Assembly: GCA_017518735.1 (NCBI GenBank)
Contig: JAFWTY010000040.1
Span: forward strand, 1 to 64,000
DNA from: Lachnospiraceae bacterium
GTDB lineage: Bacteria > Bacillota > Clostridia > Lachnospirales > Lachnospiraceae
Length of the DNA stretch: 64,000 bases
Reading direction: 5' to 3'
The translations under genes and the position numbers were made by a program. This document shows positions 1 through 64,000 of the stretch, piece after piece. The notes beneath the pieces are model-generated. The model was not told the DNA's origin and did no database searches. It was given only the letters and a program-made list of their open reading frames with translations. The number at the start of each line of letters is the position of its first letter. Position 1 is the first letter of the stretch.

Positions 1-1650
1 CAACCAGTCCTCGCTGTTAGCTTCGACTTCTTCCCACTTCTTTCCCCAATCTTTCCGGTTCTTCTCAAGAATTCTTTTGAAATAGAAATCATTTTCCAGA
101 GATTCCACTTCTTTGTTGAAATTCTTGGCACGGATTTTATCGTTAACATCAATCACATCAAGTGGATTGTATCTTACTTCGCTCAGTTCGTCTCTGTACT
201 TAACCGAGCAATAATTCTTGGCATACTCATGAATCGTTCTGTCCCTGACGGTAATATACCCTAACGCATTACGCTGTGCTTCGGTCTTGAGGCCTGTCTT
301 TCTCTCGAAACGCTCATTCAACATCTGCTTCTGGCTCTTAGCCAGCATACCCGGAAGCATCCCTTCTCCCACTTTTCTTACTTCGTCAGGATCAAAATCT
401 TCTCTTTCAAGGCCGGCTTTCAAGCCAAAACCGGCAACACCGAGAATCTGCGAGAGATCTGCCAGAGGCTTATTCCCAACTGAATATTTCGAATTGGTAT
501 GGACTTGGCGAATTGTTATCTGAACACCCTTCTCCAACTGCTTCAAAACCTGAAGGTTCGCCCCGGTCAAGTCCGCCATTCCCTCAATCAAACGATATCT
601 TTCAGCTGTCTCGGCAGATGTATGATCCCTGAAAACCGGTCTGTGCTTGCTTTCATAACGAAGCAACTTCGAACGGAAGGTCTCCATTGCTTTCTTCATT
701 TCATCAAATTTAACTTCATAATCATCCTTTTGCAGAACATTTTTTGCTGCCTGCAGACTTCTCGCTACGTCAATATAGTCCTGCGGTCCCTCAGTCCCGA
801 AAGACGCCCAGTTTGCGTCCTTATCCTTCTGTGTTTCCGATAGAAGTAGCGCATACTGATTCAATTCCTTGACCATCTGCTTTTTCCAGCCAATCACACT
901 TCCGAGCAGGAAATTTCCCTTCTCTCTCATTCCCATTGCATCAAACTCATCATCATTGATCGTTCTTCTGCGCTCTCCCTGTTTGCGTCCGGAAAGGGAA
1001 TAAACTCCCGGCAAGACTTCTTTTACTTCATTGTATTCGTTTCGGAAAGCATCCAGTTTTGACTGGTCAAAATCGCTTAATCTCTTACCATCGTCTTTCT
1101 GTTTTTCCGAATTATCCTTGATATTAATGCTGTTATCATTGGTATTTGTGTTAATATCGTCAATTCTATTAATGTTAATATCGTTATTGATATTATTCAC
1201 ATCAATATCATCGGCGCTGTCATCAAGGGAATTAATATTCTTGATTATATTTTCTTCCGCTTTGTCTTTTTGGTCCTCAATTTTCTTTTCTTTTTGAGCA
1301 TTATTGACAATTTCCAGACACTCAAACGCTTCTTTTACAAATATGGAATAATTCGCCATATTATCTTTCTGGAATAGTTCCATAATGGATTTGATAAATC
1401 TTTCAAAAAGATTGGCTTCATGCCATTCCGTCTTGTCTACGAATTCGGTATCCCTTGCCATATCCTTTTTGGTATATTTCTCAATAAGGAACAATGCATG
1501 TAAGCACTTAAGATCCGTTTCGTTACTCGGATTCCAGCCAAACATTTCAAGTTTTTCACGAAATTCGTCCCATTCCTTCGCCGGTTCCTTCTTTACCTGT
1601 TCCTCAAGTTTTTTAAATTTATCTAATTGCTCTTTTGTAAATCCAGGCAT
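1..1650 (-). CDS. hypothetical protein, partial (C-terminus beyond left edge)
   Basis: I do not recognise this protein. The minus strand is open from an ATG at 1650 to the window edge (550 codons with no stop), preceded by a strong GGAGG ribosome binding site 7 bases upstream. Residues 1-130 are charged and helical in character. Residues about 133-183 are a low-complexity linker rich in Asn, Asp and Ile (runs such as NINND and DDIN). The rest is a charged, probably soluble region with no signal peptide or membrane segment. The overlapping plus-strand frames have no such start signals and look like shadows. The gene is divergent from the diguanylate cyclase at 1811. The reading frame and start are firm; the function is unknown. 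Confidence 0.8.
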   Translation of the reverse strand, partial: MPGFTKEQLDKFKKLEEQVKKEPAKEWDEFREKLEMFGWNPSNETDLKCLHALFLIEKYTKKDMARDTEFVDKTEWHEANLFERFIKSIMELFQKDNMANYSIFVKEAFECLEIVNNAQKEKKIEDQKDKAEENIIKNINSLDDSADDIDVNNINNDININRIDDINTNTNDNSINIKDNSEKQKDDGKRLSDFDQSKLDAFRNEYNEVKEVLPGVYSLSGRKQGERRRTINDDEFDAMGMREKGNFLLGSVIGWKKQMVKELNQYALLLSETQKDKDANWASFGTEGPQDYIDVARSLQAAKNVLQKDDYEVKFDEMKKAMETFRSKLLRYESKHRPVFRDHTSAETAERYRLIEGMADLTGANLQVLKQLEKGVQITIRQVHTNSKYSVGNKPLADLSQILGVAGFGLKAGLEREDFDPDEVRKVGEGMLPGMLAKSQKQMLNERFERKTGLKTEAQRNALGYITVRDRTIHEYAKNYCSVKYRDELSEVRYNPLDVIDVNDKIRAKNFNKEVESLENDFYFKRILEKNRKDWGKKWEEVEANSEDWL

Positions 1651-1783
1651 TTCGTTTCCTCCGATATAATGTCGTTTACATGAGATTTACATGCTACAAA
1701 TGCATAATAGTCTAAACCGTCCAACAGATGTCCAACATATTCCCAAAATACCAAAAAATAATGAAAAATTCTGATTTATCGGT

Positions 1784-1789
1784 TATAAT
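1784..1789 (+). promoter_or_regulatory. candidate -10 box of the diguanylate cyclase gene
   Basis: A perfect TATAAT lies 21 bases before the ATG at 1811, with an AGGGGA ribosome binding site between them. I see no good -35 hexamer at the expected distance, so an activator or an alternative sigma factor may be involved. Confidence 0.45.
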
Positions 1790-1810
1790 ATAAACACTTA
1801 GGGGACTTAT

Positions 1811-2971
1811 ATGACAGAATTTATCAGTAACAATTTTATTCCAATCATCGGAATTCTGATGATGCTTGCAATCATTGCAAAAAACAACAGGCTCCCAAAA
1901 CTGAGAAGAATCTACTTCTATCTCACACTAGCTTCTTTCGCATTGAGCCTGTTTTTTCGTAATGCGGATTACATTACATCCAACTATGAAACCTTTACCG
2001 TCCGAAGAGCTGTTTATTCCGCTTTCGGATACGTATTTCGTACGCTTTTAATCTATTTCACTCTCGGAACGGATTTGGACTTAAGCAAGCCGAAAACACG
2101 CAAAATTTACATTCTGATCGGTCTTCCGATTCTGGTTACGATTTTTGCCGCTTTTTCGGTATTCTTTACCGACAAGGTATATTCCTTTGTTCCTCCGAAC
2201 AGTTTTTTCGCTGGACCATACTCCTGGTTAAACTATGTATCTCTGGTTTTTTATCTGTTCGTTTTTATTTACATAGCCGCAAAAGATTTCATAAAATACA
2301 AAAATCATCGCCATGGCACCATGATTTCCGCCGTACTGGCTCTCATGATTTTTGCCATGCTTTTTGAAAAGTTCGGTTACCGTGCATTCATGTGCGAAAA
2401 TGCCATGACCATGGCGCTTATGCTTTACCTGATCTTCTTCCAGAACAACGATTTCCAGCACCAGCGAAGATCACTGGAACACAAAGCAAGAATCGATGCA
2501 CTTACCGGTCTTTATAACCGTACCGGCTATAATTATCTCGTTGAAGCATTATCGAAAGAAAAAGACTTAATGATCGGACTCTTGGTCCTGGACATTGATA
2601 ATTTCAAGTCCATAAACGATACCTACGGACATGAAACCGGAGATGTCATCCTAAAGAAGGTTGCAGATTTGTTAAAGGTTGCCTTCCGTTCCACAGACTA
2701 TGTCATCCGCCACGGTGGTGACGAATTCGCAGTCATCATGGTCGGCATTACCGACAACCTTGCTTTCGTCGTAAAAAACAAAATCGAAAGCTTGAATGTC
2801 CAGCTCGAAAACCCGATTGACAACGTTCCGAAAACATCCGTCAGTGCCGGACTTGCATTCTCGGAAAATGGCTTCACATCGGACCTGTTCAACCGGGCGG
2901 ACAAAGCACTATATCATGTAAAAGAAACAACCAGACGCGATTGCGCCTTATACGAAGAGCTTCCGGAATAA
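1811..2971 (+). CDS. membrane-bound GGDEF diguanylate cyclase
   Basis: This enzyme should make the second messenger cyclic di-GMP from two GTP at the inner face of the membrane. The first 215 residues hold about six hydrophobic segments, forming a membrane sensor without a recognised ligand domain. The GGDEF domain runs from about residue 225 to the end. The active-site motif GGDEF is intact at residues 302-306, and the inhibitory-site motif RSTD lies at 293-296, exactly five residues upstream, so product feedback inhibition is expected. It is a single-gene unit on the plus strand, with its own -10 box and a terminator that begins inside the coding sequence. A cyclic di-GMP phosphodiesterase of the HD-GYP type is encoded at 56.6-59.9 kb. 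The catalytic call is firm; the signal sensed is unknown. Confidence 0.93.
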   Translation: MTEFISNNFIPIIGILMMLAIIAKNNRLPKLRRIYFYLTLASFALSLFFRNADYITSNYETFTVRRAVYSAFGYVFRTLLIYFTLGTDLDLSKPKTRKIYILIGLPILVTIFAAFSVFFTDKVYSFVPPNSFFAGPYSWLNYVSLVFYLFVFIYIAAKDFIKYKNHRHGTMISAVLALMIFAMLFEKFGYRAFMCENAMTMALMLYLIFFQNNDFQHQRRSLEHKARIDALTGLYNRTGYNYLVEALSKEKDLMIGLLVLDIDNFKSINDTYGHETGDVILKKVADLLKVAFRSTDYVIRHGGDEFAVIMVGITDNLAFVVKNKIESLNVQLENPIDNVPKTSVSAGLAFSENGFTSDLFNRADKALYHVKETTRRDCALYEELPE

Positions 2972-2988
2972 TCCGAAAGCTCTTTTTT
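2956..2988 (+). terminator. intrinsic terminator of the GGDEF gene
   Basis: A 12-bp stem with one mismatch (AGAGCTTCCGGA pairing with TCCGAAAGCTCT) is followed by seven T. The stop codon of the diguanylate cyclase gene lies in the loop. The minus strand lacks a T-run, so it probably works in one direction only. Confidence 0.85.
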
Positions 2989-3023
2989 TAACCTGTATAC
3001 CTAAAACCTAAAAACTATGGAAC

Positions 3024-4124
3024 CTATACATTGAAGCGGAACAGAATCACGTCTCCGTCTTTCACCACATATTCCTTACCTTCCAGGCCTACAAGGCCTT
3101 TTTCTTTTGCAGCTGCGATGGAACCTTCGGTAATCAAAACATCATAAGGCACAACTTCCGCCTTAATGAATCCACGCTCAAAGTCGGTATGAATCTTTCC
3201 GGCTGCCTGAGGAGCCTTGGTACCCTTCTTGATGGTCCATGCACGGCATTCATCCTCTCCCGCGGTTAAGAAACTGATCAGTCCGAGGAGGTCGTAGCTT
3301 TCGGTAACAAGTTTATCGAGGCCTGATGATTTTACACCAAGTTCGTCTAAGTATTCTTTCTTCTCTTCATCGGAGAGATCTGCAAGTTCCTGCTCAATCT
3401 GTGCGCAGATGACCAGTGCTCCGGAGCCCTCTTCTTTCGCGATTTCACGGACTTTCTGCACATATTTGTTGGATGCGCCGTCGTCCGCCAAGTCATCTTC
3501 CGCAACATTGGCCGCATAGATGGTCGGCTTTGCGGTAAGCAAGTTGTAGCCCTTGAATGCTGCTGCCAGATCCTCGTCTTCGGGAACTTCGAAGGAACGG
3601 GCCATTTTGCCTTCTTCCAGGTGAGCTTTAATGGCTTTTAACATCTCCTCTTCCTTGGCTGCTGCCTTATCCATTCTGGCTGCCTTGGCAACCTTGGCAT
3701 TTCTGCGCTCGAGAATTTCGAGATCGGAGAAAATCAGTTCAAGATTGATCGTTTCGATATCTCTTGCAGGATCTACACTCCCTTCCACGTGAATGATGTT
3801 GTCGTCTTCAAAGCAGCGAACCACATGCACGATGGCATCCACTTCACGGATGTTCGCAAGGAACTGGTTTCCGAGTCCTTCGCCCTTACTTGCGCCCTTT
3901 ACAAGTCCCGCAATATCCACAAATTCGATTACGGCGGGAGTAACCTTCTTAGTGTGATACAATTCACCAAGTTTCACGATTCTCTCATCCGGTACCGCTA
4001 CGATTCCGACATTCGGATCGATCGTCGCGAAAGGATAGTTTGCGGATAACGCCCCCGCATTGGTCAGTGAATTGAAAAGTGTACTCTTGCCGACATTCGG
4101 CAAACCGACGATTCCTAATTTCAT
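3024..4124 (-). CDS. ychF: redox-regulated ATPase YchF
   Basis: This is a conserved Obg-family P-loop protein that prefers ATP, binds ribosomes and affects translation and stress responses. The P-loop GLPNVGKST lies near residue 7, followed by the G3 region [17 protein letters not shown] and a C-terminal TGS domain ending in RFNV. At 366 residues it has the family's usual length. The ATG at 4124 has an AGGAG site about ten bases upstream. The gene converges with the GGDEF gene and follows the solute-binding protein gene, but it has its own candidate promoter in the gap. The identification is firm. Confidence 0.97.
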
Positions 4125-4217
4125 TTTTCTAATATCTCCTTTAAATTGCCTCTATTTCAATATTTCCCGAATAATCAACCAAAAAGGTGTCACATTTGGT
4201 GTTACATCACTTTGAGT

Positions 4218-4246
4218 ATTATAAATAGTTATACCTTTGTTTGCAA
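4218..4246 (-). promoter_or_regulatory. candidate sigma-A promoter of ychF
   Basis: On the minus strand, TTGCAA (4246-4241) and TATAAT (4223-4218) are separated by exactly 17 bases. It would give a leader of about 85 bases before ychF. It lies just after the stop of the upstream solute-binding protein gene, where I see no terminator. Confidence 0.55.
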
Positions 4247-4251
4247 ACAGA

Positions 4252-5559
4252 TTATTTTCCAAATGTTCCGTAACCTTTCACGGCTTCATCTATGGTCATG
4301 GTACCGGTTCCGACACCGTAAACGGCCTGTCTGAACTGTTTAACCGCCTCCTCCGACAAACCGAATTCTTCAGGCGATAATATTCTGTCTTCCGAAACAT
4401 TTCCGAATGCAGCATACATACTGTTAAAGGACAAATCCTTGGTCGGAGACATAAGCCCCTTCTTCTGTGCCATATTGCTCAGTTCCTCCGAACGGATCAA
4501 AAACTTCATAAACTCGTTTGCCGCATCAAGATTTTTGCTTTCTTTGTTGACGGAAAACTGCAGATTCGGCAAATCAAGGAAATATGCACCGTCATCCGCC
4601 AAAGGAAGCGGAACGAAGGAGTATTCAAAAGGGTTCGCAATGAAGGCCTCGGAGCGGCTCTCACGTTTTTCGGTTCCGGAAACGGTATCGCCGGAAGCGG
4701 TCATCATAGGTACATCCCCTTCAAAGAAGCGAAGAATCACGGCATCATAATTGTTCTCGATTTCTGCACAGGCATCGAGATTCACACAACCGTCGTTTAT
4801 GAACTGCTTCATCCTCTCAAGGGTGGGACGCATATACTCTCCTGCCTCGGGATCCATGTCATTCAGTTTGTTAACGGCATCTACATCATACGCTATGGTT
4901 CCGCAGAAATACGGGTAACTTGCCAACGTAAATAACGATGTCGTTTCTTCGTTGGAGAATCCCATCAGCGGATTCTCATATCCTTTCGCACGGAGGATGT
5001 CACAGGCTTCAACCAGCTCATCATATGTCGTGGGGACTTTCAGTCCTTCTTTTTCAAAAAGGGTATTGTTTACCAGCATTCCATAGGTATTTGAAAAAAC
5101 CGGAACCATCGGAAGCTTGCCGTCATCCGTCTTCAGAAGGATATTGCTGCGGATACAGTTTAAATTGATATCCAGTGAGGAATCCGCAAGATCCTCTGCA
5201 TGGTCAATGGAAGACTGATACTGCTCTCTTCCGTACATCCAGGAATAATTTACATAGATGTCGGGCGCATCGTTTCCGTTTAAGACCGTGCCAATCATAT
5301 TGTTATAATCGTCAATCTTCGTATACGTCAGTTTCACGTTGGGATAATACTCATTGAATCGGTCAAATTCCGCCTCAAGAGCCTCAAAGTTGTCGTAACC
5401 GCCGGCAATTTTGATTTCACAGCTGATTGAAGTGTCCAAAGAAGGCTTAAATTCTTTTTCCACTTCTTCCTGCTTGGTCTTGCCGCATGCGGTCAGTCCC
5501 ATAATCATCCCTAAGGACAAAACCATACACATTGTTTTTTTCACAATCCTCTTTTTCAT
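4252..5559 (-). CDS. extracellular solute-binding lipoprotein, family 1 (sugar-type)
   Basis: This is a lipid-anchored extracellular binding protein of the carbohydrate ABC-transporter type. A lipoprotein signal peptide ends in LTAC, with the lipidated Cys at residue 25. The body has the family 1 pattern, with YPNVKLTY near residue 60 and repeated aromatic patches. The gene overlaps the stop of the hybrid histidine kinase gene by four bases (ATGA), so the two are translationally coupled. No permease or ATPase for sugar import is encoded nearby. I infer that it may present a ligand to the coupled sensor kinase, or serve a transporter encoded elsewhere. The ligand cannot be told from the sequence. 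Confidence 0.88.
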   Translation of the reverse strand: MKKRIVKKTMCMVLSLGMIMGLTACGKTKQEEVEKEFKPSLDTSISCEIKIAGGYDNFEALEAEFDRFNEYYPNVKLTYTKIDDYNNMIGTVLNGNDAPDIYVNYSWMYGREQYQSSIDHAEDLADSSLDINLNCIRSNILLKTDDGKLPMVPVFSNTYGMLVNNTLFEKEGLKVPTTYDELVEACDILRAKGYENPLMGFSNEETTSLFTLASYPYFCGTIAYDVDAVNKLNDMDPEAGEYMRPTLERMKQFINDGCVNLDACAEIENNYDAVILRFFEGDVPMMTASGDTVSGTEKRESRSEAFIANPFEYSFVPLPLADDGAYFLDLPNLQFSVNKESKNLDAANEFMKFLIRSEELSNMAQKKGLMSPTKDLSFNSMYAAFGNVSEDRILSPEEFGLSEEAVKQFRQAVYGVGTGTMTIDEAVKGYGTFGK

Positions 5560-8096
5560 GATTCTTTCCTTCCTTCCCGAATTCTTCTAATCTCTTTAAT
5601 TACCAATTTGATATCGATGGGTTTTGCAATATGTCCATTCATTCCCGCGTTCAAGCATTCGGTGACATTTTCGGAAAAAGCGTCTGCCGTCATGGCAACA
5701 ATCGGAATCGAAGCTGCCCAGGGATTCTCCAGTTTCCGGATTGCTCTCGTTGCATCCAGACCATTCATCTCCGGCATCTGAATATCCATGAAAACCAGTT
5801 CGTAACTGTCTTTTTCCGCCTCGCGGATCATATCCACACAGACACGTCCGTTCTCCGCACGGTCGGTGGTGATTCCGAACATCGTAAGCATGGCGGAAAT
5901 AATCTCCCAGTTGATATCATTGTCCTCTGCCACCAGAATGTGTAAGCCCTGCAGATCGGAATAATCATCTTCCGGCTCCAGAGATTTGGACTCTTTTCCG
6001 ATAAGATTGTTGATTTTATCATAGAGCGTGGACTTAAAAAGCGGTTTGCTGACGAAACCGTTTGCTCCGGCCTCTTTTGCTTTGTCTTCAATATCCGACC
6101 AGTCATATGCGGAAATCAGCAAGATCGGAACACCGGTATCAATCTCCGAGCGGATTCGGTTGATGGTCTCTATACCGTCAATTCCCGGCATCTTCCAGTC
6201 CACGATGATTACATCATAATCCTTTCCGGAAAGATGCCTGTGTTCAATCATACCAAGTGCTTCAAGACCGCTTCGTGCCTGCTCCGCATTGGCTCCAAGA
6301 GACTCAATGGTGTCAACGGATGTCTCAAGCATGATTTCATCGTCATCCACGATCAGAATGTCAATGTGGTCAAGCTGCATATCTTCCCTCTGCCTGTCGG
6401 CCACGGGAATATCCAGTACCACGGTAAATGTGGTTCCCTTTCCCTGTTCGCTCTCACATTCAATTGTTCCACCCATCAGTTCAACCATCTGCTTTGTGAT
6501 GGCTAAACCAAGACCGGTTCCCTGAATGCTGTTGACACGGCTGTCAATCTGCCTGGAGAAAGGCTGATACATTGTCTCAATGAATTCCGGGCTCATGCCG
6601 ATACCCGTATCCGACACAACATAGACCAAACGTACACAGCCGGAAGACGGACTTTCTTCCTCGCGAAGGTCCACGCAGACACTACCACCGGGTTCCGTAT
6701 ATTTGATCGCATTGGAAAGGATATTGATATAAATCTGGTTCAGACGAAGCTGGTCCGTATATAAGTATTCTTTTTCCATCCGGTTGATATGGAAACTGAA
6801 TTCAATATTTTTTTCCTTAATCATCGGCTGCGAAATGTTCACGAGATTCTCAACCGTTTCCACAATGGAGAAGGTCAGGGGACTTAATTTCAGTTTTCCG
6901 CTCTCCACCTTCGAAATATCCAGAATGTCGTTGATCAAAGTCAGCAAATGATTGCTTGCAAGCGAAATCTTACGAAGACTCTCCTCCGTCGACTCTACGT
7001 CTCCGAGATTCTTCTCCGCAATGGCCGTAAAACCTATGATGGCATTCATGGGAGTTCGAATGTCGTGAGACATTGTGGAAAGGAAATCGGTTTTTGCCTT
7101 GTTCGCGGAATCTGCCTCCTTTGCCGTAGACATAAGCCGCTTATTCAAAAACATCATATAGATCATGTCAATGATAAACAAAATCAGCAATCCGGCAGAC
7201 ACAGCTCCGATCAGCAACCAGTTTTCTTTTTCTTCCTTTAGATCCTTCGCCGGTACAAAACCAAGCAGTGTCCATCCGGAGGTAGCTTCCACGGGAGAAT
7301 ACGAAAGAATACACTCTTCCCCGTGTGAATTCAGCATCGAAACGGAACCCGTCGATGATGTGATTTTATTGAATAACTGTTTTGCGGAATCAGGATCGGT
7401 TGTGTTATAGGAATTGTAAAATTCAAAAAAATTGGAATTTTTAAAACTGCTTCCCTTGAGGATATAGTTACCGTCGGCATCAATCATGGACAGTTCGGCA
7501 TTTACAAGTTCCGTCTGCGGGAAAACCCATTTCTGTTCCAATTCCGAAACAGGAATAACACGCATCAGAATCGTGGTTTTGGATGTTTTGCTTTCGGAAT
7601 CGATCAGAGTAATCGTGTTGCAAAAAGCCAGCGACTGTTCGCCGTTCATGGGATTGGTGTAGGCACGGGTGATGTTAATCGCCTCTCCGATTTCATCACT
7701 CCATTTCATGTTTTTCAAAAGGTCCACGCGTTCATAGGAAACCGCATAGTCATTGGCTGTTCCCTGTTTCGGGCGCGTGGAAAGGCCCGTGAGCGTATCA
7801 CGGAAGACCAGATGTGCCGATGTATTTGCAAGCACATGTGAGGATCTGATATACTCGGTTGCCTCTTCCATGGTCATGCTTTGATTGTTAATATAGCGTG
7901 CCCATACATCGCAGACTCTCTGCTCACCTTCCAGATAGTTCTCCGTCACCTGCTCCATGGTAACCGTTGTGTTCTCAAAGTGTTCAACCTGCCTTTGGTA
8001 AGAATCCCCGCTTGCGATTCTTGTATAGAGAACAACGAAGGTCAGTATGGCAGCCATAATGATTACGTTGACTATGATAATGAAAGTTTTTTTCAT
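5556..8096 (-). CDS. hybrid sensor histidine kinase with two receiver domains
   Basis: This is a membrane-bound phosphorelay kinase. From the N-terminus it has a membrane segment (about 3-24), an extracellular Cache-like region of about 260 residues, a second membrane segment (about 290-312), a dimerisation/phosphoacceptor domain with His344 in MSHDIRTPMNAI, a HATPase domain with the GTGLGL motif, and two receiver domains with phosphoacceptor Asp near 633 (VDWKMPG) and 771 (MDIQMPE). No DNA-binding output or Hpt domain is present. An upstream in-frame TTG at 8129 exists, but ATG 8096 has a GAGGAAAA site and starts a cleaner membrane segment. The gene follows a polysaccharide export cluster by 36 bases and is coupled to a solute-binding protein, so it may sense an extracellular carbohydrate (inference). 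Confidence 0.93.
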   Translation of the reverse strand: MKKTFIIIVNVIIMAAILTFVVLYTRIASGDSYQRQVEHFENTTVTMEQVTENYLEGEQRVCDVWARYINNQSMTMEEATEYIRSSHVLANTSAHLVFRDTLTGLSTRPKQGTANDYAVSYERVDLLKNMKWSDEIGEAINITRAYTNPMNGEQSLAFCNTITLIDSESKTSKTTILMRVIPVSELEQKWVFPQTELVNAELSMIDADGNYILKGSSFKNSNFFEFYNSYNTTDPDSAKQLFNKITSSTGSVSMLNSHGEECILSYSPVEATSGWTLLGFVPAKDLKEEKENWLLIGAVSAGLLILFIIDMIYMMFLNKRLMSTAKEADSANKAKTDFLSTMSHDIRTPMNAIIGFTAIAEKNLGDVESTEESLRKISLASNHLLTLINDILDISKVESGKLKLSPLTFSIVETVENLVNISQPMIKEKNIEFSFHINRMEKEYLYTDQLRLNQIYINILSNAIKYTEPGGSVCVDLREEESPSSGCVRLVYVVSDTGIGMSPEFIETMYQPFSRQIDSRVNSIQGTGLGLAITKQMVELMGGTIECESEQGKGTTFTVVLDIPVADRQREDMQLDHIDILIVDDDEIMLETSVDTIESLGANAEQARSGLEALGMIEHRHLSGKDYDVIIVDWKMPGIDGIETINRIRSEIDTGVPILLISAYDWSDIEDKAKEAGANGFVSKPLFKSTLYDKINNLIGKESKSLEPEDDYSDLQGLHILVAEDNDINWEIISAMLTMFGITTDRAENGRVCVDMIREAEKDSYELVFMDIQMPEMNGLDATRAIRKLENPWAASIPIVAMTADAFSENVTECLNAGMNGHIAKPIDIKLVIKEIRRIREGRKES

Positions 8097-8132
8097 ACTT
8101 TGTTTTCCTCGTTGCTTCCGCTGTTCCAAATT

Positions 8133-9191
8133 TTAGGATTCTTTATAGTACTCATTGTCGTTTGAATAATTGCCATTATCTATGATATGCAAATACTCAT
8201 ATTCTTCGTTTCTGCTGTGCTTGTAAAGATTACTCAGAAAACCTACCGATGATTTTCCCGCAACCAGGCCGTCACAAAGGCTCAGGGTATACATATCCCT
8301 GGCAATTTCAAGTCCCAGAAGATAACGATGGTTTTTTCTGTTTTCGGTACTGAATGCCACCGATTCATCTCCGTCGCTTCGATACACATTCTCGTGGATC
8401 AATATCGGTGTATCCGGTAACGCCTTACGGATTCTGTCGCATGCTTCGGCATCATCCGTTGCCAGAAAAACAGCCTCAAACTTTCCGGTATCCATTGCCT
8501 TCCTGATTTCTTCTATCGTCTGATCCTCATCCACATAGACCGGGTGCCGGTTATAGCCTTTTTTGTAATCGGTTCCGCGAAAATGCACACCGAGTACCTT
8601 TCCACCCTTTTCCTTTATCGGTTTTAAAAGATCCGACGCTTCCTTTACAACAGAAGGTTTTAACACCATGTATTCTCTGATTATCGGAGAACATACATTA
8701 AACAATTTTACATCGTGATAATTCTCTTCGTCATATGCGCCATAATGATATTTTTCCCGGATTTCGTTCATGTGATAATAATTGCTGTAACATACATGTA
8801 ACGCCCGATTCTCATCATAATCATCACTTTTTACAAAATAGTATTCCCAGGGATTTGCGATTTCCCTGCTCATTTCCTCGTCATAATAGGCAAATTCTTT
8901 TGTCAGCCGGATCACCGGTGCAAATCCATGCTGTGTGGCATAAATCAGGCGGCAAAGGACAAAACCCACAGTGGCGCAAAAACCGTCAACACCGGAGTTT
9001 TCTTTAATAACATAGATTATTTTTCCGTAATCCTCATCCCCGTTATGACGAATTTGAATCGTATCGGCCTTCTCATCAAACGCCGATACTTTTTGAATGT
9101 AGTTTTCGTCTCTTCGAATTACACGCTTCAGCGTTCGCAAAAGCAGTATAAAACCCGAACTCTTGTGGGGATTGTTTCCTTTTTCGCCCAT
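8133..9191 (-). CDS. fucosyltransferase-like glycosyltransferase
   Basis: This 352-residue cytoplasmic protein probably transfers a sugar during surface glycan assembly. The key motif is VHFRGTDYK at about residue 205, which resembles the HxRxxD nucleotide-sugar motif of NodZ/FUT8-type and O-fucosyltransferase-like GT-B enzymes. It is followed by an FLATDD motif and, near the C-terminus, a stretch resembling the conserved C-terminal fucosyltransferase motif (VAGKSSVGFLSNL). Its start lies six bases after the Wzt-type ATPase gene, with a GGAG site, so it belongs to the export operon. The donor sugar cannot be fixed from sequence alone; GDP-fucose is a family-based guess. Confidence 0.62.
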   Translation of the reverse strand: MGEKGNNPHKSSGFILLLRTLKRVIRRDENYIQKVSAFDEKADTIQIRHNGDEDYGKIIYVIKENSGVDGFCATVGFVLCRLIYATQHGFAPVIRLTKEFAYYDEEMSREIANPWEYYFVKSDDYDENRALHVCYSNYYHMNEIREKYHYGAYDEENYHDVKLFNVCSPIIREYMVLKPSVVKEASDLLKPIKEKGGKVLGVHFRGTDYKKGYNRHPVYVDEDQTIEEIRKAMDTGKFEAVFLATDDAEACDRIRKALPDTPILIHENVYRSDGDESVAFSTENRKNHRYLLGLEIARDMYTLSLCDGLVAGKSSVGFLSNLYKHSRNEEYEYLHIIDNGNYSNDNEYYKES

Positions 9192-9197
9192 CTTCTA

Positions 9198-10493
9198 TCA
9201 CTCCGTTTGGGTCGGTCTTTCGGAATCGCTCTTTATAGACCACTTCAAAATCGGTGCATTGACACCCGGTCGTTTTATTGTCCAGAAAGGCGACTCACTC
9301 AAACCTCCCTGAATGTTCAACTTCAGACAAGGGGCGTCCTCCTCCGGATCAACCAGCCACTGAATAAAATGCAACATGGAAGAGAAATAAATATAATACT
9401 CTCCCTCGTTTAAAAAATGTGATGGAATCTCTCCGGTCAGGATATTCTTCCCCGGCTTTACATTATTCTTCTCATCATAATCATCTGTTAAATACGACCA
9501 GAACATCTGCGTTCCGTCCGCATTATAAATAGCATATCCGGCTGTAAATGCATGGTGAATCTTTTTCATGTTCAGCTCAATACGGACAAATGCCTTATCA
9601 CCGTTTTCTATAGGCTGGGACAGTTCCTGCCCATCTTTCCCCACCAGGCGAAAATCCAAAAGATCAAAGAATTCGTTATTGTAATGTGAAAGATCCCCTG
9701 AAGATTTTACATCATACAGGTTGCTTTGATACTTTGTAATGACTTTATCAATCTCATCACGAAGAACAATTTTGCCTTTGTTTAAAAGAATACCGTTTTT
9801 GCAAAGCGCTTTCACGGAGTTCATCCGGTGACTGACAAAAAGTACTGTCCTTCCCTCTTTGCTGCTTAGGTCGTTCATTTTCCCAAGTGCACGTTTCTGG
9901 AATTCCGCATCTCCGACGGCAAGAACTTCGTCTGCAATTAAAATGTCGCTGTCCAGATGAGCAGCTACGGCAAAAGCCAGACGCACATACATACCGCTGG
10001 AATATCTTTTGACAGGTGTATCAATGTGCTCATCGATCTCACTGAACGCTATAATCTCATCCAGTTTTTCATTGATCTCCGCTCTTTTCATGCCCAGGAT
10101 GGCGCCGTTTAGATAAATATTCTCTCTTCCTGTCATATCCGGATGAAAACCGGTTCCGACTTCCAGAAGGCTTGCCACGTTTCCTTTGATGCCGATGTGT
10201 CCCTTCGTCGGTGCGGTAACCCGGCTGATGACCTTAAGCAGAGTGGTCTTCCCGGCGCCGTTTTTGCCGATGATGCCGACTCGATCTCCCTGCTCAATCT
10301 CAAAATTAATGTCATCCAACGCCCAGAATCCTGTCTTATCTCCCACGTTCTCGCCAATCTTGAGTGTCTTATCCTCTTTGCCAATTTTGCGTGAAAACCA
10401 GGATTTGGCATCCGAATAAAACATACCGGTGTTGATCTGTCCCAGTCTGTAGTATTTGCCAATATTCTCTGCTTTGATTACAATATCGCCCAT
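9198..10493 (-). CDS. polysaccharide ABC exporter ATPase, Wzt/TagH type with C-terminal glycan-binding domain
   Basis: This ATPase would power export of a lipid-linked polysaccharide or teichoic-acid-like glycan across the membrane. Walker A (GKNGAGKT) is at residues 76-83, the ABC signature appears as YSSGMYVRLA, and Walker B ends in LIADEVLAVGD, typical of the polysaccharide exporter subfamily. After the ATPase, residues about 265-431 form a beta-rich extension like the Wzt C-terminal domain, which in studied systems recognises the capped end of the glycan. It sits three bases downstream of the permease gene. Which cap is recognised is unknown; the neighbouring methyltransferase and glycosyltransferases are candidates for making it. 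Confidence 0.9.
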   Translation of the reverse strand: MGDIVIKAENIGKYYRLGQINTGMFYSDAKSWFSRKIGKEDKTLKIGENVGDKTGFWALDDINFEIEQGDRVGIIGKNGAGKTTLLKVISRVTAPTKGHIGIKGNVASLLEVGTGFHPDMTGRENIYLNGAILGMKRAEINEKLDEIIAFSEIDEHIDTPVKRYSSGMYVRLAFAVAAHLDSDILIADEVLAVGDAEFQKRALGKMNDLSSKEGRTVLFVSHRMNSVKALCKNGILLNKGKIVLRDEIDKVITKYQSNLYDVKSSGDLSHYNNEFFDLLDFRLVGKDGQELSQPIENGDKAFVRIELNMKKIHHAFTAGYAIYNADGTQMFWSYLTDDYDEKNNVKPGKNILTGEIPSHFLNEGEYYIYFSSMLHFIQWLVDPEEDAPCLKLNIQGGLSESPFWTIKRPGVNAPILKWSIKSDSERPTQTE

Positions 10494-10496
10494 GTG

Positions 10497-11348
10497 TTAT
10501 ATCACGTCCACAAATACTTTTTCGTTTTTATTGAACAACAATATGCCTCCAAAAAGGATGATTAAAGTCCAGCCCACACTGTAAAGAATCATTTTCAGTG
10601 ACACTTCTCCCGTGCCGAAGCAGCAATACCGGAAGCACTCCAGGATGGCCGTAATCGGATTCAGTGCAAAAACAAGACGCAGTTTTCCCGATACTTCGGA
10701 TAACGGATAGACCACCGGAATCGCATACATAAACATGGACAGGAAAAACTCCAGCGCCTTCGCCAGATCTCTATACCTTGTGGTTATTGATGAGATCATG
10801 AGTCCCAGTCCGGTTGCCATCAGTATTATCCAAAGCATGATCAACGGCAAAAACAAGAGCTTCAGAGAAAGGAAACTGCCGTAGCCGTTAATCACATAGA
10901 TGACAAAAATGATAACGAATAAGCCAAACTGAATGGCAAACTTCAAGAGTTCCCCGAAGATAATTGCAATCGGTACGGTCAGTCTCGGAAAATACACTTT
11001 ACCGAATATATCTTTGTTGGCATAGAAAACTCTCGCCTGTACAGTCAGCAGACTGCTGAAAAAAGACCAAAGAATGGCTCCGATGGAATAAAACAAAACC
11101 GGCGGAACATCATTTGTTCCCAGAGATGCCACATGATTGAAAACAATGATAAACATGACAGTGGTAAACACCGGCTGAAACAGATACCAAAGCGGTCCCA
11201 GAATGGTCTGCTTATACGTAACGGCAATGTCTCTTTTCACAAAAAGAAAAATCAGATCTCTGTACTCAGCAATCTGTTTCAGTCCAACAGAAAAAGGATT
11301 CTGTTTTGCCTCTATTACCGTATCCCATTTATAATCATCAAAGTTCAT
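10497..11348 (-). CDS. polysaccharide ABC exporter permease, Wzm/TagG type
   Basis: This is the membrane half of the glycan exporter. It has 283 residues with six hydrophobic segments and the ABC-2 family layout. Near residue 38 it has FVKRDIAVTYKQTILGPLW, the conserved amphipathic entry helix of this family. It overlaps no gene but lies within six bases of the neighbours on both sides, with the ATPase directly downstream. The ribosome binding site is weak, suggesting coupling to the preceding glycosyltransferase gene. Confidence 0.92.
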   Translation of the reverse strand: MNFDDYKWDTVIEAKQNPFSVGLKQIAEYRDLIFLFVKRDIAVTYKQTILGPLWYLFQPVFTTVMFIIVFNHVASLGTNDVPPVLFYSIGAILWSFFSSLLTVQARVFYANKDIFGKVYFPRLTVPIAIIFGELLKFAIQFGLFVIIFVIYVINGYGSFLSLKLLFLPLIMLWIILMATGLGLMISSITTRYRDLAKALEFFLSMFMYAIPVVYPLSEVSGKLRLVFALNPITAILECFRYCCFGTGEVSLKMILYSVGWTLIILFGGILLFNKNEKVFVDVI

Positions 11349-11353
11349 GAATT

Positions 11354-12370
11354 TTATAAAACCTTCTTTGTTCTGTATAACCTTACCTTTGAAACGAAAT
11401 AGATTCCTCTTTTCATTTTAAGCAGCGAAAACAGAATGAGGAGATATTCCGTAATCCCGGTTCCTTCCGCTCTTCTGTCCTGCAATGCATATTTCCAAAC
11501 GAAACGGATTACTCTTCTGTACCTTCGGTTATTGATAATCCGTTCTATCCGCGCCAATGTCTCTTTGGTCATTGGGCCTTTGCTCAGGTTTTCAAAAATA
11601 AATGTATATACGCCGTAAAAATATGCCCTGTATACATGATGAATCGCCAGGTATTTCAGTTCCACGTCCGAAATCTGTTCGGTGAGGATTCTGTTTATCG
11701 AAAACATTTTGCTGATTCCGTCAAAAGAGTTTTTCTGGTAGGTCGATGTAAGCCCGTTTCTGCGTACGCTGTATCCGTATAATACTTCATGCACATAGGC
11801 AATCTTCGGAAGATTGTCCTGACAGTACCATGCACAGAATATACTGTCTTCACAAAGCGTAATGTTCTCGTCAAAGAGGTGCTTGATCTTCTCTCTTACA
11901 TAAAGCTTGTTCCATACGATACACTGCAAATCCTGTCGGATAATCTCAAACATAGCGTTTCCGGAATGATGATTTTGATAGGTGTGAACGGTCTTTTCCC
12001 TGTTTTTTGTCTGATAATAATCACATACTGCAAGATCTGCATTATTCTTTTTTATGGCAGAATACAGTTTTTCGAGAAACGTTTTATCAACAGAATCATC
12101 GGCATCAATAAAACCGATATATTTTCCCTTTGCTTTACGAATCCCCAGATTTCTGGCCGCACTCACTCCCCTGTTTGGCGTATGAAACGTCTTTATTCTT
12201 GCATCCCTGGAAGAAAGAGCATCGCAGATCTTTCCGGATCTGTCTTTCGATCCGTCATCGATCAGAAGAAGCTCAAAGTCCTCAAATGTTTGATTTTGGA
12301 TACATTTCACCGTATTAAAGATACAGTATTCTTTGTTGTATATAGGCACAATAATGCTGATTTCACACAT
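11354..12370 (-). CDS. family 2 glycosyltransferase
   Basis: A GT-A fold enzyme expected to add a sugar at the cytoplasmic face during glycan assembly. It begins with the typical SIIVPIYNKE strand, continues with LLIDDGSKDRSG and CDALSS, and carries the acidic metal-binding motif IDADDS near residue 90. The C-terminal half is less conserved and determines the acceptor. A TTG at 12379 is possible, but the ATG at 12370 is better placed after an AAGGA site. The gene lies between the FkbM methyltransferase and exporter permease genes in one operon. Donor and acceptor are unknown. Confidence 0.9.
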   Translation of the reverse strand: MCEISIIVPIYNKEYCIFNTVKCIQNQTFEDFELLLIDDGSKDRSGKICDALSSRDARIKTFHTPNRGVSAARNLGIRKAKGKYIGFIDADDSVDKTFLEKLYSAIKKNNADLAVCDYYQTKNREKTVHTYQNHHSGNAMFEIIRQDLQCIVWNKLYVREKIKHLFDENITLCEDSIFCAWYCQDNLPKIAYVHEVLYGYSVRRNGLTSTYQKNSFDGISKMFSINRILTEQISDVELKYLAIHHVYRAYFYGVYTFIFENLSKGPMTKETLARIERIINNRRYRRVIRFVWKYALQDRRAEGTGITEYLLILFSLLKMKRGIYFVSKVRLYRTKKVL

Positions 12371-12384
12371 TGCATTCAATCCTT

Positions 12385-13119
12385 TTATAAAACCGGTAAC
12401 CGGTCTTTTTGAATCTCTTCTTCCGCCATCAAAAATACAGTAGTCCTTGCTTTTGCAATCACAACATATCCTCTGTCAAGAAGATATCTTACCGCAGGAT
12501 CCTCCTTGATTGTTTCAACGCCGTTATAACAGGACAGAATCGACTCCATTACAATCAGTCTCGGGCGATAGGCTTCCCAGTCATTCGATTGCAACACGTC
12601 AAGTTCCATCGTTTCGACGTCTATATTCAGAACATCTATTTTTCTGTTCTTTAAATACCTGTCAAAAATGCTCTTCAGACGGACAACCCTAACCTGCTTT
12701 TTCCCTTTCAGTTCCGTCATTTTGTTTTTCAAAAGATGCTTCGCCCTCTTGGCGCTTGTAGTATTGTAAGCTGATTCCGAAAAACAGTAATACCCGATTC
12801 TTCCCGGATGATCGGACACTCCGACATTCAGATTCACATCGCCCGGACGGTATTTTTTAAATTCCTTCATGCAATCCGGTGACGGATCAATATTGATTCC
12901 GCTCCATCCTTTCAGATAAAGCTGAAACGTATTGGAAAAACGTATCGGATGATGTGCCCCCACATCGACATACGTCCCCTTCTTATCCGGAATCAGCATG
13001 TCAATGATTAAATCCTCTCCGTTCTGGGAAAAGGTAACACCCTCACACCTTGTAAGCTTACAGAACCTTTTCAAAACTTTTCCGTATATTCCGCTTGAAA
13101 CAATCCATTCTTTTAACAT
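12385..13119 (-). CDS. FkbM family methyltransferase
   Basis: This is an S-adenosylmethionine-dependent O-methyltransferase of the FkbM family. The cofactor-binding start is YVDVGAHHPI near residue 50, followed by GINIDPSPDC and a later IDVLNIDVETMELDVL stretch typical of the family. In polysaccharide clusters these enzymes often methylate sugars, and methylation can serve as a chain-terminating cap. That fits the Wzt-type ATPase with a C-terminal binding domain in the same operon, but the role here is inference. At 244 residues its length is normal. Confidence 0.88.
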   Translation of the reverse strand: MLKEWIVSSGIYGKVLKRFCKLTRCEGVTFSQNGEDLIIDMLIPDKKGTYVDVGAHHPIRFSNTFQLYLKGWSGINIDPSPDCMKEFKKYRPGDVNLNVGVSDHPGRIGYYCFSESAYNTTSAKRAKHLLKNKMTELKGKKQVRVVRLKSIFDRYLKNRKIDVLNIDVETMELDVLQSNDWEAYRPRLIVMESILSCYNGVETIKEDPAVRYLLDRGYVVIAKARTTVFLMAEEEIQKDRLPVL

Positions 13120-13141
13120 GTTTTCTCTCTGTTCTTTATCA

Positions 13142-13978
13142 TTAATCTATTTTTCGCCACTGTGCTGCTTTATATTTCTCCGGATACCATCCTCGTTTCT
13201 CCGAATAAAAGTTCTTGCCTAGAATCTTCTTTGCAAGTTTCCGGGTTCCTTCAATCAGCACAACCCTGGTAATCTGCAGATGCGGGAATGCCACTCTCTT
13301 CAATCCGTTGCTTCGTCTTGAAGCATCAAACTCTTTCTCACGCTTTAAAACCCGGTTGCTGCTGACCCCGCCGAGGCGATAAATGCACAAGGTGTCATCC
13401 AGTTTCCGAAAACTTTTTTCATCCGCCGAAAAGATTTTTATAAACAAATCAAAATCCGCCGCAATCTCATATTTCGCATCAAACAGATATTTCCTGACAA
13501 TCTCCGTTCTGGTTATGGAAGACTGATGACAAATCGGGTTGTAGTTCTTGAAACAGCTCGTCTCTCCGGCTTTTAACAGTTTGTATTTTCCGTTTTCCAA
13601 CAAAACCGTATTGCCGTAGATGACATCATATTTCCCCGAAACCTCTGAAGAAAGACGAGTCAAAACATGCTCGTCAAACAATGCATCGCCGGCATTGAGA
13701 TACATGATCCATTCCCCATTTGCATATTCGGCGGAACGGTTCATTGCATCATATAAGCCTTCGTCTTTTTCGGAAATTATTCGAAACGATATATTTTTTT
13801 CCCGGAAACGATCTCTGTATTTTTCCGCAATCTCAATCGTAGCATCGTTGGACTGTCCGTCTTTTATCAGATACTCGTAATCGGTATCATCCTGATTCAG
13901 TACGGAGTTTATCGTATATTCAATTTCTTTTTCCGCATTCAGACATACGGTGATTACAGAAAATCGCGTTTTATTCAA
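13142..13978 (-). CDS. family 2 glycosyltransferase, TTG start
   Basis: A 278-residue GT-A enzyme. It opens with FSVITVCLNAEKEIE, followed by YLIKDGQSNDATI and a metal-binding stretch MYLNAGDALFD near residue 95, the pattern of WcaA-like enzymes that use a modified DXD. The only reasonable start is TTG at 13978, supported by a GGAGAAGAAAG site. It is second in the operon and lies 22 bases before the FkbM gene. Sugar specificity cannot be assigned. Confidence 0.88.
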   Translation of the reverse strand: MNKTRFSVITVCLNAEKEIEYTINSVLNQDDTDYEYLIKDGQSNDATIEIAEKYRDRFREKNISFRIISEKDEGLYDAMNRSAEYANGEWIMYLNAGDALFDEHVLTRLSSEVSGKYDVIYGNTVLLENGKYKLLKAGETSCFKNYNPICHQSSITRTEIVRKYLFDAKYEIAADFDLFIKIFSADEKSFRKLDDTLCIYRLGGVSSNRVLKREKEFDASRRSNGLKRVAFPHLQITRVVLIEGTRKLAKKILGKNFYSEKRGWYPEKYKAAQWRKID

Positions 13979-14011
13979 TTTCTTTCTTCTCCGCCGACAG
14001 CCAAAATAGAA

Positions 14012-14956
14012 TCAGATGATACGGTAAATGCCTTTCAACAGTTTGAGGGATATATAAGAAATCCGGCAGGCTGTTTTTGTTTTCACCGTTGCTTTGCGGT
14101 CCCGCAACACTGCCCCGCGGTATTTCTTAATATCGTTTACCGCCATTTCTTTCAAAAGTATGCCTTCCTCACTTGTCTCATCTTTTGCATTTAAATAAAC
14201 AAAAAATGCGTTATTTACCAAAAGAGCATTTGCGGAATCAACGAACCCGGGATATTTTTCGTTACAAATTCCTACGATTCCTTCGCAGGATAAAATGACA
14301 TCCTTCAGATCTTCCGTCCTTTTCAGTCCGGTAATACTGTTCTCCCGTCTGACATAGTGATACAGATAATCCGGAATCACAGAGACATACCCTTCCCGTC
14401 CGATCAGGTAATCAAAAACAAAGAATATATCCTCGCAGTAGTTGTATTCCCGGAACAATTCCCCGATCTTTTCTGTCCGAAACAGTTTTCCCCAACACGT
14501 TCCGCCTTCCGCTCTGCAGTAAAACGTGTTGTCGATATACTCTTTAATCGAGCACTTCTCTTCTCCCGGTAAATCGCGTTTCGTAACCCTGTCACCCTTA
14601 ACATCATACGAATTGCATGATGCAAGAATGCAGCCTTCTTTTTCGATAGCCGAAACCAGCTTTTCCACATACTCCGGCTCCACGTAATCATCCGCATCAA
14701 CGAAGGTAATATATTCACCTTTAGCATTCTTTATGCCGTTGTTTCTTGCGGACGACACGCCTTCGTTCTTTACATGAAGCACACGAATTCTGGAATCTTT
14801 TTCCGGAAAGGTATCACATAAAGATTCGGACGAATCGGTAGAGCCGTCATTGATCAGAATGATTTCCAAATCGGAATATGTCTGAGAGATGACGGAATCC
14901 ACGCATTTTTGTAAAGTTTTTATCCCGTTATAGACAGGTATAATGACTGTAACCAT
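14012..14956 (-). CDS. family 2 glycosyltransferase, first gene of the glycan operon
   Basis: A 314-residue GT-A glycosyltransferase. It begins with VTVIIPVYNGIKTL, has LINDGSTDSSES and the metal-binding VDADDYV near residue 90. It resembles the third family 2 enzyme in the cluster in its first 100 residues, which suggests an old duplication. It is the first gene of a run of nine closely spaced minus-strand genes ending at 4252. The ribosome binding site is weak (AGGA, 14 bases from the ATG). Confidence 0.9.
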   Translation of the reverse strand: MVTVIIPVYNGIKTLQKCVDSVISQTYSDLEIILINDGSTDSSESLCDTFPEKDSRIRVLHVKNEGVSSARNNGIKNAKGEYITFVDADDYVEPEYVEKLVSAIEKEGCILASCNSYDVKGDRVTKRDLPGEEKCSIKEYIDNTFYCRAEGGTCWGKLFRTEKIGELFREYNYCEDIFFVFDYLIGREGYVSVIPDYLYHYVRRENSITGLKRTEDLKDVILSCEGIVGICNEKYPGFVDSANALLVNNAFFVYLNAKDETSEEGILLKEMAVNDIKKYRGAVLRDRKATVKTKTACRISYISLKLLKGIYRII

Positions 14957-15099
14957 CTGTATATTCTACATCCTGAAAATATGATTATTTCGAATGTTTT
15001 TTCATCAAAACATAGATATTAATATTTTATCATATTTCCGCCAAAAAATGGAGAAATGATTGCTATAAATGCTTTTCTCAAAATTAATAATTTGTTCGG

Positions 15100-15128
15100 T
15101 TTACAAACCAGAACATTTGTTCTATATT
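15100..15128 (+). promoter_or_regulatory. promoter with LexA-type operator in the spacer
   Basis: TTTACA (15100-15105) and TATATT (15123-15128) are separated by 17 bases. The spacer holds the perfect palindrome AGAACATTTGTTCT (15110-15123), which fits the Gram-positive LexA pattern GAAC-N4-GTTC. A second, imperfect palindrome (GTTCGGTTT ... AAACCAGAAC) overlaps the -35 side. A repressor at this spot would block RNA polymerase, as in SOS genes. Confidence 0.65.
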
Positions 15129-15152
15129 ATTGTAAAATATGAGGACAATATT

Positions 15153-15431
15153 ATGAAACCGGTTCCTGTAGATTTAATCTGTGCACACCTAAGAGACGGC
15201 AGCATCTCGCCGATTCGAATCCGCGTCATTGACGAGGACGGACAGCGCCAGACCTACTCCATAAAGGAATATCGAGAACTCTCGCACCAGGGTGCGAGAA
15301 TCATGCCGGACGGCGTATATGTCACAAACAATACGCTGATTTTTGAATGCAAGATCGAAGTATTCGGCAACTCCAAAACCATACGGCTTTATAACACTCC
15401 GCCGAGTCTGGACTGGCATTACACACACTGA
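15153..15431 (+). CDS. small protein, probably SOS-regulated
   Basis: A 92-residue soluble protein that I cannot assign to a named family. The ATG at 15153 has a GAGGACAA site; the longer in-frame start upstream would overlap the promoter and operator and is rejected. The protein is rich in short beta-strand-like stretches (RIRVIDEDG, TNNTLIFECKIEVFG) and ends near SLDWHY. The layout resembles small proteins encoded near Y-family DNA polymerases in Clostridia, and the LexA-type operator supports a DNA-damage role, but both points are inference. A good terminator follows directly. Confidence 0.72.
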   Translation: MKPVPVDLICAHLRDGSISPIRIRVIDEDGQRQTYSIKEYRELSHQGARIMPDGVYVTNNTLIFECKIEVFGNSKTIRLYNTPPSLDWHYTH

Positions 15432-15440
15432 AAACAAAAA

Positions 15441-15476
15441 GAAAAACAGGAAAGCCTGAGCTTTCCTGCTTCTCTT
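15441..15476. terminator. bidirectional intrinsic terminator
   Basis: A perfect 9-bp stem (CAGGAAAGC / GCTTTCCTG) with a CTGA loop lies at 15447-15468. It is flanked by an A-rich stretch on the left and a T-rich stretch on the right, so it can end both the plus-strand small gene and the minus-strand DUF4097 operon. Confidence 0.85.
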
Positions 15477-15492
15477 TTAAATGATTTATGAA

Positions 15493-16572
15493 TTACTTAA
15501 TGGAGAGATGAATACTGCCGCTGGTAGTTTTTGCATTGCAGGTTCCGTTCTTTTCTCCCGTAGCATTCTCCGGGAGATGTACGCCGCCGCTCGTTGCGGA
15601 TGCACTGAAATCCTTATTGGTAAGGAACTCTGCATGGATGGATCCGGAGCTTGCTTCCAGGGAAACCTCAGTTCCGTCGCTTCCATCAATGTGAATACTG
15701 CCGGAAGTGGATTTTGCCGCCATAATCTTTTCAAGGAGAGCATTCTTCATGTGAATGCTTCCGCTGGAGGTTTGAGACTTCAGATCTCTTGCAGTCAGAT
15801 TCTCAACATCAATGCTTCCGGATGTGTTCTTTAAGGACACTTCGCCGGTTGCGGTTACGCCTTTGGTGCTGATTCTTCCGCTGGTATTCTCCGCGGATAA
15901 ATCGTCACATACAACGTTTTCCATGGTGATGGATCCGGAAGAACCCTTCACTTTGATATCTCCTGTGGCTTCCACATCAATGACTTTTGTGCTTCCGCTG
16001 GAAGTATCCACGGAAACTTCTGCCGCCTTCACACCTTCCATTGTCATGGATCCGCTGGTAACCTTAATTTTCAGGGAACCGTTTACATTGGACTTAAATT
16101 CCACGGAACCGCTGCTGCTGCTGATATTTGCCGTCTCAAATGTAAATCCGTCGGCAATCTTTACAGAACCGGAAGAACTATTCACGGAAAGATCCTTGTA
16201 CTCATCCGCCGGCAAATAGATGGTTGCCTTGGGAGATGAGAAAATGACCCACATGCCATTGGACTTTGACTGAATGGACAAAACTCCGTTGTTTTCTTCA
16301 ATTACAAATTCATAGTTCTTCGGCTCTTTTGTTTCTATTCTTGCGATTCCGTCCTGCGCCGGTACGATTTCAATTGCTGCGCTGTTTGTTTCATCAATCT
16401 GAATAGATTCTACTTTTTCCTGAATTACATATGTTTTTTCCATGACATTTCCCTCTTCGAATATTTTCTTAAAATCAAAGGATCCCCTTGATAATCCGAT
16501 TACCATTATGAGTGCACCCAGTACAACCAGCACACCTGCAATGACAAACGCTACTGTTTTTGCTTTTTTCAT
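15493..16572 (-). CDS. DUF4097 putative adhesin with SGS repeats
   Basis: A membrane-anchored protein with one N-terminal hydrophobic helix (about 7-27) and a long repetitive extracytoplasmic region. From residue 130 to the end, the motif S/T-S-G-S/G recurs about every 20 residues, at least ten times, as expected for a right-handed beta-helix of the DUF4097 family. The gene overlaps the DUF1700 gene upstream by four bases (ATGA) and has an AGGAGG site, so it is the last gene of the padR operon. The family is widespread in Firmicutes and its exact function is poorly defined; stress-responsive envelope roles are proposed. Confidence 0.88.
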   Translation of the reverse strand: MKKAKTVAFVIAGVLVVLGALIMVIGLSRGSFDFKKIFEEGNVMEKTYVIQEKVESIQIDETNSAAIEIVPAQDGIARIETKEPKNYEFVIEENNGVLSIQSKSNGMWVIFSSPKATIYLPADEYKDLSVNSSSGSVKIADGFTFETANISSSSGSVEFKSNVNGSLKIKVTSGSMTMEGVKAAEVSVDTSSGSTKVIDVEATGDIKVKGSSGSITMENVVCDDLSAENTSGRISTKGVTATGEVSLKNTSGSIDVENLTARDLKSQTSSGSIHMKNALLEKIMAAKSTSGSIHIDGSDGTEVSLEASSGSIHAEFLTNKDFSASATSGGVHLPENATGEKNGTCNAKTTSGSIHLSIK

Positions 16573-17315
16573 GCCATTACACCTCCTGCAGTTTCTTCTG
16601 CTGCCGCATCTGTGGCAACCTCTTCCTGTACTTCCGTTGCAACTGCTTCCATGACTTCTTCCGTCACATTCTCTGCCGTCGCTTCTTTTACTTCTTCCTT
16701 GATTTCTTCCTCATTTTCCTCTTCTCTTTTCCCTACAAATAAGTATTTGATTCCAAGGATGATTGCTTTTCCGGTCTTGAGCATGCCCTTGGCAAACAGG
16801 TTGCAAAGCATGAAGAACGGAATACTGAGTCCTACCAGGATGAGACCGGCACCGAATAATACGATTCCTGCATTCGGAATTCCCTGAACGATGGCAAAAA
16901 TCGCAAATCCGATACTTCCGAGTCCGCCCAGCAAAAATGCCAGATCCACGCAGTAGAAGGAAACGATTAAGCACCAGAATACCAGGTATAATACGAAGAT
17001 CAGTACTGCCATGGTAATGAGGATCGGGAACCAGATTGGAAATCCGATTGCCAAAAGGACGATTTCCCATGCCTTCATTCCTCTTCTACGTTTTACCTTT
17101 TCCTTAACAAGTTTCGGAAGAGAAACATCGGAAAGAATCTTTGCGGAAATGTCTTTTACATCTCCAACGGCTGCAACCGCCTCATCCTCACTCATTCCGT
17201 CTTCCATGCGATCTTCAATCATTTCTTCGTAAAAATCCAAGGATTTATTTAACTCTTCTTCCGGAAGACCACGAAGCGATTTTCGTAAGCTGTCCATCAA
17301 TTCCGCTTTATTCAT
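16569..17315 (-). CDS. DUF1700/HAAS-domain membrane protein
   Basis: The first 75 residues form the small helical HAAS-like domain seen in DUF1700 proteins (SLRKSLRGLPEEELNKSLDFYEEM, then MSEDEAVAAVGDV). Several hydrophobic segments follow between residues 80 and 200, then an acidic Glu/Ala-rich tail. In this family the N-terminal domain is thought to link the membrane protein to the PadR-type regulator. The start overlaps the end of padR by eight bases and its end overlaps the DUF4097 start, giving a fully coupled three-gene operon. Confidence 0.88.
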   Translation of the reverse strand: MNKAELMDSLRKSLRGLPEEELNKSLDFYEEMIEDRMEDGMSEDEAVAAVGDVKDISAKILSDVSLPKLVKEKVKRRRGMKAWEIVLLAIGFPIWFPILITMAVLIFVLYLVFWCLIVSFYCVDLAFLLGGLGSIGFAIFAIVQGIPNAGIVLFGAGLILVGLSIPFFMLCNLFAKGMLKTGKAIILGIKYLFVGKREEENEEEIKEEVKEATAENVTEEVMEAVATEVQEEVATDAAAEETAGGVMA

Positions 17316-17628
17316 CTTTCTTCTCCTCCCTCGTCACGTATTCATAAATCATCATTATTTCTTTCCATTCATCTTTAAACGCATCAATTCGTGCAAGCCC
17401 CTGCTCGGTGATGTGATAATACTTTCGAAGTCGTCCGTTATGCTCCGCACTCCTTACGGTCAAAAGTGATCCTGATTCCAGTCGTCTTAAAATCGGATAA
17501 AGGGTTGATTCCGATATTTCCACATACGGGCTGATGTCTTTAATAATCTGGTATCCGTAAGAATCTTCATTCTTTATGGAAGCCAGAACGCATACATCCA
17601 AAAGTCCGCGCTTCATCTGTATTTCCAT
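17308..17628 (-). CDS. PadR family transcriptional regulator
   Basis: A 106-residue winged-helix repressor. It opens with the PadR signature MKRGLLDVCVLASIKNEDSYGY, and SESTLYPILRRLESGSLL forms the recognition helix and wing, followed by a C-terminal dimerisation helix. It leads the operon padR-DUF1700-DUF4097, a common arrangement in which PadR controls its own operon. A near-consensus promoter with a palindrome over the -10 lies just upstream. The ligand is unknown. Confidence 0.93.
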   Translation of the reverse strand: MEIQMKRGLLDVCVLASIKNEDSYGYQIIKDISPYVEISESTLYPILRRLESGSLLTVRSAEHNGRLRKYYHITEQGLARIDAFKDEWKEIMMIYEYVTREEKKDE

Positions 17629-17710
17629 ACCCTGCTGTTCTCCTTTCCTGTTTTATGAAAAGCTGTATTGAATAATTGTTTTACGTAAAATCGATTACAA
17701 TATAACACAT

Positions 17711-17767
17711 AATACCCCTCAACACGTCATACTATATACCACATAGTATAACATGTCAAGGGGTATT
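17711..17767 (-). repeat. 27-bp inverted repeat spanning the padR promoter
   Basis: The arms 17711-17737 and 17741-17767 match at 22 of 27 positions around a 3-base centre (ACC). All five differences are transitions, and each becomes a G-U pair in minus-strand RNA, giving an uninterrupted 27-bp helix on that strand only. It begins 26 bases after the stop of the ABC permease gene. It has no T-run, so it is not an ordinary intrinsic terminator. The core TACTAT-N7-ATAGTA overlaps the padR -10 and could be an operator. Confidence 0.8.
17731..17759 (-). promoter_or_regulatory. near-consensus promoter of the padR operon
   Basis: On the minus strand, TTGACA (17759-17754) and TATAGT (17736-17731) have a 17-base spacer, one base off the sigma-A consensus. 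Transcription would start near 17724, about 95 bases before the padR ATG. The promoter lies entirely inside the inverted repeat, which suits autorepression by PadR. Confidence 0.75.
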
Positions 17768-17793
17768 CCAAAAATTTTTTGATTTTTATGTTT

Positions 17794-20145
17794 TTATTCG
17801 GCAATCAACATCTGATATGCCTCAATCTTCTTCACTCTTCGTGCCTCAAATACCGCAAAGAAGAAGGAAATTACAATGATTGCGACACAGCTGATGACAA
17901 CTCCGGGAATGGGAATATCCAGGTCTGCTTTCACGATTCCGAAGGATCCCATCATCAGATTCATGTACGGATTTGCCGCAAAATAGGACACTACGGAAAA
18001 TACCAGTACGGAGAGAATGATCGGAGGCATGAAGCTTACTGCCGTCTGCAGGATCAGGTTGCCGGAAGTATATCCGATGGCCTTGCTGATACCGAAATCT
18101 CTTCTCTTGCTGTAAATGAAGGACTTGATGAGAAGAAACAGTACCAGTAAAATAACCGCTGCGCAGATTGCACTGACTAAATACAGCATCAGTTTTGCGA
18201 TGGTCTTAAATGTGGTCATACTTCCTTCAATAACTTCCCAGAAGTTCATGGTGCTTACAATATGATCCCCAAACTTGTCCGTACAGTCATCCAAAACCTT
18301 CTGACTGCTTTTTGCATCATCACAGTCGTAGTTAAAGTAAGCGGGTGCATAGGTGAAATCAAGCAGGTGTTCCGCAGCCTTCGTGGAAAGAAGTGCTTCT
18401 CTTCCGTCGTTGTTGGTTGTCTGAATCAAACCGGTTATCAGGTATTTATGATTCTTGTCGCCGTAATCGAGTTTCAGTTCATCTCCGACCGAGAGGCCGT
18501 ATTCCTTTGCAAATTTACCGCTGACTGCGATTTCATTGTCATATTCCGGGAAACGTCCGGTATAAACTACGTTTTGATTCTTTAACTGAGCCGGATCATC
18601 CATGATGTATGTCCAGAGCTTGTCCTCATCATTATAGTAAAGATAGATATTCATAATGTTTCGTACATTGGAGACATCTTCTCTTTCACACAGGTACTCA
18701 TATACTTCATCCTTTTTCTCATAATCGGCTCCGACTACGCCGCCGCAGATTTCAAAGGAAAGCATCTCCAGTTTCGGATCGCGGTTAAAGTTTTCATACA
18801 TCAGTAAGGTAATGACACAGAAGAATACGATAAAACCGGTTACAAAAAATGTAATGATATTCTGTTTCATGTTTCCGAACATAATCTTTAATGCAATACT
18901 AACGTTCAGTCCGAAAGCCGAGCGATCCAGGCGGATACGATTTTTGCGGAAATTATGACCTTCCACTCCGCCGCGAAGGGCGATGATCGGATCGATTTTT
19001 CTGATCTTTCCTACCGAAAGGACGGTGACAATAAGGACGTAAGCCACAACAACGCAGACGGTAATCACGGTTGCTACCGGATTAAAGGATGCATGGAACG
19101 GTACGCCCATCTGTACGACTACAAAATCGGCAATGACGGGAATGGTGATGTAGGAAAGTCCCACACCCAGTGCAGCACCGAGTACTCCGAGAAGTCCGAA
19201 CATCAGAAGCAGGGATGCCTTGATGTTTCCGGAGGTGTAACCGATGGCCTTTAAGGCACCGAGGGTCTGCATATTCTCCTTGATATAGTTGGAAATGCTG
19301 TTTACCAGCATCATAATGATGACAAGTAAAACCAGGATACTGATGGCCAGGAAACAGATGGCAATAATCCGTGACATAAAGGTTCTTCCGCCAACGACCG
19401 AAGAAAGGCTTACGGCATAAACTTCGGTATCCATATTGTATTTCAAAAGATCATTGCAGACGCGGATCGCAAATTTGCTCTGTTTTACGCCGTCCTTAAG
19501 CTCATAGGCAACCACAATGGCCTCGGCTGCTTCCCCGTCACGATTACGGATTTCGTCGTAAGTATCCTGATCCACGATAAACTCATAGGTACCGTTGTTG
19601 TTGCAGGCAAAATAGGTCGTATTGACGAAACCTCTTACGGTCAGGTCATAAGTCTTTCCGTTCAGTTCAAAGGAGTAGATATCTCCAATCTTGTTGCTGT
19701 CGCTGGTATAGAACTGATAGGGAAGATAAATATAGTTCTCGGTAATGCTTTCGTCTTCCAGAATGATCTCCGTTTTCGCCATCTTACGTTCGAAGGCATC
19801 GGGATTGTTGACGTGAATATGCATAACCACCTTGCCGGCACCGAAGGGAACGGATACGGAATTATAGAAAAGTACGCTTGTACTCTCATATCGCTCTGTT
19901 TCGTCATCCATCAGATTCTCAATGCAGTCATCATCGATTCCGGTTAAGTCCGAAGTAAATCTTAAGAATCCATCTCCGGCATCCAGCCTTTTTGCATCAC
20001 GCGATACGGTCGGATATACATCGGTGAAAAGCAGCATCGACGAGGAAATCATCATTGCAGCCAAAATAATCAAGAGAAATAATCCGATGGACGTTCCTTT
20101 GTTTTTGCGAAAATGTGATTTGGTAAGAACCCATTCTTTGCTCAT
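17794..20145 (-). CDS. FtsX-type ABC transporter permease
   Basis: A large MacB/FtsX-family permease of 783 residues. It has one N-terminal membrane segment (about 18-40), an extracellular domain, three membrane segments (about 255-400), and a second half repeating this layout with three final segments. Such permeases act in mechanotransmission, lipoprotein handling or peptide-antibiotic resistance rather than simple import. The ATG at 20145 with a GGGGTGG site is preferred over an in-frame GTG at 20154; it lies two bases after the ATPase stop. Partners are the ATPase at 20148 and probably the two-component system at 21.1-23.0 kb. The substrate is unknown. Confidence 0.9.
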   Translation of the reverse strand: MSKEWVLTKSHFRKNKGTSIGLFLLIILAAMMISSSMLLFTDVYPTVSRDAKRLDAGDGFLRFTSDLTGIDDDCIENLMDDETERYESTSVLFYNSVSVPFGAGKVVMHIHVNNPDAFERKMAKTEIILEDESITENYIYLPYQFYTSDSNKIGDIYSFELNGKTYDLTVRGFVNTTYFACNNNGTYEFIVDQDTYDEIRNRDGEAAEAIVVAYELKDGVKQSKFAIRVCNDLLKYNMDTEVYAVSLSSVVGGRTFMSRIIAICFLAISILVLLVIIMMLVNSISNYIKENMQTLGALKAIGYTSGNIKASLLLMFGLLGVLGAALGVGLSYITIPVIADFVVVQMGVPFHASFNPVATVITVCVVVAYVLIVTVLSVGKIRKIDPIIALRGGVEGHNFRKNRIRLDRSAFGLNVSIALKIMFGNMKQNIITFFVTGFIVFFCVITLLMYENFNRDPKLEMLSFEICGGVVGADYEKKDEVYEYLCEREDVSNVRNIMNIYLYYNDEDKLWTYIMDDPAQLKNQNVVYTGRFPEYDNEIAVSGKFAKEYGLSVGDELKLDYGDKNHKYLITGLIQTTNNDGREALLSTKAAEHLLDFTYAPAYFNYDCDDAKSSQKVLDDCTDKFGDHIVSTMNFWEVIEGSMTTFKTIAKLMLYLVSAICAAVILLVLFLLIKSFIYSKRRDFGISKAIGYTSGNLILQTAVSFMPPIILSVLVFSVVSYFAANPYMNLMMGSFGIVKADLDIPIPGVVISCVAIIVISFFFAVFEARRVKKIEAYQMLIAE

Positions 20146-20147
20146 GA

Positions 20148-20903
20148 TTACCACCCCATCTTTCCTAAGAAGTCGCGAAGTTTTTCGTGACGGTCCGGAT
20201 CATTCGGTACATAGGCTCCGAGATTGCACTCAGCCGCAATCTCACCGTCTTTTACATACAGGATGCGGTTGCCTCTTCTTGCGGAAGTAATGTCATGGGT
20301 TACCATGACGATGGACTGTCCTTTCTCATTGAATTTGGTGAGTGCATCCAGAACATCCTTACCGGTCTGGGAGTTTAACGCTCCTGTCGGCTCATCCGCA
20401 AAAACAAGTCTGGGATTATTGATCAGTGCTCTTGCAATTCCGACTCTCTGTGCTTCACCGCCGGAAATCTGTGTCGGGAACTTGTCCCAGAGTGTTTCTT
20501 CAATGTCGACGGATTTCAATACTTCTTTTGCTTTCTCCGTAACCGCTTTCTTATTCTTATCAACCAGAAGTCCGGCAGCGAGAACATTGTCAAGAACCGA
20601 CATCGAATCTACCAGGTAGGTCTGCTGGAATACGAATCCGCAGTTTCTTCTTCGAAAGATTGCAAGCTCGTCGGAATTCAGTTTCGTGATTTCAACGCTG
20701 TTGAATGTGATGTTGCCGAGTGTCGGCTTGTCCATTCCGGACAGTGCATATAACAAGGTGGACTTTCCGGCACCGGACGCACCCATGATTACGGTGAAGT
20801 CTCCATCCTTAATTTCAAGATCGATATTTTTTAATACGTGCTGCTGCACGCCTCCGTTGGAAAATGTTTTGCAAAGTTTGTTGGTTTCAATAATGTTTGA
20901 CAT
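20148..20903 (-). CDS. ABC transporter ATPase, MacB/LolD type
   Basis: The ATP-hydrolysing partner of the FtsX-type permease. Walker A is GASGAGKST near residue 42, the signature is ISGGEAQRVGIARAL, and Walker B ends in LVFADEPTGALNS, diagnostic of the MacB/LolD/FtsE group. The chosen ATG at 20903 has a perfect AGGAGGAG site, and upstream in-frame codons are rejected. It is first in a two-gene operon, with four phased TTAAGG repeats just upstream that probably bind the neighbouring response regulator. Confidence 0.94.
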   Translation of the reverse strand: MSNIIETNKLCKTFSNGGVQQHVLKNIDLEIKDGDFTVIMGASGAGKSTLLYALSGMDKPTLGNITFNSVEITKLNSDELAIFRRRNCGFVFQQTYLVDSMSVLDNVLAAGLLVDKNKKAVTEKAKEVLKSVDIEETLWDKFPTQISGGEAQRVGIARALINNPRLVFADEPTGALNSQTGKDVLDALTKFNEKGQSIVMVTHDITSARRGNRILYVKDGEIAAECNLGAYVPNDPDRHEKLRDFLGKMGW

Positions 20904-20928
20904 GGTATTTCTCCTCCTTACAAGACAC

Positions 20929-20982
20929 ATTCTACACATGCAATCCTTAAGTGCCTTTAAGAAACCCTTAAATATTCCTTAA
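20929..20982 (-). promoter_or_regulatory. phased direct-repeat operator and promoter of the ABC transporter
   Basis: Four copies of TTAAGG or TTAAAGG (minus strand) end at 20950, 20960, 20971 and 20982, spaced 10, 11 and 11 bases, so they lie on one face of the helix. A -10 box TAGAAT lies at 20934-20929, and the place of the -35 (AAGGCA) is non-consensus and covered by a repeat. This is the layout of a promoter activated by an OmpR-family regulator. Confidence 0.6.
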
Positions 20983-21005
20983 ATCGCAAAAATGTTTCAA
21001 AGACT

Positions 21006-21033
21006 CAAAAAAGGTCCCGCACGCGAGACCTTT
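21006..21033 (-). terminator. intrinsic terminator after the sensor kinase gene
   Basis: On the minus strand an 11-bp stem (AAAGGTCTCGC / GCGGGACCTTT, one T-G pair) with a 2-base loop is followed by six T. It ends the response regulator/kinase transcript before the separately regulated ABC operon. Confidence 0.85.
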
Positions 21034-21062
21034 CAAATGCTGATTCAGCGCAGTTTTGACGG

Positions 21063-22313
21063 TTATTCCGCTCTTCTGATTGAAACGATTGCGGTAAAAC
21101 CGTCCTTGCTTTCCAGCTTCAGTTTTCCGTTCATGGCATTTAAGAAATAATCCGTAAGATACAAGCCAAGCCCGGCTCCTTCTTTTTCCGCGGTATTGCT
21201 GCCGCGTTTGTACTTTTCCTTAAGAAGCGGCAGTTCATTCGAAGAAACGCCGGGTCCGAAATCCCTTACCGAAATGATTAGATACTCTTCTTCCAGTGCA
21301 GCGGATACTTCTATTTCGGTTCCCGCGTACTTATATGAATTCATAAAAAGATTGTCAAAAGCCTGTTGCAGTCTTAACTTATCGATAAACACATCGCACT
21401 TCGGAATATCAAATGCACCGGCCTTTCCGAGATAATCCGCATTTTTGATCAGTTTGGAAATGCAGTCGGAAGACTGTCTGGAAGGTGAAACCGAAATCTC
21501 CGTAATCTCATGAATGGCGGAATGAAAAAGATTGTCCGTAAGGGTCGTGATCTGGTCCGCTTTTTCATTGATCAAATGGAAATACTCTTTGCTCTTATTG
21601 TCCCCTGCCAGTTCATAGCCGATTTCCGACGAGGATTTGATGGATGCCACGGGCGTCTTGATGTCGTGGGAAAGCTTTGCAATCGTTTCTTTCTTTTCAT
21701 CATTCGCCTGCTTCTCGGCGATTTTTGCTTTCTTTAATTCCGAACGCATCAGATCAAACGCTTCGGTGAAGGAACCGAAAACATGCTTCTTATCAACCTC
21801 AAGAGGAATGTCCAGATCTCCTCCCGCAACGCGGATGGCAAATTCATTCATCTTATGAAAAGGTTCTATGATGGTCTTTCGCAGATAGAGATAATACCCC
21901 AGGACAAGGAGTAGCTGAAGTGCCGAAAAGAGGGCGATGGTGATGGCTAACCCTTTTTTGGCAGTGCGAATTTTGGCTTCGATGTCGTTATGGATCAGAA
22001 TCTTTCCGATGACTTCGCCATCCGATGTGACATCCAAAATGGTATCTCTTCTTTTGATGGCTTCGTTAACGGATGCGGAAAGACCTTCCGCATTTTTGTA
22101 AAGAACGGTGCCGTCCAAATCAACTACCGTATAGAAAAGAATGTCACTGTACTTCTCTTCATTGCCGAAATTGTCTCCGACGCTTTTTACGCATTCATTG
22201 ACCGCAAGGGCATCCTGCTCGGTATCTCCCATTTTGTATATGAAAAAGAAGCAGAATGAGGCTTCTGCAAGAAAGGTCAGAATAATCAGCGCGACGAAGG
22301 GAAACTTTTTCAT
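21063..22313 (-). CDS. two-component sensor histidine kinase
   Basis: A 416-residue membrane sensor. It has two membrane segments (about 5-25 and 125-145) bracketing an extracellular domain of about 100 residues, then a HAMP-like linker, a coiled coil, a phosphoacceptor helix with His216 in LSHDIKTP, and a C-terminal HATPase domain with GAGLGLY. It starts inside the response regulator stop (ATGA overlap), so the pair is coupled. The extracellular domain is larger than that of BceS-type kinases, so direct ligand sensing is possible. It probably controls the ABC transporter downstream. Confidence 0.94.
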   Translation of the reverse strand: MKKFPFVALIILTFLAEASFCFFFIYKMGDTEQDALAVNECVKSVGDNFGNEEKYSDILFYTVVDLDGTVLYKNAEGLSASVNEAIKRRDTILDVTSDGEVIGKILIHNDIEAKIRTAKKGLAITIALFSALQLLLVLGYYLYLRKTIIEPFHKMNEFAIRVAGGDLDIPLEVDKKHVFGSFTEAFDLMRSELKKAKIAEKQANDEKKETIAKLSHDIKTPVASIKSSSEIGYELAGDNKSKEYFHLINEKADQITTLTDNLFHSAIHEITEISVSPSRQSSDCISKLIKNADYLGKAGAFDIPKCDVFIDKLRLQQAFDNLFMNSYKYAGTEIEVSAALEEEYLIISVRDFGPGVSSNELPLLKEKYKRGSNTAEKEGAGLGLYLTDYFLNAMNGKLKLESKDGFTAIVSIRRAE

Positions 22314-23014
22314 CTTTTTCCCTCCGACTGATAGCGGTATCCTTCTTTCCAGACCGTAATGATCCTCTTCGGATTGTTCGGATCTTCTTCGATGGCTTCA
22401 CGGATTTTGCGAATATGAACGTTTAACGTTCCGTCCGACGTAAACTTATCATTCCAGACATGATCAAACAATTCCTGTTTGGTGATCAGACGGTCCCTGT
22501 TGTCCGTAAGATATTTCAAGAGGGTATATTCCAGGCTGGTCAGTTTCTTCTCTTCTCCTGCTACCAGCACCGTTTTATTGATATAATCGATGGTCAGGTT
22601 TCCGTCCGCAAAGGAATCTTTGGAATCTTCTCCGGCCTTGGAATCATCGTTTGCAAAGCGCTTTAACATTACCTTCACTTTGGCGAGAAGGACACCCAGG
22701 GAGTACGGTTTTTCAATATAGTCATCACCGCCGATGTTTAATGCGATAATCTTATCATCATCGGTATTTCTTGCAGAGATAAAGAGAATCGGCATTGTCT
22801 TCGTTTCACGTATTTTTCTGCAAAATTCAAAGCCGCTTCCATCTTCGAGATTGATATCAAGCAGCAAAAGCGATGCATCGTTTTCCTCAAAAAACGCCTC
22901 CGCCTGGGCAATCGAAAATACCACCTTCGTCTTTACTTCAAACATGTTAAAGTATTCGCCGGTGTTTTTTGCCAGTACTTCCTCATCATCTACAATCAAA
23001 CAGTCATATTTCAT
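22310..23014 (-). CDS. OmpR/PhoB-family response regulator
   Basis: A 234-residue DNA-binding regulator. The receiver domain has the acidic pair at Asp9/Asp10, the phosphoacceptor Asp53 in LLLDINL, and the conserved Lys in EKPYS. A winged-helix domain follows, with TSLEYTLLKYL and a final RTVWKEGYRY-like wing (ITVWKEGYRY). The ATG at 23014 is chosen because it opens the receiver domain and has an AGGGGA site. Its likely targets are the phased TTAAGG repeats at 20945-20982. No separate promoter fits between it and the terminator just upstream, so it may rely on read-through. Confidence 0.95.
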   Translation of the reverse strand: MKYDCLIVDDEEVLAKNTGEYFNMFEVKTKVVFSIAQAEAFFEENDASLLLLDINLEDGSGFEFCRKIRETKTMPILFISARNTDDDKIIALNIGGDDYIEKPYSLGVLLAKVKVMLKRFANDDSKAGEDSKDSFADGNLTIDYINKTVLVAGEEKKLTSLEYTLLKYLTDNRDRLITKQELFDHVWNDKFTSDGTLNVHIRKIREAIEEDPNNPKRIITVWKEGYRYQSEGKR

Positions 23015-23037
23015 ATAAGAAATTCCCCTTTTCTTAA

Positions 23038-23070
23038 CAAAAACGGCTGCAACAAATTCTGTTGCAGCCG
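23038..23070 (-). terminator. intrinsic terminator after the aminotransferase gene
   Basis: A perfect 11-bp stem (CGGCTGCAACA / TGTTGCAGCCG) with a 5-base loop and five T on the minus strand. It lies 14 bases after the aminotransferase stop and only about 24 bases before the response regulator ATG, so partial read-through or attenuation could set regulator levels. Confidence 0.88.
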
Positions 23071-23084
23071 GAATAAGCATCTGC

Positions 23085-24368
23085 TTACTGATTCAGATAA
23101 TAATCCAGGCTTACGATTCTTACACAGAGTGTAAAAATTTCAGCAGCCTTCTGCATCTCTTCCGTCGTCGGGAAGGACGGTGCGATACGAATGTTGGAAT
23201 CGAGCGGATCCTTTCCGTACGGATAGGTTGCTCCGGCGCCTGTCAAAACAACACCTGCATCCTTGCACATTGCAACAATCTTCTTTGCACAACCCGGTAA
23301 TGCATTAAAGGAAATGAAGTAGCCGCCGTGAGGTTTTACCCAGCTTCCGACTTCCAGTCCTTCAAGATCTCTGTCAAAAGCATCCAAAACAGCCTCAAAC
23401 TTCGGACGAAGCAGTTCAGCGTGTTTCTTCATATAGGCCTTCAGGTTATCGATGTTTCCGAAGAATCTTGCATGACGAAGCTGATTGATCTTGTCATGAC
23501 CGATGGTCTGGATGGATAACTGTTTCTTAATGCGATCCACATTGTCAAAAGAAGCTGCGAGAGCACTGATTCCCGCACCGGGGAAGGTGATCTTCGAAGT
23601 GGAACCGAACATATAAACCATATCCGGATTTCCGGCCTTCTCGCACTCTTTTAAGATATTTAAAATCTCATCCTGTTTGTCATCATAGAGATGATGGATG
23701 CAATATGCATTGTCCCAGTAAATACGGAAGTCGTTTGCAGCGGGTTTTAAGTTTGCAAAACGTCTTACCACTTCATCGGAATAGGAAATACCGGTCGGAT
23801 TGGAGTACTTCGGTACACACCAGATACCCTTTACGGAATCATCGTTGTTTACATACTCTTCCACCAGATCCATATCCGGGCCGTCTTCGTTCATCGGAAT
23901 ATTGATCATTTCGATTCCGAAGTATTCGGTGATACGGAAATGTCTGTCATATCCGGGAACCGGGCAGAGGAATTTTACATTGTCCAGTTTGCACCAGGGA
24001 GTGGAACCTGCCACACCGTGGGTCATGGAATGGCTTACGCGGTCATACATGATGTTTAAGGAAGAGTTTCCGTAAACGATAATGTTGTCCTTCTCTACTT
24101 CCAGCATGTCTGCCATCAGGCGTCTGCATTCACCGATTCCGTCGATATCACCATAGTTTCTGGTATCGTTTCCGAGAACGGTCCTCATATCGGAAGCGGA
24201 ATTCACAACGTCGAGCATTCCCATTGCAAGGTCTAACTGGCTTGCGCCCGGCTTACCTCTTGCCATGTTGAGCTTTAATCCCTTGGCCTGCTCCTCTTTA
24301 TACTTTTCTTCCAGAGCTGCTTTCATCGTAAGCAGTTCGTTTTGATCCATTTCCTTGTAGGATTTCAT
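23085..24368 (-). CDS. type Ic aspartate aminotransferase-like enzyme
   Basis: A PLP-dependent aminotransferase of the fold-type I subgroup related to Corynebacterium AspT. Marks of this subgroup are MARGKPGASQLDLA near the N-terminus, YGNSSLNIMYD, WCVPKYSNPTG and the Schiff-base lysine in FGSTSKITFPGAG. It should interconvert aspartate and oxaloacetate with glutamate/2-oxoglutarate, though other acidic or aromatic substrates are possible. The ATG at 24368 is best spaced from the GAGAGGG site; another ATG lies six bases upstream. It follows rpe by 36 bases. Confidence 0.85.
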   Translation of the reverse strand: MKSYKEMDQNELLTMKAALEEKYKEEQAKGLKLNMARGKPGASQLDLAMGMLDVVNSASDMRTVLGNDTRNYGDIDGIGECRRLMADMLEVEKDNIIVYGNSSLNIMYDRVSHSMTHGVAGSTPWCKLDNVKFLCPVPGYDRHFRITEYFGIEMINIPMNEDGPDMDLVEEYVNNDDSVKGIWCVPKYSNPTGISYSDEVVRRFANLKPAANDFRIYWDNAYCIHHLYDDKQDEILNILKECEKAGNPDMVYMFGSTSKITFPGAGISALAASFDNVDRIKKQLSIQTIGHDKINQLRHARFFGNIDNLKAYMKKHAELLRPKFEAVLDAFDRDLEGLEVGSWVKPHGGYFISFNALPGCAKKIVAMCKDAGVVLTGAGATYPYGKDPLDSNIRIAPSFPTTEEMQKAAEIFTLCVRIVSLDYYLNQ

Positions 24369-24404
24369 ACACATATCCCTCTCTGTTTCGTAATAGTATT
24401 CCTA

Positions 24405-25058
24405 TTAAAAATGTGCCATGATGGCTTTCGCATTCGCTGTAATGTCATCCTTAAATACGGCACTTCCCGCAACAATCACGTTTGCACCCGCATTCAGTGC
24501 TTCGTCGATGGTATCCACGCAGATTCCGCCGTCCACTTCAATATCCACATTCGTCAAACCGCGTTTTGTCAGTTCCTCTTTTAACGCGACAATCTTGGGT
24601 GTGCACTCATGGATGTATTTCTGTCCGCCGATTCCCGGCTCTACAGTCATTACCATTACCATGTCCACGAGTTCCAGGTAAGGGAAAACATTTTCAATTA
24701 TTGTTTCCGGATTAAGTGCAAGTCCTACCTTTGCACCAAGCGCCTTAATCTCCTTTAAGGTCTTCTCCGGATCGTCCAGTGTTTCGATATGAACGGAGAT
24801 CACATCCGCACCAAGGTCTTTGAATGTCTTGATATATCTCTCCGGCTTCGTAATCATCAAATGTACGTCAAAAACGATATCGGTACATTTTCTGATGGAT
24901 GCGATAATCGGCATGCCGAACGATATGGTAGGAACAAAAATGCCGTCCATGACGTCAATGTGCAAATACTCTGCACCGGCATCAACCACTGCCTGAATAT
25001 CCTCTCCCAGACGACTGAAGTCCGAAGATAAAATACTGGGTGCCAAAATTCTTTTCAT
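24405..25058 (-). CDS. rpe: ribulose-phosphate 3-epimerase
   Basis: Interconverts ribulose 5-phosphate and xylulose 5-phosphate in the pentose phosphate pathway. It is a 217-residue TIM barrel with LAPSILSSDF at the start, the metal/catalytic motifs HIDVMDG and VHLMI, the VEPGIGGQ loop and VDGGI near the end. It follows rsgA by about 40 bases, the common Firmicutes order prkC-rsgA-rpe. Confidence 0.97.
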   Translation of the reverse strand: MKRILAPSILSSDFSRLGEDIQAVVDAGAEYLHIDVMDGIFVPTISFGMPIIASIRKCTDIVFDVHLMITKPERYIKTFKDLGADVISVHIETLDDPEKTLKEIKALGAKVGLALNPETIIENVFPYLELVDMVMVMTVEPGIGGQKYIHECTPKIVALKEELTKRGLTNVDIEVDGGICVDTIDEALNAGANVIVAGSAVFKDDITANAKAIMAHF

Positions 25059-25098
25059 ATTACTTCTCTTTCAAACATATTTTACTACAAATGTAGTT

Positions 25099-26001
25099 TT
25101 AATATCGATTCATGCTCTTTTCTTCTTCAAAAAGCTGCACGTAATTTTCGTATCGGAGTTTATTGATTTTTCCTTCCTTTACCGCTTCCTTGATGCCACA
25201 CTCTTTTTCCTTGATATGCGCACATCCGGCAAAACGGCAGGCCGGCTCGAATTCGTCAAACTCGTGATAATATGCGGAAAGCGGTTTTGCTTCCATCTTC
25301 GGAACCGACAGGGACGAAAAACCCGGTGTATCGAAAAGGTAGGTATCCAAGCCGCACATCTGAGTGGTAAAAATCTCACTGTGACGTGTCGTGTGTTTTC
25401 CGCGGTCAATCTTTTCGCTTACCGTTCCGGTTTCCATGCGGTAGGAACCCAGCAGTTCGTTGATCAATGAGCTCTTTCCGACTCCGCTCGGTCCGGCCAC
25501 GGTTGTGGTCTTTCCGGCAAGAAGTTTCCTCACTTCCTCGATTCCGGTCTTTTCCTTAGCGGAAATCAAAAGCACCTTGTATCCGCCCTTTTCATAGGCC
25601 GATACAATCTCATCCATCTCTGCCCCGTCTTTTAAATCCTCTTTATTAAAGCAGATGATACAGGGAAGATTCCTGCTTTCCATATGAATCAAAAACCGAT
25701 CCAGCAGATTGAAATTCGGATCCGGTTTCTTAATTGCAAAAATCACAAGCGCCTGGTCTACGTTTGCAACCTCGGGACGAATCAGCATGCTCTTTCTCGG
25801 AAGAAGTTCGACGATATTTCCGGTTTTTGTTTCTTCATCCACGGGAACAATTACGCATTCGTCACCGACCAGAGGTTTTTCCTTTTTGTTACGGAAGATA
25901 CCTTTGGCCTTGCATTCGTACTGCCCTCTCGACGGAACAAATACATAATAGAATCCGCCGATTCCTTTTACAATTTTACCAGTATACTTAGTTTCCGGCA
26001 T
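25099..26001 (-). CDS. rsgA: ribosome small-subunit biogenesis GTPase RsgA
   Basis: A GTPase that acts late in 30S subunit maturation. It has an N-terminal OB-fold, a circularly permuted GTPase domain (FNKEDL precedes the P-loop GPSGVGKSS), and a C-terminal zinc motif with CRFAGCAHIKEKEC. Its 300 residues are normal for the family. The start overlaps the end of prkC by 14 bases, so the two are coupled. Confidence 0.97.
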   Translation of the reverse strand: MPETKYTGKIVKGIGGFYYVFVPSRGQYECKAKGIFRNKKEKPLVGDECVIVPVDEETKTGNIVELLPRKSMLIRPEVANVDQALVIFAIKKPDPNFNLLDRFLIHMESRNLPCIICFNKEDLKDGAEMDEIVSAYEKGGYKVLLISAKEKTGIEEVRKLLAGKTTTVAGPSGVGKSSLINELLGSYRMETGTVSEKIDRGKHTTRHSEIFTTQMCGLDTYLFDTPGFSSLSVPKMEAKPLSAYYHEFDEFEPACRFAGCAHIKEKECGIKEAVKEGKINKLRYENYVQLFEEEKSMNRY

Positions 26002-28288
26002 CGGTAAATGTCACATCGTATTTGTATTCGTCAATTGCTTCCACGTTCTGAACCGAAACATTTCCGGCTTCATCCACAACTTCCTGCGGAACGTAAACCG
26101 TATAGCGAACAATGACGGTTCCTCCGGCAACACCGAAGATGTTGCTTAAGTTGATGTGTACCGGGAACTGATCGGTTGTAGTATTGAAAAGTTCCTTATC
26201 ATCCGGAGTCTTTAATACGACATTGGCCTGCCCGCCGGTGTATTTCGGAGGCTGGGATACGGAAATATCACAGTTGTAATACTTCTTCTCCTGACCTTTG
26301 CTGATCTTGATTTCCACTTCCGTTCCGGTCATAACCGTAGCACCGACCGTGATACTCTGCTCACATACCAGACCTTCCGCAACGGTATCGGAATAAACTT
26401 CCGTTACCTTTGCACAGATCAGGCCCATATTGGTTAGGGTACCTCTGGCATTGTCTTCCGTCATGTTCAAAAGACTCGGCATCTTCAGTTCGCCGGATTT
26501 GTCGGGGCCAAGACTGATTACGATGGTAACCGAACCGTCACGACTGATTAAGCTGTTTGCTTCCGGAGACTGGGAAATAACATTTCCTTTTACAATACCG
26601 GAGCTGTATTCCTTTTCTTTGATTACACGGAAACCTTCTGCTTCAAGTTTGGAAGTAGCTTCCGCTTCTGTCTGTCCCACTACGCTCGGTACGGCAACGC
26701 CGTCACCTTCCATGGAAACATAGATGGTAACCTTCGTACCCTTTGCCGCGGTCTGTCCGGCCGCGGGAGAAGTTGCAATTACATGGTTGCTCTCAACGGT
26801 TGCGGATTTTTCGTATACTTCCTCATGACCGAGGCCTTCTTTGGTAAGTACTTCGATTGCTTCCGTCAGGGTATAATTGACTACCGTCGGTACGGTTACT
26901 TCTTCTTCCTTGGTTTCTTTGTTTCCGAAGTTCAATTTATGTCCGCCGTTTCCGAAAATACCCATTGCAAGTCCTGCAAAATACAGAACAATACAACCGA
27001 TTACCACAGCGATTACAACGATGATAACCGTCTTTAATTTTTCAATCAGGCTGTCATCTTCATCTTCATCATCCAGAGTCGGTCTTGCCGCATTCTTTCT
27101 GGTCTTTTCTTTTGCTTCCTGGGAAAGCTGTTTGGAGCGTGCCGCATTTGCAGACTTCTGGCCGCTTGAAGGCTTTCTGTTGCCGGGCTGCGAACTGCGC
27201 TGCCCCTTGTCGGAAGATCCGCTTCTTTGCTGTCTTGAAGCATTTCCATTGCGGTTTGCACTACGGCTTCCGTCCTCCGCGGATTTCTTGCGCGGTGACA
27301 TTTTTTCCGTATCGGTTAAGGCAATTCCGCCGGCCTCTGCTGCGGAAATCACATCAGCGGAATAACCCGGTCCGGTGGAACGGCGCTTGATCATTTCACG
27401 CTCTTTTTCCGTAACGTCTCTGGTTGCGGATTTGGACTCGATGGAATCAATCTTTACAAAATCTTCGTCCGGACTGATCAAGGACTTCTTCAAATCCTCC
27501 ACCAGTTCGCTCATCTTCTGATATCTGCGGTCAGGACTCTTCTGACAGCACTTTAATACAATCTGCTCTACGCTGACCGGAATCTCCGGTACGTATTTTC
27601 TCGGTGACGGCATTTCGTTCTGAATCTGCATGATTGCAATGGCAACCGCGGTTTCTCCGTTGAACGGAACGCGTCCGGTAAGCATTTCAAAAAGGGTAAT
27701 ACCAAGGGAATAGACATCCGACTTTGCATCGGAGAATCCGCCTCTGGCCTGCTCGGGAGATGCATAATGCACACTGCCCATTACGTTGGATGTAATGGTA
27801 TTGCTGCTCGTAGCCTTGGCAATACCGAAATCGGTAACTTTTACCTTACCGTCTTTGCTGATCATGATGTTCTGCGGCTTGATGTCACGATGAACGATAC
27901 CATTGTTGTGAGCCGCTTCCAGACCCATGGAAATCTGAATGGCAATACTTACGGACTCCTTCACGGAGAGGCGCTGCTTCTTTTCAATGTAGCGCTTTAA
28001 GGTAATGCCTTCCACAAGTTCCATGACAATATAGTAGATGCCGTCTTCCTCACCTACGTCATAGACATTCACGATATTCTGGTGTTCCAGTCCTGCTGCC
28101 GCCAGTGCCTCCGTACGGAACTTGGATACGAATTCCTTGTTCTCGGAAAACTCTTTCTTCAGCACCTTTAATGCAACAAACCGATTCAGTTTTCTGTCTT
28201 TTGCTTTATAAACATCAGACATTCCGCCGGCACCGATGGACTCTAAAATCTCATATCGATCACCGATGACCATACCGATCTTAATCAT
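25988..28288 (-). CDS. prkC: PASTA-domain Ser/Thr protein kinase
   Basis: A membrane receptor kinase that senses muropeptides or lipid II and controls growth, dormancy and cell-wall functions. It has a kinase domain (about 10-270) with GAGGMSDVY, catalytic HRDIKPQN and TDFGIAK, then a basic, Ser/Arg-rich linker, one membrane helix (about 420-440), and three PASTA repeats starting near VPTVVNYTL, VPSVVGQTE and MPSLLNMTE, followed by a C-terminal beta-rich tail. ATG 28288 is used; the TTG three codons upstream has no better site. It follows its phosphatase gene prpC. Confidence 0.96.
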   Translation of the reverse strand: MIKIGMVIGDRYEILESIGAGGMSDVYKAKDRKLNRFVALKVLKKEFSENKEFVSKFRTEALAAAGLEHQNIVNVYDVGEEDGIYYIVMELVEGITLKRYIEKKQRLSVKESVSIAIQISMGLEAAHNNGIVHRDIKPQNIMISKDGKVKVTDFGIAKATSSNTITSNVMGSVHYASPEQARGGFSDAKSDVYSLGITLFEMLTGRVPFNGETAVAIAIMQIQNEMPSPRKYVPEIPVSVEQIVLKCCQKSPDRRYQKMSELVEDLKKSLISPDEDFVKIDSIESKSATRDVTEKEREMIKRRSTGPGYSADVISAAEAGGIALTDTEKMSPRKKSAEDGSRSANRNGNASRQQRSGSSDKGQRSSQPGNRKPSSGQKSANAARSKQLSQEAKEKTRKNAARPTLDDEDEDDSLIEKLKTVIIVVIAVVIGCIVLYFAGLAMGIFGNGGHKLNFGNKETKEEEVTVPTVVNYTLTEAIEVLTKEGLGHEEVYEKSATVESNHVIATSPAAGQTAAKGTKVTIYVSMEGDGVAVPSVVGQTEAEATSKLEAEGFRVIKEKEYSSGIVKGNVISQSPEANSLISRDGSVTIVISLGPDKSGELKMPSLLNMTEDNARGTLTNMGLICAKVTEVYSDTVAEGLVCEQSITVGATVMTGTEVEIKISKGQEKKYYNCDISVSQPPKYTGGQANVVLKTPDDKELFNTTTDQFPVHINLSNIFGVAGGTVIVRYTVYVPQEVVDEAGNVSVQNVEAIDEYKYDVTFTDAGN

Positions 28289-28347
28289 AAAACTCAAACT
28301 CCATTCTTAATCCAAACTACTGTATATCCCCAAAAACAATACCCGGT

Positions 28348-29079
28348 TTATTCTTCAAGCGGTCTCATAAGGAGTACCGCAATGTTGTCTTTTCCGCCGT
28401 TGTCATTCGCGGTCTTGATCAAAAGTTCCGCTTTGGCCTTCAGCTCTTCTTCGGACTTTGTAATCTGCAGGATATCCGCATCTTCGATCATGTTCGTAAG
28501 ACCGTCCGAGCACATCAGCACCATGTCGTCTTTCTTCATCGTAACCTCGAAGAAATCCACATTGACGGAATTCGACGCACCGATTGCTCTGGTGATGATA
28601 TTCTTATCCGGATGATTTCTTGCGCTCTCCCTGTCGATTCCGCCCATTCTGACCATTTCCTCCACAAGAGAATGATCACGGGTAACCTGTGTAATCGCAT
28701 CGTTGATGATGTACAGTCTGCTGTCGCCGACATTTGCAACATACAGTGTTCCGTCCACATAAGTGGATGCCACAACAGTTGTTCCCATGCCGTCCAGATT
28801 AGCATCCTCGAGGGATTTCTTTCGGATCAGCTTGTTGGCAAACTGAATGGCATCATCCAGGATTGCAACAGGTTCTTTCTTCTTTGACTTTGCGACTTCC
28901 TCCACGATGGTTTCCACCGTACACTTTGATGCATAGTCGCCGGCCTTGTGGCCTCCCATACCGTCCGCAACCACAAAAAGGTTTGGCAGATTGCCTAAAG
29001 GAACCACACAGGTGAAGACAAAATCCTGATTCAATTGTCGTTTTCTTCCGATATCAGTAACGGAAAATACTTCAACCAC
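28348..29079 (-). CDS. prpC: PP2C-type Ser/Thr phosphatase
   Basis: A metal-dependent phosphatase that reverses PrkC-type phosphorylation. Its motifs are SVTDIGRKRQLNQD, VVADGMGGHKAGDYAS, NVGDSRLY and CSDGLTNM, which supply the metal-binding aspartates. It uses a GTG start two bases after the rlmN stop region, with a GGAGGAAG site that lies inside the end of rlmN. It is the only PP2C gene in the window, while two Ser/Thr kinases are present, so it might also act on the second kinase. Confidence 0.96.
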   Translation of the reverse strand: MVEVFSVTDIGRKRQLNQDFVFTCVVPLGNLPNLFVVADGMGGHKAGDYASKCTVETIVEEVAKSKKKEPVAILDDAIQFANKLIRKKSLEDANLDGMGTTVVASTYVDGTLYVANVGDSRLYIINDAITQVTRDHSLVEEMVRMGGIDRESARNHPDKNIITRAIGASNSVNVDFFEVTMKKDDMVLMCSDGLTNMIEDADILQITKSEEELKAKAELLIKTANDNGGKDNIAVLLMRPLEE

Positions 29080-30108
29080 TTAAACTTCCTCCATGTGCCG
29101 TCTTCGAAGCTGCCCGCAGGCACCGTCGATGTCCCGGCCCATTTCCCTTCTTATAGTAACATTTATTCCGTTTTTTTCAAGTTTATTTTGAAAATTCAGA
29201 ACGTTTGTTCTATCTGTTGAACGATAGTCTCTCTCCTTAATCGGATTGACCGGAATGAGGTTAATATGGCAGTTCATCCCCTTCAGCAGGGAGGTCAATT
29301 CCGCCACTTCCTCCTCACGGTCATTGACACCCTTCACGAGTGCGTATTCAAAACTGATTCTCCGGCCCGTTTTGTCAAAATAAAACCGGCAGGCATCCAT
29401 TACTTCGGCAAGCGAATAGGAATTTGCAATCGGCATTAAAGCCTTCCTTTTTTCATCCGTCGGTGCATGCAGGGAAATTGCCAGTGTAATCTGCAGTTTT
29501 TCCTCCGCAAGTTTCCTGATTCCCGGTACGATACCGCAGGTGGAAACCGTGATGTTTCTCTGGGAGATGCAAAGCCCTCTCTCATCGCTGATTATCTTAA
29601 GGAACTTCAAAACATTGTCGTAATTGTCCATGGGTTCCCCGCTTCCCATCACAACAATATTGGAAACGCGTTCCCCCGTAATTTGGCTGATCCTGTAAAT
29701 CTGATCAAGCATCTCTCCGGGCAGGAGGTTTCTTTCAAGGCCGTCTAAGGTCGATGCACAGAACTTACAGCCCATACGACAGCCGACCTGGGAAGAGATA
29801 CAGACGGAATTGCCGTGATGGTATTTCATCCACACACTCTCGATAAAGTTTCCGTCCGATAATTCAAACAAAAACTTCCTCGTCCCGTCAATCTCGGACT
29901 CCTGCATTCTGGCCATGCGAAGTGAAGTAAACTCATATTTTTCCTTCAGCTTTTCGCGAAGCGCCTTGGAAAGATTTGTCATTTCATCGATGTCGGATAC
30001 GCATTTTTTATGCATCCAGTCATATACCTGCGAAACACGAAACTTCGGTTCCCCAAGTATGGCAAATTCTTCCTGCAGTTCTTCAAACGATAACGACTTT
30101 AAATCCAT
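29080..30108 (-). CDS. rlmN: dual-specificity rRNA/tRNA methyltransferase RlmN
   Basis: A radical SAM enzyme that methylates C2 of adenine 2503 in 23S rRNA and A37 in some tRNAs. It carries the cluster motif CKFC in GCRMGCKFCAS, GSGEPMDNYDNV, and the late catalytic Cys region GACGQL. Its 342 residues are typical. It begins one base after the rsmB stop. Confidence 0.97.
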   Translation of the reverse strand: MDLKSLSFEELQEEFAILGEPKFRVSQVYDWMHKKCVSDIDEMTNLSKALREKLKEKYEFTSLRMARMQESEIDGTRKFLFELSDGNFIESVWMKYHHGNSVCISSQVGCRMGCKFCASTLDGLERNLLPGEMLDQIYRISQITGERVSNIVVMGSGEPMDNYDNVLKFLKIISDERGLCISQRNITVSTCGIVPGIRKLAEEKLQITLAISLHAPTDEKRKALMPIANSYSLAEVMDACRFYFDKTGRRISFEYALVKGVNDREEEVAELTSLLKGMNCHINLIPVNPIKERDYRSTDRTNVLNFQNKLEKNGINVTIRREMGRDIDGACGQLRRRHMEEV

Positions 30109-30109
30109 T

Positions 30110-31465
30110 TTATTTCTTCGTAAACATTGCTATATAAAATCCGTCACTGTCATGTTCTCCGGGGAGCAACTGAATACTTCCTTTCGTGACAAGACTGTCT
30201 TCCAGTTCCTTCGGCAGATTCTCAAAAGGCAGTTCCTCAAGCGGCAGATTCTTTAACATCCACTCTGCCATTTCTTCGTTTTCCGCCTTGTTGATCGTAC
30301 ACGTACTGTATACCAAGATACCGCCCGGTTTTACATCTTTTACCACGGCTTTTACAATCTGCTTTTGAAGATCCAGAATGGACGTTACATCCTCTTCTTT
30401 TAAACGGAACTTCAAATCCGGCTTTCTGCCGATTACGCCGAGGCCCGAGCATGGAACATCCGCAAGGACGACATCCGCTTTCTCATAAAACTCTTTCTTT
30501 TCTTCGGTTGCGTTATGAATCTCGCAGGTGATGTTGCCAAGGCCCATGCGGACAGCGTTTTCCGTAATTCTGGAGATTTTTGCGGCGGAAACATCAAAGG
30601 CTTTCACACTGCCGTTGCTCATAAGACGATCCGCAACATACATCGTTTTTCCGCCGGGAGCAGCGCAGACATCGAAGACGAGGTCGCCTTCCTTAAGCGG
30701 AAGTAAATGTCCCACCAGCTGGGACGCATAATCCTGAACGGTAAACTTTCCTTCCTCAAAACCCGGAAGAATCGCCACTTCACCGGTATGCTGCAAACTG
30801 TATGCATCGGGAAGATAGCTGCATTTTCCGCTGACGGCTTTTCCCAGTTTTTCAATCACGGCATCCTTTTCTTCTCTGGGAAGGGAGGATTTTAAGTGGA
30901 TACGAAGCTCGGACTCTTTCAGCGAATACTGCAAAAATCTCTCCGTCCGCTCTGCTCCGTACTGCGAAACGAATAATTCCGCCATCCATTCGGGAACGGA
31001 ATACATGACGGTTAAATACTTCACCGGATCGTCTTCCTTTACCGGATAGGCAATGGCCTCTTTCTCGCGCACTACGCTTCGAAGCACGCCGTTAATGAAA
31101 CCTGTGAGGGACGAAAAGCCCTTCTTTTTTGCCAGCTCCACGCTCAAATTGCAGGCCTTCGTATCAAATACGTTATCCATGTATAGAATCTGATAAATAC
31201 CGGTTTCCAGAATAATACGGACTACCGGTTTGATTTTCGAAATCGGAGTTTTGGAATACAGCCCGATGATGTAGTCCATTTCGTTCTTTCGCTCCAAAAC
31301 ACCCATGACAAGTTTCTTTAAGAAGGCTTTTCTTGCACTCTCCCAGTCATCGTTCTTATCCAGAACGCCTTTAATGAGCACATGGGAATGCTCCTCCCCT
31401 TTTTCGATTTCGCGGAGGATGGTAAGTGCATATTCCCTTGTCTGTAAGTCTTCCTTCTTGCCCAT
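30110..31465 (-). CDS. rsmB: 16S rRNA m5C967 methyltransferase RsmB
   Basis: It methylates C967 of 16S rRNA using S-adenosylmethionine. An NusB-like helical domain occupies the first 150 residues. The methyltransferase domain has VCAAPGGKT, the catalytic motif DVPCSGLGVIGRKPD and YSTCTINKAENE. It lies between rlmN and fmt in a tightly packed translation and modification operon. Confidence 0.96.
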   Translation of the reverse strand: MGKKEDLQTREYALTILREIEKGEEHSHVLIKGVLDKNDDWESARKAFLKKLVMGVLERKNEMDYIIGLYSKTPISKIKPVVRIILETGIYQILYMDNVFDTKACNLSVELAKKKGFSSLTGFINGVLRSVVREKEAIAYPVKEDDPVKYLTVMYSVPEWMAELFVSQYGAERTERFLQYSLKESELRIHLKSSLPREEKDAVIEKLGKAVSGKCSYLPDAYSLQHTGEVAILPGFEEGKFTVQDYASQLVGHLLPLKEGDLVFDVCAAPGGKTMYVADRLMSNGSVKAFDVSAAKISRITENAVRMGLGNITCEIHNATEEKKEFYEKADVVLADVPCSGLGVIGRKPDLKFRLKEEDVTSILDLQKQIVKAVVKDVKPGGILVYSTCTINKAENEEMAEWMLKNLPLEELPFENLPKELEDSLVTKGSIQLLPGEHDSDGFYIAMFTKK

Positions 31466-31472
31466 TTACGAT

Positions 31473-32408
31473 TTATTCCGTTTTAAATTTCTCGCCGACA
31501 CTGAATTTGTTTCCAAGCAGGTAATCATGTACGGTCATTTCCTTCTTGCCCTGTGGTTTTACGGTCAGAATTTTCACACTGCCCTTTCCGCACTGTACGG
31601 TCACGGAGTCTTTGGTAACTTCCGTGATTTCACCGGGATTTCCGATGCTGTCGCGTTCCGCAATTGCAACCTTGATAACCTTTAACAGCTTTCCCTGATA
31701 GAACGAATAAGCTCCGGGCCAGGAATACAGTCCTCTTACCGTGCGCTCAATTTCTTCCGCACTCCTGGTAAAATCCAGATTGCCCATCTCTTTTTTCAGC
31801 ATTTTTGCGTAAAAAAGCGGACCTTCCGGCTGTGGTGTTGCGGTTAAGCTTCCTTCTTCGAGTTTCTGAAGGGCTTCCACAATCAATTCTCCGCCAAGAT
31901 CCATCAGTTTATCATGCAGGGAGTCTCCGGTCTCATCTTCGGAAAGGGTTATCTTTCCGGAAAGAAGCATATCTCCGGTATCCAAACCCTCGTCCATCTG
32001 CATAATCGTAACGCCGGCTTCCTTTTCGCCGTTTAAGATCACCCACTGAATCGGCGCCGCGCCACGGTACATCGGAAGCAAGGATGCATGGATATTGATG
32101 CAACCATACTTCGGCATATTCAAAACATCCGCCGTCAGAATCTGTCCAAAAGCAGCCACCACAAAAACATCCGCCGGAACGGTTTTTAAATAATCGATCG
32201 ATTCCTCGGTTCTGATTTTGTCCGGCTGGAATGTCGGAATGCCGTATTCCTCCGCGCAAAGTTTCACGGCAGATTTTGCCATTTCCTTTCCGCGTCCCTT
32301 GGGTTTATCCGGCTGTGTCACGACAAGCGTAATTTCGTGACCGGCTTTGATCAATGCTTTTAATGCACCCACGGCAAAATCCGGGGTTCCCATAAATACA
32401 ATCTTCAA
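31473..32408 (-). CDS. fmt: methionyl-tRNA formyltransferase, TTG start
   Basis: It formylates initiator Met-tRNA with 10-formyl-tetrahydrofolate. The catalytic motif is NIHASLLPMYRGAAPI, followed by the folate site and a C-terminal OB-like tRNA-binding domain. The start is TTG at 32408 behind a GGGAG site, with MKIVFMGTPDFAV giving the standard N-terminus. Its partner def is directly upstream, as usual. Confidence 0.97.
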   Translation of the reverse strand: MKIVFMGTPDFAVGALKALIKAGHEITLVVTQPDKPKGRGKEMAKSAVKLCAEEYGIPTFQPDKIRTEESIDYLKTVPADVFVVAAFGQILTADVLNMPKYGCINIHASLLPMYRGAAPIQWVILNGEKEAGVTIMQMDEGLDTGDMLLSGKITLSEDETGDSLHDKLMDLGGELIVEALQKLEEGSLTATPQPEGPLFYAKMLKKEMGNLDFTRSAEEIERTVRGLYSWPGAYSFYQGKLLKVIKVAIAERDSIGNPGEITEVTKDSVTVQCGKGSVKILTVKPQGKKEMTVHDYLLGNKFSVGEKFKTE

Positions 32409-32426
32409 TGCTTTTCTCCCGAAGAA

Positions 32427-32918
32427 TTACTCTTCTTCCTGCATTTTTTCAATTTCTTCGTTGGTATATAACTTACCTTCCTGGACTTTGTCCACGTATA
32501 CAACTCCGTCAAGGTGGTCGATTTCATGCTGAAGTGCTCTGGCCATCAGTTCTTCGCCTTCGATTTCAAACTTGTTCATATCACGGTCATAAGCTTCCAC
32601 AACTACATGATTGGCGCGGGTTACCACACCGGTCTTACCGGGTACGGATAAGCAGCCTTCATAGCCTGTCTGTTCGCCGTCTGCAGACTTAATGACCGGA
32701 TTGATTAAGCAAACCGGATCTTCACCGGTAACATCAATTACCACGATGCGCTTTCTGATTCCGACCTGGGGTGCTGCCAGTCCGACACCGTTTGCGTCAT
32801 ACATGGTATCGAACATATCATCAATTAACTCTTCCAGTCTCGGTGTCATTTCGGTAACTTCTTTTGCGGTGGAACGAAGTACGTCTTCTCCAAGCGTTCT
32901 GATTTTTCTGATTGCCAT
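32427..32918 (-). CDS. def: peptide deformylase
   Basis: It removes the N-formyl group from nascent proteins. All three metal-site motifs are present: GVGLAAPQVG, EGCLSVPG and HEIDHLDG. It has 163 residues with a perfect GGAGG site, and sits between priA and fmt. Confidence 0.98.
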   Translation of the reverse strand: MAIRKIRTLGEDVLRSTAKEVTEMTPRLEELIDDMFDTMYDANGVGLAAPQVGIRKRIVVIDVTGEDPVCLINPVIKSADGEQTGYEGCLSVPGKTGVVTRANHVVVEAYDRDMNKFEIEGEELMARALQHEIDHLDGVVYVDKVQEGKLYTNEEIEKMQEEE

Positions 32919-32930
32919 TTTTGTTTCCTC

Positions 32931-35162
32931 CTAAAATGTATTAACCGGATCAAAATCAAACTGTATCTGCTCCTTGTCTATACTGATTTGACCGATTCTG
33001 TTTTCCATATAGTCTTTTACCGCAATGAGCGGCTGTAATGTACTACACTTGTAATATATGACCTGACGGTAAACATCTTTTATTTTTCCCAAAGATGCTT
33101 TTCCGGGACCAATCTGTTTTATGGTTTCGAATTCGGGAATACGCTCTTTCACTTCTTTGGCGAACCCGAGCGAAAGCCTTGAAAGCCTCTCCCAGTCCGG
33201 CCCGAAAAACTGAACACTTAACATATGTCCCACGGGCGGGTATTCCATGAATTCGCGGAACTGGATTTCCTCCTCATAGAAGCCTTCGTAATCCTGATCT
33301 GCCGCAAATGTAATCGCATAATGTTCCGGCTGGTAGGTCTGAATGACGGTTTCACCGGGCAGATCCCCTCTGCCGCTTCGTCCTGCTGCCTGGGTAAGAA
33401 GCTGGAAGGTTCTTTCCGCAGCACGGTAATCGTTGTGACTTAAGGAAGTATCCGCAAGCAGAATTCCCATCAAAGTTACACCTTTGAAATCATGTCCTTT
33501 GACGATCATCTGGGTACCGAGCAGGATATCCGCTTCGCCCTGGGCAAACTTGGAAAGAATGGCTTCATAATCTTCGGCCTTCTTTGTGGTATCCGCGTCC
33601 ATACGAAGAACCACCGCCTGAGGAAATCTCTTGTGAATCTCCTCTTCAATCTGCTCCGTACCGGCGCGAAAGCCCGCAATCTTTGCAGAACCGCACTTCG
33701 GGCAGTTTTTGACCGATTCGGTCGTATATCCGCAGTAGTGACACATCAGGATTCCGCCACGGTGTGCCGACAGAGAAATATCGCAGTGCGGACACTTGAT
33801 TACTTCTCCGCAATCCCTGCAAAGTACACTTCCGGAATATCCTCTGCGGTTGATAAACAACATGGTCTGCTCGCCCTTTTCAAGACGGTCTTCCATGAGA
33901 GTCTGGAGCTTCTTTGAAAACATCGTGCGGTTTCCGTTCTGTAATTCTTCCTTCATATCCACGATGTGGACATCAGGCAAGGAACCGCCGGTTAATCTTT
34001 TACTTAAGCGAAATGCCTTGATTTCACCTTTTTTGATTCGGTAAAAACTCTCCAGCGAAGGAGTTGCGGAACCCATAACCACGGGAGCATTTGCAATCTC
34101 TCCCAGTTTGAATGCCACTTCCCTTGCATGGAATTTCGGCATGGTTTCGCTCTTATAGGAGCTTTCATGCTCCTCATCAATAATAATCATGCCAAGATTC
34201 TGAAACGGTGCAAAAAGCGCCGAACGGGGGCCGATCATGATAGAGACCTTTCCCTCTTTGGCTTTTTTGAACTGCTCGTATTTTTCGCCGTCGGTCAGTT
34301 TGGAATGCATGACGGCAACTTTATTTCCGAATCTCCTGTAAAAACGAAGAAGATTCTGATAAGTCAATGCAATTTCCGGAATCAAAAGAATAGCTTCTTT
34401 TCCGTCCTTTAAACATTCCTCGATCAAATGCATGTAGACTTCGGTCTTGCCGCTACCGGTAATGCCGTAGATATAATACTGTCCGGCTTTTCCTTCTCTT
34501 CTCTCGGCCGTAACTGTATTAATAATCTCTTCCTGTTCCTCACTCAATGCAGGAATCTTCTCTTTCTCCTCACGGAATGAGAAAGGAAGTTCGTTCTCCG
34601 TAACTTCCACGGAGAGAAAGCCTTCTTTTTCGAGTGATTTTACGGTCGGCGAGGAAACATTGAGTTTTCCGGTTACCAGGCTGTAAGAAAGCCTGTCACT
34701 GCTTAAAAGCTCCCGTAACAGCCTAACCTTTGCACGCTGCTTTTTCCGGTCGGCTTCCACAATTCCCTGTTCTAAGGTAAGTACCGGCACTTTGGAGATG
34801 ATCATTTTCTCCTCGCGCTTTTTGATCTCCTTTTTTACCGGGAGAACGCACTTTAAGGCGGAAATCATCGTGGAACCGTACTGCTCCTTGATAAAAGCCG
34901 CAAGCGCAATCAAATTTTCTTCCGCATTGACGCTCTTTTCGGCCAGACCGGTAATTTCCTTGATCTGTTCTGCCCTGATGTCTTTCGGCGGATCGGAATG
35001 CTTTCCTACCACATATCCGAAACGCTCCTTATTTCCCATACCGAACGGAATCGCAACTTTAGAACCCGTCTGTATCACACTCTCGAGTTTGTCCGGAATG
35101 CGATAACTGAACGGTTTGTCCAGATTCTTATGGGAAATGTCCACAATCACATCAGCGTACAT
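32931..35162 (-). CDS. priA: primosomal replication restart helicase PriA
   Basis: A 3'-5' DNA helicase that reloads the replisome at stalled forks. It has an N-terminal DNA-binding domain, Walker A in GITGSGKTEVYM, a DEEH box (IIDEEHESSYK), and a cysteine-rich zinc-binding region (CRDCGEVIKCPHC and CHYC ... CPKCG) near residues 440-480. Its 743 residues are normal. It follows recJ by 30 bases. Confidence 0.97.
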   Translation of the reverse strand: MYADVIVDISHKNLDKPFSYRIPDKLESVIQTGSKVAIPFGMGNKERFGYVVGKHSDPPKDIRAEQIKEITGLAEKSVNAEENLIALAAFIKEQYGSTMISALKCVLPVKKEIKKREEKMIISKVPVLTLEQGIVEADRKKQRAKVRLLRELLSSDRLSYSLVTGKLNVSSPTVKSLEKEGFLSVEVTENELPFSFREEKEKIPALSEEQEEIINTVTAERREGKAGQYYIYGITGSGKTEVYMHLIEECLKDGKEAILLIPEIALTYQNLLRFYRRFGNKVAVMHSKLTDGEKYEQFKKAKEGKVSIMIGPRSALFAPFQNLGMIIIDEEHESSYKSETMPKFHAREVAFKLGEIANAPVVMGSATPSLESFYRIKKGEIKAFRLSKRLTGGSLPDVHIVDMKEELQNGNRTMFSKKLQTLMEDRLEKGEQTMLFINRRGYSGSVLCRDCGEVIKCPHCDISLSAHRGGILMCHYCGYTTESVKNCPKCGSAKIAGFRAGTEQIEEEIHKRFPQAVVLRMDADTTKKAEDYEAILSKFAQGEADILLGTQMIVKGHDFKGVTLMGILLADTSLSHNDYRAAERTFQLLTQAAGRSGRGDLPGETVIQTYQPEHYAITFAADQDYEGFYEEEIQFREFMEYPPVGHMLSVQFFGPDWERLSRLSLGFAKEVKERIPEFETIKQIGPGKASLGKIKDVYRQVIYYKCSTLQPLIAVKDYMENRIGQISIDKEQIQFDFDPVNTF

Positions 35163-35192
35163 ATTTCAGTCCTGTATTCGTCTTCCGGCCGG

Positions 35193-36934
35193 TTATTCAT
35201 AATCGGTCAGGATAAATTCAATATTGGTATGACCCTGAAACTCATTCAGGTCCGGGAAATAGGCAATCTTGAGTGAAACCTTTTTCCCGCGGTACAGTCC
35301 TTCGGCCGTACCCTCTCCGAATGTCTGATCAAGGTATTCATGAAAGACATCCAGTTTTCGGAAGAGTTTCAGTTTGTAAGTCTTATCTCCGTATGCCGGC
35401 TCTCTTACGGTAAAAATGCCGACGTCCTTATTCTTTCCGACGATTCGCCCGTCCACAAACTCGATTCCCTTCCTTGCAAAAACAGGCTTTTCGTTCATAA
35501 CTCCGTAAGGCTCGAGTTTTTCCAAATCGTGAATCAGTTTTTCCGTCACGTAGGCAAACGGCATATCCGCATCAATCTGAAGCTCCGGTGTTAATACCTC
35601 TTCGGAAAGGTCTGCCTCTTCGTTCAGTTTCCGGCGAAGCGTCTCCAGGTTTTCTTCGGGCATCGTAATGCCTGCTGCCATGGCGTGTCCGCCGAATTTA
35701 TCAAAAAGGTCCTTGCAGGCAGACAGTTTTTCATACATGTCATACCCTTCGATGCTGCGTCCGGATCCTTTGATTTTTCCATCCTCCGTCACGGTAAAAC
35801 AGATGGTCGGACGATAGAATACTTCTTTTACTCTTCCTGCCACAAGACCGGTGATACTCTCATGAATATCCGGCATCAAGAGAACAATGACCGAATCGTC
35901 TTTACAGGTCTCTTCTACGAAATGAACGGCATCCTCCTGGCCTTTTGCGGTCAGGTCCTTTCGTTCCTCGTTCATCTGCTTTAACAGCACGGCAAGTTCC
36001 CTTGCACGGTTTCCTTCTTTGCACATCAAAAGTTCGAGTGCGTTTGAAGCAGAATCGATACGTCCCGTAGCATTGATACAGGGGCCCAAAATGAAACCGA
36101 TGGAATGCGACGAAAGCTTCTTTTCCCAAAGATCCGTCTCGTGAATCAGCGCATCCAGTCCCGGATTGATCCCGTCCATAAGTGGCTTAAACAGAATTTC
36201 ACAATTGAACGGTTCTCTGCATTTAAGGGCATTACATCTCCGACGGTTGCAAAACCTGCCAGAATACGAAGTTCCGTCCGAAGTCTTCTCTCTTCTTCGC
36301 CCGAAGGTTCGCCAAGCAGCCCGCAAACCACCTTATAAGCCACGTAAGCTCCGCAGATTTCACGGTTTGCGTACGCATTCTCTTTTCTCTTCGGATCCAC
36401 TACCGCAACGGCATTCGGAATGATTTCCGGTACCTCGTGGTGATCCGTAACCACAACGGTAATTCCATACGAATTTGCCAGTTCCACGGCCTCAAAAGCC
36501 GCAATCCCGTTATCGCAGGTAATAATGGCTTCTATGCCGTTTTCCTTTGCCTGTTCGATCAGATTTGTATTCAATCCGTATCCGTCCAGGACACGGTGCG
36601 GAATCACATAATCCGCGTCCACACCGAGTGCGGCAAATGCTTTTAACAGAATTGCCGTGGCGCATACTCCGTCGATATCATAGTCGCCGATGACACGGAC
36701 TTTTTTCTTCTCATCTCGAAAGCGAAGAATCTCTTCTCTCGCCTTTTCAAGGTCCGGAAGGCCTTCCGCCTTCTCAAAAACAGCCTCTTCCATAGATAGA
36801 AACTCTCTGATTTTTTCTTCCGTGTCATATCCGCGGTTTACTAATACCCGGATTGCCACAGGGTCGAGTAAAAACTCACGGGAAAGCGTTTCATAATCTG
36901 CCGGTATGCGTTTGAGAGTCCATTTTTTCTTCAT
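35193..36934 (-). pseudogene. recJ: recJ single-strand DNA exonuclease, interrupted by a one-base frameshift
   Basis: Two overlapping minus-strand frames together encode one RecJ of about 580 residues, the usual family length. The first (36934 to 36146) holds DYDIDGVCA, the DHH motif VTDHHE and NRSIVKFCL, then runs out of frame and stops. The second continues from KPLMDGINPGLDALIHE to the end, with the DHHA1 motif GGHAMAAG. The switch is at 36191-36186, where TTTAAG is read; one extra A (TTTAAAG) would restore a continuous protein. No classic slippery heptamer is visible. Both halves are otherwise undamaged, so the change is recent or a sequencing error. If real, 5'-3' single-strand resection would be lost. 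Confidence 0.88.
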
Positions 36935-36956
36935 GAACAAAGCTCCGTTTTTTCGA

Positions 36957-36987
36957 AAATTCCCCCGAGGATTTCCCGGGGGAATTT
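36957..36987 (-). terminator. hairpin between secDF and recJ
   Basis: An 11-bp GC-rich stem (AAATTCCCCCG / CGGGGGAATTT) with a 9-base loop is followed by four T on the minus strand. A second small perfect hairpin (ATTTCGAA / TTCGAAAT) lies at 37001-37020, right after the secDF stop. Together they probably end the secDF transcript, though the T-run is short. Confidence 0.65.
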
Positions 36988-37035
36988 GAATTTGTCAATC
37001 ATTTCGAAACCATTCGAAATCAACCAAATCAAAAA

Positions 37036-39543
37036 CTATACATAATTCTTGTCCGGATCGTCATCATCTTCCACTGCGATCGCTTTTGTCTTCTTACGAA
37101 GGGAATACCAGAAGAAGCCTGCCAGACAGATGGAGGAATAGCATCCGCAACCGATACCGATCATCAAAGGAAGTGCAAATTCACGGATCGATGTAACACC
37201 TAAGATGTAAAGCATGAGTACCATTGCAAAGGTGGTAAGGGAAGTGAAAATGCTTCGTGACAATGTCTGCGAAATACTCATGTTTACAATATCTTTTAAG
37301 GTAACGTCTTCCATATTGTCTGCGTTTTTCTTAGAACGTCTCTTTGCGGAAGCGATTCGGAGTTTCTCCGCCGCATCCTTCTTATTCTCACGGACACGGT
37401 CAAAGATAACGATGGTTGCGTTAATCGAGTAACCGACTATGGTCAGCATACATGCAATGAAGGTCGAACTTACGGATACTCTTGCAATCGCATAGAAGGC
37501 AAGTACCACAAGTACGTCATGTACCAGCGCAAGAACGGAAGAAATACCGAAACGATAGTCGCTGAATCGAAGCCAAATGTAAATCAACATACATACAACT
37601 GCGATACTGACGGAAATGATGGAATTTCTTCTCATCTCTCCGGATACCGTTGCGGAAATGGTTTCGGAAGTAATGGTTCCTTCATCCACACCGTACTCTC
37701 CGGTAAAGAGATTGCTCAGTTCGTTACGCTCATCCTCATTTAAGGTTCTGGTCTTTACGATAATCTGATTATCGCCTTCCACCTTCTGAATCTGTACGTT
37801 ACCGTCTCCGGTAATGGCCTCGATGGAAGGAGTGATTTTTTCATCGATTTCTTCGATGCTCATGTCTTCGTTCAGGGTAGCCGTTGTGGAGGTACCGCCT
37901 AAGAACTCAAGGCTGTAGTCCAGTGCATTGCCGGATTTTACCTTGAAGATTACCATAACCACAACACCGGCGATGATAACCGCTGCGGAGATGAGGCTGA
38001 AGATTTTTCCCTTGGATAAGAAGTCTACTGTCTTTCTCTTCTTTGCAACACCGAAGAGCTTCTCGCTCTTTAATCCGATTGCAATGAAACCGTTGATCAG
38101 GATTCTGGTGATGAAAAGTGCGGTAATCATGGAAAGCACGATACCGAGTGCAAGAGTCTGTGCGAAACCTCTTACGGAACCGGTTCCCATAAACATCAAT
38201 ACAACAGCCGCAATCAAGGTGGTGATGTTACCGTCAAGGATGGCGGACAATGCCTTTTTGAAACCGATATCCACGGAAGACTGCAGGGTCTTTCCGGTTG
38301 CCAGTTCCTCACGGATTCTGGCAAAAATAATTACGTTTGCATCCACGGCCATACCGATGGAAAGAATGATACCGGCGATACCGGGAAGGGTTAATGTAAA
38401 GTATTCGTTAAAGATGGATAACGCTCCGACAATCAGGAACGTATATAATATCAAAGCAATCACTGCCGCAAAACCGGGCAGGAAGTATACACCGATCATA
38501 ATCAGTGCAACGATACCGAAACCAATCACACCTGCAAGCAAACTGGTCTTGATTGCATTGGAACCAAGCTGTGCACCTACGATGTTGGAACGAACTTCCT
38601 GTAAGGTAAGTTTCAAAGCACCGATACGGATCTTGGATGCAAGTCTGTCTGCATCTTCGTAGCTGCTCATACCGGAAACTACTGCTTCACCGTTTGTGAT
38701 GACAGCGTTTACACGAGGTACGGAAATAAAGGAACCGTCATAGTAGATTGCAATGGTTGCTCCCGTTGCATATGCAGCCGTGGTAGCATCTGCAAATGCC
38801 TGGGTTCCTTTTGCATTCAGGGAAAGGTTTACAACGTTTTCCACAATACCGCTCTGCTGATCCTGAATCGTGGTAGCCTTTGAGGATGTTACATCGCTTC
38901 CTTCAAGGATGATGGAGCCGTCTGCCTTCAGTTCTTCAATGGACTTAAGAAGCATATACTGGGGGTTTATATCCTGTGCCTGTCCGAGCGGATAGGTCAC
39001 TGCATTTCCGTTCTCGTCAAGAAGTGCATCCCAGGTGGTATTGTCAAAGTATACAGCCGAATTGTCTCCGGTGTAGAAGAACTCATTGCCCTTCTCATCG
39101 AAGTAAACATACTGTCCGGTCAATGTATATTTCGGAGAATAGTTGTAGTTTCCTTCGGAGTCTGTCTGCGCAATGAAATATAAGCTACCCGGCTTACCGA
39201 GTTCCTTTAAAATCGTGTCCGCATCCGAGACACCGGGAATTTCGATCGTAATACGGTCGGTACCTTCCTGATATACCTGTGCTTCCGTGGAGTAGGACTC
39301 CGCTTTCATTTTCAACTTATAAATCGTATCGTTTAAGTCTTCTTTTGTAGGCGCTTCATCTCCCACGATCTCGTAAGTGATGCTGACACCGCCGGCAAGA
39401 TCCAGACCCTGCTTTACATTGTAAGCAGAACCGATTTTCTTCTCTCCGATACCGAATAAAGCCACATAACCCATTCCGCACGTAAGTGCAAGAATCAGTA
39501 ACAGTGCAATGATTTTACCGGCTTTCTTTTCTTTCTTTCCCAT
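37036..39543 (-). CDS. secDF: SecDF fused protein-export membrane protein
   Basis: A proton-driven accessory of the Sec translocon. A single 835-residue chain carries both SecD and SecF. The SecD part has the first membrane helix, GLDLAGGVSITYE, an extracellular P1 domain and five membrane segments; the SecF part repeats this layout from about residue 520, with SLEFLGGTSTTA. Fusion of the two genes occurs in several Firmicutes. The ATG at 39543 has a GGAGGACC site. It lies next to recJ, a conserved association in Clostridia. Confidence 0.96.
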   Translation of the reverse strand: MGKKEKKAGKIIALLLILALTCGMGYVALFGIGEKKIGSAYNVKQGLDLAGGVSITYEIVGDEAPTKEDLNDTIYKLKMKAESYSTEAQVYQEGTDRITIEIPGVSDADTILKELGKPGSLYFIAQTDSEGNYNYSPKYTLTGQYVYFDEKGNEFFYTGDNSAVYFDNTTWDALLDENGNAVTYPLGQAQDINPQYMLLKSIEELKADGSIILEGSDVTSSKATTIQDQQSGIVENVVNLSLNAKGTQAFADATTAAYATGATIAIYYDGSFISVPRVNAVITNGEAVVSGMSSYEDADRLASKIRIGALKLTLQEVRSNIVGAQLGSNAIKTSLLAGVIGFGIVALIMIGVYFLPGFAAVIALILYTFLIVGALSIFNEYFTLTLPGIAGIILSIGMAVDANVIIFARIREELATGKTLQSSVDIGFKKALSAILDGNITTLIAAVVLMFMGTGSVRGFAQTLALGIVLSMITALFITRILINGFIAIGLKSEKLFGVAKKRKTVDFLSKGKIFSLISAAVIIAGVVVMVIFKVKSGNALDYSLEFLGGTSTTATLNEDMSIEEIDEKITPSIEAITGDGNVQIQKVEGDNQIIVKTRTLNEDERNELSNLFTGEYGVDEGTITSETISATVSGEMRRNSIISVSIAVVCMLIYIWLRFSDYRFGISSVLALVHDVLVVLAFYAIARVSVSSTFIACMLTIVGYSINATIVIFDRVRENKKDAAEKLRIASAKRRSKKNADNMEDVTLKDIVNMSISQTLSRSIFTSLTTFAMVLMLYILGVTSIREFALPLMIGIGCGCYSSICLAGFFWYSLRKKTKAIAVEDDDDPDKNYV

Positions 39544-39665
39544 TTGGTCCTCCAGAATCTTTCTAAACTGTATTTTCGAATTGTGCCTTAAAAAGGCTCG
39601 AATTTTCTCTCTTTTTCGTGTTCAGTTCTCCCACAAAAAACCAGAATATAGTATAGCACAAATCA

Positions 39666-39698
39666 CGGGAGAATAAAAGCAAAACCTTTATTCTCCCG
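39666..39698 (-). terminator. strong hairpin after the CorC-type gene
   Basis: A perfect 12-bp stem (CGGGAGAATAAA / TTTATTCTCCCG) with a 9-base loop lies 18 bases after the stop. The downstream minus strand (TGATTTGTGC) is poor in T, so termination may be weak and the structure may mainly protect the mRNA end. The rest of the 173-base gap up to secDF shows no convincing promoter. Confidence 0.5.
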
Positions 39699-39716
39699 CA
39701 TGTTTTCTTTGATATT

Positions 39717-41018
39717 CTATTCTGCCTCTTTGACGGCTTCTTTCGCCTCTTCCAAAGGCGGCAGTTTTAAGATCACTTCCGCCACACGATTATGGCTTAC
39801 ACGCTTTGCAATCAGCGTTTCTCCGCTCTCCAGTACCACCTGTTCTCCCTTCCCCGGCAGTCTGTCGTCCAAAAGCTCGATCATGAGTCCGCCGATGGAA
39901 TCATAGTCTTCGCTCTCAAAATGACAGCCCAAGGAGCTGTTGATATCGTCCAGCTTCATGTTTCCGGGAAGCAGATATACGTTTTCGGAGCGTTTTTGAA
40001 TCCAGCTCTCCTCTTCTTCGTCGAATTCGTCACGGATTTCGCCCACAATCTCCTCTAAGAGGTCTTCCAGCGTAATCATACCTTCGGTAGCACCATATTC
40101 GTTTAATACCATGGCCACGCCGGCACCCGAAGCACGAAGTTCCATCAAAAGATCCGATGTCTTCTTGTATTCATACGTATAGAACGGTTCTCTCATGATG
40201 TCTTCCGGCTTGAAATTGGCCTTATCCTGCTCATCCAAGAGCAAAAATTCCTTCATGTTGATAATGCCGACCACGTTGTCGGTGTTTTCGTGGTAGACGG
40301 GAAGACGTGTATACATGTTCTTTTTGAATAATTTGCGGACCTCCTCGTAGCTTGCGGTATCCTCCGCCATAACGAGGTCGATTCTCGGAATCATAATCTC
40401 TTTCGCATCGGAATCGCCGAAATCCACCACGTTGTTGATCATCTCGCGTTCTTCTTTTTCGATGACGCCCTCTTCATGAGAAGCTTCCACGATGGTTCGG
40501 AGTTCGTTTTCCGTAATGAGCGTTTTTTTCTTGTTCGGATCGATTCCGAAAATACGCATGAAAACATAGGCAATTTTATCCACAACAAAAATGATGGGCG
40601 TTAAAACCACCATCAAAACACGTACCACTGGCGCATAGACGATTACGATGCGCTCGGCATTTAAGTTTGCCCATGTTTTGGGAATGATTTCGCCGAAAAG
40701 CAAAACCACGAAGGTCAACACTCCTGTTCCGACACTAACAGCCCAGGGAAGCCCCGTGCTGACGGCAATTGTTGTGACAAGTGCGGAGGCGGAAATGTTG
40801 GCGATATTGTTTCCAATCAGAATGGTACTTAAGAATTTCGCGTATGAATCTAAAATTTTCTGGACAATGACTGCTTTCTTGTTTCCTTCCTCAACCATCG
40901 TACGAATCCTCATCGGATTCGCAGAGGAAAATGCCATTTCACAGGAAGAAAAAAATGCCGAAAGCAAAATCAGTAATACTGTTGCAACTATCTGTCCAAT
41001 TAATATCGGATCTGGCAA
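39717..41018 (-). CDS. HlyC/CorC-type membrane protein with DUF21, CBS and CorC domains
   Basis: A membrane protein of the CorC/HlyC (TlyC) family, linked to magnesium or metal homeostasis. It has a DUF21 domain with about four membrane segments (1-165), two CBS domains (about 200-330), and a C-terminal transporter-associated domain that ends in a Glu/Ala-rich tail. The annotated frame can begin at TTG 41039, but the AAAGGAG site fits TTG 41018 (Leu-Pro-Asp-Pro), which I chose. It follows the sirtuin-like gene. Confidence 0.88.
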   Translation of the reverse strand: MPDPILIGQIVATVLLILLSAFFSSCEMAFSSANPMRIRTMVEEGNKKAVIVQKILDSYAKFLSTILIGNNIANISASALVTTIAVSTGLPWAVSVGTGVLTFVVLLFGEIIPKTWANLNAERIVIVYAPVVRVLMVVLTPIIFVVDKIAYVFMRIFGIDPNKKKTLITENELRTIVEASHEEGVIEKEEREMINNVVDFGDSDAKEIMIPRIDLVMAEDTASYEEVRKLFKKNMYTRLPVYHENTDNVVGIINMKEFLLLDEQDKANFKPEDIMREPFYTYEYKKTSDLLMELRASGAGVAMVLNEYGATEGMITLEDLLEEIVGEIRDEFDEEEESWIQKRSENVYLLPGNMKLDDINSSLGCHFESEDYDSIGGLMIELLDDRLPGKGEQVVLESGETLIAKRVSHNRVAEVILKLPPLEEAKEAVKEAE

Positions 41019-41061
41019 AACATACTCCTTTAATAACAACCGGCAAAATCACTTTGCCTTT

Positions 41062-41781
41062 TTACACCAGTTTGGGCAGGACGTCCTTTGGTGACTCTAA
41101 AATAACATAATCCGCATATTTATCGGTAAAATGCGGTTCTTTATGAATGACAACCAGCTTGTTTCCGTCGTAGTGGCCGGTAATATATCGCATCTTGGAT
41201 CCGGAAAGATTGGTTCCCAAAACCAGCACCATATCCGCATTTCTGCAAGCCAGAGTTGCCTGCGTATACAGGTCATTCTGCACTTTTTCACTGTGCAGAC
41301 GAATGTTGGGACGGATTGCGGACTTGCACTCGTCACAGAGGGGTACCCCCTTTTCCTGCATAAAGAATTCCAGGGAATACTTCTTCTTGCAGGTCGGACA
41401 GTAATTGTCGTAGATATTGCCCGCAAGTTCAATGACATTGCGAAGTCCCGCACGGTATTCCAGTCCGTAAATGTTAAAGCTGATGATCTCTTTTAACTTA
41501 CCGGCCTCCTGAAGCTTCTTCAGGGCCTCATAGGTTTCGCTCGGCTCCGGAAACTTACGCAGTACTTCTTTTTTGTAAAAATTGTAAAAATACACTTTTC
41601 GCGCGGTTAACTCACCCGCAGAAAGCATTTCTTCCGGGCTCTTGCCGTATTCTTTTTCAATTCGGTACAGATTGTCGGCGTCCCACAAATCAACGCCCCC
41701 GCACTCTACCATGGCCTCCTGCCCGGTAATGCAGACAATCTGATTTGATTCTTCAATCAGTTTCTTAATATCCTGACTCAC
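41062..41781 (-). CDS. degenerate sirtuin-like protein, predicted non-catalytic
   Basis: The fold is that of a Sir2 NAD-dependent deacylase, but the key residues are missing. The NAD loop GAGIS is GQEAM (residues 20-24), the PDFR-like segment is VDLW, the TQNID motif is SFNIY (101-105), and the catalytic His of the VIELHG motif is Ala120 (VIELAG). The structural zinc site is intact: Cys128, 131, 149 and 152. The C-terminal GTNLSGSK and IHKEPHF segments also follow the family. The length, 239 residues, is normal. It starts with GTG behind AGGGG. Loss of all catalytic motifs while the zinc and fold motifs remain suggests a binding or scaffold role. It lies between the L,D-transpeptidase and CorC-type genes. 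Confidence 0.85.
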   Translation of the reverse strand: MSQDIKKLIEESNQIVCITGQEAMVECGGVDLWDADNLYRIEKEYGKSPEEMLSAGELTARKVYFYNFYKKEVLRKFPEPSETYEALKKLQEAGKLKEIISFNIYGLEYRAGLRNVIELAGNIYDNYCPTCKKKYSLEFFMQEKGVPLCDECKSAIRPNIRLHSEKVQNDLYTQATLACRNADMVLVLGTNLSGSKMRYITGHYDGNKLVVIHKEPHFTDKYADYVILESPKDVLPKLV

Positions 41782-41823
41782 ACAAACATCCCCTTTTATT
41801 TACACACCGTTTCCGTCCGGCTA

Positions 41824-42777
41824 CTACTGTAACCAGGGATTCAACGGGTTCGGATCGGTTGGATCCCAACCACGTCTCGGATCACTTGCCGAAATCTTTC
41901 CTACCTCAGGTCTTCCGAGAGGTCCCGGATTTGTAGGATCGTCGTAGATTTCCACTACAGTTCCGACCGGACAGTTGGTATAAATCCAGTTTGCATCTCC
42001 TGCCTGTAAACGGATGCAACCGTGGGAACAGATTGTTCCGAGACGGTTATATGCGCCCCAGTCAAGGCTTCCTTCGTTGGTTCCGTTGTACATTACGGAG
42101 TGGAACCAGATTCTGTTTACGATTCTCTTTGCATACTGACCATATTGTCCTGCATCAAAAGCAAGCCATCTTGCATTCTGTGCGGATTTGAATACACCAA
42201 GCGGAGTATCTCTTCCCGGAGAACAGATGAATGCCTTGCAGGGAATCGTATAGTTTCCGTTTTCGTCTGCGCCGTATACGGTTACCGTACAAGCCGCGCG
42301 ATTGATTTTAATATAATACGGATACGGAACATTTAAGTTCACGTTTCCGACCGAAAGCTTCACTTCACCGGGATAAGCCAGTCTTCCTTCGCCTCTTCCG
42401 AACTTCACATAGTGATTCCAAAGAGAGGGAGCACTGTCACCCAATGCCGCTACCACATCCGGATTGCTCTGCGCATAAAAGGTCGGATCGAATAAAGTGC
42501 CGTCACTCATGACAAGAATGCTTCCCACCGCACTCGGAGATGCAGTGCAGATACGTCCTTCATTTCTTCCAAACGTTACATAGTGCTTCCATAACAGACC
42601 GCCGTTGTATCCGAAGGCCGTCTTTAAATCCGGGTAAGTTTCCGCATAGTATACAGGATCAAAAACCGTTCCGTCCGGCATGGCAAGCGGAGCAGCTTTT
42701 GCGGAAATTTTGCCCGTAAGGAAAATACCTGCGGTAAGTATTAAAAGAACGAGTAATCGCATCCAACCCTTTTTCAT
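41824..42777 (-). CDS. secreted L,D-transpeptidase (YkuD) with two surface repeats
   Basis: An extracytoplasmic enzyme expected to cross-link peptidoglycan or attach proteins to it. An N-terminal signal segment (about 6-28) is followed by two copies of a 40-residue repeat (about 34-75 and 91-132) with the pattern DGTxFDPxxYAxxxPD ... FGRxEGR, seen on Lachnospiraceae surface proteins. The YkuD domain (about 150-290) has the catalytic motif SHGCIR with Cys254 and an upstream His226. A Pro-rich tail ends the chain. ATG 42777 has a perfect GGAGGG site; a longer in-frame start is rejected. It is divergent from the cellulase gene. Confidence 0.93.
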   Translation of the reverse strand: MKKGWMRLLVLLILTAGIFLTGKISAKAAPLAMPDGTVFDPVYYAETYPDLKTAFGYNGGLLWKHYVTFGRNEGRICTASPSAVGSILVMSDGTLFDPTFYAQSNPDVVAALGDSAPSLWNHYVKFGRGEGRLAYPGEVKLSVGNVNLNVPYPYYIKINRAACTVTVYGADENGNYTIPCKAFICSPGRDTPLGVFKSAQNARWLAFDAGQYGQYAKRIVNRIWFHSVMYNGTNEGSLDWGAYNRLGTICSHGCIRLQAGDANWIYTNCPVGTVVEIYDDPTNPGPLGRPEVGKISASDPRRGWDPTDPNPLNPWLQ

Positions 42778-42818
42778 TTCAGACCCTCCATAATTATACA
42801 CGCAAAGGATGTCTTTAT

Positions 42819-42846
42819 ATTTTATCACAAAAAAGACACAATTCAA
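42819..42846 (-). promoter_or_regulatory. candidate promoter of the L,D-transpeptidase operon
   Basis: On the minus strand, TTGAAT (42846-42841) and TAAAAT (42824-42819) are 16 bases apart, with an extended -10 TGA directly before the -10. It predicts a 35-base leader. A TATAAT nearer the gene (42798-42793) is too close to the ribosome binding site. Confidence 0.5.
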
Positions 42847-42940
42847 ACGAAAAATAGTGAAGAAACCGTATTCTCTATTTTCTTTTTAGAACCTTTCGTA
42901 TAAAATGTTAGACAGGGTAAAATTCATAGGAGGGAAATCC

Positions 42941-45238
42941 ATGAAATCAAAAAAACTAATCTCAGTTTTACTGGTATTTGTAATGACTGCAGGGCTTTTA
43001 AGTGCCGGTGCATGCAATAAGGCGGAAAATGAAGAATCCTCTTCCGTTCTTCCGTCCGAAGTAGCTTCAGAAGTTGTTTCCGAAGAGCCTTCTGAAGAAA
43101 AAAGCAACAAGCCCGTGGTCGGAACCAAGATTATCGATGATAATTTTGATGAAGAAGAAGGTGAACCCGTTAACTGGAGAACCTACACGAACGGCGGAAA
43201 ATACGAGCTTTATGTAGAAAACGGTGAACTGGTTGCAGACATCTCCGACGCCGGAAATCTGGAGTATTCCATTCAGGCATATCGTGACGGTTTCGCCATG
43301 GTAAAGGGTTGCGAGTATGAAGTCGAGTTTGATATCCGCTCGGAAATTGACAGAGTCATTGAGTGGAGAATTCAGTTAAACGGTGGCGACTACCATGCTT
43401 ACTATCTTGAAACAGACATGCCGATTGGCCCGGAAACTACTCATGTACAGAGAAAATTCTCCATGGGAGAGGGCTCGGACCTTGCTCCCCGCTTCTGCTT
43501 CAATATGGGCTTCCAGGGTGAGTTGGATCCTTCTGTGGCACACAAAGTCTATATCGACAACATTGTAATTACCGTTTCGGATGTGGCACAGGCAGAAGAA
43601 ATCCCTACCCTCGATGATCCGGTTTCCATCAAAACCAATCAGGTCGGATATGAAACCAACAGCGATAAATACTTTGTAGTAAAGAAAGATGACAAAGTAA
43701 CCACTTTTGAAATCAAAGATTATAAGACAAATGAAGTTGTTTACACCGGTACCATGGGTGAACCCGTAAACTCTCTTACAACTGGTTCTCCCCAGCGCCA
43801 GGGCGATTTCAGCGACTTTAAGACACCCGGTATATATTATATTTCCATAGAAGGTGTGGAAGACTCCTATCCGTTCGTGATCGGAGATGACATCTATGCC
43901 GATTCCTACAAAGACGTGGTTCGTGTTCTTACCTTACAGCGTTGCGGTATGGAACTTGATACCAAAATGGCAGGTGACTTTGCTCATCCCGAATGCCATA
44001 TGCAGAAAGGCATCATTTACGGAACCAACACCACAATCGATGTTTCCGGTGGCTGGCATGATGCAGGTGACTACGGAAAATACGTAGTTCCCGGAGCAAA
44101 AACGATTGCAGATCTCTTCCTTACTTACAAGGAATGCGAAGCATCCATGAGCGACAATCTGGATATTCCGGAAAGCGGAAACGGTGTTCCCGATCTTCTG
44201 GATGAGGCAAGATACGAATTGGAATTCTTCTTCAAGATGCAGGCTGCCAACGGCGGTGTATATCATAAAGTAACCGGTCTGGACTTCCCTGACGTGGTTA
44301 TGCCTGAAGAAGAAACTCAGGATCTCTATGTATTCCCGATCTCCACTACCGCCACCGGCGACTTCGCCGCTGTAATGGCTATGGCATATGATATTTACAA
44401 ACCCTACGATGAAGCTTTTGCTGAGAAATGTCTCGCAGCATCCAAGAAGGCATACGAATACATGGATAAGAATGCACTGAATGACAAGACAGGATTTAAG
44501 AATCCCGATGATGTCAATACCGGTGAATATCCCGACTCCAACAACAAAGACGAATTCTTCTGGGCAAGCGTGGAACTCTTCCTTGCAACCGGAGATACAA
44601 AATATGAAGACAAGGCTTTGGAACTTGCAAACCTGAAATTCAATGCAGGACTTGGCTGGGCAGATGTCGGAACCTACGGTATGTATGATTATCTGATGTA
44701 TGCAAAAGAGAAAAAGGTTACCAATGACTTATCCAATATTCTGACAGAAAAACTCAACAAAATGGCTGAGAATGAACTCTCAGGTCTGGAATCCGATGTA
44801 TTCTTCATCTCTATGAGAGGTAACTTCCCTTGGGGAAGCAACATGACCGTAGCAAACAACGCTATGCTCTATCATATGATTTATAACATCACCGGAGATG
44901 AAACCTTTGAGTACTATTCCGTCCACGGTCTGGATTACATCTACGGTATCAACGCTGCCGGCTACTGCTTCGTAACCGGTGTCGGCACCCTTTGTCCAGA
45001 ACATCCTCACCATCGTCCTTCCCAGGCTGTAGGAAAGGCTGTTCCCGGTATGGTAGTCGGCGGACCGAACTCCAAGCCGGAAGACTCCTATGCAAAGGCA
45101 GTTCTTCGCGATCGTCTCTCCGGAGCAAGATACGTGGATAACGATGCAAGCTACTCCACCAACGAAATCACGATTTACTGGAACTCGCCGGTTATTTACC
45201 TGCTCTTCCAGGAACGCAGCAAATACGGAGTTAAATAA
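42941..45238 (+). CDS. GH9 endoglucanase, cell-surface lipoprotein
   Basis: A cellulase that should cut beta-1,4-glucan at the cell surface. The signal peptide ends in SAGAC with the lipidated Cys at residue 25, followed by a Ser/Glu-rich spacer. Next are a CBM4/9-like carbohydrate-binding domain (about 50-210), the Ig-like CelD-N domain (about 230-310), and a GH9 (alpha/alpha)6 catalytic domain to the end. The catalytic base region is DVSGGWHDAGDYGKYV (Asp374 and Asp377), and the acid is probably Glu742 in STNEITIYWNSP. ATG 42941 has an AGGAGGG site. It is a single-gene unit with a terminator. Polymer specificity beyond beta-glucan is not provable here. Confidence 0.93.
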   Translation: MKSKKLISVLLVFVMTAGLLSAGACNKAENEESSSVLPSEVASEVVSEEPSEEKSNKPVVGTKIIDDNFDEEEGEPVNWRTYTNGGKYELYVENGELVADISDAGNLEYSIQAYRDGFAMVKGCEYEVEFDIRSEIDRVIEWRIQLNGGDYHAYYLETDMPIGPETTHVQRKFSMGEGSDLAPRFCFNMGFQGELDPSVAHKVYIDNIVITVSDVAQAEEIPTLDDPVSIKTNQVGYETNSDKYFVVKKDDKVTTFEIKDYKTNEVVYTGTMGEPVNSLTTGSPQRQGDFSDFKTPGIYYISIEGVEDSYPFVIGDDIYADSYKDVVRVLTLQRCGMELDTKMAGDFAHPECHMQKGIIYGTNTTIDVSGGWHDAGDYGKYVVPGAKTIADLFLTYKECEASMSDNLDIPESGNGVPDLLDEARYELEFFFKMQAANGGVYHKVTGLDFPDVVMPEEETQDLYVFPISTTATGDFAAVMAMAYDIYKPYDEAFAEKCLAASKKAYEYMDKNALNDKTGFKNPDDVNTGEYPDSNNKDEFFWASVELFLATGDTKYEDKALELANLKFNAGLGWADVGTYGMYDYLMYAKEKKVTNDLSNILTEKLNKMAENELSGLESDVFFISMRGNFPWGSNMTVANNAMLYHMIYNITGDETFEYYSVHGLDYIYGINAAGYCFVTGVGTLCPEHPHHRPSQAVGKAVPGMVVGGPNSKPEDSYAKAVLRDRLSGARYVDNDASYSTNEITIYWNSPVIYLLFQERSKYGVK

Positions 45239-45260
45239 TCCAAAGAAACGACATACAAAA

Positions 45261-45287
45261 AGAGGCTTCCAAACGAAGCCTCTTTTT
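45261..45287. terminator. bidirectional intrinsic terminator
   Basis: A perfect 9-bp stem (AGAGGCTTC / GAAGCCTCT) with a 5-base loop is followed by six T, with A residues on the other side. It ends the cellulase gene on the plus strand and the phosphopantetheinyl transferase gene on the minus strand. Confidence 0.88.
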
Positions 45288-45324
45288 TATTATTCAATCA
45301 TATTATTTGATATTTCCTGCTTTT

Positions 45325-46041
45325 TTACCAGCAGATGATGTCTCTGCACTTGTCGCATACACAGATTACATATTCGCCATCATCCAGTTCCTGAATTCTT
45401 ACATATGCAAGAACGTCCCTACCGGCCTGAATCGTTTTTTTCTTGAAATCAACCGTGAAATCGGAAAGCAGTCTGCTCATTCCTTCGCCCGTAAACTTGA
45501 TAAAGCTTTCTTTTCCGGAAAAAATGGCAAACGGCGGATAAGCACTCTTCTTTTCTTTCTCGGTAAAATACTTCTGAATCAGTCCGTCCGAAATTTCACG
45601 TTTTTCCTGTACGTCGATTCCGACGGGGTGACAGCTTAACGCAACAGCCACATAATCTCCGGAATGAGAAATATTGAAATAGATTCCAGGATAATCGGGA
45701 AGGTAAGGCTTTCCGTTTTTGCCGTATTCGATCTGCAGTTTCTTCATCTGCCCTGCGCGAAACAGCACATCCTCGCCGAGTTCGTTTTTATACGTCATAT
45801 ACTTCTCATGGCGATGTCCTACGTCTTTTCTGCCGACACTTAGGGAAAGATAATCGTAAAGACCGCTCTGAAGCAACATTCCGGCCGCAAAAGCGCGTAC
45901 CTTATCCTTCGGCTGTTTCACCTCATCCATTTTGCGTTTGCGTTCTTCACATAATAAGGACACTTTCTCATTGAAAGTGTCCCTGTCGTCTTCAAACATT
46001 GCATAGTATTCTTTTACATTTGCTTTGTAAACATAAATCAT
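45325..46041 (-). CDS. 4'-phosphopantetheinyl transferase superfamily protein (Sfp-like)
   Basis: This should attach the phosphopantetheine arm of CoA to a carrier protein. Motifs are NISHSGDYVAVALS, the magnesium-binding GIDVQEKRE, and FSGKESFIKFTGEG, matching the W/F-x-x-K-E-S pattern. Its 238 residues match the Sfp-type double-length form rather than AcpS. No polyketide, peptide synthetase or carrier-protein gene lies in the window, so its partner is elsewhere; it may also serve fatty-acid synthesis. It follows aspS by about 40 bases and so may be the last gene of hisS-aspS. Confidence 0.87.
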   Translation of the reverse strand: MIYVYKANVKEYYAMFEDDRDTFNEKVSLLCEERKRKMDEVKQPKDKVRAFAAGMLLQSGLYDYLSLSVGRKDVGHRHEKYMTYKNELGEDVLFRAGQMKKLQIEYGKNGKPYLPDYPGIYFNISHSGDYVAVALSCHPVGIDVQEKREISDGLIQKYFTEKEKKSAYPPFAIFSGKESFIKFTGEGMSRLLSDFTVDFKKKTIQAGRDVLAYVRIQELDDGEYVICVCDKCRDIICW

Positions 46042-46084
46042 CCCTGTATTTCCCCCTCAAAACTACATACGTAAGACGATCTGT

Positions 46085-47899
46085 TTATTCGTTCTCTTCC
46101 TTCTCAGGTAAAACTACCTTGATGCAAAGCTCTTCCAACTGCTTTTCATCCACCACGTTGGGAGCTTCGCTCATTAAGTCGGACGCATCCTTTACCTTCG
46201 GGAAAGCCATAACATCACGGATGGAGTCAGCCTTTACCATCAGCATGATCATACGGTCAAGGCCGTATGCCAGTCCTGCGTGAGGCGGAACACCGTACTT
46301 GAATGCATCAAGCAGGAATCCGAAACGCTCCTGTGCCTGCTCTTTGGTAAAGCCGAGCATCTCAAACATCTTCTCCTGAATGTCTCCCTGATGGATACGG
46401 ACGGAGCCGCCGCCAAGCTCGGTACCGTTTAATACGATATCATATGCTTTTGCACGAACTCTTCCGGGATCGGAATCCAGGTAAGGAATATCTTCATCCA
46501 TGGGCATGGTAAACGGATGGTGAACCGCTACGAAACGGTTCTCATCTTCGCTCCACTCAAGTAGAGGGAACTCCGTTACCCAAAGGAAGTTGTATTTGTC
46601 ATGATCGATTAAGCCCATCTCTTCGCCAAGCTTTAATCTGAGGGCTCCGAGTACAGCCCAGACTACGGTATTTTTGTCTGCTGCAAATAAGAGCAAGTCG
46701 CCCGGTTCTCCGCCCATGGCATCAACCAAAGCTTTCAACTGCTCTTCCGTCATGAATTTTGCGAAGGAAGACTTGTAGGTTCCGTCTGCATTGACTGCAA
46801 GGTAAGCAAGACCCTTTGCGCCGTAATCTTTTGCAAAATCAACCAGTGCATCAATCTTCTTACGAGGCATCTCTGCCTGTCCCTTGGCATTCAGACCGCG
46901 AACGGATCCGCCGTTGTCAAGTGCACCGGTGAATACACCGAAACCGCAACCTGCAACAACATCAGATACATCTACTAATTCCATGCCGAATCTGGTGTCC
47001 GGTTTGTCGGAACCGAAACGGTTCATTGCATCAATCCATTTCATTCTCTCCAAAGGAAGAGGAACATCGATACCGATGCTATCCTTAAATACCTTTGCAA
47101 TAAGTCTTTCATTTACGTCCAGAACATCTTCCACATCCACGAAGGATAATTCCATGTCGACCTGTGTGAATTCCGGCTGTCTGTCCGCACGAAGGTCCTC
47201 GTCACGGAAGCATTTTGCAACCTGGAAGTAACGGTCATAACCGGAGCACATAAGCAGCTGTTTGAAAAGCTGAGGTGACTGCGGTAATGCATAGAAGGTG
47301 CCGGGATGAACACGGCTGGGTACAAGATAGTCTCTTGCGCCTTCCGGTGTGGACTTCATAAGAATCGGAGTTTCGATTTCGAGGAAGCCTTCCTCGGATA
47401 AGAAGTTGCGGATTCTCTGTACCACTTCGGAACGCATGATGATGTTCTTCTGCAGATCCGGTCTTCTTAAATCGAGGTATCTGTATTTCAAACGAATCTC
47501 TTCCTTGGTCTTGCAGTCTGCTTCCACCGGGAAGGGAGGAGTCAGTGCCTCGGAAAGGATTCTTAAGGAATTTGCTCTTACTTCAATCGTACCGGTCTTC
47601 AATGCTTCGTTTGCCGCACCGCCGCGCTTTACGACTTTGCCGACAACAGCGATAACAAACTCGGAACGAAGTGCACATGCTTTTTCAAAGTTTGCAGCAT
47701 CGACGAATTCATCGCCCTCGCCCTGCTCGAAGATAATCTGCAGGATTCCGCTTCGGTCACGTAAGTCGGTAAAAATAATACCGCCCTTGTTTCTGCTCTT
47801 TGCAACCCAACCCATTACGGTCACGGTCTGCCCTAAATTCGCTTCGGAAACCTCCGTACAGCGATGTGTTCTTTTTAATCCGTTCATGGACTCAGCCAT
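46085..47899 (-). CDS. aspS: aspartyl-tRNA synthetase
   Basis: It charges tRNA-Asp. The 604 residues have an N-terminal OB-fold anticodon domain, class II motif 2 (FRDEDLRADRQPEFTQVDME), a bacterial GAD insertion and motif 3 (GLAYGLDRMIML). The ATG has a perfect GGAGGA site. It lies 37 bases after hisS, a classic Firmicutes pair. Confidence 0.98.
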   Translation of the reverse strand: MAESMNGLKRTHRCTEVSEANLGQTVTVMGWVAKSRNKGGIIFTDLRDRSGILQIIFEQGEGDEFVDAANFEKACALRSEFVIAVVGKVVKRGGAANEALKTGTIEVRANSLRILSEALTPPFPVEADCKTKEEIRLKYRYLDLRRPDLQKNIIMRSEVVQRIRNFLSEEGFLEIETPILMKSTPEGARDYLVPSRVHPGTFYALPQSPQLFKQLLMCSGYDRYFQVAKCFRDEDLRADRQPEFTQVDMELSFVDVEDVLDVNERLIAKVFKDSIGIDVPLPLERMKWIDAMNRFGSDKPDTRFGMELVDVSDVVAGCGFGVFTGALDNGGSVRGLNAKGQAEMPRKKIDALVDFAKDYGAKGLAYLAVNADGTYKSSFAKFMTEEQLKALVDAMGGEPGDLLLFAADKNTVVWAVLGALRLKLGEEMGLIDHDKYNFLWVTEFPLLEWSEDENRFVAVHHPFTMPMDEDIPYLDSDPGRVRAKAYDIVLNGTELGGGSVRIHQGDIQEKMFEMLGFTKEQAQERFGFLLDAFKYGVPPHAGLAYGLDRMIMLMVKADSIRDVMAFPKVKDASDLMSEAPNVVDEKQLEELCIKVVLPEKEENE

Positions 47900-47936
47900 T
47901 GTTTCTATCCTCCGAAAATCTAATAATTTACTCTTT

Positions 47937-49199
47937 TTAATTCTTCAGCGCTTCACGATAGAAGTCTTCGAACTGCGTATATCCGTCCGCTTCCAACTGT
48001 TCTTTCTGGAATTTCTTGTTCTTGTTCATTCTTGCCACAAGCACAGTCTTTCCTTCCGCACGAAGTGCCTGTGCCTTGGCAATAATCTCGCCAAGTCTCT
48101 CTCCGTCCACACCTTTCTCTACCAGGAAAGCGGTCTTCTCTGTGCTTCCGGGAGCCTTCACGCCCTGTTCCATCATGATTGTGATGATTCTCTCAAATCC
48201 AATGGAGAAACCGCAGGCAGGAGTATCCTGACCGGTGAATTTGCCGATCATTTTATCATATCTTCCGCCACCCGCTACGGAGCAGTTTAATTCCTTCATT
48301 TCGATTTCAAAAATCGTACCGGTATAATAGCTCATACCGCGAACCAGTGTCGGATCAAATACGATTTCACAGTCCGCAGCCATGGATGCTTCCACTGCGG
48401 AAAAGATTTCCTTAAGATTGTCTGCGGCATTGCCTTCGATATACTCGCCCAAAGTCTCTTTTAAGAAACTAAGTTTGTCGTCCTGCTTGTTGAACTCTTC
48501 AAACAACGCTCTGTACTTTGCGATTGCATCCACGGAGAATCCGTCTTCGGTTAAGCATTCGCAAACACCGTCCAGACCGATTTTATCCATTTTATCCAGC
48601 TGGATAAAAACGTTGTCATAGTCACTCTCCGCAAAGCCGGAGTAGGAAGCCATCGCTTTTAAGATACGACGGTCATTGATATGTACCTTAAAGCCCTTAA
48701 AGCCCACACGACCAAGTAAGGTCGTCGTAGCCAATACAAGCTCGATTTCGGCCAAATTGGAGGCTTCTCCGAGGATATCGATATCACACTGCATAAACTG
48801 ACGGAAACGGCCTTTCTGGGGACGATCCGCACGCCATACGTTGCCCATCTGAAGTGCCTTAAAAGGCTTCGGCAGATTTGCTGCGTTATTTGCATAGAAA
48901 CGACAGAGCGGAACCGTTAAATCATAACGAAGTCCGCTGTCCACCAAATCGTTTTCTTCTTTGGCATCGGCAAGATTTAATTTCTCTCCGCGCTTTAAAA
49001 TCTTAAAGATCAGTTTTTCGTTTTCACCGCCCTGCTTGGAGCAAAGGTTTTCAATATGCTCTACGGCAGGTGTCTCAATCTGGGTAAAGCCGAAGGAGGA
49101 ATAGGTTTTGCGAATTTCGTTCATCACGTAATTACGAAGTTCCATCTCCTGGGGCGTAATGTCCTTCATACCCGTTGTAGGTTTTTTAATTAAATCCAT
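47937..49199 (-). CDS. hisS: histidyl-tRNA synthetase
   Basis: It charges tRNA-His. It is a 420-residue class II synthetase with motif 2 in LRYDLTVPLCRFYA, the two histidine-specific segments (LVRGMSYYTGTIFE is the second), and a C-terminal anticodon domain. The upstream gap is only about 95 bases, so a T-box leader does not fit. A candidate promoter and a small hairpin lie there. Confidence 0.97.
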   Translation of the reverse strand: MDLIKKPTTGMKDITPQEMELRNYVMNEIRKTYSSFGFTQIETPAVEHIENLCSKQGGENEKLIFKILKRGEKLNLADAKEENDLVDSGLRYDLTVPLCRFYANNAANLPKPFKALQMGNVWRADRPQKGRFRQFMQCDIDILGEASNLAEIELVLATTTLLGRVGFKGFKVHINDRRILKAMASYSGFAESDYDNVFIQLDKMDKIGLDGVCECLTEDGFSVDAIAKYRALFEEFNKQDDKLSFLKETLGEYIEGNAADNLKEIFSAVEASMAADCEIVFDPTLVRGMSYYTGTIFEIEMKELNCSVAGGGRYDKMIGKFTGQDTPACGFSIGFERIITIMMEQGVKAPGSTEKTAFLVEKGVDGERLGEIIAKAQALRAEGKTVLVARMNKNKKFQKEQLEADGYTQFEDFYREALKN

Positions 49200-49253
49200 A
49201 ATATCATCCTAACCTTTATCTATTCTCCGGCATTCTCGCCGGCACAACACTTT

Positions 49254-49282
49254 ATTGTACACTGATTGTGTCAAAAAAACAA
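49254..49282 (-). promoter_or_regulatory. candidate promoter of hisS-aspS
   Basis: On the minus strand, TTGTTT (49282-49277) and TACAAT (49259-49254) are 17 bases apart. The leader of about 50 bases holds a short perfect hairpin (CCGGC / GCCGG, 49227-49242). It separates hisS from the accessory block upstream. Confidence 0.45.
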
Positions 49283-49294
49283 TAAGTGTCCCGT

Positions 49295-50452
49295 TTACAG
49301 TTTTTCCTGAATCATCTCTCGGATCGTGAATCCGACAGCCAACGCCACCGTCACAAAAGCCGGTGCCACCATCCACCAGTGCGTAGCCGTTCCGATCACG
49401 TATACACCGGCATCTTCGCTGTAATAGTTAATACTTGCGCTGACAATGAAGTTTAGGGCTATCATCAGAATGGTCAGATAAGACATCGTATTTCCGATAA
49501 TACTGCCCAGATATATGATGATAATAACGCAGACCGCCGCGAGTGCAAGCCACAGGAATACACCGCGCAGAATGTTTTTGACGGCAAAAATCTGAAGGAT
49601 CAGCGTTGTGGCATATACTTCCATGGAAGCACAGAACCACGCATCCACGCTCTCGGAATACATGCGGTTGGCATGCCATACACAGTAGATTAAGAAAACC
49701 ACAACCGGAGCCGCCATGGTGATAATTCGAACCGCACGGAACTGATCTAGAATGCGATAGAATCCGCTGATGTTTACGAAGAAAAACATTCCCGCTCCGC
49801 AAAGGAGAATCATAATTACCAGGAAAACCGCTTCAAACGGAGTAAATACGTGCTTCATGTCGCGGATGGCATCGTCAGGCTGTAAGAGTTTTCGGTTCAA
49901 CCACGCTCCGAACATGGAACTCAATACATTGATTAAGATGAATGCAACCAGCAGGTTCCCGAAAATGATCCATGCCGGGGAATTGATATCCATATACGGT
50001 CCCATTACGCTGACGCGTGCAAAAATCACAAAACCGCTCCATAACGCGGTTATAAAATTCACCATACGGGTGAATCTCACCTGCTTAAAATGAACCGCAA
50101 AGCAGAAAAGTGCTACCGCAATTGCTGAAAAAATCGATGCATAGGATGCATTCATATGCTCCGTAATTTCGGACAGTCTGGCTCCGTGATTCTTGAGTAT
50201 GGGAACAACGCTCATGTAGATTACACATGCAAAAAAGCCGACCCATCCAAGAACCAGAATCAACGCTGAAATGGATTCGATCATACGAATCCGGTAAGGC
50301 TCCATGGATTTTGATTCTTCTTTTCGGATTTCTTTTTTTCGAAAACGGGCATACTTACGTACGAAGGAGTCAAAAGCCTCCTCCCTTTCTCCGAGTCCGG
50401 AAAACGTTTCCAGGAAATCCGTTATTTCAAATCCCAATGGTGTTTTTGCCAT
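49295..50452 (-). CDS. polytopic membrane protein of unknown function
   Basis: I do not recognise this protein. It has 385 residues. The first 55 are soluble and charged (FVRKYARFRKKEIRKEE), and then about ten hydrophobic segments follow to the end. No transporter motif is visible. It starts 29 bases after the radical SAM gene with a weak ribosome binding site and is the last gene of the kinase-FHA-AAA block, so it may be the membrane component or target of that system (inference). It shows no signal peptide or lipobox. Confidence 0.8.
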   Translation of the reverse strand: MAKTPLGFEITDFLETFSGLGEREEAFDSFVRKYARFRKKEIRKEESKSMEPYRIRMIESISALILVLGWVGFFACVIYMSVVPILKNHGARLSEITEHMNASYASIFSAIAVALFCFAVHFKQVRFTRMVNFITALWSGFVIFARVSVMGPYMDINSPAWIIFGNLLVAFILINVLSSMFGAWLNRKLLQPDDAIRDMKHVFTPFEAVFLVIMILLCGAGMFFFVNISGFYRILDQFRAVRIITMAAPVVVFLIYCVWHANRMYSESVDAWFCASMEVYATTLILQIFAVKNILRGVFLWLALAAVCVIIIIYLGSIIGNTMSYLTILMIALNFIVSASINYYSEDAGVYVIGTATHWWMVAPAFVTVALAVGFTIREMIQEKL

Positions 50453-50481
50453 ATCTGTTCTTACGTTCTCTTTTTGTTTTC

Positions 50482-51060
50482 TTATTCTTTGGACAAAAAT
50501 CCCGCAGGATGAATGCCGACGCTTACGATACCGTCCTGCGCCGCAAATGAATCGATGATTCTGCGGTCTGTCTTTATATATTCTTCGTACTGCTCTTTCT
50601 TATTTTCATTCAGGAAATGAATGATCTGATTGGAGGAACCTTTAAGAATCTCTCCGTGATTTTCCTCCTGCCGGTACTCTCCGTCTACCAGGACCGATAC
50701 CCTCTCCAGCAGTCTTTCATAGACTTCCTTCTTTTCTTCCCTGATTTCATTCAGCGTAAATCCGGTAAAAAGAAGAACATCGTCGCAAAAATCTTTCAGT
50801 CCGTCCAGGAGCCATACCAGTTCTTCCGCCTGCAAGAGAGGTTCTCCCCCCGTAACGGATATGCCGGTGAGCGCATAGTCTTTTATGGCCGCACGGCACA
50901 TCGCCAGAACCATTTCCTTCGGAACTTCTTTTCCTTCGAAAGGCTGCAATTCCGGATTCGCACAACCCGGGCATTTTCTTTCACATCCCTGAAGCCACAA
51001 TCCGAGCCTTTCCCCGGGTCCCAGAGCATGGATGGGATACAGCACACGCCCCAGTCTCAT
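50482..51060 (-). CDS. NrdG-like radical SAM activase, single 4Fe-4S cluster
   Basis: A small radical SAM protein of 192 residues. It carries the cluster motif CERKCPGC (Cys26, 30, 33; C-x3-C-x2-C), the SAM-contact motif TGGEPLLQ and little else, like the activating enzymes of anaerobic ribonucleotide reductase. No glycyl-radical enzyme or reductase gene is nearby. Its ATG overlaps the stop of the AAA+ ATPase gene by four bases, so it is translationally coupled to that gene and probably acts in the same system. The usual role of such proteins is to make a radical on a partner protein; whether that holds here is unknown. Confidence 0.87.
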   Translation of the reverse strand: MRLGRVLYPIHALGPGERLGLWLQGCERKCPGCANPELQPFEGKEVPKEMVLAMCRAAIKDYALTGISVTGGEPLLQAEELVWLLDGLKDFCDDVLLFTGFTLNEIREEKKEVYERLLERVSVLVDGEYRQEENHGEILKGSSNQIIHFLNENKKEQYEEYIKTDRRIIDSFAAQDGIVSVGIHPAGFLSKE

Positions 51061-52916
51061 TGTGCTCTCCAGACAATGTCAAAACGTGAATTTTCATCGA
51101 CGATGTCGATGACTTCCTTGCGCTCTCCTCTTACCACATGCTCATCAAAAATGTGTCTTGCGAGAGGATTGATTAAAGCCTTTTCCACAATATTGTTGAT
51201 ACCGCGGCCACCGTTTTCCAGATTCTTCATGGCAAGATTCAAAAGCTTGTCTTCCACCTTGGACAGATCAACCGTGATTCCGTTTTCGGTACGAAGCGTT
51301 TCCTCTATCTTCTTTACACGATTATGCAAAATCTCGCCTGCGGCATCTTTTCCGATAAAGTCAAAGACCACAATATTTTCGCCGATACGGTTTAAAATCT
51401 CGGGACGTCCGAGTTCCAGTTTGAAGTAATCGGAAATAGCATCCTTTACTTTCTTTCTGACTTTTTCCGGAACCATGTCCTTCGTTACATTTTCTTTCCG
51501 GTTTCCGAATTCATCCTTGGTATAGATTCCCAGGTTGCTGGTAAAAATAATGATACAGTCGGAAAAATAAGCTGTATTTCCCTGACCGTCCGTCATTCTT
51601 CCGTCCTCGAGAATCTGAAGGAACTTATCCATGATACTCGGGCTGGCTTTTTCAATCTCATCAAACAACAGAATGGAGAATGGATTATTCCGAACCGCAT
51701 TGGTTAACTGACCGCCGGCTTCATATCCCACATATCCCGGAGGTGCACCGAAAAGTCTCTGGTCCGAATTGTCGTGCATATATTCACTCATATCAAAACG
51801 AATGCAGGATTTTTCATCACCGAAAATAAGCTCTGCAAGCGTTTTGGCCGTTTCCGTCTTACCGGTACCGGTAGGTCCCGCAAAGAATAAAACGCCTTTC
51901 GGAGAAGCATTGTTCTTAACACCGGAAAGTCCGCTTACGGAACGCTTCAAAACGTCCAGTGCCTGCGATACTGCCTGGTCCTGTCCTTTGACACGATTTT
52001 TCAGGATACTCTCTCCGTCCTGTAATCTCCGGTAGAGATCCTCAGACTCCCAGGGATTGTCCTTGATTCCGTAGGTATAAAGATCCACAACGGAGCAGAG
52101 TTTCGAAATACGAATCTTTCTGCGGATGCAAAGCTTCCGAAGCTGCATCAGTTCAAAAAACGTAAATCCCTCGGTTCTCGCGATAAAGCGGTCTAAGAGT
52201 TTTTCCCACTCTTCCTTGTTCTCCTCATAGACCTTCCAGTCTTCCTCATAAACCTCGGGTGCAAAGAAGGATGCCATGTTTCCCTTCTCCAGGAAGGCTC
52301 TTCTCTCCTGCGCCGTGGGATAATCGATGTGAATGCCTTTCATACGGTTTACATGAAGATAAAACCAGGAAGGCAGGTCATTTTGCTTATTCGTGATCAT
52401 TACCAGCATGTTGCCGAGACGCTTCGCGGCGTCACCGACATCCGCAGCATTGAGTACCGCCTGCTGAAGAATGGTGTATCCTTTTAAATCGGCCGGCAGA
52501 ATATGATCCGGAGCCACGATGGTTCTGGATGCAAAATCCATGACGATCACCATATTCTCACGGTTCTGAATCAAAGCCTGCTTGATCAGGGTTGCCGCTC
52601 CGGTATCCGAATCATCGAAAGAAGCTTCGATTCGACCATCGGATGGAGTCATTCCCACGATTTCACCAAAACGCTTTATGGTCTCTTCATTCGCAATGAA
52701 ACCCTCAACCGGGTCATAAAACAGAATATTGGTATATCCTCTTTCGCGGAAGAACTCTTCCAGATAGCTGTTTAAAGTAAGCCACGCTCCCTTTAATTCG
52801 CCTTCCGGATATTCAAAGCTGTCATAGATATTTCCTTCCAGAATGATGCAGTTTTTGATCTGTGTAAAAATATCCAGTTCACGATGCCACTTTGTAATAT
52901 GCATTTCCTGTCCCAT
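51057..52916 (-). CDS. Clp-like AAA+ ATPase with a degenerate N-terminal ATPase-like region
   Basis: A 619-residue protein-remodelling ATPase. Residues about 300-619 match the second ATPase domain of ClpB/ClpA: Walker A GPTGTGKTET near 345, RFDMSEYM, pore-loop region GAPPGYVGYE, Walker B LLFDEIEKA near 414, arginine-finger region RPEILNRIGENIV, and the C-terminal small domain. Residues 1-290 begin WHRELDIFTQIKNCIILEGNIYD and look AAA-like, but no Walker A is visible. There is no ClpB middle domain and no obvious ClpP-binding loop, so unfolding or complex remodelling is more likely than degradation. It lies between the FHA and radical SAM genes. Confidence 0.9.
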   Translation of the reverse strand: MGQEMHITKWHRELDIFTQIKNCIILEGNIYDSFEYPEGELKGAWLTLNSYLEEFFRERGYTNILFYDPVEGFIANEETIKRFGEIVGMTPSDGRIEASFDDSDTGAATLIKQALIQNRENMVIVMDFASRTIVAPDHILPADLKGYTILQQAVLNAADVGDAAKRLGNMLVMITNKQNDLPSWFYLHVNRMKGIHIDYPTAQERRAFLEKGNMASFFAPEVYEEDWKVYEENKEEWEKLLDRFIARTEGFTFFELMQLRKLCIRRKIRISKLCSVVDLYTYGIKDNPWESEDLYRRLQDGESILKNRVKGQDQAVSQALDVLKRSVSGLSGVKNNASPKGVLFFAGPTGTGKTETAKTLAELIFGDEKSCIRFDMSEYMHDNSDQRLFGAPPGYVGYEAGGQLTNAVRNNPFSILLFDEIEKASPSIMDKFLQILEDGRMTDGQGNTAYFSDCIIIFTSNLGIYTKDEFGNRKENVTKDMVPEKVRKKVKDAISDYFKLELGRPEILNRIGENIVVFDFIGKDAAGEILHNRVKKIEETLRTENGITVDLSKVEDKLLNLAMKNLENGGRGINNIVEKALINPLARHIFDEHVVRGERKEVIDIVDENSRFDIVWRAQ

Positions 52917-52954
52917 TCGATACCCCCCGTTTGTAACTGTCCTACATTTGTAGT

Positions 52955-53596
52955 CTATACATCGTCTTTTGCAACCAGTTTCAGATAAGCTGCCTCATAG
53001 ACATGATCCTGTCCCCATCTAGCCCCCATCACAATCCAGTCATTTACCGAAACACTGTAAGGCAAATTGGTCTTTATCTCTGTTTGATTGACCAGAGTCG
53101 GATTGGTCTTTCCGATATGTTCCACAAACACACCAACCTCCGTCATACGAACCCTCAAATGTCTTCCGCTGACAAATGTCTTTGCGTAGAAATAATCCGC
53201 TCCGGTTTCCTTTCTTCCAAGCACGAACTCATCCCCCACGTGCAGAGGAAGTTTAAACCTTCCGTCATCGGATACCAGGTAGAGTATCTTTTCATCTTTT
53301 TTCTCCTGTACCGGCTGCTCAATGCTCTCTTCTTTTCCTTCCTCATACGGTGGCAGAGACAAAAGAATATAGCCACATTCGCAACGACTCAGATGGTACG
53401 GACTGACTTTATGACACCTCGGACATTTTCTGAAAAATACCGCAGGCTCCTTTTCTTCTTCCACTTCTGCTTTCGGAACAATGATGTCTTCTCCGTCACT
53501 GATGGGAACTCGAAGCAGATCCTCTCCGCACCCTGTGCAGATGATTGTATTCAGTTGATTAAAAAGTCCGCAGGACGGGCATTTTTTTCCTTTCAT
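52955..53596 (-). CDS. double zinc-ribbon FHA-domain protein
   Basis: A 213-residue cytoplasmic adaptor. Two zinc ribbons come first (Cys6, 9, 20, 23, then a second set in RKCPRCHKV ... CECG near residues 55-72), with an acidic linker between them and a second acidic linker after. The FHA domain (about 105-200) keeps the phosphothreonine-binding marks: VLGRKE, SGRH and a conserved Asn in the NPTLVNQ loop. FHA domains bind phosphothreonine peptides, so the kinase encoded two genes upstream is the natural source of its ligand. It starts 12 bases after the MSGPK gene. Confidence 0.9.
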   Translation of the reverse strand: MKGKKCPSCGLFNQLNTIICTGCGEDLLRVPISDGEDIIVPKAEVEEEKEPAVFFRKCPRCHKVSPYHLSRCECGYILLSLPPYEEGKEESIEQPVQEKKDEKILYLVSDDGRFKLPLHVGDEFVLGRKETGADYFYAKTFVSGRHLRVRMTEVGVFVEHIGKTNPTLVNQTEIKTNLPYSVSVNDWIVMGARWGQDHVYEAAYLKLVAKDDV

Positions 53597-53608
53597 GACG
53601 AACCTCTT

Positions 53609-54877
53609 TTATAATAATTGTTTTCTCTGTAAGTACTTTGTTTTCCGGTCATAATACATATCGTCCGGAATTTTCTTTTTGTCTGCTTTCGAACAGTCGA
53701 ATACGGACATATTGATTACCTGTGCAAAATCCGGACTCGGCGGATACATCGCCTCTTTTTTCATCGAAAGACCGTGTACATTGATCAGATGGAAGATTTT
53801 TTCATACTCTTCGCAGAACTTCTCCTGCTCTTTTACCAGATGCTCCACTTCTCTTTGATGAGGCGGTCTGTCCTTGGTATCCGATGCGGCCACTTCCATA
53901 GTGATTTTACCCATCGAATCATAGATAACATGTAACACGGTATCTGTATTGATCTGATAGAGTTCGCGGAAGAAATCCATATCTTCTTCCTTCTCTCCGA
54001 TGTACGTGTATCCCAATTCTTCCAGACTCTCTCTGACTGTTTTCATCAGGAGACGAAGGTCCGCATTTTTCTCGCGTTTGCTTAAAAGTTTTCCGCATTC
54101 ATAGCGAATCGCCTCAACGGAAGATTCCGCAAAAGGAAACTTCAAAAGCTCTTCTCCGGCTTCCTTACAAAGCATATGATATTTGGCAAGCTCGATGCTT
54201 AATCTTTCATCCAGCTTATCCTGTTTTCTTTCTTCTTTTTCGATTCTCGCACGGACCGGTCGGATAAACATTAAATCCACATAGTGAGTTTCCGAAAAAA
54301 GTGAAAAGCCATCCCTTCCTTTATCCGCTTCCAGCTGTGTAATCTTCTCCTTTGCTTTCTTAAGTTCCGGTGAATCCAATCCACATTCCGCAGCACGCTC
54401 ACTAAGCTCCTCAATCAGTGCATGCACTCTTCTGCATTCGCCTTCGGCCGTCTCCATAGAGATTCCGGGCGTGTGAAACTCTTTATTCAGAGCCTCTCTT
54501 CCATCCAGCCATTTTTTACGTAATTCGTAAATCTGCTCCTCTTTTTCCAGCAGAACCTCTTCGTCCTGATTGTGTTTCGAACGAAGTTGTTGCAAAACTT
54601 CCTTCATGTGAATGTTGGTACCGTCAAGAAGAGCTGCTTCCAGTTTCGGCAAAGACTGTTCGATGGACTTTTCAATCTCACCCATTGCCTCACCGCATTT
54701 TCTTGCATCCTCGGAGGAATAGAACGGAATCAGCATATTGGACAGAATCGCAATATCCTTTTTTCTTCGTTTTAGTTCTTCTTTCAGGCGCACCAGATCC
54801 TGAAGAAGTTTTCTGCGTTCTTCTTCAAAAAGATGAAGCCTTTTCATTTCCGCTGCTGATATTTTCGGACCACTCAT
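53609..54877 (-). CDS. coiled-coil protein with MSGPK N-terminus
   Basis: I cannot assign a function. It has 422 residues that are mostly charged heptad-like helices (EERRKLLQDLVRLKEELKRRK, later EKEERKQDKLDERL) and a mixed C-terminal part after about residue 270. The first residues, MSGPKIS, form a distinctive leader that I associate with coiled-coil proteins in kinase or ATPase gene clusters of other bacteria; that is recall, not a search. It lies between the kinase and FHA genes, so a scaffold joining them is plausible. No membrane segment or signal peptide is present. Confidence 0.82.
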   Translation of the reverse strand: MSGPKISAAEMKRLHLFEEERRKLLQDLVRLKEELKRRKKDIAILSNMLIPFYSSEDARKCGEAMGEIEKSIEQSLPKLEAALLDGTNIHMKEVLQQLRSKHNQDEEVLLEKEEQIYELRKKWLDGREALNKEFHTPGISMETAEGECRRVHALIEELSERAAECGLDSPELKKAKEKITQLEADKGRDGFSLFSETHYVDLMFIRPVRARIEKEERKQDKLDERLSIELAKYHMLCKEAGEELLKFPFAESSVEAIRYECGKLLSKREKNADLRLLMKTVRESLEELGYTYIGEKEEDMDFFRELYQINTDTVLHVIYDSMGKITMEVAASDTKDRPPHQREVEHLVKEQEKFCEEYEKIFHLINVHGLSMKKEAMYPPSPDFAQVINMSVFDCSKADKKKIPDDMYYDRKTKYLQRKQLL

Positions 54878-54907
54878 TGTCTCTTCTCCGCTATTATTCC
54901 GGTTTAC

Positions 54908-56602
54908 TTATTCAAACCCCGGCATTTCATATCCTCTGCCTTTTAGCCAACCGTAAAAAGATGGTTTCAGTTTATGTTCTCCGTCCAGGAAAAACGATAA
55001 TGCGCGATAGGTCTGCGTGTAATTCTCTCCCGGATCTTTAATCAGGAATTGTTTCAGTTCCTCCACACTTTGGAAGACAGTTCCGTCCGGCAGTCCCGGA
55101 TCATATTCCGTGTGGTTCGTAATCCGGTATGCAAACTCATAAATGCTTTTCTCACGAATGGAAAACCATTCCTTGGAGATGGCTCGTCTTTCAAATTCCG
55201 CAATCAACTTACATTTGTCATCGGATTCTCCGACCGCTTTTGCGTTCTTTGAAAGAACTTCCGTTTTCAGTAACACTTCCGCACTCTCCACTGCCTTTAA
55301 GCGGATTTCTTTTACATGTGCAAAAAGTGCCGCAAACATCGCTTCCGCCCATTCGGAAACCGTATTGTACACACCCATCGGTGAAATGATCACCGTAATC
55401 GAAGGCGACAGGGCATACAGAATCTTCTCCATCCTTACGTCGGAATCATTCTTTTTATCGTTCAATCCGTCCTCAATTACGGATGCATAAAACCTCTGCC
55501 TGTCCGTTGGCGTTCTTCCGTATCGCAGATGACTGATCAGCTGTCCGCTTAAAAGAAGTCCCTTGCCTTCTTCCCAGTGATAGCCCATTGCCAGGCACAA
55601 CGACTCAATATCCGAATACTCTTTTCCGCAAAAACTGATGGGTGGAATGTCCTTCGATTCCATGCCACCGGTATTCGAAAGGCCGGGAACGGGAAGTTCC
55701 TCTCCGTTTAACCAGCGTTTTACTTCCTCATACGTCCACCTGCGGTTCGGATTTCCCAGATCATGACGATAGGACAGATCCTGATAGGTCAGTCCGAGGA
55801 TCAGATGGTACAGTCTTTCCGGCATGTTTCCGGGTTTGGAAATCACGCTCGTATAAGAGTTTTCCTCTCCGAAAGGGGTTTTTCCGGTGAAAAGCTCATA
55901 AATCAGTATTCCGAGGGAATAATAATCGGATTCATCAAAATAGACATTTCGAAGGACTTCGGGAGCCGCATACGTTGCGGTAAAACCAATCTGTGAGACA
56001 ACGATGGACTTGGATTCGCGGACTGCCGAAGACAGACCGAAATCGATCAATACAAGCCCATTCTCATCTTCGTTGGACCACATGATGTTGCCCGGTTTGA
56101 TATCACGGTGAAGAACACCGTTTTCATGTAAATCGTGGAGTGCTTCGTTGAGATTCGGAATCAGAACATCGCACAATTCCTCCATGGAAAAAGTGCGTTC
56201 TTTCAGGGAGTTGGCAAGACTCCCCCTTTTATAGAATTCATAGATCTCATAATATTTATCGTATAATTCTCCGGTGCCGTAGATTTTGGCGATGCGCGGA
56301 GAATTCATGTTTTTTAATCGTTTAGCCAGTAACGATTCTTCATCAATCGGTCTGCGAAAAACCTTAATGAGATATTTTTGCGAATTCGGATCATCCTTTT
56401 CGGAAAGCAGTTTGGCAAAAAACAAATCCGCTTCCCCACCGGTTTCGGAATTATCCATCTTTCCGGTAATGACATAATCACCGGGCAGGGTGTCCCCTTC
56501 TCTTAAAACATCCGAAGAACTCACACTGTTTCCTGGATTAAAAACAGTATCTTGCGAAACTTTATTCTCTTTTATGGGATTCAATACCGTTTCGTTGTAC
56601 AT
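54908..56602 (-). CDS. Ser/Thr protein kinase with FHA-ligand-like N-terminal motifs
   Basis: A soluble Hanks-type kinase of 564 residues. The N-terminal tail has two copies of TV(L/F)NP, with Thr5 and Thr19, 14 residues apart. The kinase domain (about 45-310) has a Gly-rich loop of poor match (ETGGEADLF), the ATP-binding Lys in LIKVF, catalytic HRDIKPGN (Asp167), IDFGLS and YAAPEVL, so it should be active. The C-terminal 250 residues match nothing I know; they contain a segment with WEEGKGLLLSGQLISHLR and no membrane helix or PASTA repeat. It is 26 bases downstream of the HD-GYP gene and leads the FHA/AAA genes. Its substrate is probably encoded in the cluster (inference). Confidence 0.92.
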   Translation of the reverse strand: MYNETVLNPIKENKVSQDTVFNPGNSVSSSDVLREGDTLPGDYVITGKMDNSETGGEADLFFAKLLSEKDDPNSQKYLIKVFRRPIDEESLLAKRLKNMNSPRIAKIYGTGELYDKYYEIYEFYKRGSLANSLKERTFSMEELCDVLIPNLNEALHDLHENGVLHRDIKPGNIMWSNEDENGLVLIDFGLSSAVRESKSIVVSQIGFTATYAAPEVLRNVYFDESDYYSLGILIYELFTGKTPFGEENSYTSVISKPGNMPERLYHLILGLTYQDLSYRHDLGNPNRRWTYEEVKRWLNGEELPVPGLSNTGGMESKDIPPISFCGKEYSDIESLCLAMGYHWEEGKGLLLSGQLISHLRYGRTPTDRQRFYASVIEDGLNDKKNDSDVRMEKILYALSPSITVIISPMGVYNTVSEWAEAMFAALFAHVKEIRLKAVESAEVLLKTEVLSKNAKAVGESDDKCKLIAEFERRAISKEWFSIREKSIYEFAYRITNHTEYDPGLPDGTVFQSVEELKQFLIKDPGENYTQTYRALSFFLDGEHKLKPSFYGWLKGRGYEMPGFE

Positions 56603-56628
56603 TATCTGTTCTTTGGTTTATGGACGTT

Positions 56629-59600
56629 TTATTTGGGTTCTTCCGTTACTTCTTCAAATACAACTTTGCCGTCTTTCGCTTCTTCCGCTGCTTTCTCTTT
56701 TGCTTCTTCGATAGCTTTTTCGATTGCCTTTTCTTTAGCTTCTTCTTTCAGCTCTTCAATCAGCTCTTCTTTTACTTCTTCATATTTCGTCTTTGTTTCT
56801 TCAAGAGCTTCCTTCTTCTGTGCCTCATGGATGTTACTGATATCCTCAACACTGCCGCCGCCGACATCATCGGGATCACGGAATTTACCCTGTTCCACGA
56901 GACGTAAAAATGCATCTACGACATCGGGTGTTAACTGTGTTCCGGAAACTTCCTTGATGATAGATACCGCCTTTTCAAAGTTCATACGCTTTCTGTAAGG
57001 ACGGTCGGAATACATGGCATCAAACGTATCCGCAACGGCAATAATCTGAGCCACTCTCGGAATTTCGTCTCCCTTGAGTCCTCTCGGATAACCTTTTCCG
57101 TCGGGACGCTCATGGTGAGCTTCCGCACCGGTTGCAAGTTCCGGCATAATACTGATGTCTTTCAAGGTCTTATAACCCAAAGAGGAGTGAGACTTAATCT
57201 CCGCGAATTCGTCATCCGTAAGTCTTCCGTTCTTGTTCAGCACTTCCGGACGGATACCGATCTTACCGATATCGTGCAACAGTGCAATGTTACGGAACTT
57301 CTCCACGGTTTCTTCATCATATCCGAGTTCTTTGGAAAGCATCTCCGTGTATTCCGCAACACGTGTGGAATGACCGTTCGTATACTTATCCTTCATATCG
57401 ATTACTTTCGCGAATGCTTCAATCATCTCACGAATAAAGAGTCTGTTCTCTTCCTGCTTGGCAAGAAGTTTTTCCATTCTTCTTCTGGAAATAATCAATG
57501 CAATTCCGATGATGAAGGCTGTTGCCGTAAGTCCGACAAAAAGCCAGAACCAGACTTTTTCATAGATGGATTTGTCTTTTACGATCGTAACCTTCAGTTC
57601 ATTCTGACCGCTTCCCGCATTGTCATGAAGCGTCATGATGAATTCATATGTTCCGCCTCGAAGGTTGGTATAGTCAACCGGTTCCATGTCATTACGACGC
57701 ACCGTGGTTTTTGTTTTTTCAAAACCTTTCAGATAGTAGGTCACATCCGGATTCAAAAGCGAATAGGTATATACGAAATCATAAATACGTACTCTCTTTA
57801 CACCGGCTTTTACATGAAATACGCCTTCCTCATCCGGATAGATAATCTCCCCGTCAGCATCGATATAAGGCACGGCCATTTTAATCTTGGCAACCTCATA
57901 GAAGGGCACTTCAATGTTTACCTTTGCAACACCGGTGGTACCGGCAATATACAGATCTCCGTTTTCATCCACGCAACTGTAGGAGTTTGCGGTGGATACA
58001 CAGGGAAGACCGTTGTCCCTGCTGTAATGCATCGGATCAAGATTCTCGTTAGCAAGCAGCTCTTCCACTTCACAGACATAGACACCGTTACTGCTTAATA
58101 CCCATACTTCTCCGCGGCTGTTTTCCACGAGATCGAAGTTGTTGGTATAAGGGAACTGTTTGATTGTGGTCATCTGATACTCTTCGTCCATATAGCCGAT
58201 GGAGTTACTGGTTACCACCCAGTAGATATGTCTTTCATCGTCTCTCTTGATTCGAAGAACAACTTCCGAAGTAAGTCCTTCTTCATATCCGACATTTTTG
58301 ACACCGGTGTTGTTCAACACATATATACCGTCACCATCGGAGCCAAGTAACATGCTGCCGTCGAATGCCTCACAAAGTGTTAAGATTTCCGGATTGCTTA
58401 AGCCCGTTCTGGTGTCATATACATCAATCACTTTGTTATTATCGAGAACGGCCATACCACCCGTGCAGGCAGCCATAATGTTTCCGTCGCTTCTTTCATA
58501 CACAACGCGGACACGGTTGGAAGGAAGCCCGTCATCTGCAGTGAAACATTTGACTTTTCCGTGATCATATCTTACAAGACCCTTGTCCGTGTAAGTGGAA
58601 AACCAGAGTCTGTCCTTGGAGTCCTTGATGATGGAACGGATTCTGGTATCAGCCATCAGTTCCACAAAGTTGGTGCAACCGTCATATGCTTCCGGTGCGC
58701 CTTCGAGAGAAGTGATATTGATATTGCTTAACTTTCCGCTCTTGTCAACTGCCATAAGGCCGGTGTCGGTACCCATATAAAGGATTCCGCCCAGTTTGCA
58801 GGTGGAGTTAACAACAGCGGAATCCATGTTGTACTGGTAGAAGATATCGGTAAAACGGTTCGGAACGATTTTCATAACGCCCTGTCTGGAGGAGGTAAAC
58901 CAAAGGTTTCCTTCGTAATCCACGAGCATCTGATCGATGGAATTGTTCATCGGAAGATTGTTTAACTTCGTGAACTTCTTGTTTTCGACCATACCGACTC
59001 CGTTATCACTGCAAATCCAGAGATTGCCTTCTACAATCTCCATGGAGTTGATTTCATTTAAAGGAGCACAGTTAATCTTCTCTGCCTTCTTCATTCCGTC
59101 GGAAAGCTTTCCGTAATAGATTTCGGAATGACTGGTTCCGAGATATACATATCCGGGATTTGCGGAATCCGGTAAAATACTCTTGATATCACTGATTCCA
59201 AGTCTTGTTCCGTCATAGAAACCGGTCAGTCTGCGATTCTCAATCGTAAAAGCAGCACCATTCTGCGTTTCGCCGTAAATGACACCTGTCGCATCTGTAC
59301 GGAGTTCTCTGATGTATTCGTCGTTAATCTGGGACTCGTTTAACAGGGTAAGCGTTCCTTCGGGGTCAATCACACCGATGCCATGGGTGGTTGCCACAAA
59401 AATATAACCGTCCGGATCCTCCGTAATGGAACGTACCGAAGAGGAAGTCAGACCGCCGACACGGTTATACTGTGTAAACTCTCCTTTTTCCATCACAATG
59501 ACACCGTTGTCGTTCGTACCGATCCACAAACGGTTTCTGCTGTCCACGTAAAGGCTTACAACGCTGGTAATACCGGTTTCGGTGGATTCGATACGCTCAA

Positions 59601-59898
59601 AATTGTTGCCGTCATAACGAATCAGACCGGAGTAACCGCCGATCCAGATAAATCCTTCTTCCGTTTCGCAAATCGTATTTGCTTCGGAAGTCGGAAGACC
59701 ATTGTTGTTATCGTATAAAACGGCTGAATACCCGATACCGTCTGAGGTCGGATCCACGGCCAGTTCTTCGTAATCACTTCCGGATATATTTTCCGCATTT
59801 GCTCTGAATGCTCCGAAAAACATAGCAAAAGCAAGAACCGGTGTGAGGATTCCTGCCATAATACGCTTCATTTTTCTGTTCTTTTTCATCCTGTTCAT
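56629..59898 (-). CDS. beta-propeller sensor with HD-GYP cyclic di-GMP phosphodiesterase domain
   Basis: A 1089-residue membrane sensor that should hydrolyse cyclic di-GMP in the cytoplasm. A signal segment (about 10-36) precedes a large extracellular part with many two-component-propeller repeats (LWIGT, LWFTS and similar), a Y_Y_Y-type Ig domain (about 690-765) and one membrane helix (about 778-800). The HD-GYP domain follows, with LLHDIGKIG near 871 and the family signature DGKGYPRG near 937. After about residue 1010 the chain becomes a long Lys/Glu-rich helix, an unusual ending. Hybrid propeller sensors usually end in a histidine kinase, so this output is less common. It is next to the kinase cluster. 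Confidence 0.93.
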   Translation of the reverse strand: MNRMKKNRKMKRIMAGILTPVLAFAMFFGAFRANAENISGSDYEELAVDPTSDGIGYSAVLYDNNNGLPTSEANTICETEEGFIWIGGYSGLIRYDGNNFERIESTETGITSVVSLYVDSRNRLWIGTNDNGVIVMEKGEFTQYNRVGGLTSSSVRSITEDPDGYIFVATTHGIGVIDPEGTLTLLNESQINDEYIRELRTDATGVIYGETQNGAAFTIENRRLTGFYDGTRLGISDIKSILPDSANPGYVYLGTSHSEIYYGKLSDGMKKAEKINCAPLNEINSMEIVEGNLWICSDNGVGMVENKKFTKLNNLPMNNSIDQMLVDYEGNLWFTSSRQGVMKIVPNRFTDIFYQYNMDSAVVNSTCKLGGILYMGTDTGLMAVDKSGKLSNINITSLEGAPEAYDGCTNFVELMADTRIRSIIKDSKDRLWFSTYTDKGLVRYDHGKVKCFTADDGLPSNRVRVVYERSDGNIMAACTGGMAVLDNNKVIDVYDTRTGLSNPEILTLCEAFDGSMLLGSDGDGIYVLNNTGVKNVGYEEGLTSEVVLRIKRDDERHIYWVVTSNSIGYMDEEYQMTTIKQFPYTNNFDLVENSRGEVWVLSSNGVYVCEVEELLANENLDPMHYSRDNGLPCVSTANSYSCVDENGDLYIAGTTGVAKVNIEVPFYEVAKIKMAVPYIDADGEIIYPDEEGVFHVKAGVKRVRIYDFVYTYSLLNPDVTYYLKGFEKTKTTVRRNDMEPVDYTNLRGGTYEFIMTLHDNAGSGQNELKVTIVKDKSIYEKVWFWLFVGLTATAFIIGIALIISRRRMEKLLAKQEENRLFIREMIEAFAKVIDMKDKYTNGHSTRVAEYTEMLSKELGYDEETVEKFRNIALLHDIGKIGIRPEVLNKNGRLTDDEFAEIKSHSSLGYKTLKDISIMPELATGAEAHHERPDGKGYPRGLKGDEIPRVAQIIAVADTFDAMYSDRPYRKRMNFEKAVSIIKEVSGTQLTPDVVDAFLRLVEQGKFRDPDDVGGGSVEDISNIHEAQKKEALEETKTKYEEVKEELIEELKEEAKEKAIEKAIEEAKEKAAEEAKDGKVVFEEVTEEPK

Positions 59899-59943
59899 AA
59901 CTTTTCTCCCACATTACACAAAAGCCAAAAACAAAATCATTTT

Positions 59944-59952
59944 ATTATACCA
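59944..59952 (-). promoter_or_regulatory. extended -10 promoter of the HD-GYP gene
   Basis: On the minus strand, TGGTATAAT is a perfect extended -10 element with no clear -35. Transcription would start near 59937, about 40 bases before the ATG and its GGGAGAA site. It could drive the whole accessory block down to 49295. Confidence 0.6.
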
Positions 59953-59991
59953 TATTTCAGGTAAGAAAAGCGGAATAAATCCCTTAAATTC

Positions 59992-61434
59992 TTATGAAAA
60001 CAGTTCTTTTTTCCGCGCCAGCATTTCGTCGATCTGGTCCATGTAAAGACCGATGTCTTTTGCCGTATCGCAACGGCTGATTTCCTTCTCGGAAAGGACT
60101 TTTTTGGAAACCGTTCCGGCTCCTGCCGCAACAATGGTCTGCACCTCTTCCATCATGAGAACGTTGTAGATTCCTTCTTTTCCGACCTTGGAAAAACCTA
60201 CATTTTCCAGATTTCCGGCAATGTTCTTCTGCCGATACAGATAATACGGATTTAAGCCCAGTTCTAAAGCTCCCTTTGCCGCAATTTTCATCATCTCTTC
60301 CGGACTGTCCGAAAATGCCGTATCCGCATTCTGCTCCTTCATCCAGTCCTTCATTCCGGCGCTTCTTTTGAGTGCGAGGGAATGCACGGTAAGGGAGTCC
60401 GGCGCAAGTTTGATGATCTGCTCCATGGTATTTCCCACATGGGAAATCTTCTCTCCGGGAAGGCCGATGATGATGTCCATATTGATATTCGTAAAGCCCT
60501 CTTCCCTTGCAGAAAGAAAAGCATCTATGGTCTGTTTCGTATCGTGATTTCGTCCGATCAGGCGAAGGGTTTCGTCATTCATGGTCTGCGGATTAACGGA
60601 AATACGGTTCACACCGTTTTCTTTCAGTACACGGAGTTTCTCTTTCGTAATACTGTCCGGTCTGCCGGCTTCCACGGTAAATTCAACCGTATTGGCAACC
60701 AAAGTATGGCGGTGAATCATATCCATCAGAATTTTCAATTCTTCCGCACTGAGGGATGTCGGTGTACCGCCGCCGATGTATATGGTATTCAGCGGTCTTT
60801 CCGCAAAAAGTTCCTTCGTCAGAATCAATTCTTTTTCCAGGCGGGATAAGTATTCTTCCACGCGCTCCTGCCACTTTATAATCGGATTGGACAAAAACGA
60901 ACAGTATAAACATCTGCTCGGACAGAACGGAATACCGATATATAACGAGTATCCTTTGAGCGGATCGATTTTTCCGATGATTCCTGCTTCACACTTTGCA
61001 ATTTCAATTGCCAGATTTGTCTTATCTTCGCTGACAAAACGGTCCGTTCGGTAAAAATCCCGAACTTCCTCTTCCGTCTTCCCCGCCATGATCATCTGTC
61101 TGGCAAACTTCGTCGGTCTGACGCCCGTTAAGCTTCCCCATGGAAGATCGGTCTTAGTCACGGTGTGAAGAGCCTGATAGAGATTGGACATATGTGCCCT
61201 TTTGAAGGCTTTTTTGTCCTCGAACGGCGTATTGACCGGATAGGTTAATTCTGTTTTTTCCCCGGAATCAGCAAACCGAAACGCACTTGCACCCTCCTTG
61301 TAGTCGCAATAAAGAAAAGCGTCAGAATCCTCATTCTGACGCAGGATATCTCTTCCCGTGAAAAACTCTTTCACCAACAGGTAGGTATCATATTCCAATT
61401 GTTCATTCGTGCAGTATAAAGACAGTTTTTCCAC
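59992..61434 (-). CDS. hemZ: coproporphyrinogen dehydrogenase-type radical SAM protein HemZ
   Basis: A HemN/HemZ-family radical SAM protein. It has an N-terminal extension typical of HemZ (about 1-160, with GVRPTK), then the cluster motif CPSRCLYC, GGGTPTSL and GRNHDT. It is assigned to oxygen-independent oxidation of coproporphyrinogen, but members of this family may be haem chaperones, so the reaction is not proved. A TTG at 61440 is possible, but GTG 61434 is better spaced from the GGGAG site. It lies two bases after the MBL gene. Confidence 0.88.
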   Translation of the reverse strand: MEKLSLYCTNEQLEYDTYLLVKEFFTGRDILRQNEDSDAFLYCDYKEGASAFRFADSGEKTELTYPVNTPFEDKKAFKRAHMSNLYQALHTVTKTDLPWGSLTGVRPTKFARQMIMAGKTEEEVRDFYRTDRFVSEDKTNLAIEIAKCEAGIIGKIDPLKGYSLYIGIPFCPSRCLYCSFLSNPIIKWQERVEEYLSRLEKELILTKELFAERPLNTIYIGGGTPTSLSAEELKILMDMIHRHTLVANTVEFTVEAGRPDSITKEKLRVLKENGVNRISVNPQTMNDETLRLIGRNHDTKQTIDAFLSAREEGFTNINMDIIIGLPGEKISHVGNTMEQIIKLAPDSLTVHSLALKRSAGMKDWMKEQNADTAFSDSPEEMMKIAAKGALELGLNPYYLYRQKNIAGNLENVGFSKVGKEGIYNVLMMEEVQTIVAAGAGTVSKKVLSEKEISRCDTAKDIGLYMDQIDEMLARKKELFS

Positions 61435-61436
61435 AA

Positions 61437-62072
61437 TCAAACTCCCGCAACAAATGGATTGTACATTTTTTCGTGTCCGATGGTCGTAAATTCTCCGTGA
61501 CCAGGATAAACCTTTACTTCATCGGGAAGTTCCATCAGTTTAGCCAAAGACTTTTTCAGATCCGCCACATCTCCGGTTTCAAAATCGGTTCTTCCGACAC
61601 TCTCGCAGAATAAGGTATCTCCGCTGAATAAAATGCCCTCTTCCTCAAAATAATAGCAACATCCGCCTTCGGTATGACCGGGCGTCTTGATCATTTTGCA
61701 TTTCATGGAACCGACCGTAATCTCCTCTCCGTCCTTCAAAAGAACATCGGGTTTTACGGTGTAAGTCTTGCCAACCTTGGCCGAGGAATTTTTGATGGAA
61801 TCGTTTAACAGATCCTCCTCGTCCTCAGAGGCATAAACCTTTGCGCCGGAAACCTCGCGCATTTCATTCACGCCCATGATGTGATCAAAGTGACCGTGTG
61901 TTAATAAAATAGCCTGAATGGTAAGTCCTTTTTCGCGAAGCTTGGTAAATAACTTTCCACCCTGGGAGTTCGGATCGACAAAAATCGCATCATACTCTCC
62001 TTCGCGATGAATGAAATAACAGTTGTTTTCAAGGATGCCGAGTACAATGCATCCGACTTTTAATTCCTGCAT
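61437..62072 (-). CDS. metallo-beta-lactamase-fold hydrolase (glyoxalase II-like)
   Basis: A 211-residue cytoplasmic zinc hydrolase. The metal motif is THGHFDHI (H-x-H-x-D-H), followed by TPGHTEGG, the metal-bridging Asp in FSGDTLF, and a final PGHGEFT. It resembles the glyoxalase II-like proteins encoded after relA in many Clostridia (the relA-MBL-hemZ string). The physiological substrate is unknown; hydroxyacylglutathione is unlikely in an organism that may lack glutathione. Confidence 0.9.
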   Translation of the reverse strand: MQELKVGCIVLGILENNCYFIHREGEYDAIFVDPNSQGGKLFTKLREKGLTIQAILLTHGHFDHIMGVNEMREVSGAKVYASEDEEDLLNDSIKNSSAKVGKTYTVKPDVLLKDGEEITVGSMKCKMIKTPGHTEGGCCYYFEEEGILFSGDTLFCESVGRTDFETGDVADLKKSLAKLMELPDEVKVYPGHGEFTTIGHEKMYNPFVAGV

Positions 62073-62098
62073 GGTAAATTTATTTCCTTACGTAAGTA

Positions 62099-64000
62099 TT
62101 AGCTGCTGGTTCTTTCGATGTTCAGCACGCTTTCGATCTGTCCGAGTTTTTCGACAATGTTGGTCAGTTCCTCTTTGCTCTGAATCTCAAAGGAAACCTG
62201 AACCGTCGCGACCTCTCTCTTGCTGGTTGCGGTCGAGAGCGACAAAATCGGAACATTCTTCTCGGTAAGCGTTCTGGTGATATCCACAAGCAATCCATTC
62301 CGGTTGTTCGCAAAGATTGTGATGCTTGCGATGTATTTATTCGAATTGTCCGCAGTCAGTGCTGCCTCGGACCAGTCTGCCTCGATTAAGCGTTTCTTGT
62401 CTTCAAAAGGAAGATTGCGGATATTTACGCAGTCTCTTCTGTGAATGGATACACCCTTTCCTCTGGTAACAAATCCCACGATGTCGTCTCCGGGAATCGG
62501 ACTGCAGCATTTTCCGAAGCGGAATGCCACATCGTCCACACCTTCCACCACAATACCGCTCTTGGCATCAAAACGACGGTTCTTTCTCGTCTGAGCATCC
62601 GCTGCAACGGTTTCCACAACCTGCTCATCGGTAATTGGCTTCTTGTGATTGCGTTCGTAAAGTTCCGTCATCTTGTTGATGACCTGACCTTCTTTTAAGC
62701 CGCCGTGGCCGACAGCCGCAAGTAAAGCATCCCACTCCTTGAAACCGTATTTACGCATAACGTAATCGGTGTAAGGTGTTTTTGCAAGTTCGTTATAATC
62801 ATATCCGCGGGGTTTGCAGTACGAAGAAAGCAGTTCCTTTCCACGAACAATGTTGTCATCTTTTCTTTCCTGTCTGAACCACTGGTTGATCTTGTTTCTG
62901 GCCTGTGCGCTCTTTACAAAACTCAGCCAGTCAAGGCTCGGACCCGTTGAGGTATTTGAGGTTAAAATCTCAATCTTGTCACCGTTTTGGATCTTGTAAT
63001 CGATGTTAACAAGCTTTCCGTTCGCCTTCGCTCCGATCATCTTGTTTCCGACCGCGGAGTGAATGGAGTAAGCAAAATCGACCGGTGTGGAACCCATCGG
63101 AAGCTGTTTCAACTCGCCGTTCGGGGTGAAGCAGTATACTTCGTCGGTAAATAGATCCAGACCGTTCTTTACGAGATTTAAGAACTCCGCATTGTCCTCG
63201 GATTCTTTCTGCCATTCCAGAATCTGGCGTAGCCAGGCAAACTTCTTCTCATCGCTTAGATAAATATGCTTGCCGTCGGCATTTTCTTTGTATTTCCAGT
63301 GAGCGGCTATACCGTATTCCGCAATCTGATGCATTTCATTGGTACGGATCTGAATCTCAAAAGGCTGTCCGGAGGAGCCGATAACCGTCGTATGAAGCGA
63401 CTGATACATATTACTCTTCGGAGATGCGATATAGTCCTTAAAACGTCCCGGATAGGGCTTATAAATACCGTGAACCACACCGAGTGCTGCCCAGCAGTCC
63501 GGAATTGTATCTACGATGATACGAACCGCGAACAGATCATAAATCTGATCGAGGGTTTTATTCTGGTTCTTCATCTTCTTGTAGATGGAGAAAAAGTGCT
63601 TTACTCTTCCGTCAATCGTTGCGTGGATGCCGGCATTTTTGATATGCTGTCCCACTTCCTCAACGATGCTCTGTACATACTTTTCACGCTCCGCACGGCG
63701 CGTTGCGATCTTATCCACCAGATCGTAATATGCTTCCGGCTCCAGGTATTTCAAAGACAAGTCGTCAAGTTCGACCTTGATTCTGGAAATACCGAGACGC
63801 TGCGCAATCGGGGAATAAATCTCCAAAGTCTCCTTTGCCTTTTCAATCTGCTTTTCGGGAGACATATGCTTCAAAGTACGCATGTTGTGAAGACGGTCGG
63901 CAAGCTTTACCACGATTACTCGGATATCTTTGGCCATGGCGAGGAACATCTTGCGAAGGTTCTCTGCCTGAACATCCATCTTATCGCGGTTACCGATTTC
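62099..64000 (-). CDS. relA: bifunctional (p)ppGpp synthetase/hydrolase, partial (N-terminus beyond right edge)
   Basis: The alarmone enzyme of the stringent response. The frame is open past the right edge (EIGNRDK precedes the first internal Met), so about the first 100 residues are missing. Present are the second half of the HD hydrolase domain (KLADRLHNMRTL, RLGISRIK), the synthetase domain (VKHFFSIYKKM, FAVRIIVD, EIQIRT, IAAHWKYKE), the TGS domain (VYCFTPNGELKQLP), a zinc/helical region (GKCCSPIPGDDIVGF) and a C-terminal ACT domain. Hydrolase activity cannot be fully judged because the metal-binding HD residues are cut off. Confidence 0.95.
   Translation of the reverse strand, partial: EIGNRDKMDVQAENLRKMFLAMAKDIRVIVVKLADRLHNMRTLKHMSPEKQIEKAKETLEIYSPIAQRLGISRIKVELDDLSLKYLEPEAYYDLVDKIATRRAEREKYVQSIVEEVGQHIKNAGIHATIDGRVKHFFSIYKKMKNQNKTLDQIYDLFAVRIIVDTIPDCWAALGVVHGIYKPYPGRFKDYIASPKSNMYQSLHTTVIGSSGQPFEIQIRTNEMHQIAEYGIAAHWKYKENADGKHIYLSDEKKFAWLRQILEWQKESEDNAEFLNLVKNGLDLFTDEVYCFTPNGELKQLPMGSTPVDFAYSIHSAVGNKMIGAKANGKLVNIDYKIQNGDKIEILTSNTSTGPSLDWLSFVKSAQARNKINQWFRQERKDDNIVRGKELLSSYCKPRGYDYNELAKTPYTDYVMRKYGFKEWDALLAAVGHGGLKEGQVINKMTELYERNHKKPITDEQVVETVAADAQTRKNRRFDAKSGIVVEGVDDVAFRFGKCCSPIPGDDIVGFVTRGKGVSIHRRDCVNIRNLPFEDKKRLIEADWSEAALTADNSNKYIASITIFANNRNGLLVDITRTLTEKNVPILSLSTATSKREVATVQVSFEIQSKEELTNIVEKLGQIESVLNIERTSS

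Follow-up and report, generated by a model that had tools for sequence, protein, structure and literature searches.

The cluster and its products

The window, by which we mean the whole stretch of DNA analysed (64,000 nt; JAFWTY010000040.1, positions 1 to 64,000), carries six intact, co-directional ORFs on the minus strand at 49295-56602, separated by 30, 12, 38, -4 (an ATGA overlap) and 29 bp and surrounded by hemZ, hisS and aspS. Profile matches (Pfam/NCBIfam) identify a kinase, an FHA protein, a ClpB-related AAA+ ATPase and an NrdG-like radical SAM protein (rSAM); the other two products, a coiled-coil protein beginning with MSGPK and a membrane protein, match no Pfam or NCBIfam family. Hydropathy predicts nine transmembrane (TM) segments in the last protein and none in the other five. 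A preliminary description of this locus had listed the same genes, spacing and protein identities, all of which hold. The host is a gut/rumen-type bacterium, and uncultured Lachnospiraceae are the closest named relatives.

The first gene encodes a soluble Ser/Thr protein kinase of 564 aa (KIN; 54908..56602, minus strand; Pfam Pkinase 3e-35) with intact catalytic residues (K80, HRD165, DFG187), which resembles the kinase part of MkoA. Its N-terminal tail contains two T-[VI]-x-N motifs: ETVLNP at residues 4-9 (56576..56593, minus strand), a candidate FHA docking site, and DTVFNP at residues 18-23 (56534..56551, minus strand), with a putative role of the same kind. Six kinase tails (window, L045, L049, L079 and both L081 kinases), which are related and so not independent, contain 12 such motifs, compared with a mean of 0.7 and a maximum of 5 in 5000 shuffles; the window tail by itself gives P ~0.001. 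The motif reappears in tails that otherwise hardly align. It differs between kinase clades and is not uniform: the L088 tail has seven QQTRREND-type repeats instead, and the layout C fusions described below, which have no zinc-ribbon FHA gene, likewise have no tail motif. The tandem motifs are likely FHA docking sites, their threonines being candidates for phosphorylation. The six-gene operon contains no PP2C phosphatase gene; PP2C genes do occur elsewhere in the genome, one of them in the window at 28348-29079 beside a second kinase gene.

The MSGPK coiled-coil protein (422 aa; 53609..54877, minus strand) was characterized by alignment and an AlphaFold model (pLDDT 84), having no Pfam match above cut-off. 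It has a short N-terminal tail, long helices and a C-terminal domain of four strands and a helix, and a Foldseek search with it returned no significant match. The MSGPK motif (residues 1-5; 54863..54877, minus strand) is predicted to be disordered, with pLDDT below 50 for residues 1-4. All 19 aligned coils start with Met-Ser and many with MSGPK, a start common to coils from Rhizobium, Caballeronia, Aristaeella and several Clostridia. The modelled tail may represent a short linear motif, either for entry into the AAA+ pore or for binding to a partner.

The FHA adaptor (213 aa; 52955..53596, minus strand) combines zinc ribbons, recognizable by their CxxC pairs, with a C-terminal FHA domain (residues 125-191; 53024-53224, minus strand; Pfam FHA 6e-7) that contains GR127 and SxxH143.

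The AAA+ ATPase (619 aa; 51057..52916, minus strand; Pfam AAA_2 3e-48) has two unlike AAA domains. The ClpB model matches it at 2e-76, with 258 of 1232 bits, and covers no more than residues 297-607, where profile and alignment delineate a ClpB-D2-type domain (about 51117-52019, minus strand) with intact motifs: Walker A GPTGTGKT (residues 347-354; 51855..51878, minus strand), a GYVG pore loop and a GGRG sensor-2. This domain is ~36-45% identical to ClpB/ClpC proteins of the family. Residues 1-294 (52035-52916, minus strand) are also modelled as an AAA+ fold (pLDDT 87); the top 50 Foldseek matches are all AAA+ proteins (ORC, RFC, ATAD2, Vps4, proteasome, TRIP13), and a profile search reaches a VCP-like ATPase at 5e-4. 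The alignment reveals an invariant G-N-x-x-D near the start of this degenerate domain, which has no Walker A, so that the first ring is predicted not to hydrolyse ATP. A ClpP-loop tripeptide was not seen by eye. No full-length homologue was found in phage records; the listed matches of a viral-contig scan fall mainly on the ClpB D2 part and are uninformative.

The radical SAM protein is a minimal, NrdG-like one (192 aa; 50482..51060, minus strand; Fer4_12 3e-29, NrdG 6e-26) with, on inspection, the cluster motif CERKCPGC (50962-50985, minus strand) and a GGEP motif. CxxxCxxC is kept in 21/21 family members checked, many of which share a distinctive C-terminal VGIH/IGIP segment, and the closest PDB chain is PflA. 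The Fer4_12 family, CxxxCxxC and GGEP are features in common with the NrdG/PflA activases. Unlike NrdG, the protein scores below the cut-off of the curated model (91 versus 126 bits) and has no NrdD partner in the six-gene operon; no glycyl-radical enzyme was recognized in the related loci. The protein probably installs a radical-based modification on some component of the system. The idea that it acts on Gly3 of MSGPK to form a glycyl radical is weak, because rSAM coexists with coils that lack Gly3 (L053, L080, L085, L088-L090, L093) and MSGPK occurs without rSAM in L045.

The last gene encodes MEM, a family-less polytopic membrane protein of 385 aa with about nine TM segments by hydropathy (49295..50452, minus strand). 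Two further genomes that carry the module encode a homologue, making three in total; a search of 396 other genomes of the family found none. The homologues are 46-54% identical to the window protein and share many invariant columns with it.

Boundaries of the unit and its closest relatives

In a sister genome of the same genus (G120), 66 bp separate hisS from an HD-GYP gene, and all six genes are missing from that interval. The syntenic flanks are 98% (aspS), 94% (hisS), 63% (HD-GYP) and 65% (hemZ) identical to those of the window (overall range of the shared flanks 59-98%), and comparison of the junction in the two genomes showed no direct repeats obvious by eye. In L045 (RUG12880) the kinase, MSGPK, FHA, AAA+ and MEM genes are directly beside hemZ, in the corresponding position and with 45-74% identity to the window copy; the rSAM and HD-GYP genes are missing. 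The six genes look gained or lost together, because they are absent as a block from the sister genome, because of their arrangement in L045 and because of the distribution of MEM; on these comparisons they are one evolutionary unit. The HD-GYP gene, located 26 bp upstream of the kinase in the window, is outside the unit because it is kept in the sister genome without the six, although with so short a gap the transcript may extend beyond the six genes.

In the tree, the window copy forms one clade with L045 and L046 (100/100), and the sister of this clade consists of L086, L049 and L081 (100/99 for the six). Two sister-clade loci have a DUF4011 helicase: in L081 it immediately precedes the kinase, and in L049 a remnant, apparently the C-terminal end, is found at the contig edge. 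No DUF4011 gene occurs anywhere in the window's genome. As judged from the tree and the gene content, the window copy is close to defence-type copies, yet without helicase and PP2C.

A recurrent core with exchangeable partners

The N-terminal domain of the AAA+ protein is rare. It was found in 5/392 genomes in the order, 14/399 in the phylum and 17/391 in the class, 11 of the last being weak matches; these (proteins of 534-569 aa, probably another AAA family) and L096 were left out. The core of the module recurs across Bacillota; other phyla were reached via plasmids only, AAA+ homologues being found on plasmids of Aristaeella, Rhizobium, Caballeronia, Geminocystis and Acinetobacter. Partners on the same strand and ≤10 kb from the AAA+ gene were counted in 30 loci whose AAA+ protein is full-length: rSAM is present in 26, the coil in 26, the kinase in 19, the zinc-ribbon FHA protein in 17, PP2C in 11, an SF1 helicase in 10, PIN in 5 and MEM in 3. 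Six of the coils were identified manually, by their location and start. With near-copies removed (27 loci) the numbers are rSAM 23, coil 23, kinase 16, FHA 15, PP2C 9, helicase 9, PIN 5 and MEM 3. These counts are lower bounds because some contigs are short (L046, L087, L212). We propose to recognize the module by an AAA+ protein with a degenerate first domain (pseudo-D1) within 10 kb of rSAM and coil, a combination that the window copy has. The preliminary description had read the cluster as a single system and suggested a search for co-occurring homologues; their repeated association in distant genomes, together with the absence of all six as a block from the same-genus sister genome, supports that view.

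The gene order varies (Layouts A-C). Layout A, kinase-coil-FHA-rSAM-AAA with or without PP2C, is found in the window, L049, L077, L078, L081, L088, L092, L093, L094, L097, L213, L214 and L216. Layout B (L053, L080, L085, L090, L215) is SF1 helicase-PIN-coil-AAA-rSAM without kinase or FHA, and because such copies exist phosphorylation appears not to be essential to the AAA-rSAM-coil core. In layout C (L083 and L084 from Rhizobium, L082 from Caballeronia) AAA and rSAM are followed by a fusion of zinc ribbon, kinase, DUF4011 helicase and MTES_1575 nuclease and then by the MSGPK protein; judged by its predicted domains, the fusion ties the kinase physically and directly to a helicase-nuclease. A broken copy of the module is present in L079. 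The rSAM gene is missing from L045, a close relative of the window copy, from L050 and L095 and possibly from L086. Given such copies, and the helicase-PIN loci that retain AAA+ and rSAM without kinase and FHA, the earlier suggestion that the rSAM protein might modify the target of the AAA+ protein is not supported.

His-Xaa-Ser genes adjoin the module in L077, L086 and L213; the matches to HxsB, HxsC and HxsD exceed their cut-offs in both L077 and L213, as does the HxsA3 match in L213, and L086 matches L077 over the same block. These loci carry single-TM proteins. By simple hydropathy rather than a trained predictor, several helicase-free copies encode multi-pass proteins within the closely packed operon: two with 5 TM segments in L216, and proteins with 6 (L078), 5 (L088), 3 (L214) and 3 (L092). 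The window copy, with its nine-TM MEM, fits this membrane branch by gene content. The partners of the module are exchangeable, comprising a DUF4011 helicase-nuclease, an SF1 helicase-PIN pair, the His-Xaa-Ser system and membrane proteins.

Several known systems share parts with the module. In the threonine-phosphorylation pathway of type VI secretion (T6SS), the PpkA kinase, Fha, the PppA phosphatase and ClpV act together. The module likewise has a Ser/Thr kinase, an FHA protein, a ClpB-family AAA+ protein and, in many copies, PP2C (in the window the first three are present and PP2C is not in cis). It differs in that its FHA protein bears zinc ribbons, the first AAA+ ring is degenerate, the outputs are other ones, and a radical SAM protein and the MSGPK coil are added. 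The genome has no VipB/TssC sheath gene, and no T6SS structural genes were seen in related loci. By analogy, the module would work like T6SS threonine-phosphorylation control without being part of that pathway. The double-ring disaggregases ClpB, ClpC and ClpV share the D2 motifs of the AAA+ protein; ClpB and ClpV have two active AAA rings and a Clp N domain, unlike the module protein with its single Walker A domain and a first ring nearer to Cdc48/ORC/RFC-type folds. PADLOC matches the helicase partners of related loci to MkoA (9e-96), Hhe (8e-65) and PDC-S37 (9e-139), and there are mad6 matches as well; MkoB is matched in related loci alone. The window cluster has neither helicase nor nuclease and gives domain-level matches without a complete PADLOC defence system, and as far as searches show AAA-rSAM-coil occurs in none of Mokosh, Hhe and PDC-S37. 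The His-Xaa-Ser system is absent from the window cluster, and the rSAM of the module resembles NrdG rather than HxsB or HxsC. No paper describing the kinase/FHA/AAA+/rSAM/coil combination was found in a literature search whose reach stopped short of bioRxiv and most subscription papers. The module is real and recurrent and, apparently, undescribed as a system.

Proposed mechanism and alternative readings

The reading we prefer, on which we would stake about half of our belief, is that the six genes encode a phosphothreonine-switched AAA+ remodelling module with exchangeable outputs, often found in defence settings. On triggering by a stress or invader signal, the kinase would phosphorylate its own tail threonines and possibly also the coil or its partner. 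The zinc-ribbon FHA protein would bind the phosphothreonine and, with the coil, deliver a client to the AAA+ ring, where the ATPase-dead first ring could serve as docking or regulatory platform and the ClpB-type second ring, with its GYVG pore loop, would thread or remodel the client to turn an output protein on or off. PP2C, encoded in cis in 11/30 loci and probably a housekeeping enzyme in the window's genome, would reset the switch. The output in relatives would probably be the helicase-nuclease, a defence-type effector, or the His-Xaa-Ser radical SAM system. For the window copy a membrane output is proposed because several helicase-free copies hold multi-pass proteins in the same operon; MEM, known from three genomes, is most likely this output, and the membrane is the likely site of the effect, be it on permeability, transport or envelope stress. 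In this scheme we infer the order of action, the client and the signal. The flow from kinase through FHA to AAA+ had been put forward in the preliminary description; the tail motifs and the PP2C genes of relatives now lend it substance while the flow itself stays conjectural. To that account the present analysis adds that the first AAA domain is degenerate, that the coil belongs to the core, that partners are exchangeable and that the module is related to defence-type loci.

More tentatively, and with rather less than even confidence, we suggest that the pseudo-D1/ClpB-D2 AAA+ protein, the NrdG-like rSAM and the MSGPK-type coil form an undescribed, phylum-spanning chassis, in most cases under the control of kinase, FHA and PP2C, that carries interchangeable outputs, a general platform for defence and envelope signalling. 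If so, one phosphothreonine-gated AAA+ platform would control very different bacterial outputs, proteins so far annotated separately would become linked, and the His-Xaa-Ser system and some DUF4011 helicase-nucleases would gain a candidate regulator.

It is unlikely, though the best of the alternatives, that the window unit is an anti-phage or abortive-infection system whose kinase cascade frees MEM as a membrane-damaging effector on phage sensing. Relatives carry the DUF4011-SF1-MTES_1575 nuclease or SF1 helicase-PIN, have PglZ and GmrSD genes as neighbours, occur on plasmids and include the PADLOC matches given above, and the presence of the module is patchy, the block being there or not. 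Against this, the window contains no recognized defence-type gene, MEM looks like a transporter-like multi-pass protein and not a small pore, and the copy is placed among hemZ, hisS and aspS, with the hemZ-side position kept in L045 at an identity that suggests vertical stability. That the window copy is the remnant of a defence module, stripped of helicase-nuclease and PP2C and with little function left, is improbable: the sister-clade loci L049 and L081 do have helicase and PP2C, the genome has no DUF4011 gene and L079 is broken, but the six ORFs are intact and tightly spaced, the catalytic residues are conserved and MEM has been kept in three genomes. There is even less reason to take the rSAM for the genome's own anaerobic ribonucleotide reductase activase, in the operon by accident; it is the top match of the whole genome to the NrdG model, but one that fails the cut-off, a second, NrdG2-like activase gene was identified by eye elsewhere on C23, and relatives of the rSAM are companions of the AAA+ protein in different phyla and on plasmids. 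One might also suppose that housekeeping genes with no mutual relation happen to share a transcript, citing the tight spacing that runs on into the HD-GYP gene. Such an accident can hardly account for the absence of the block in the sister genome, the repeated co-occurrence in distant taxa and an FHA gene in 17/30 loci, when the 11 FHA matches in this 2.36 Mb genome give a chance of ~10% for one within 10 kb.

Within the preferred reading, the window copy is a compact, membrane-linked version of the module, and a good test case since a natural sister genome is without exactly these six genes.

Gene upstream of the window kinase and a second FHA cluster

The gene 26 bp upstream of the window kinase (window 56629-59898) encodes a signalling protein with a Reg_prop propeller and an HD-GYP domain, and the two may be on a common transcript. 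This upstream gene is found too in the sister genome, which is without the module. Contig C26 of the same genome as the window carries a second cluster (L107:14103-18676) of alternating FHA and PP2C genes; its FHA proteins have N-terminal starts that appear signal-like.

Radical SAM and conjugation genes beside related modules

HxsB/HxsC/HxsD-type genes of the His-Xaa-Ser radical SAM system immediately adjoin the module at three related loci (L077, L086 and L213), in genomes of three different families; the block also contains one gene that resembles prepilin peptidases and another with MORN repeats, and HxsA3 is recognised at L213. At L216, the ClpP-like protease and TraG/VirD4-type conjugation genes immediately upstream (L216:4080-7317) suggest a conjugative element.

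Defence-type neighbours and layout C

The stretch downstream of the L049 module (L049:7597-17133), with DUF4236, PglZ, GmrSD, WYL and ResIII-HNH genes, is defence-island-like. Module-adjoining genes at L093:14562-19901 resemble, by eye, type III CRISPR Csm/RAMP proteins. The P. aeruginosa locus reported in PMC10250203 is probably a module of layout C, in which the kinase is fused to a DUF4011 helicase and an MTES_1575 nuclease. At L079:8553-12454 the AAA+ gene copy is broken, alongside a DUF4011 helicase and an intact kinase.
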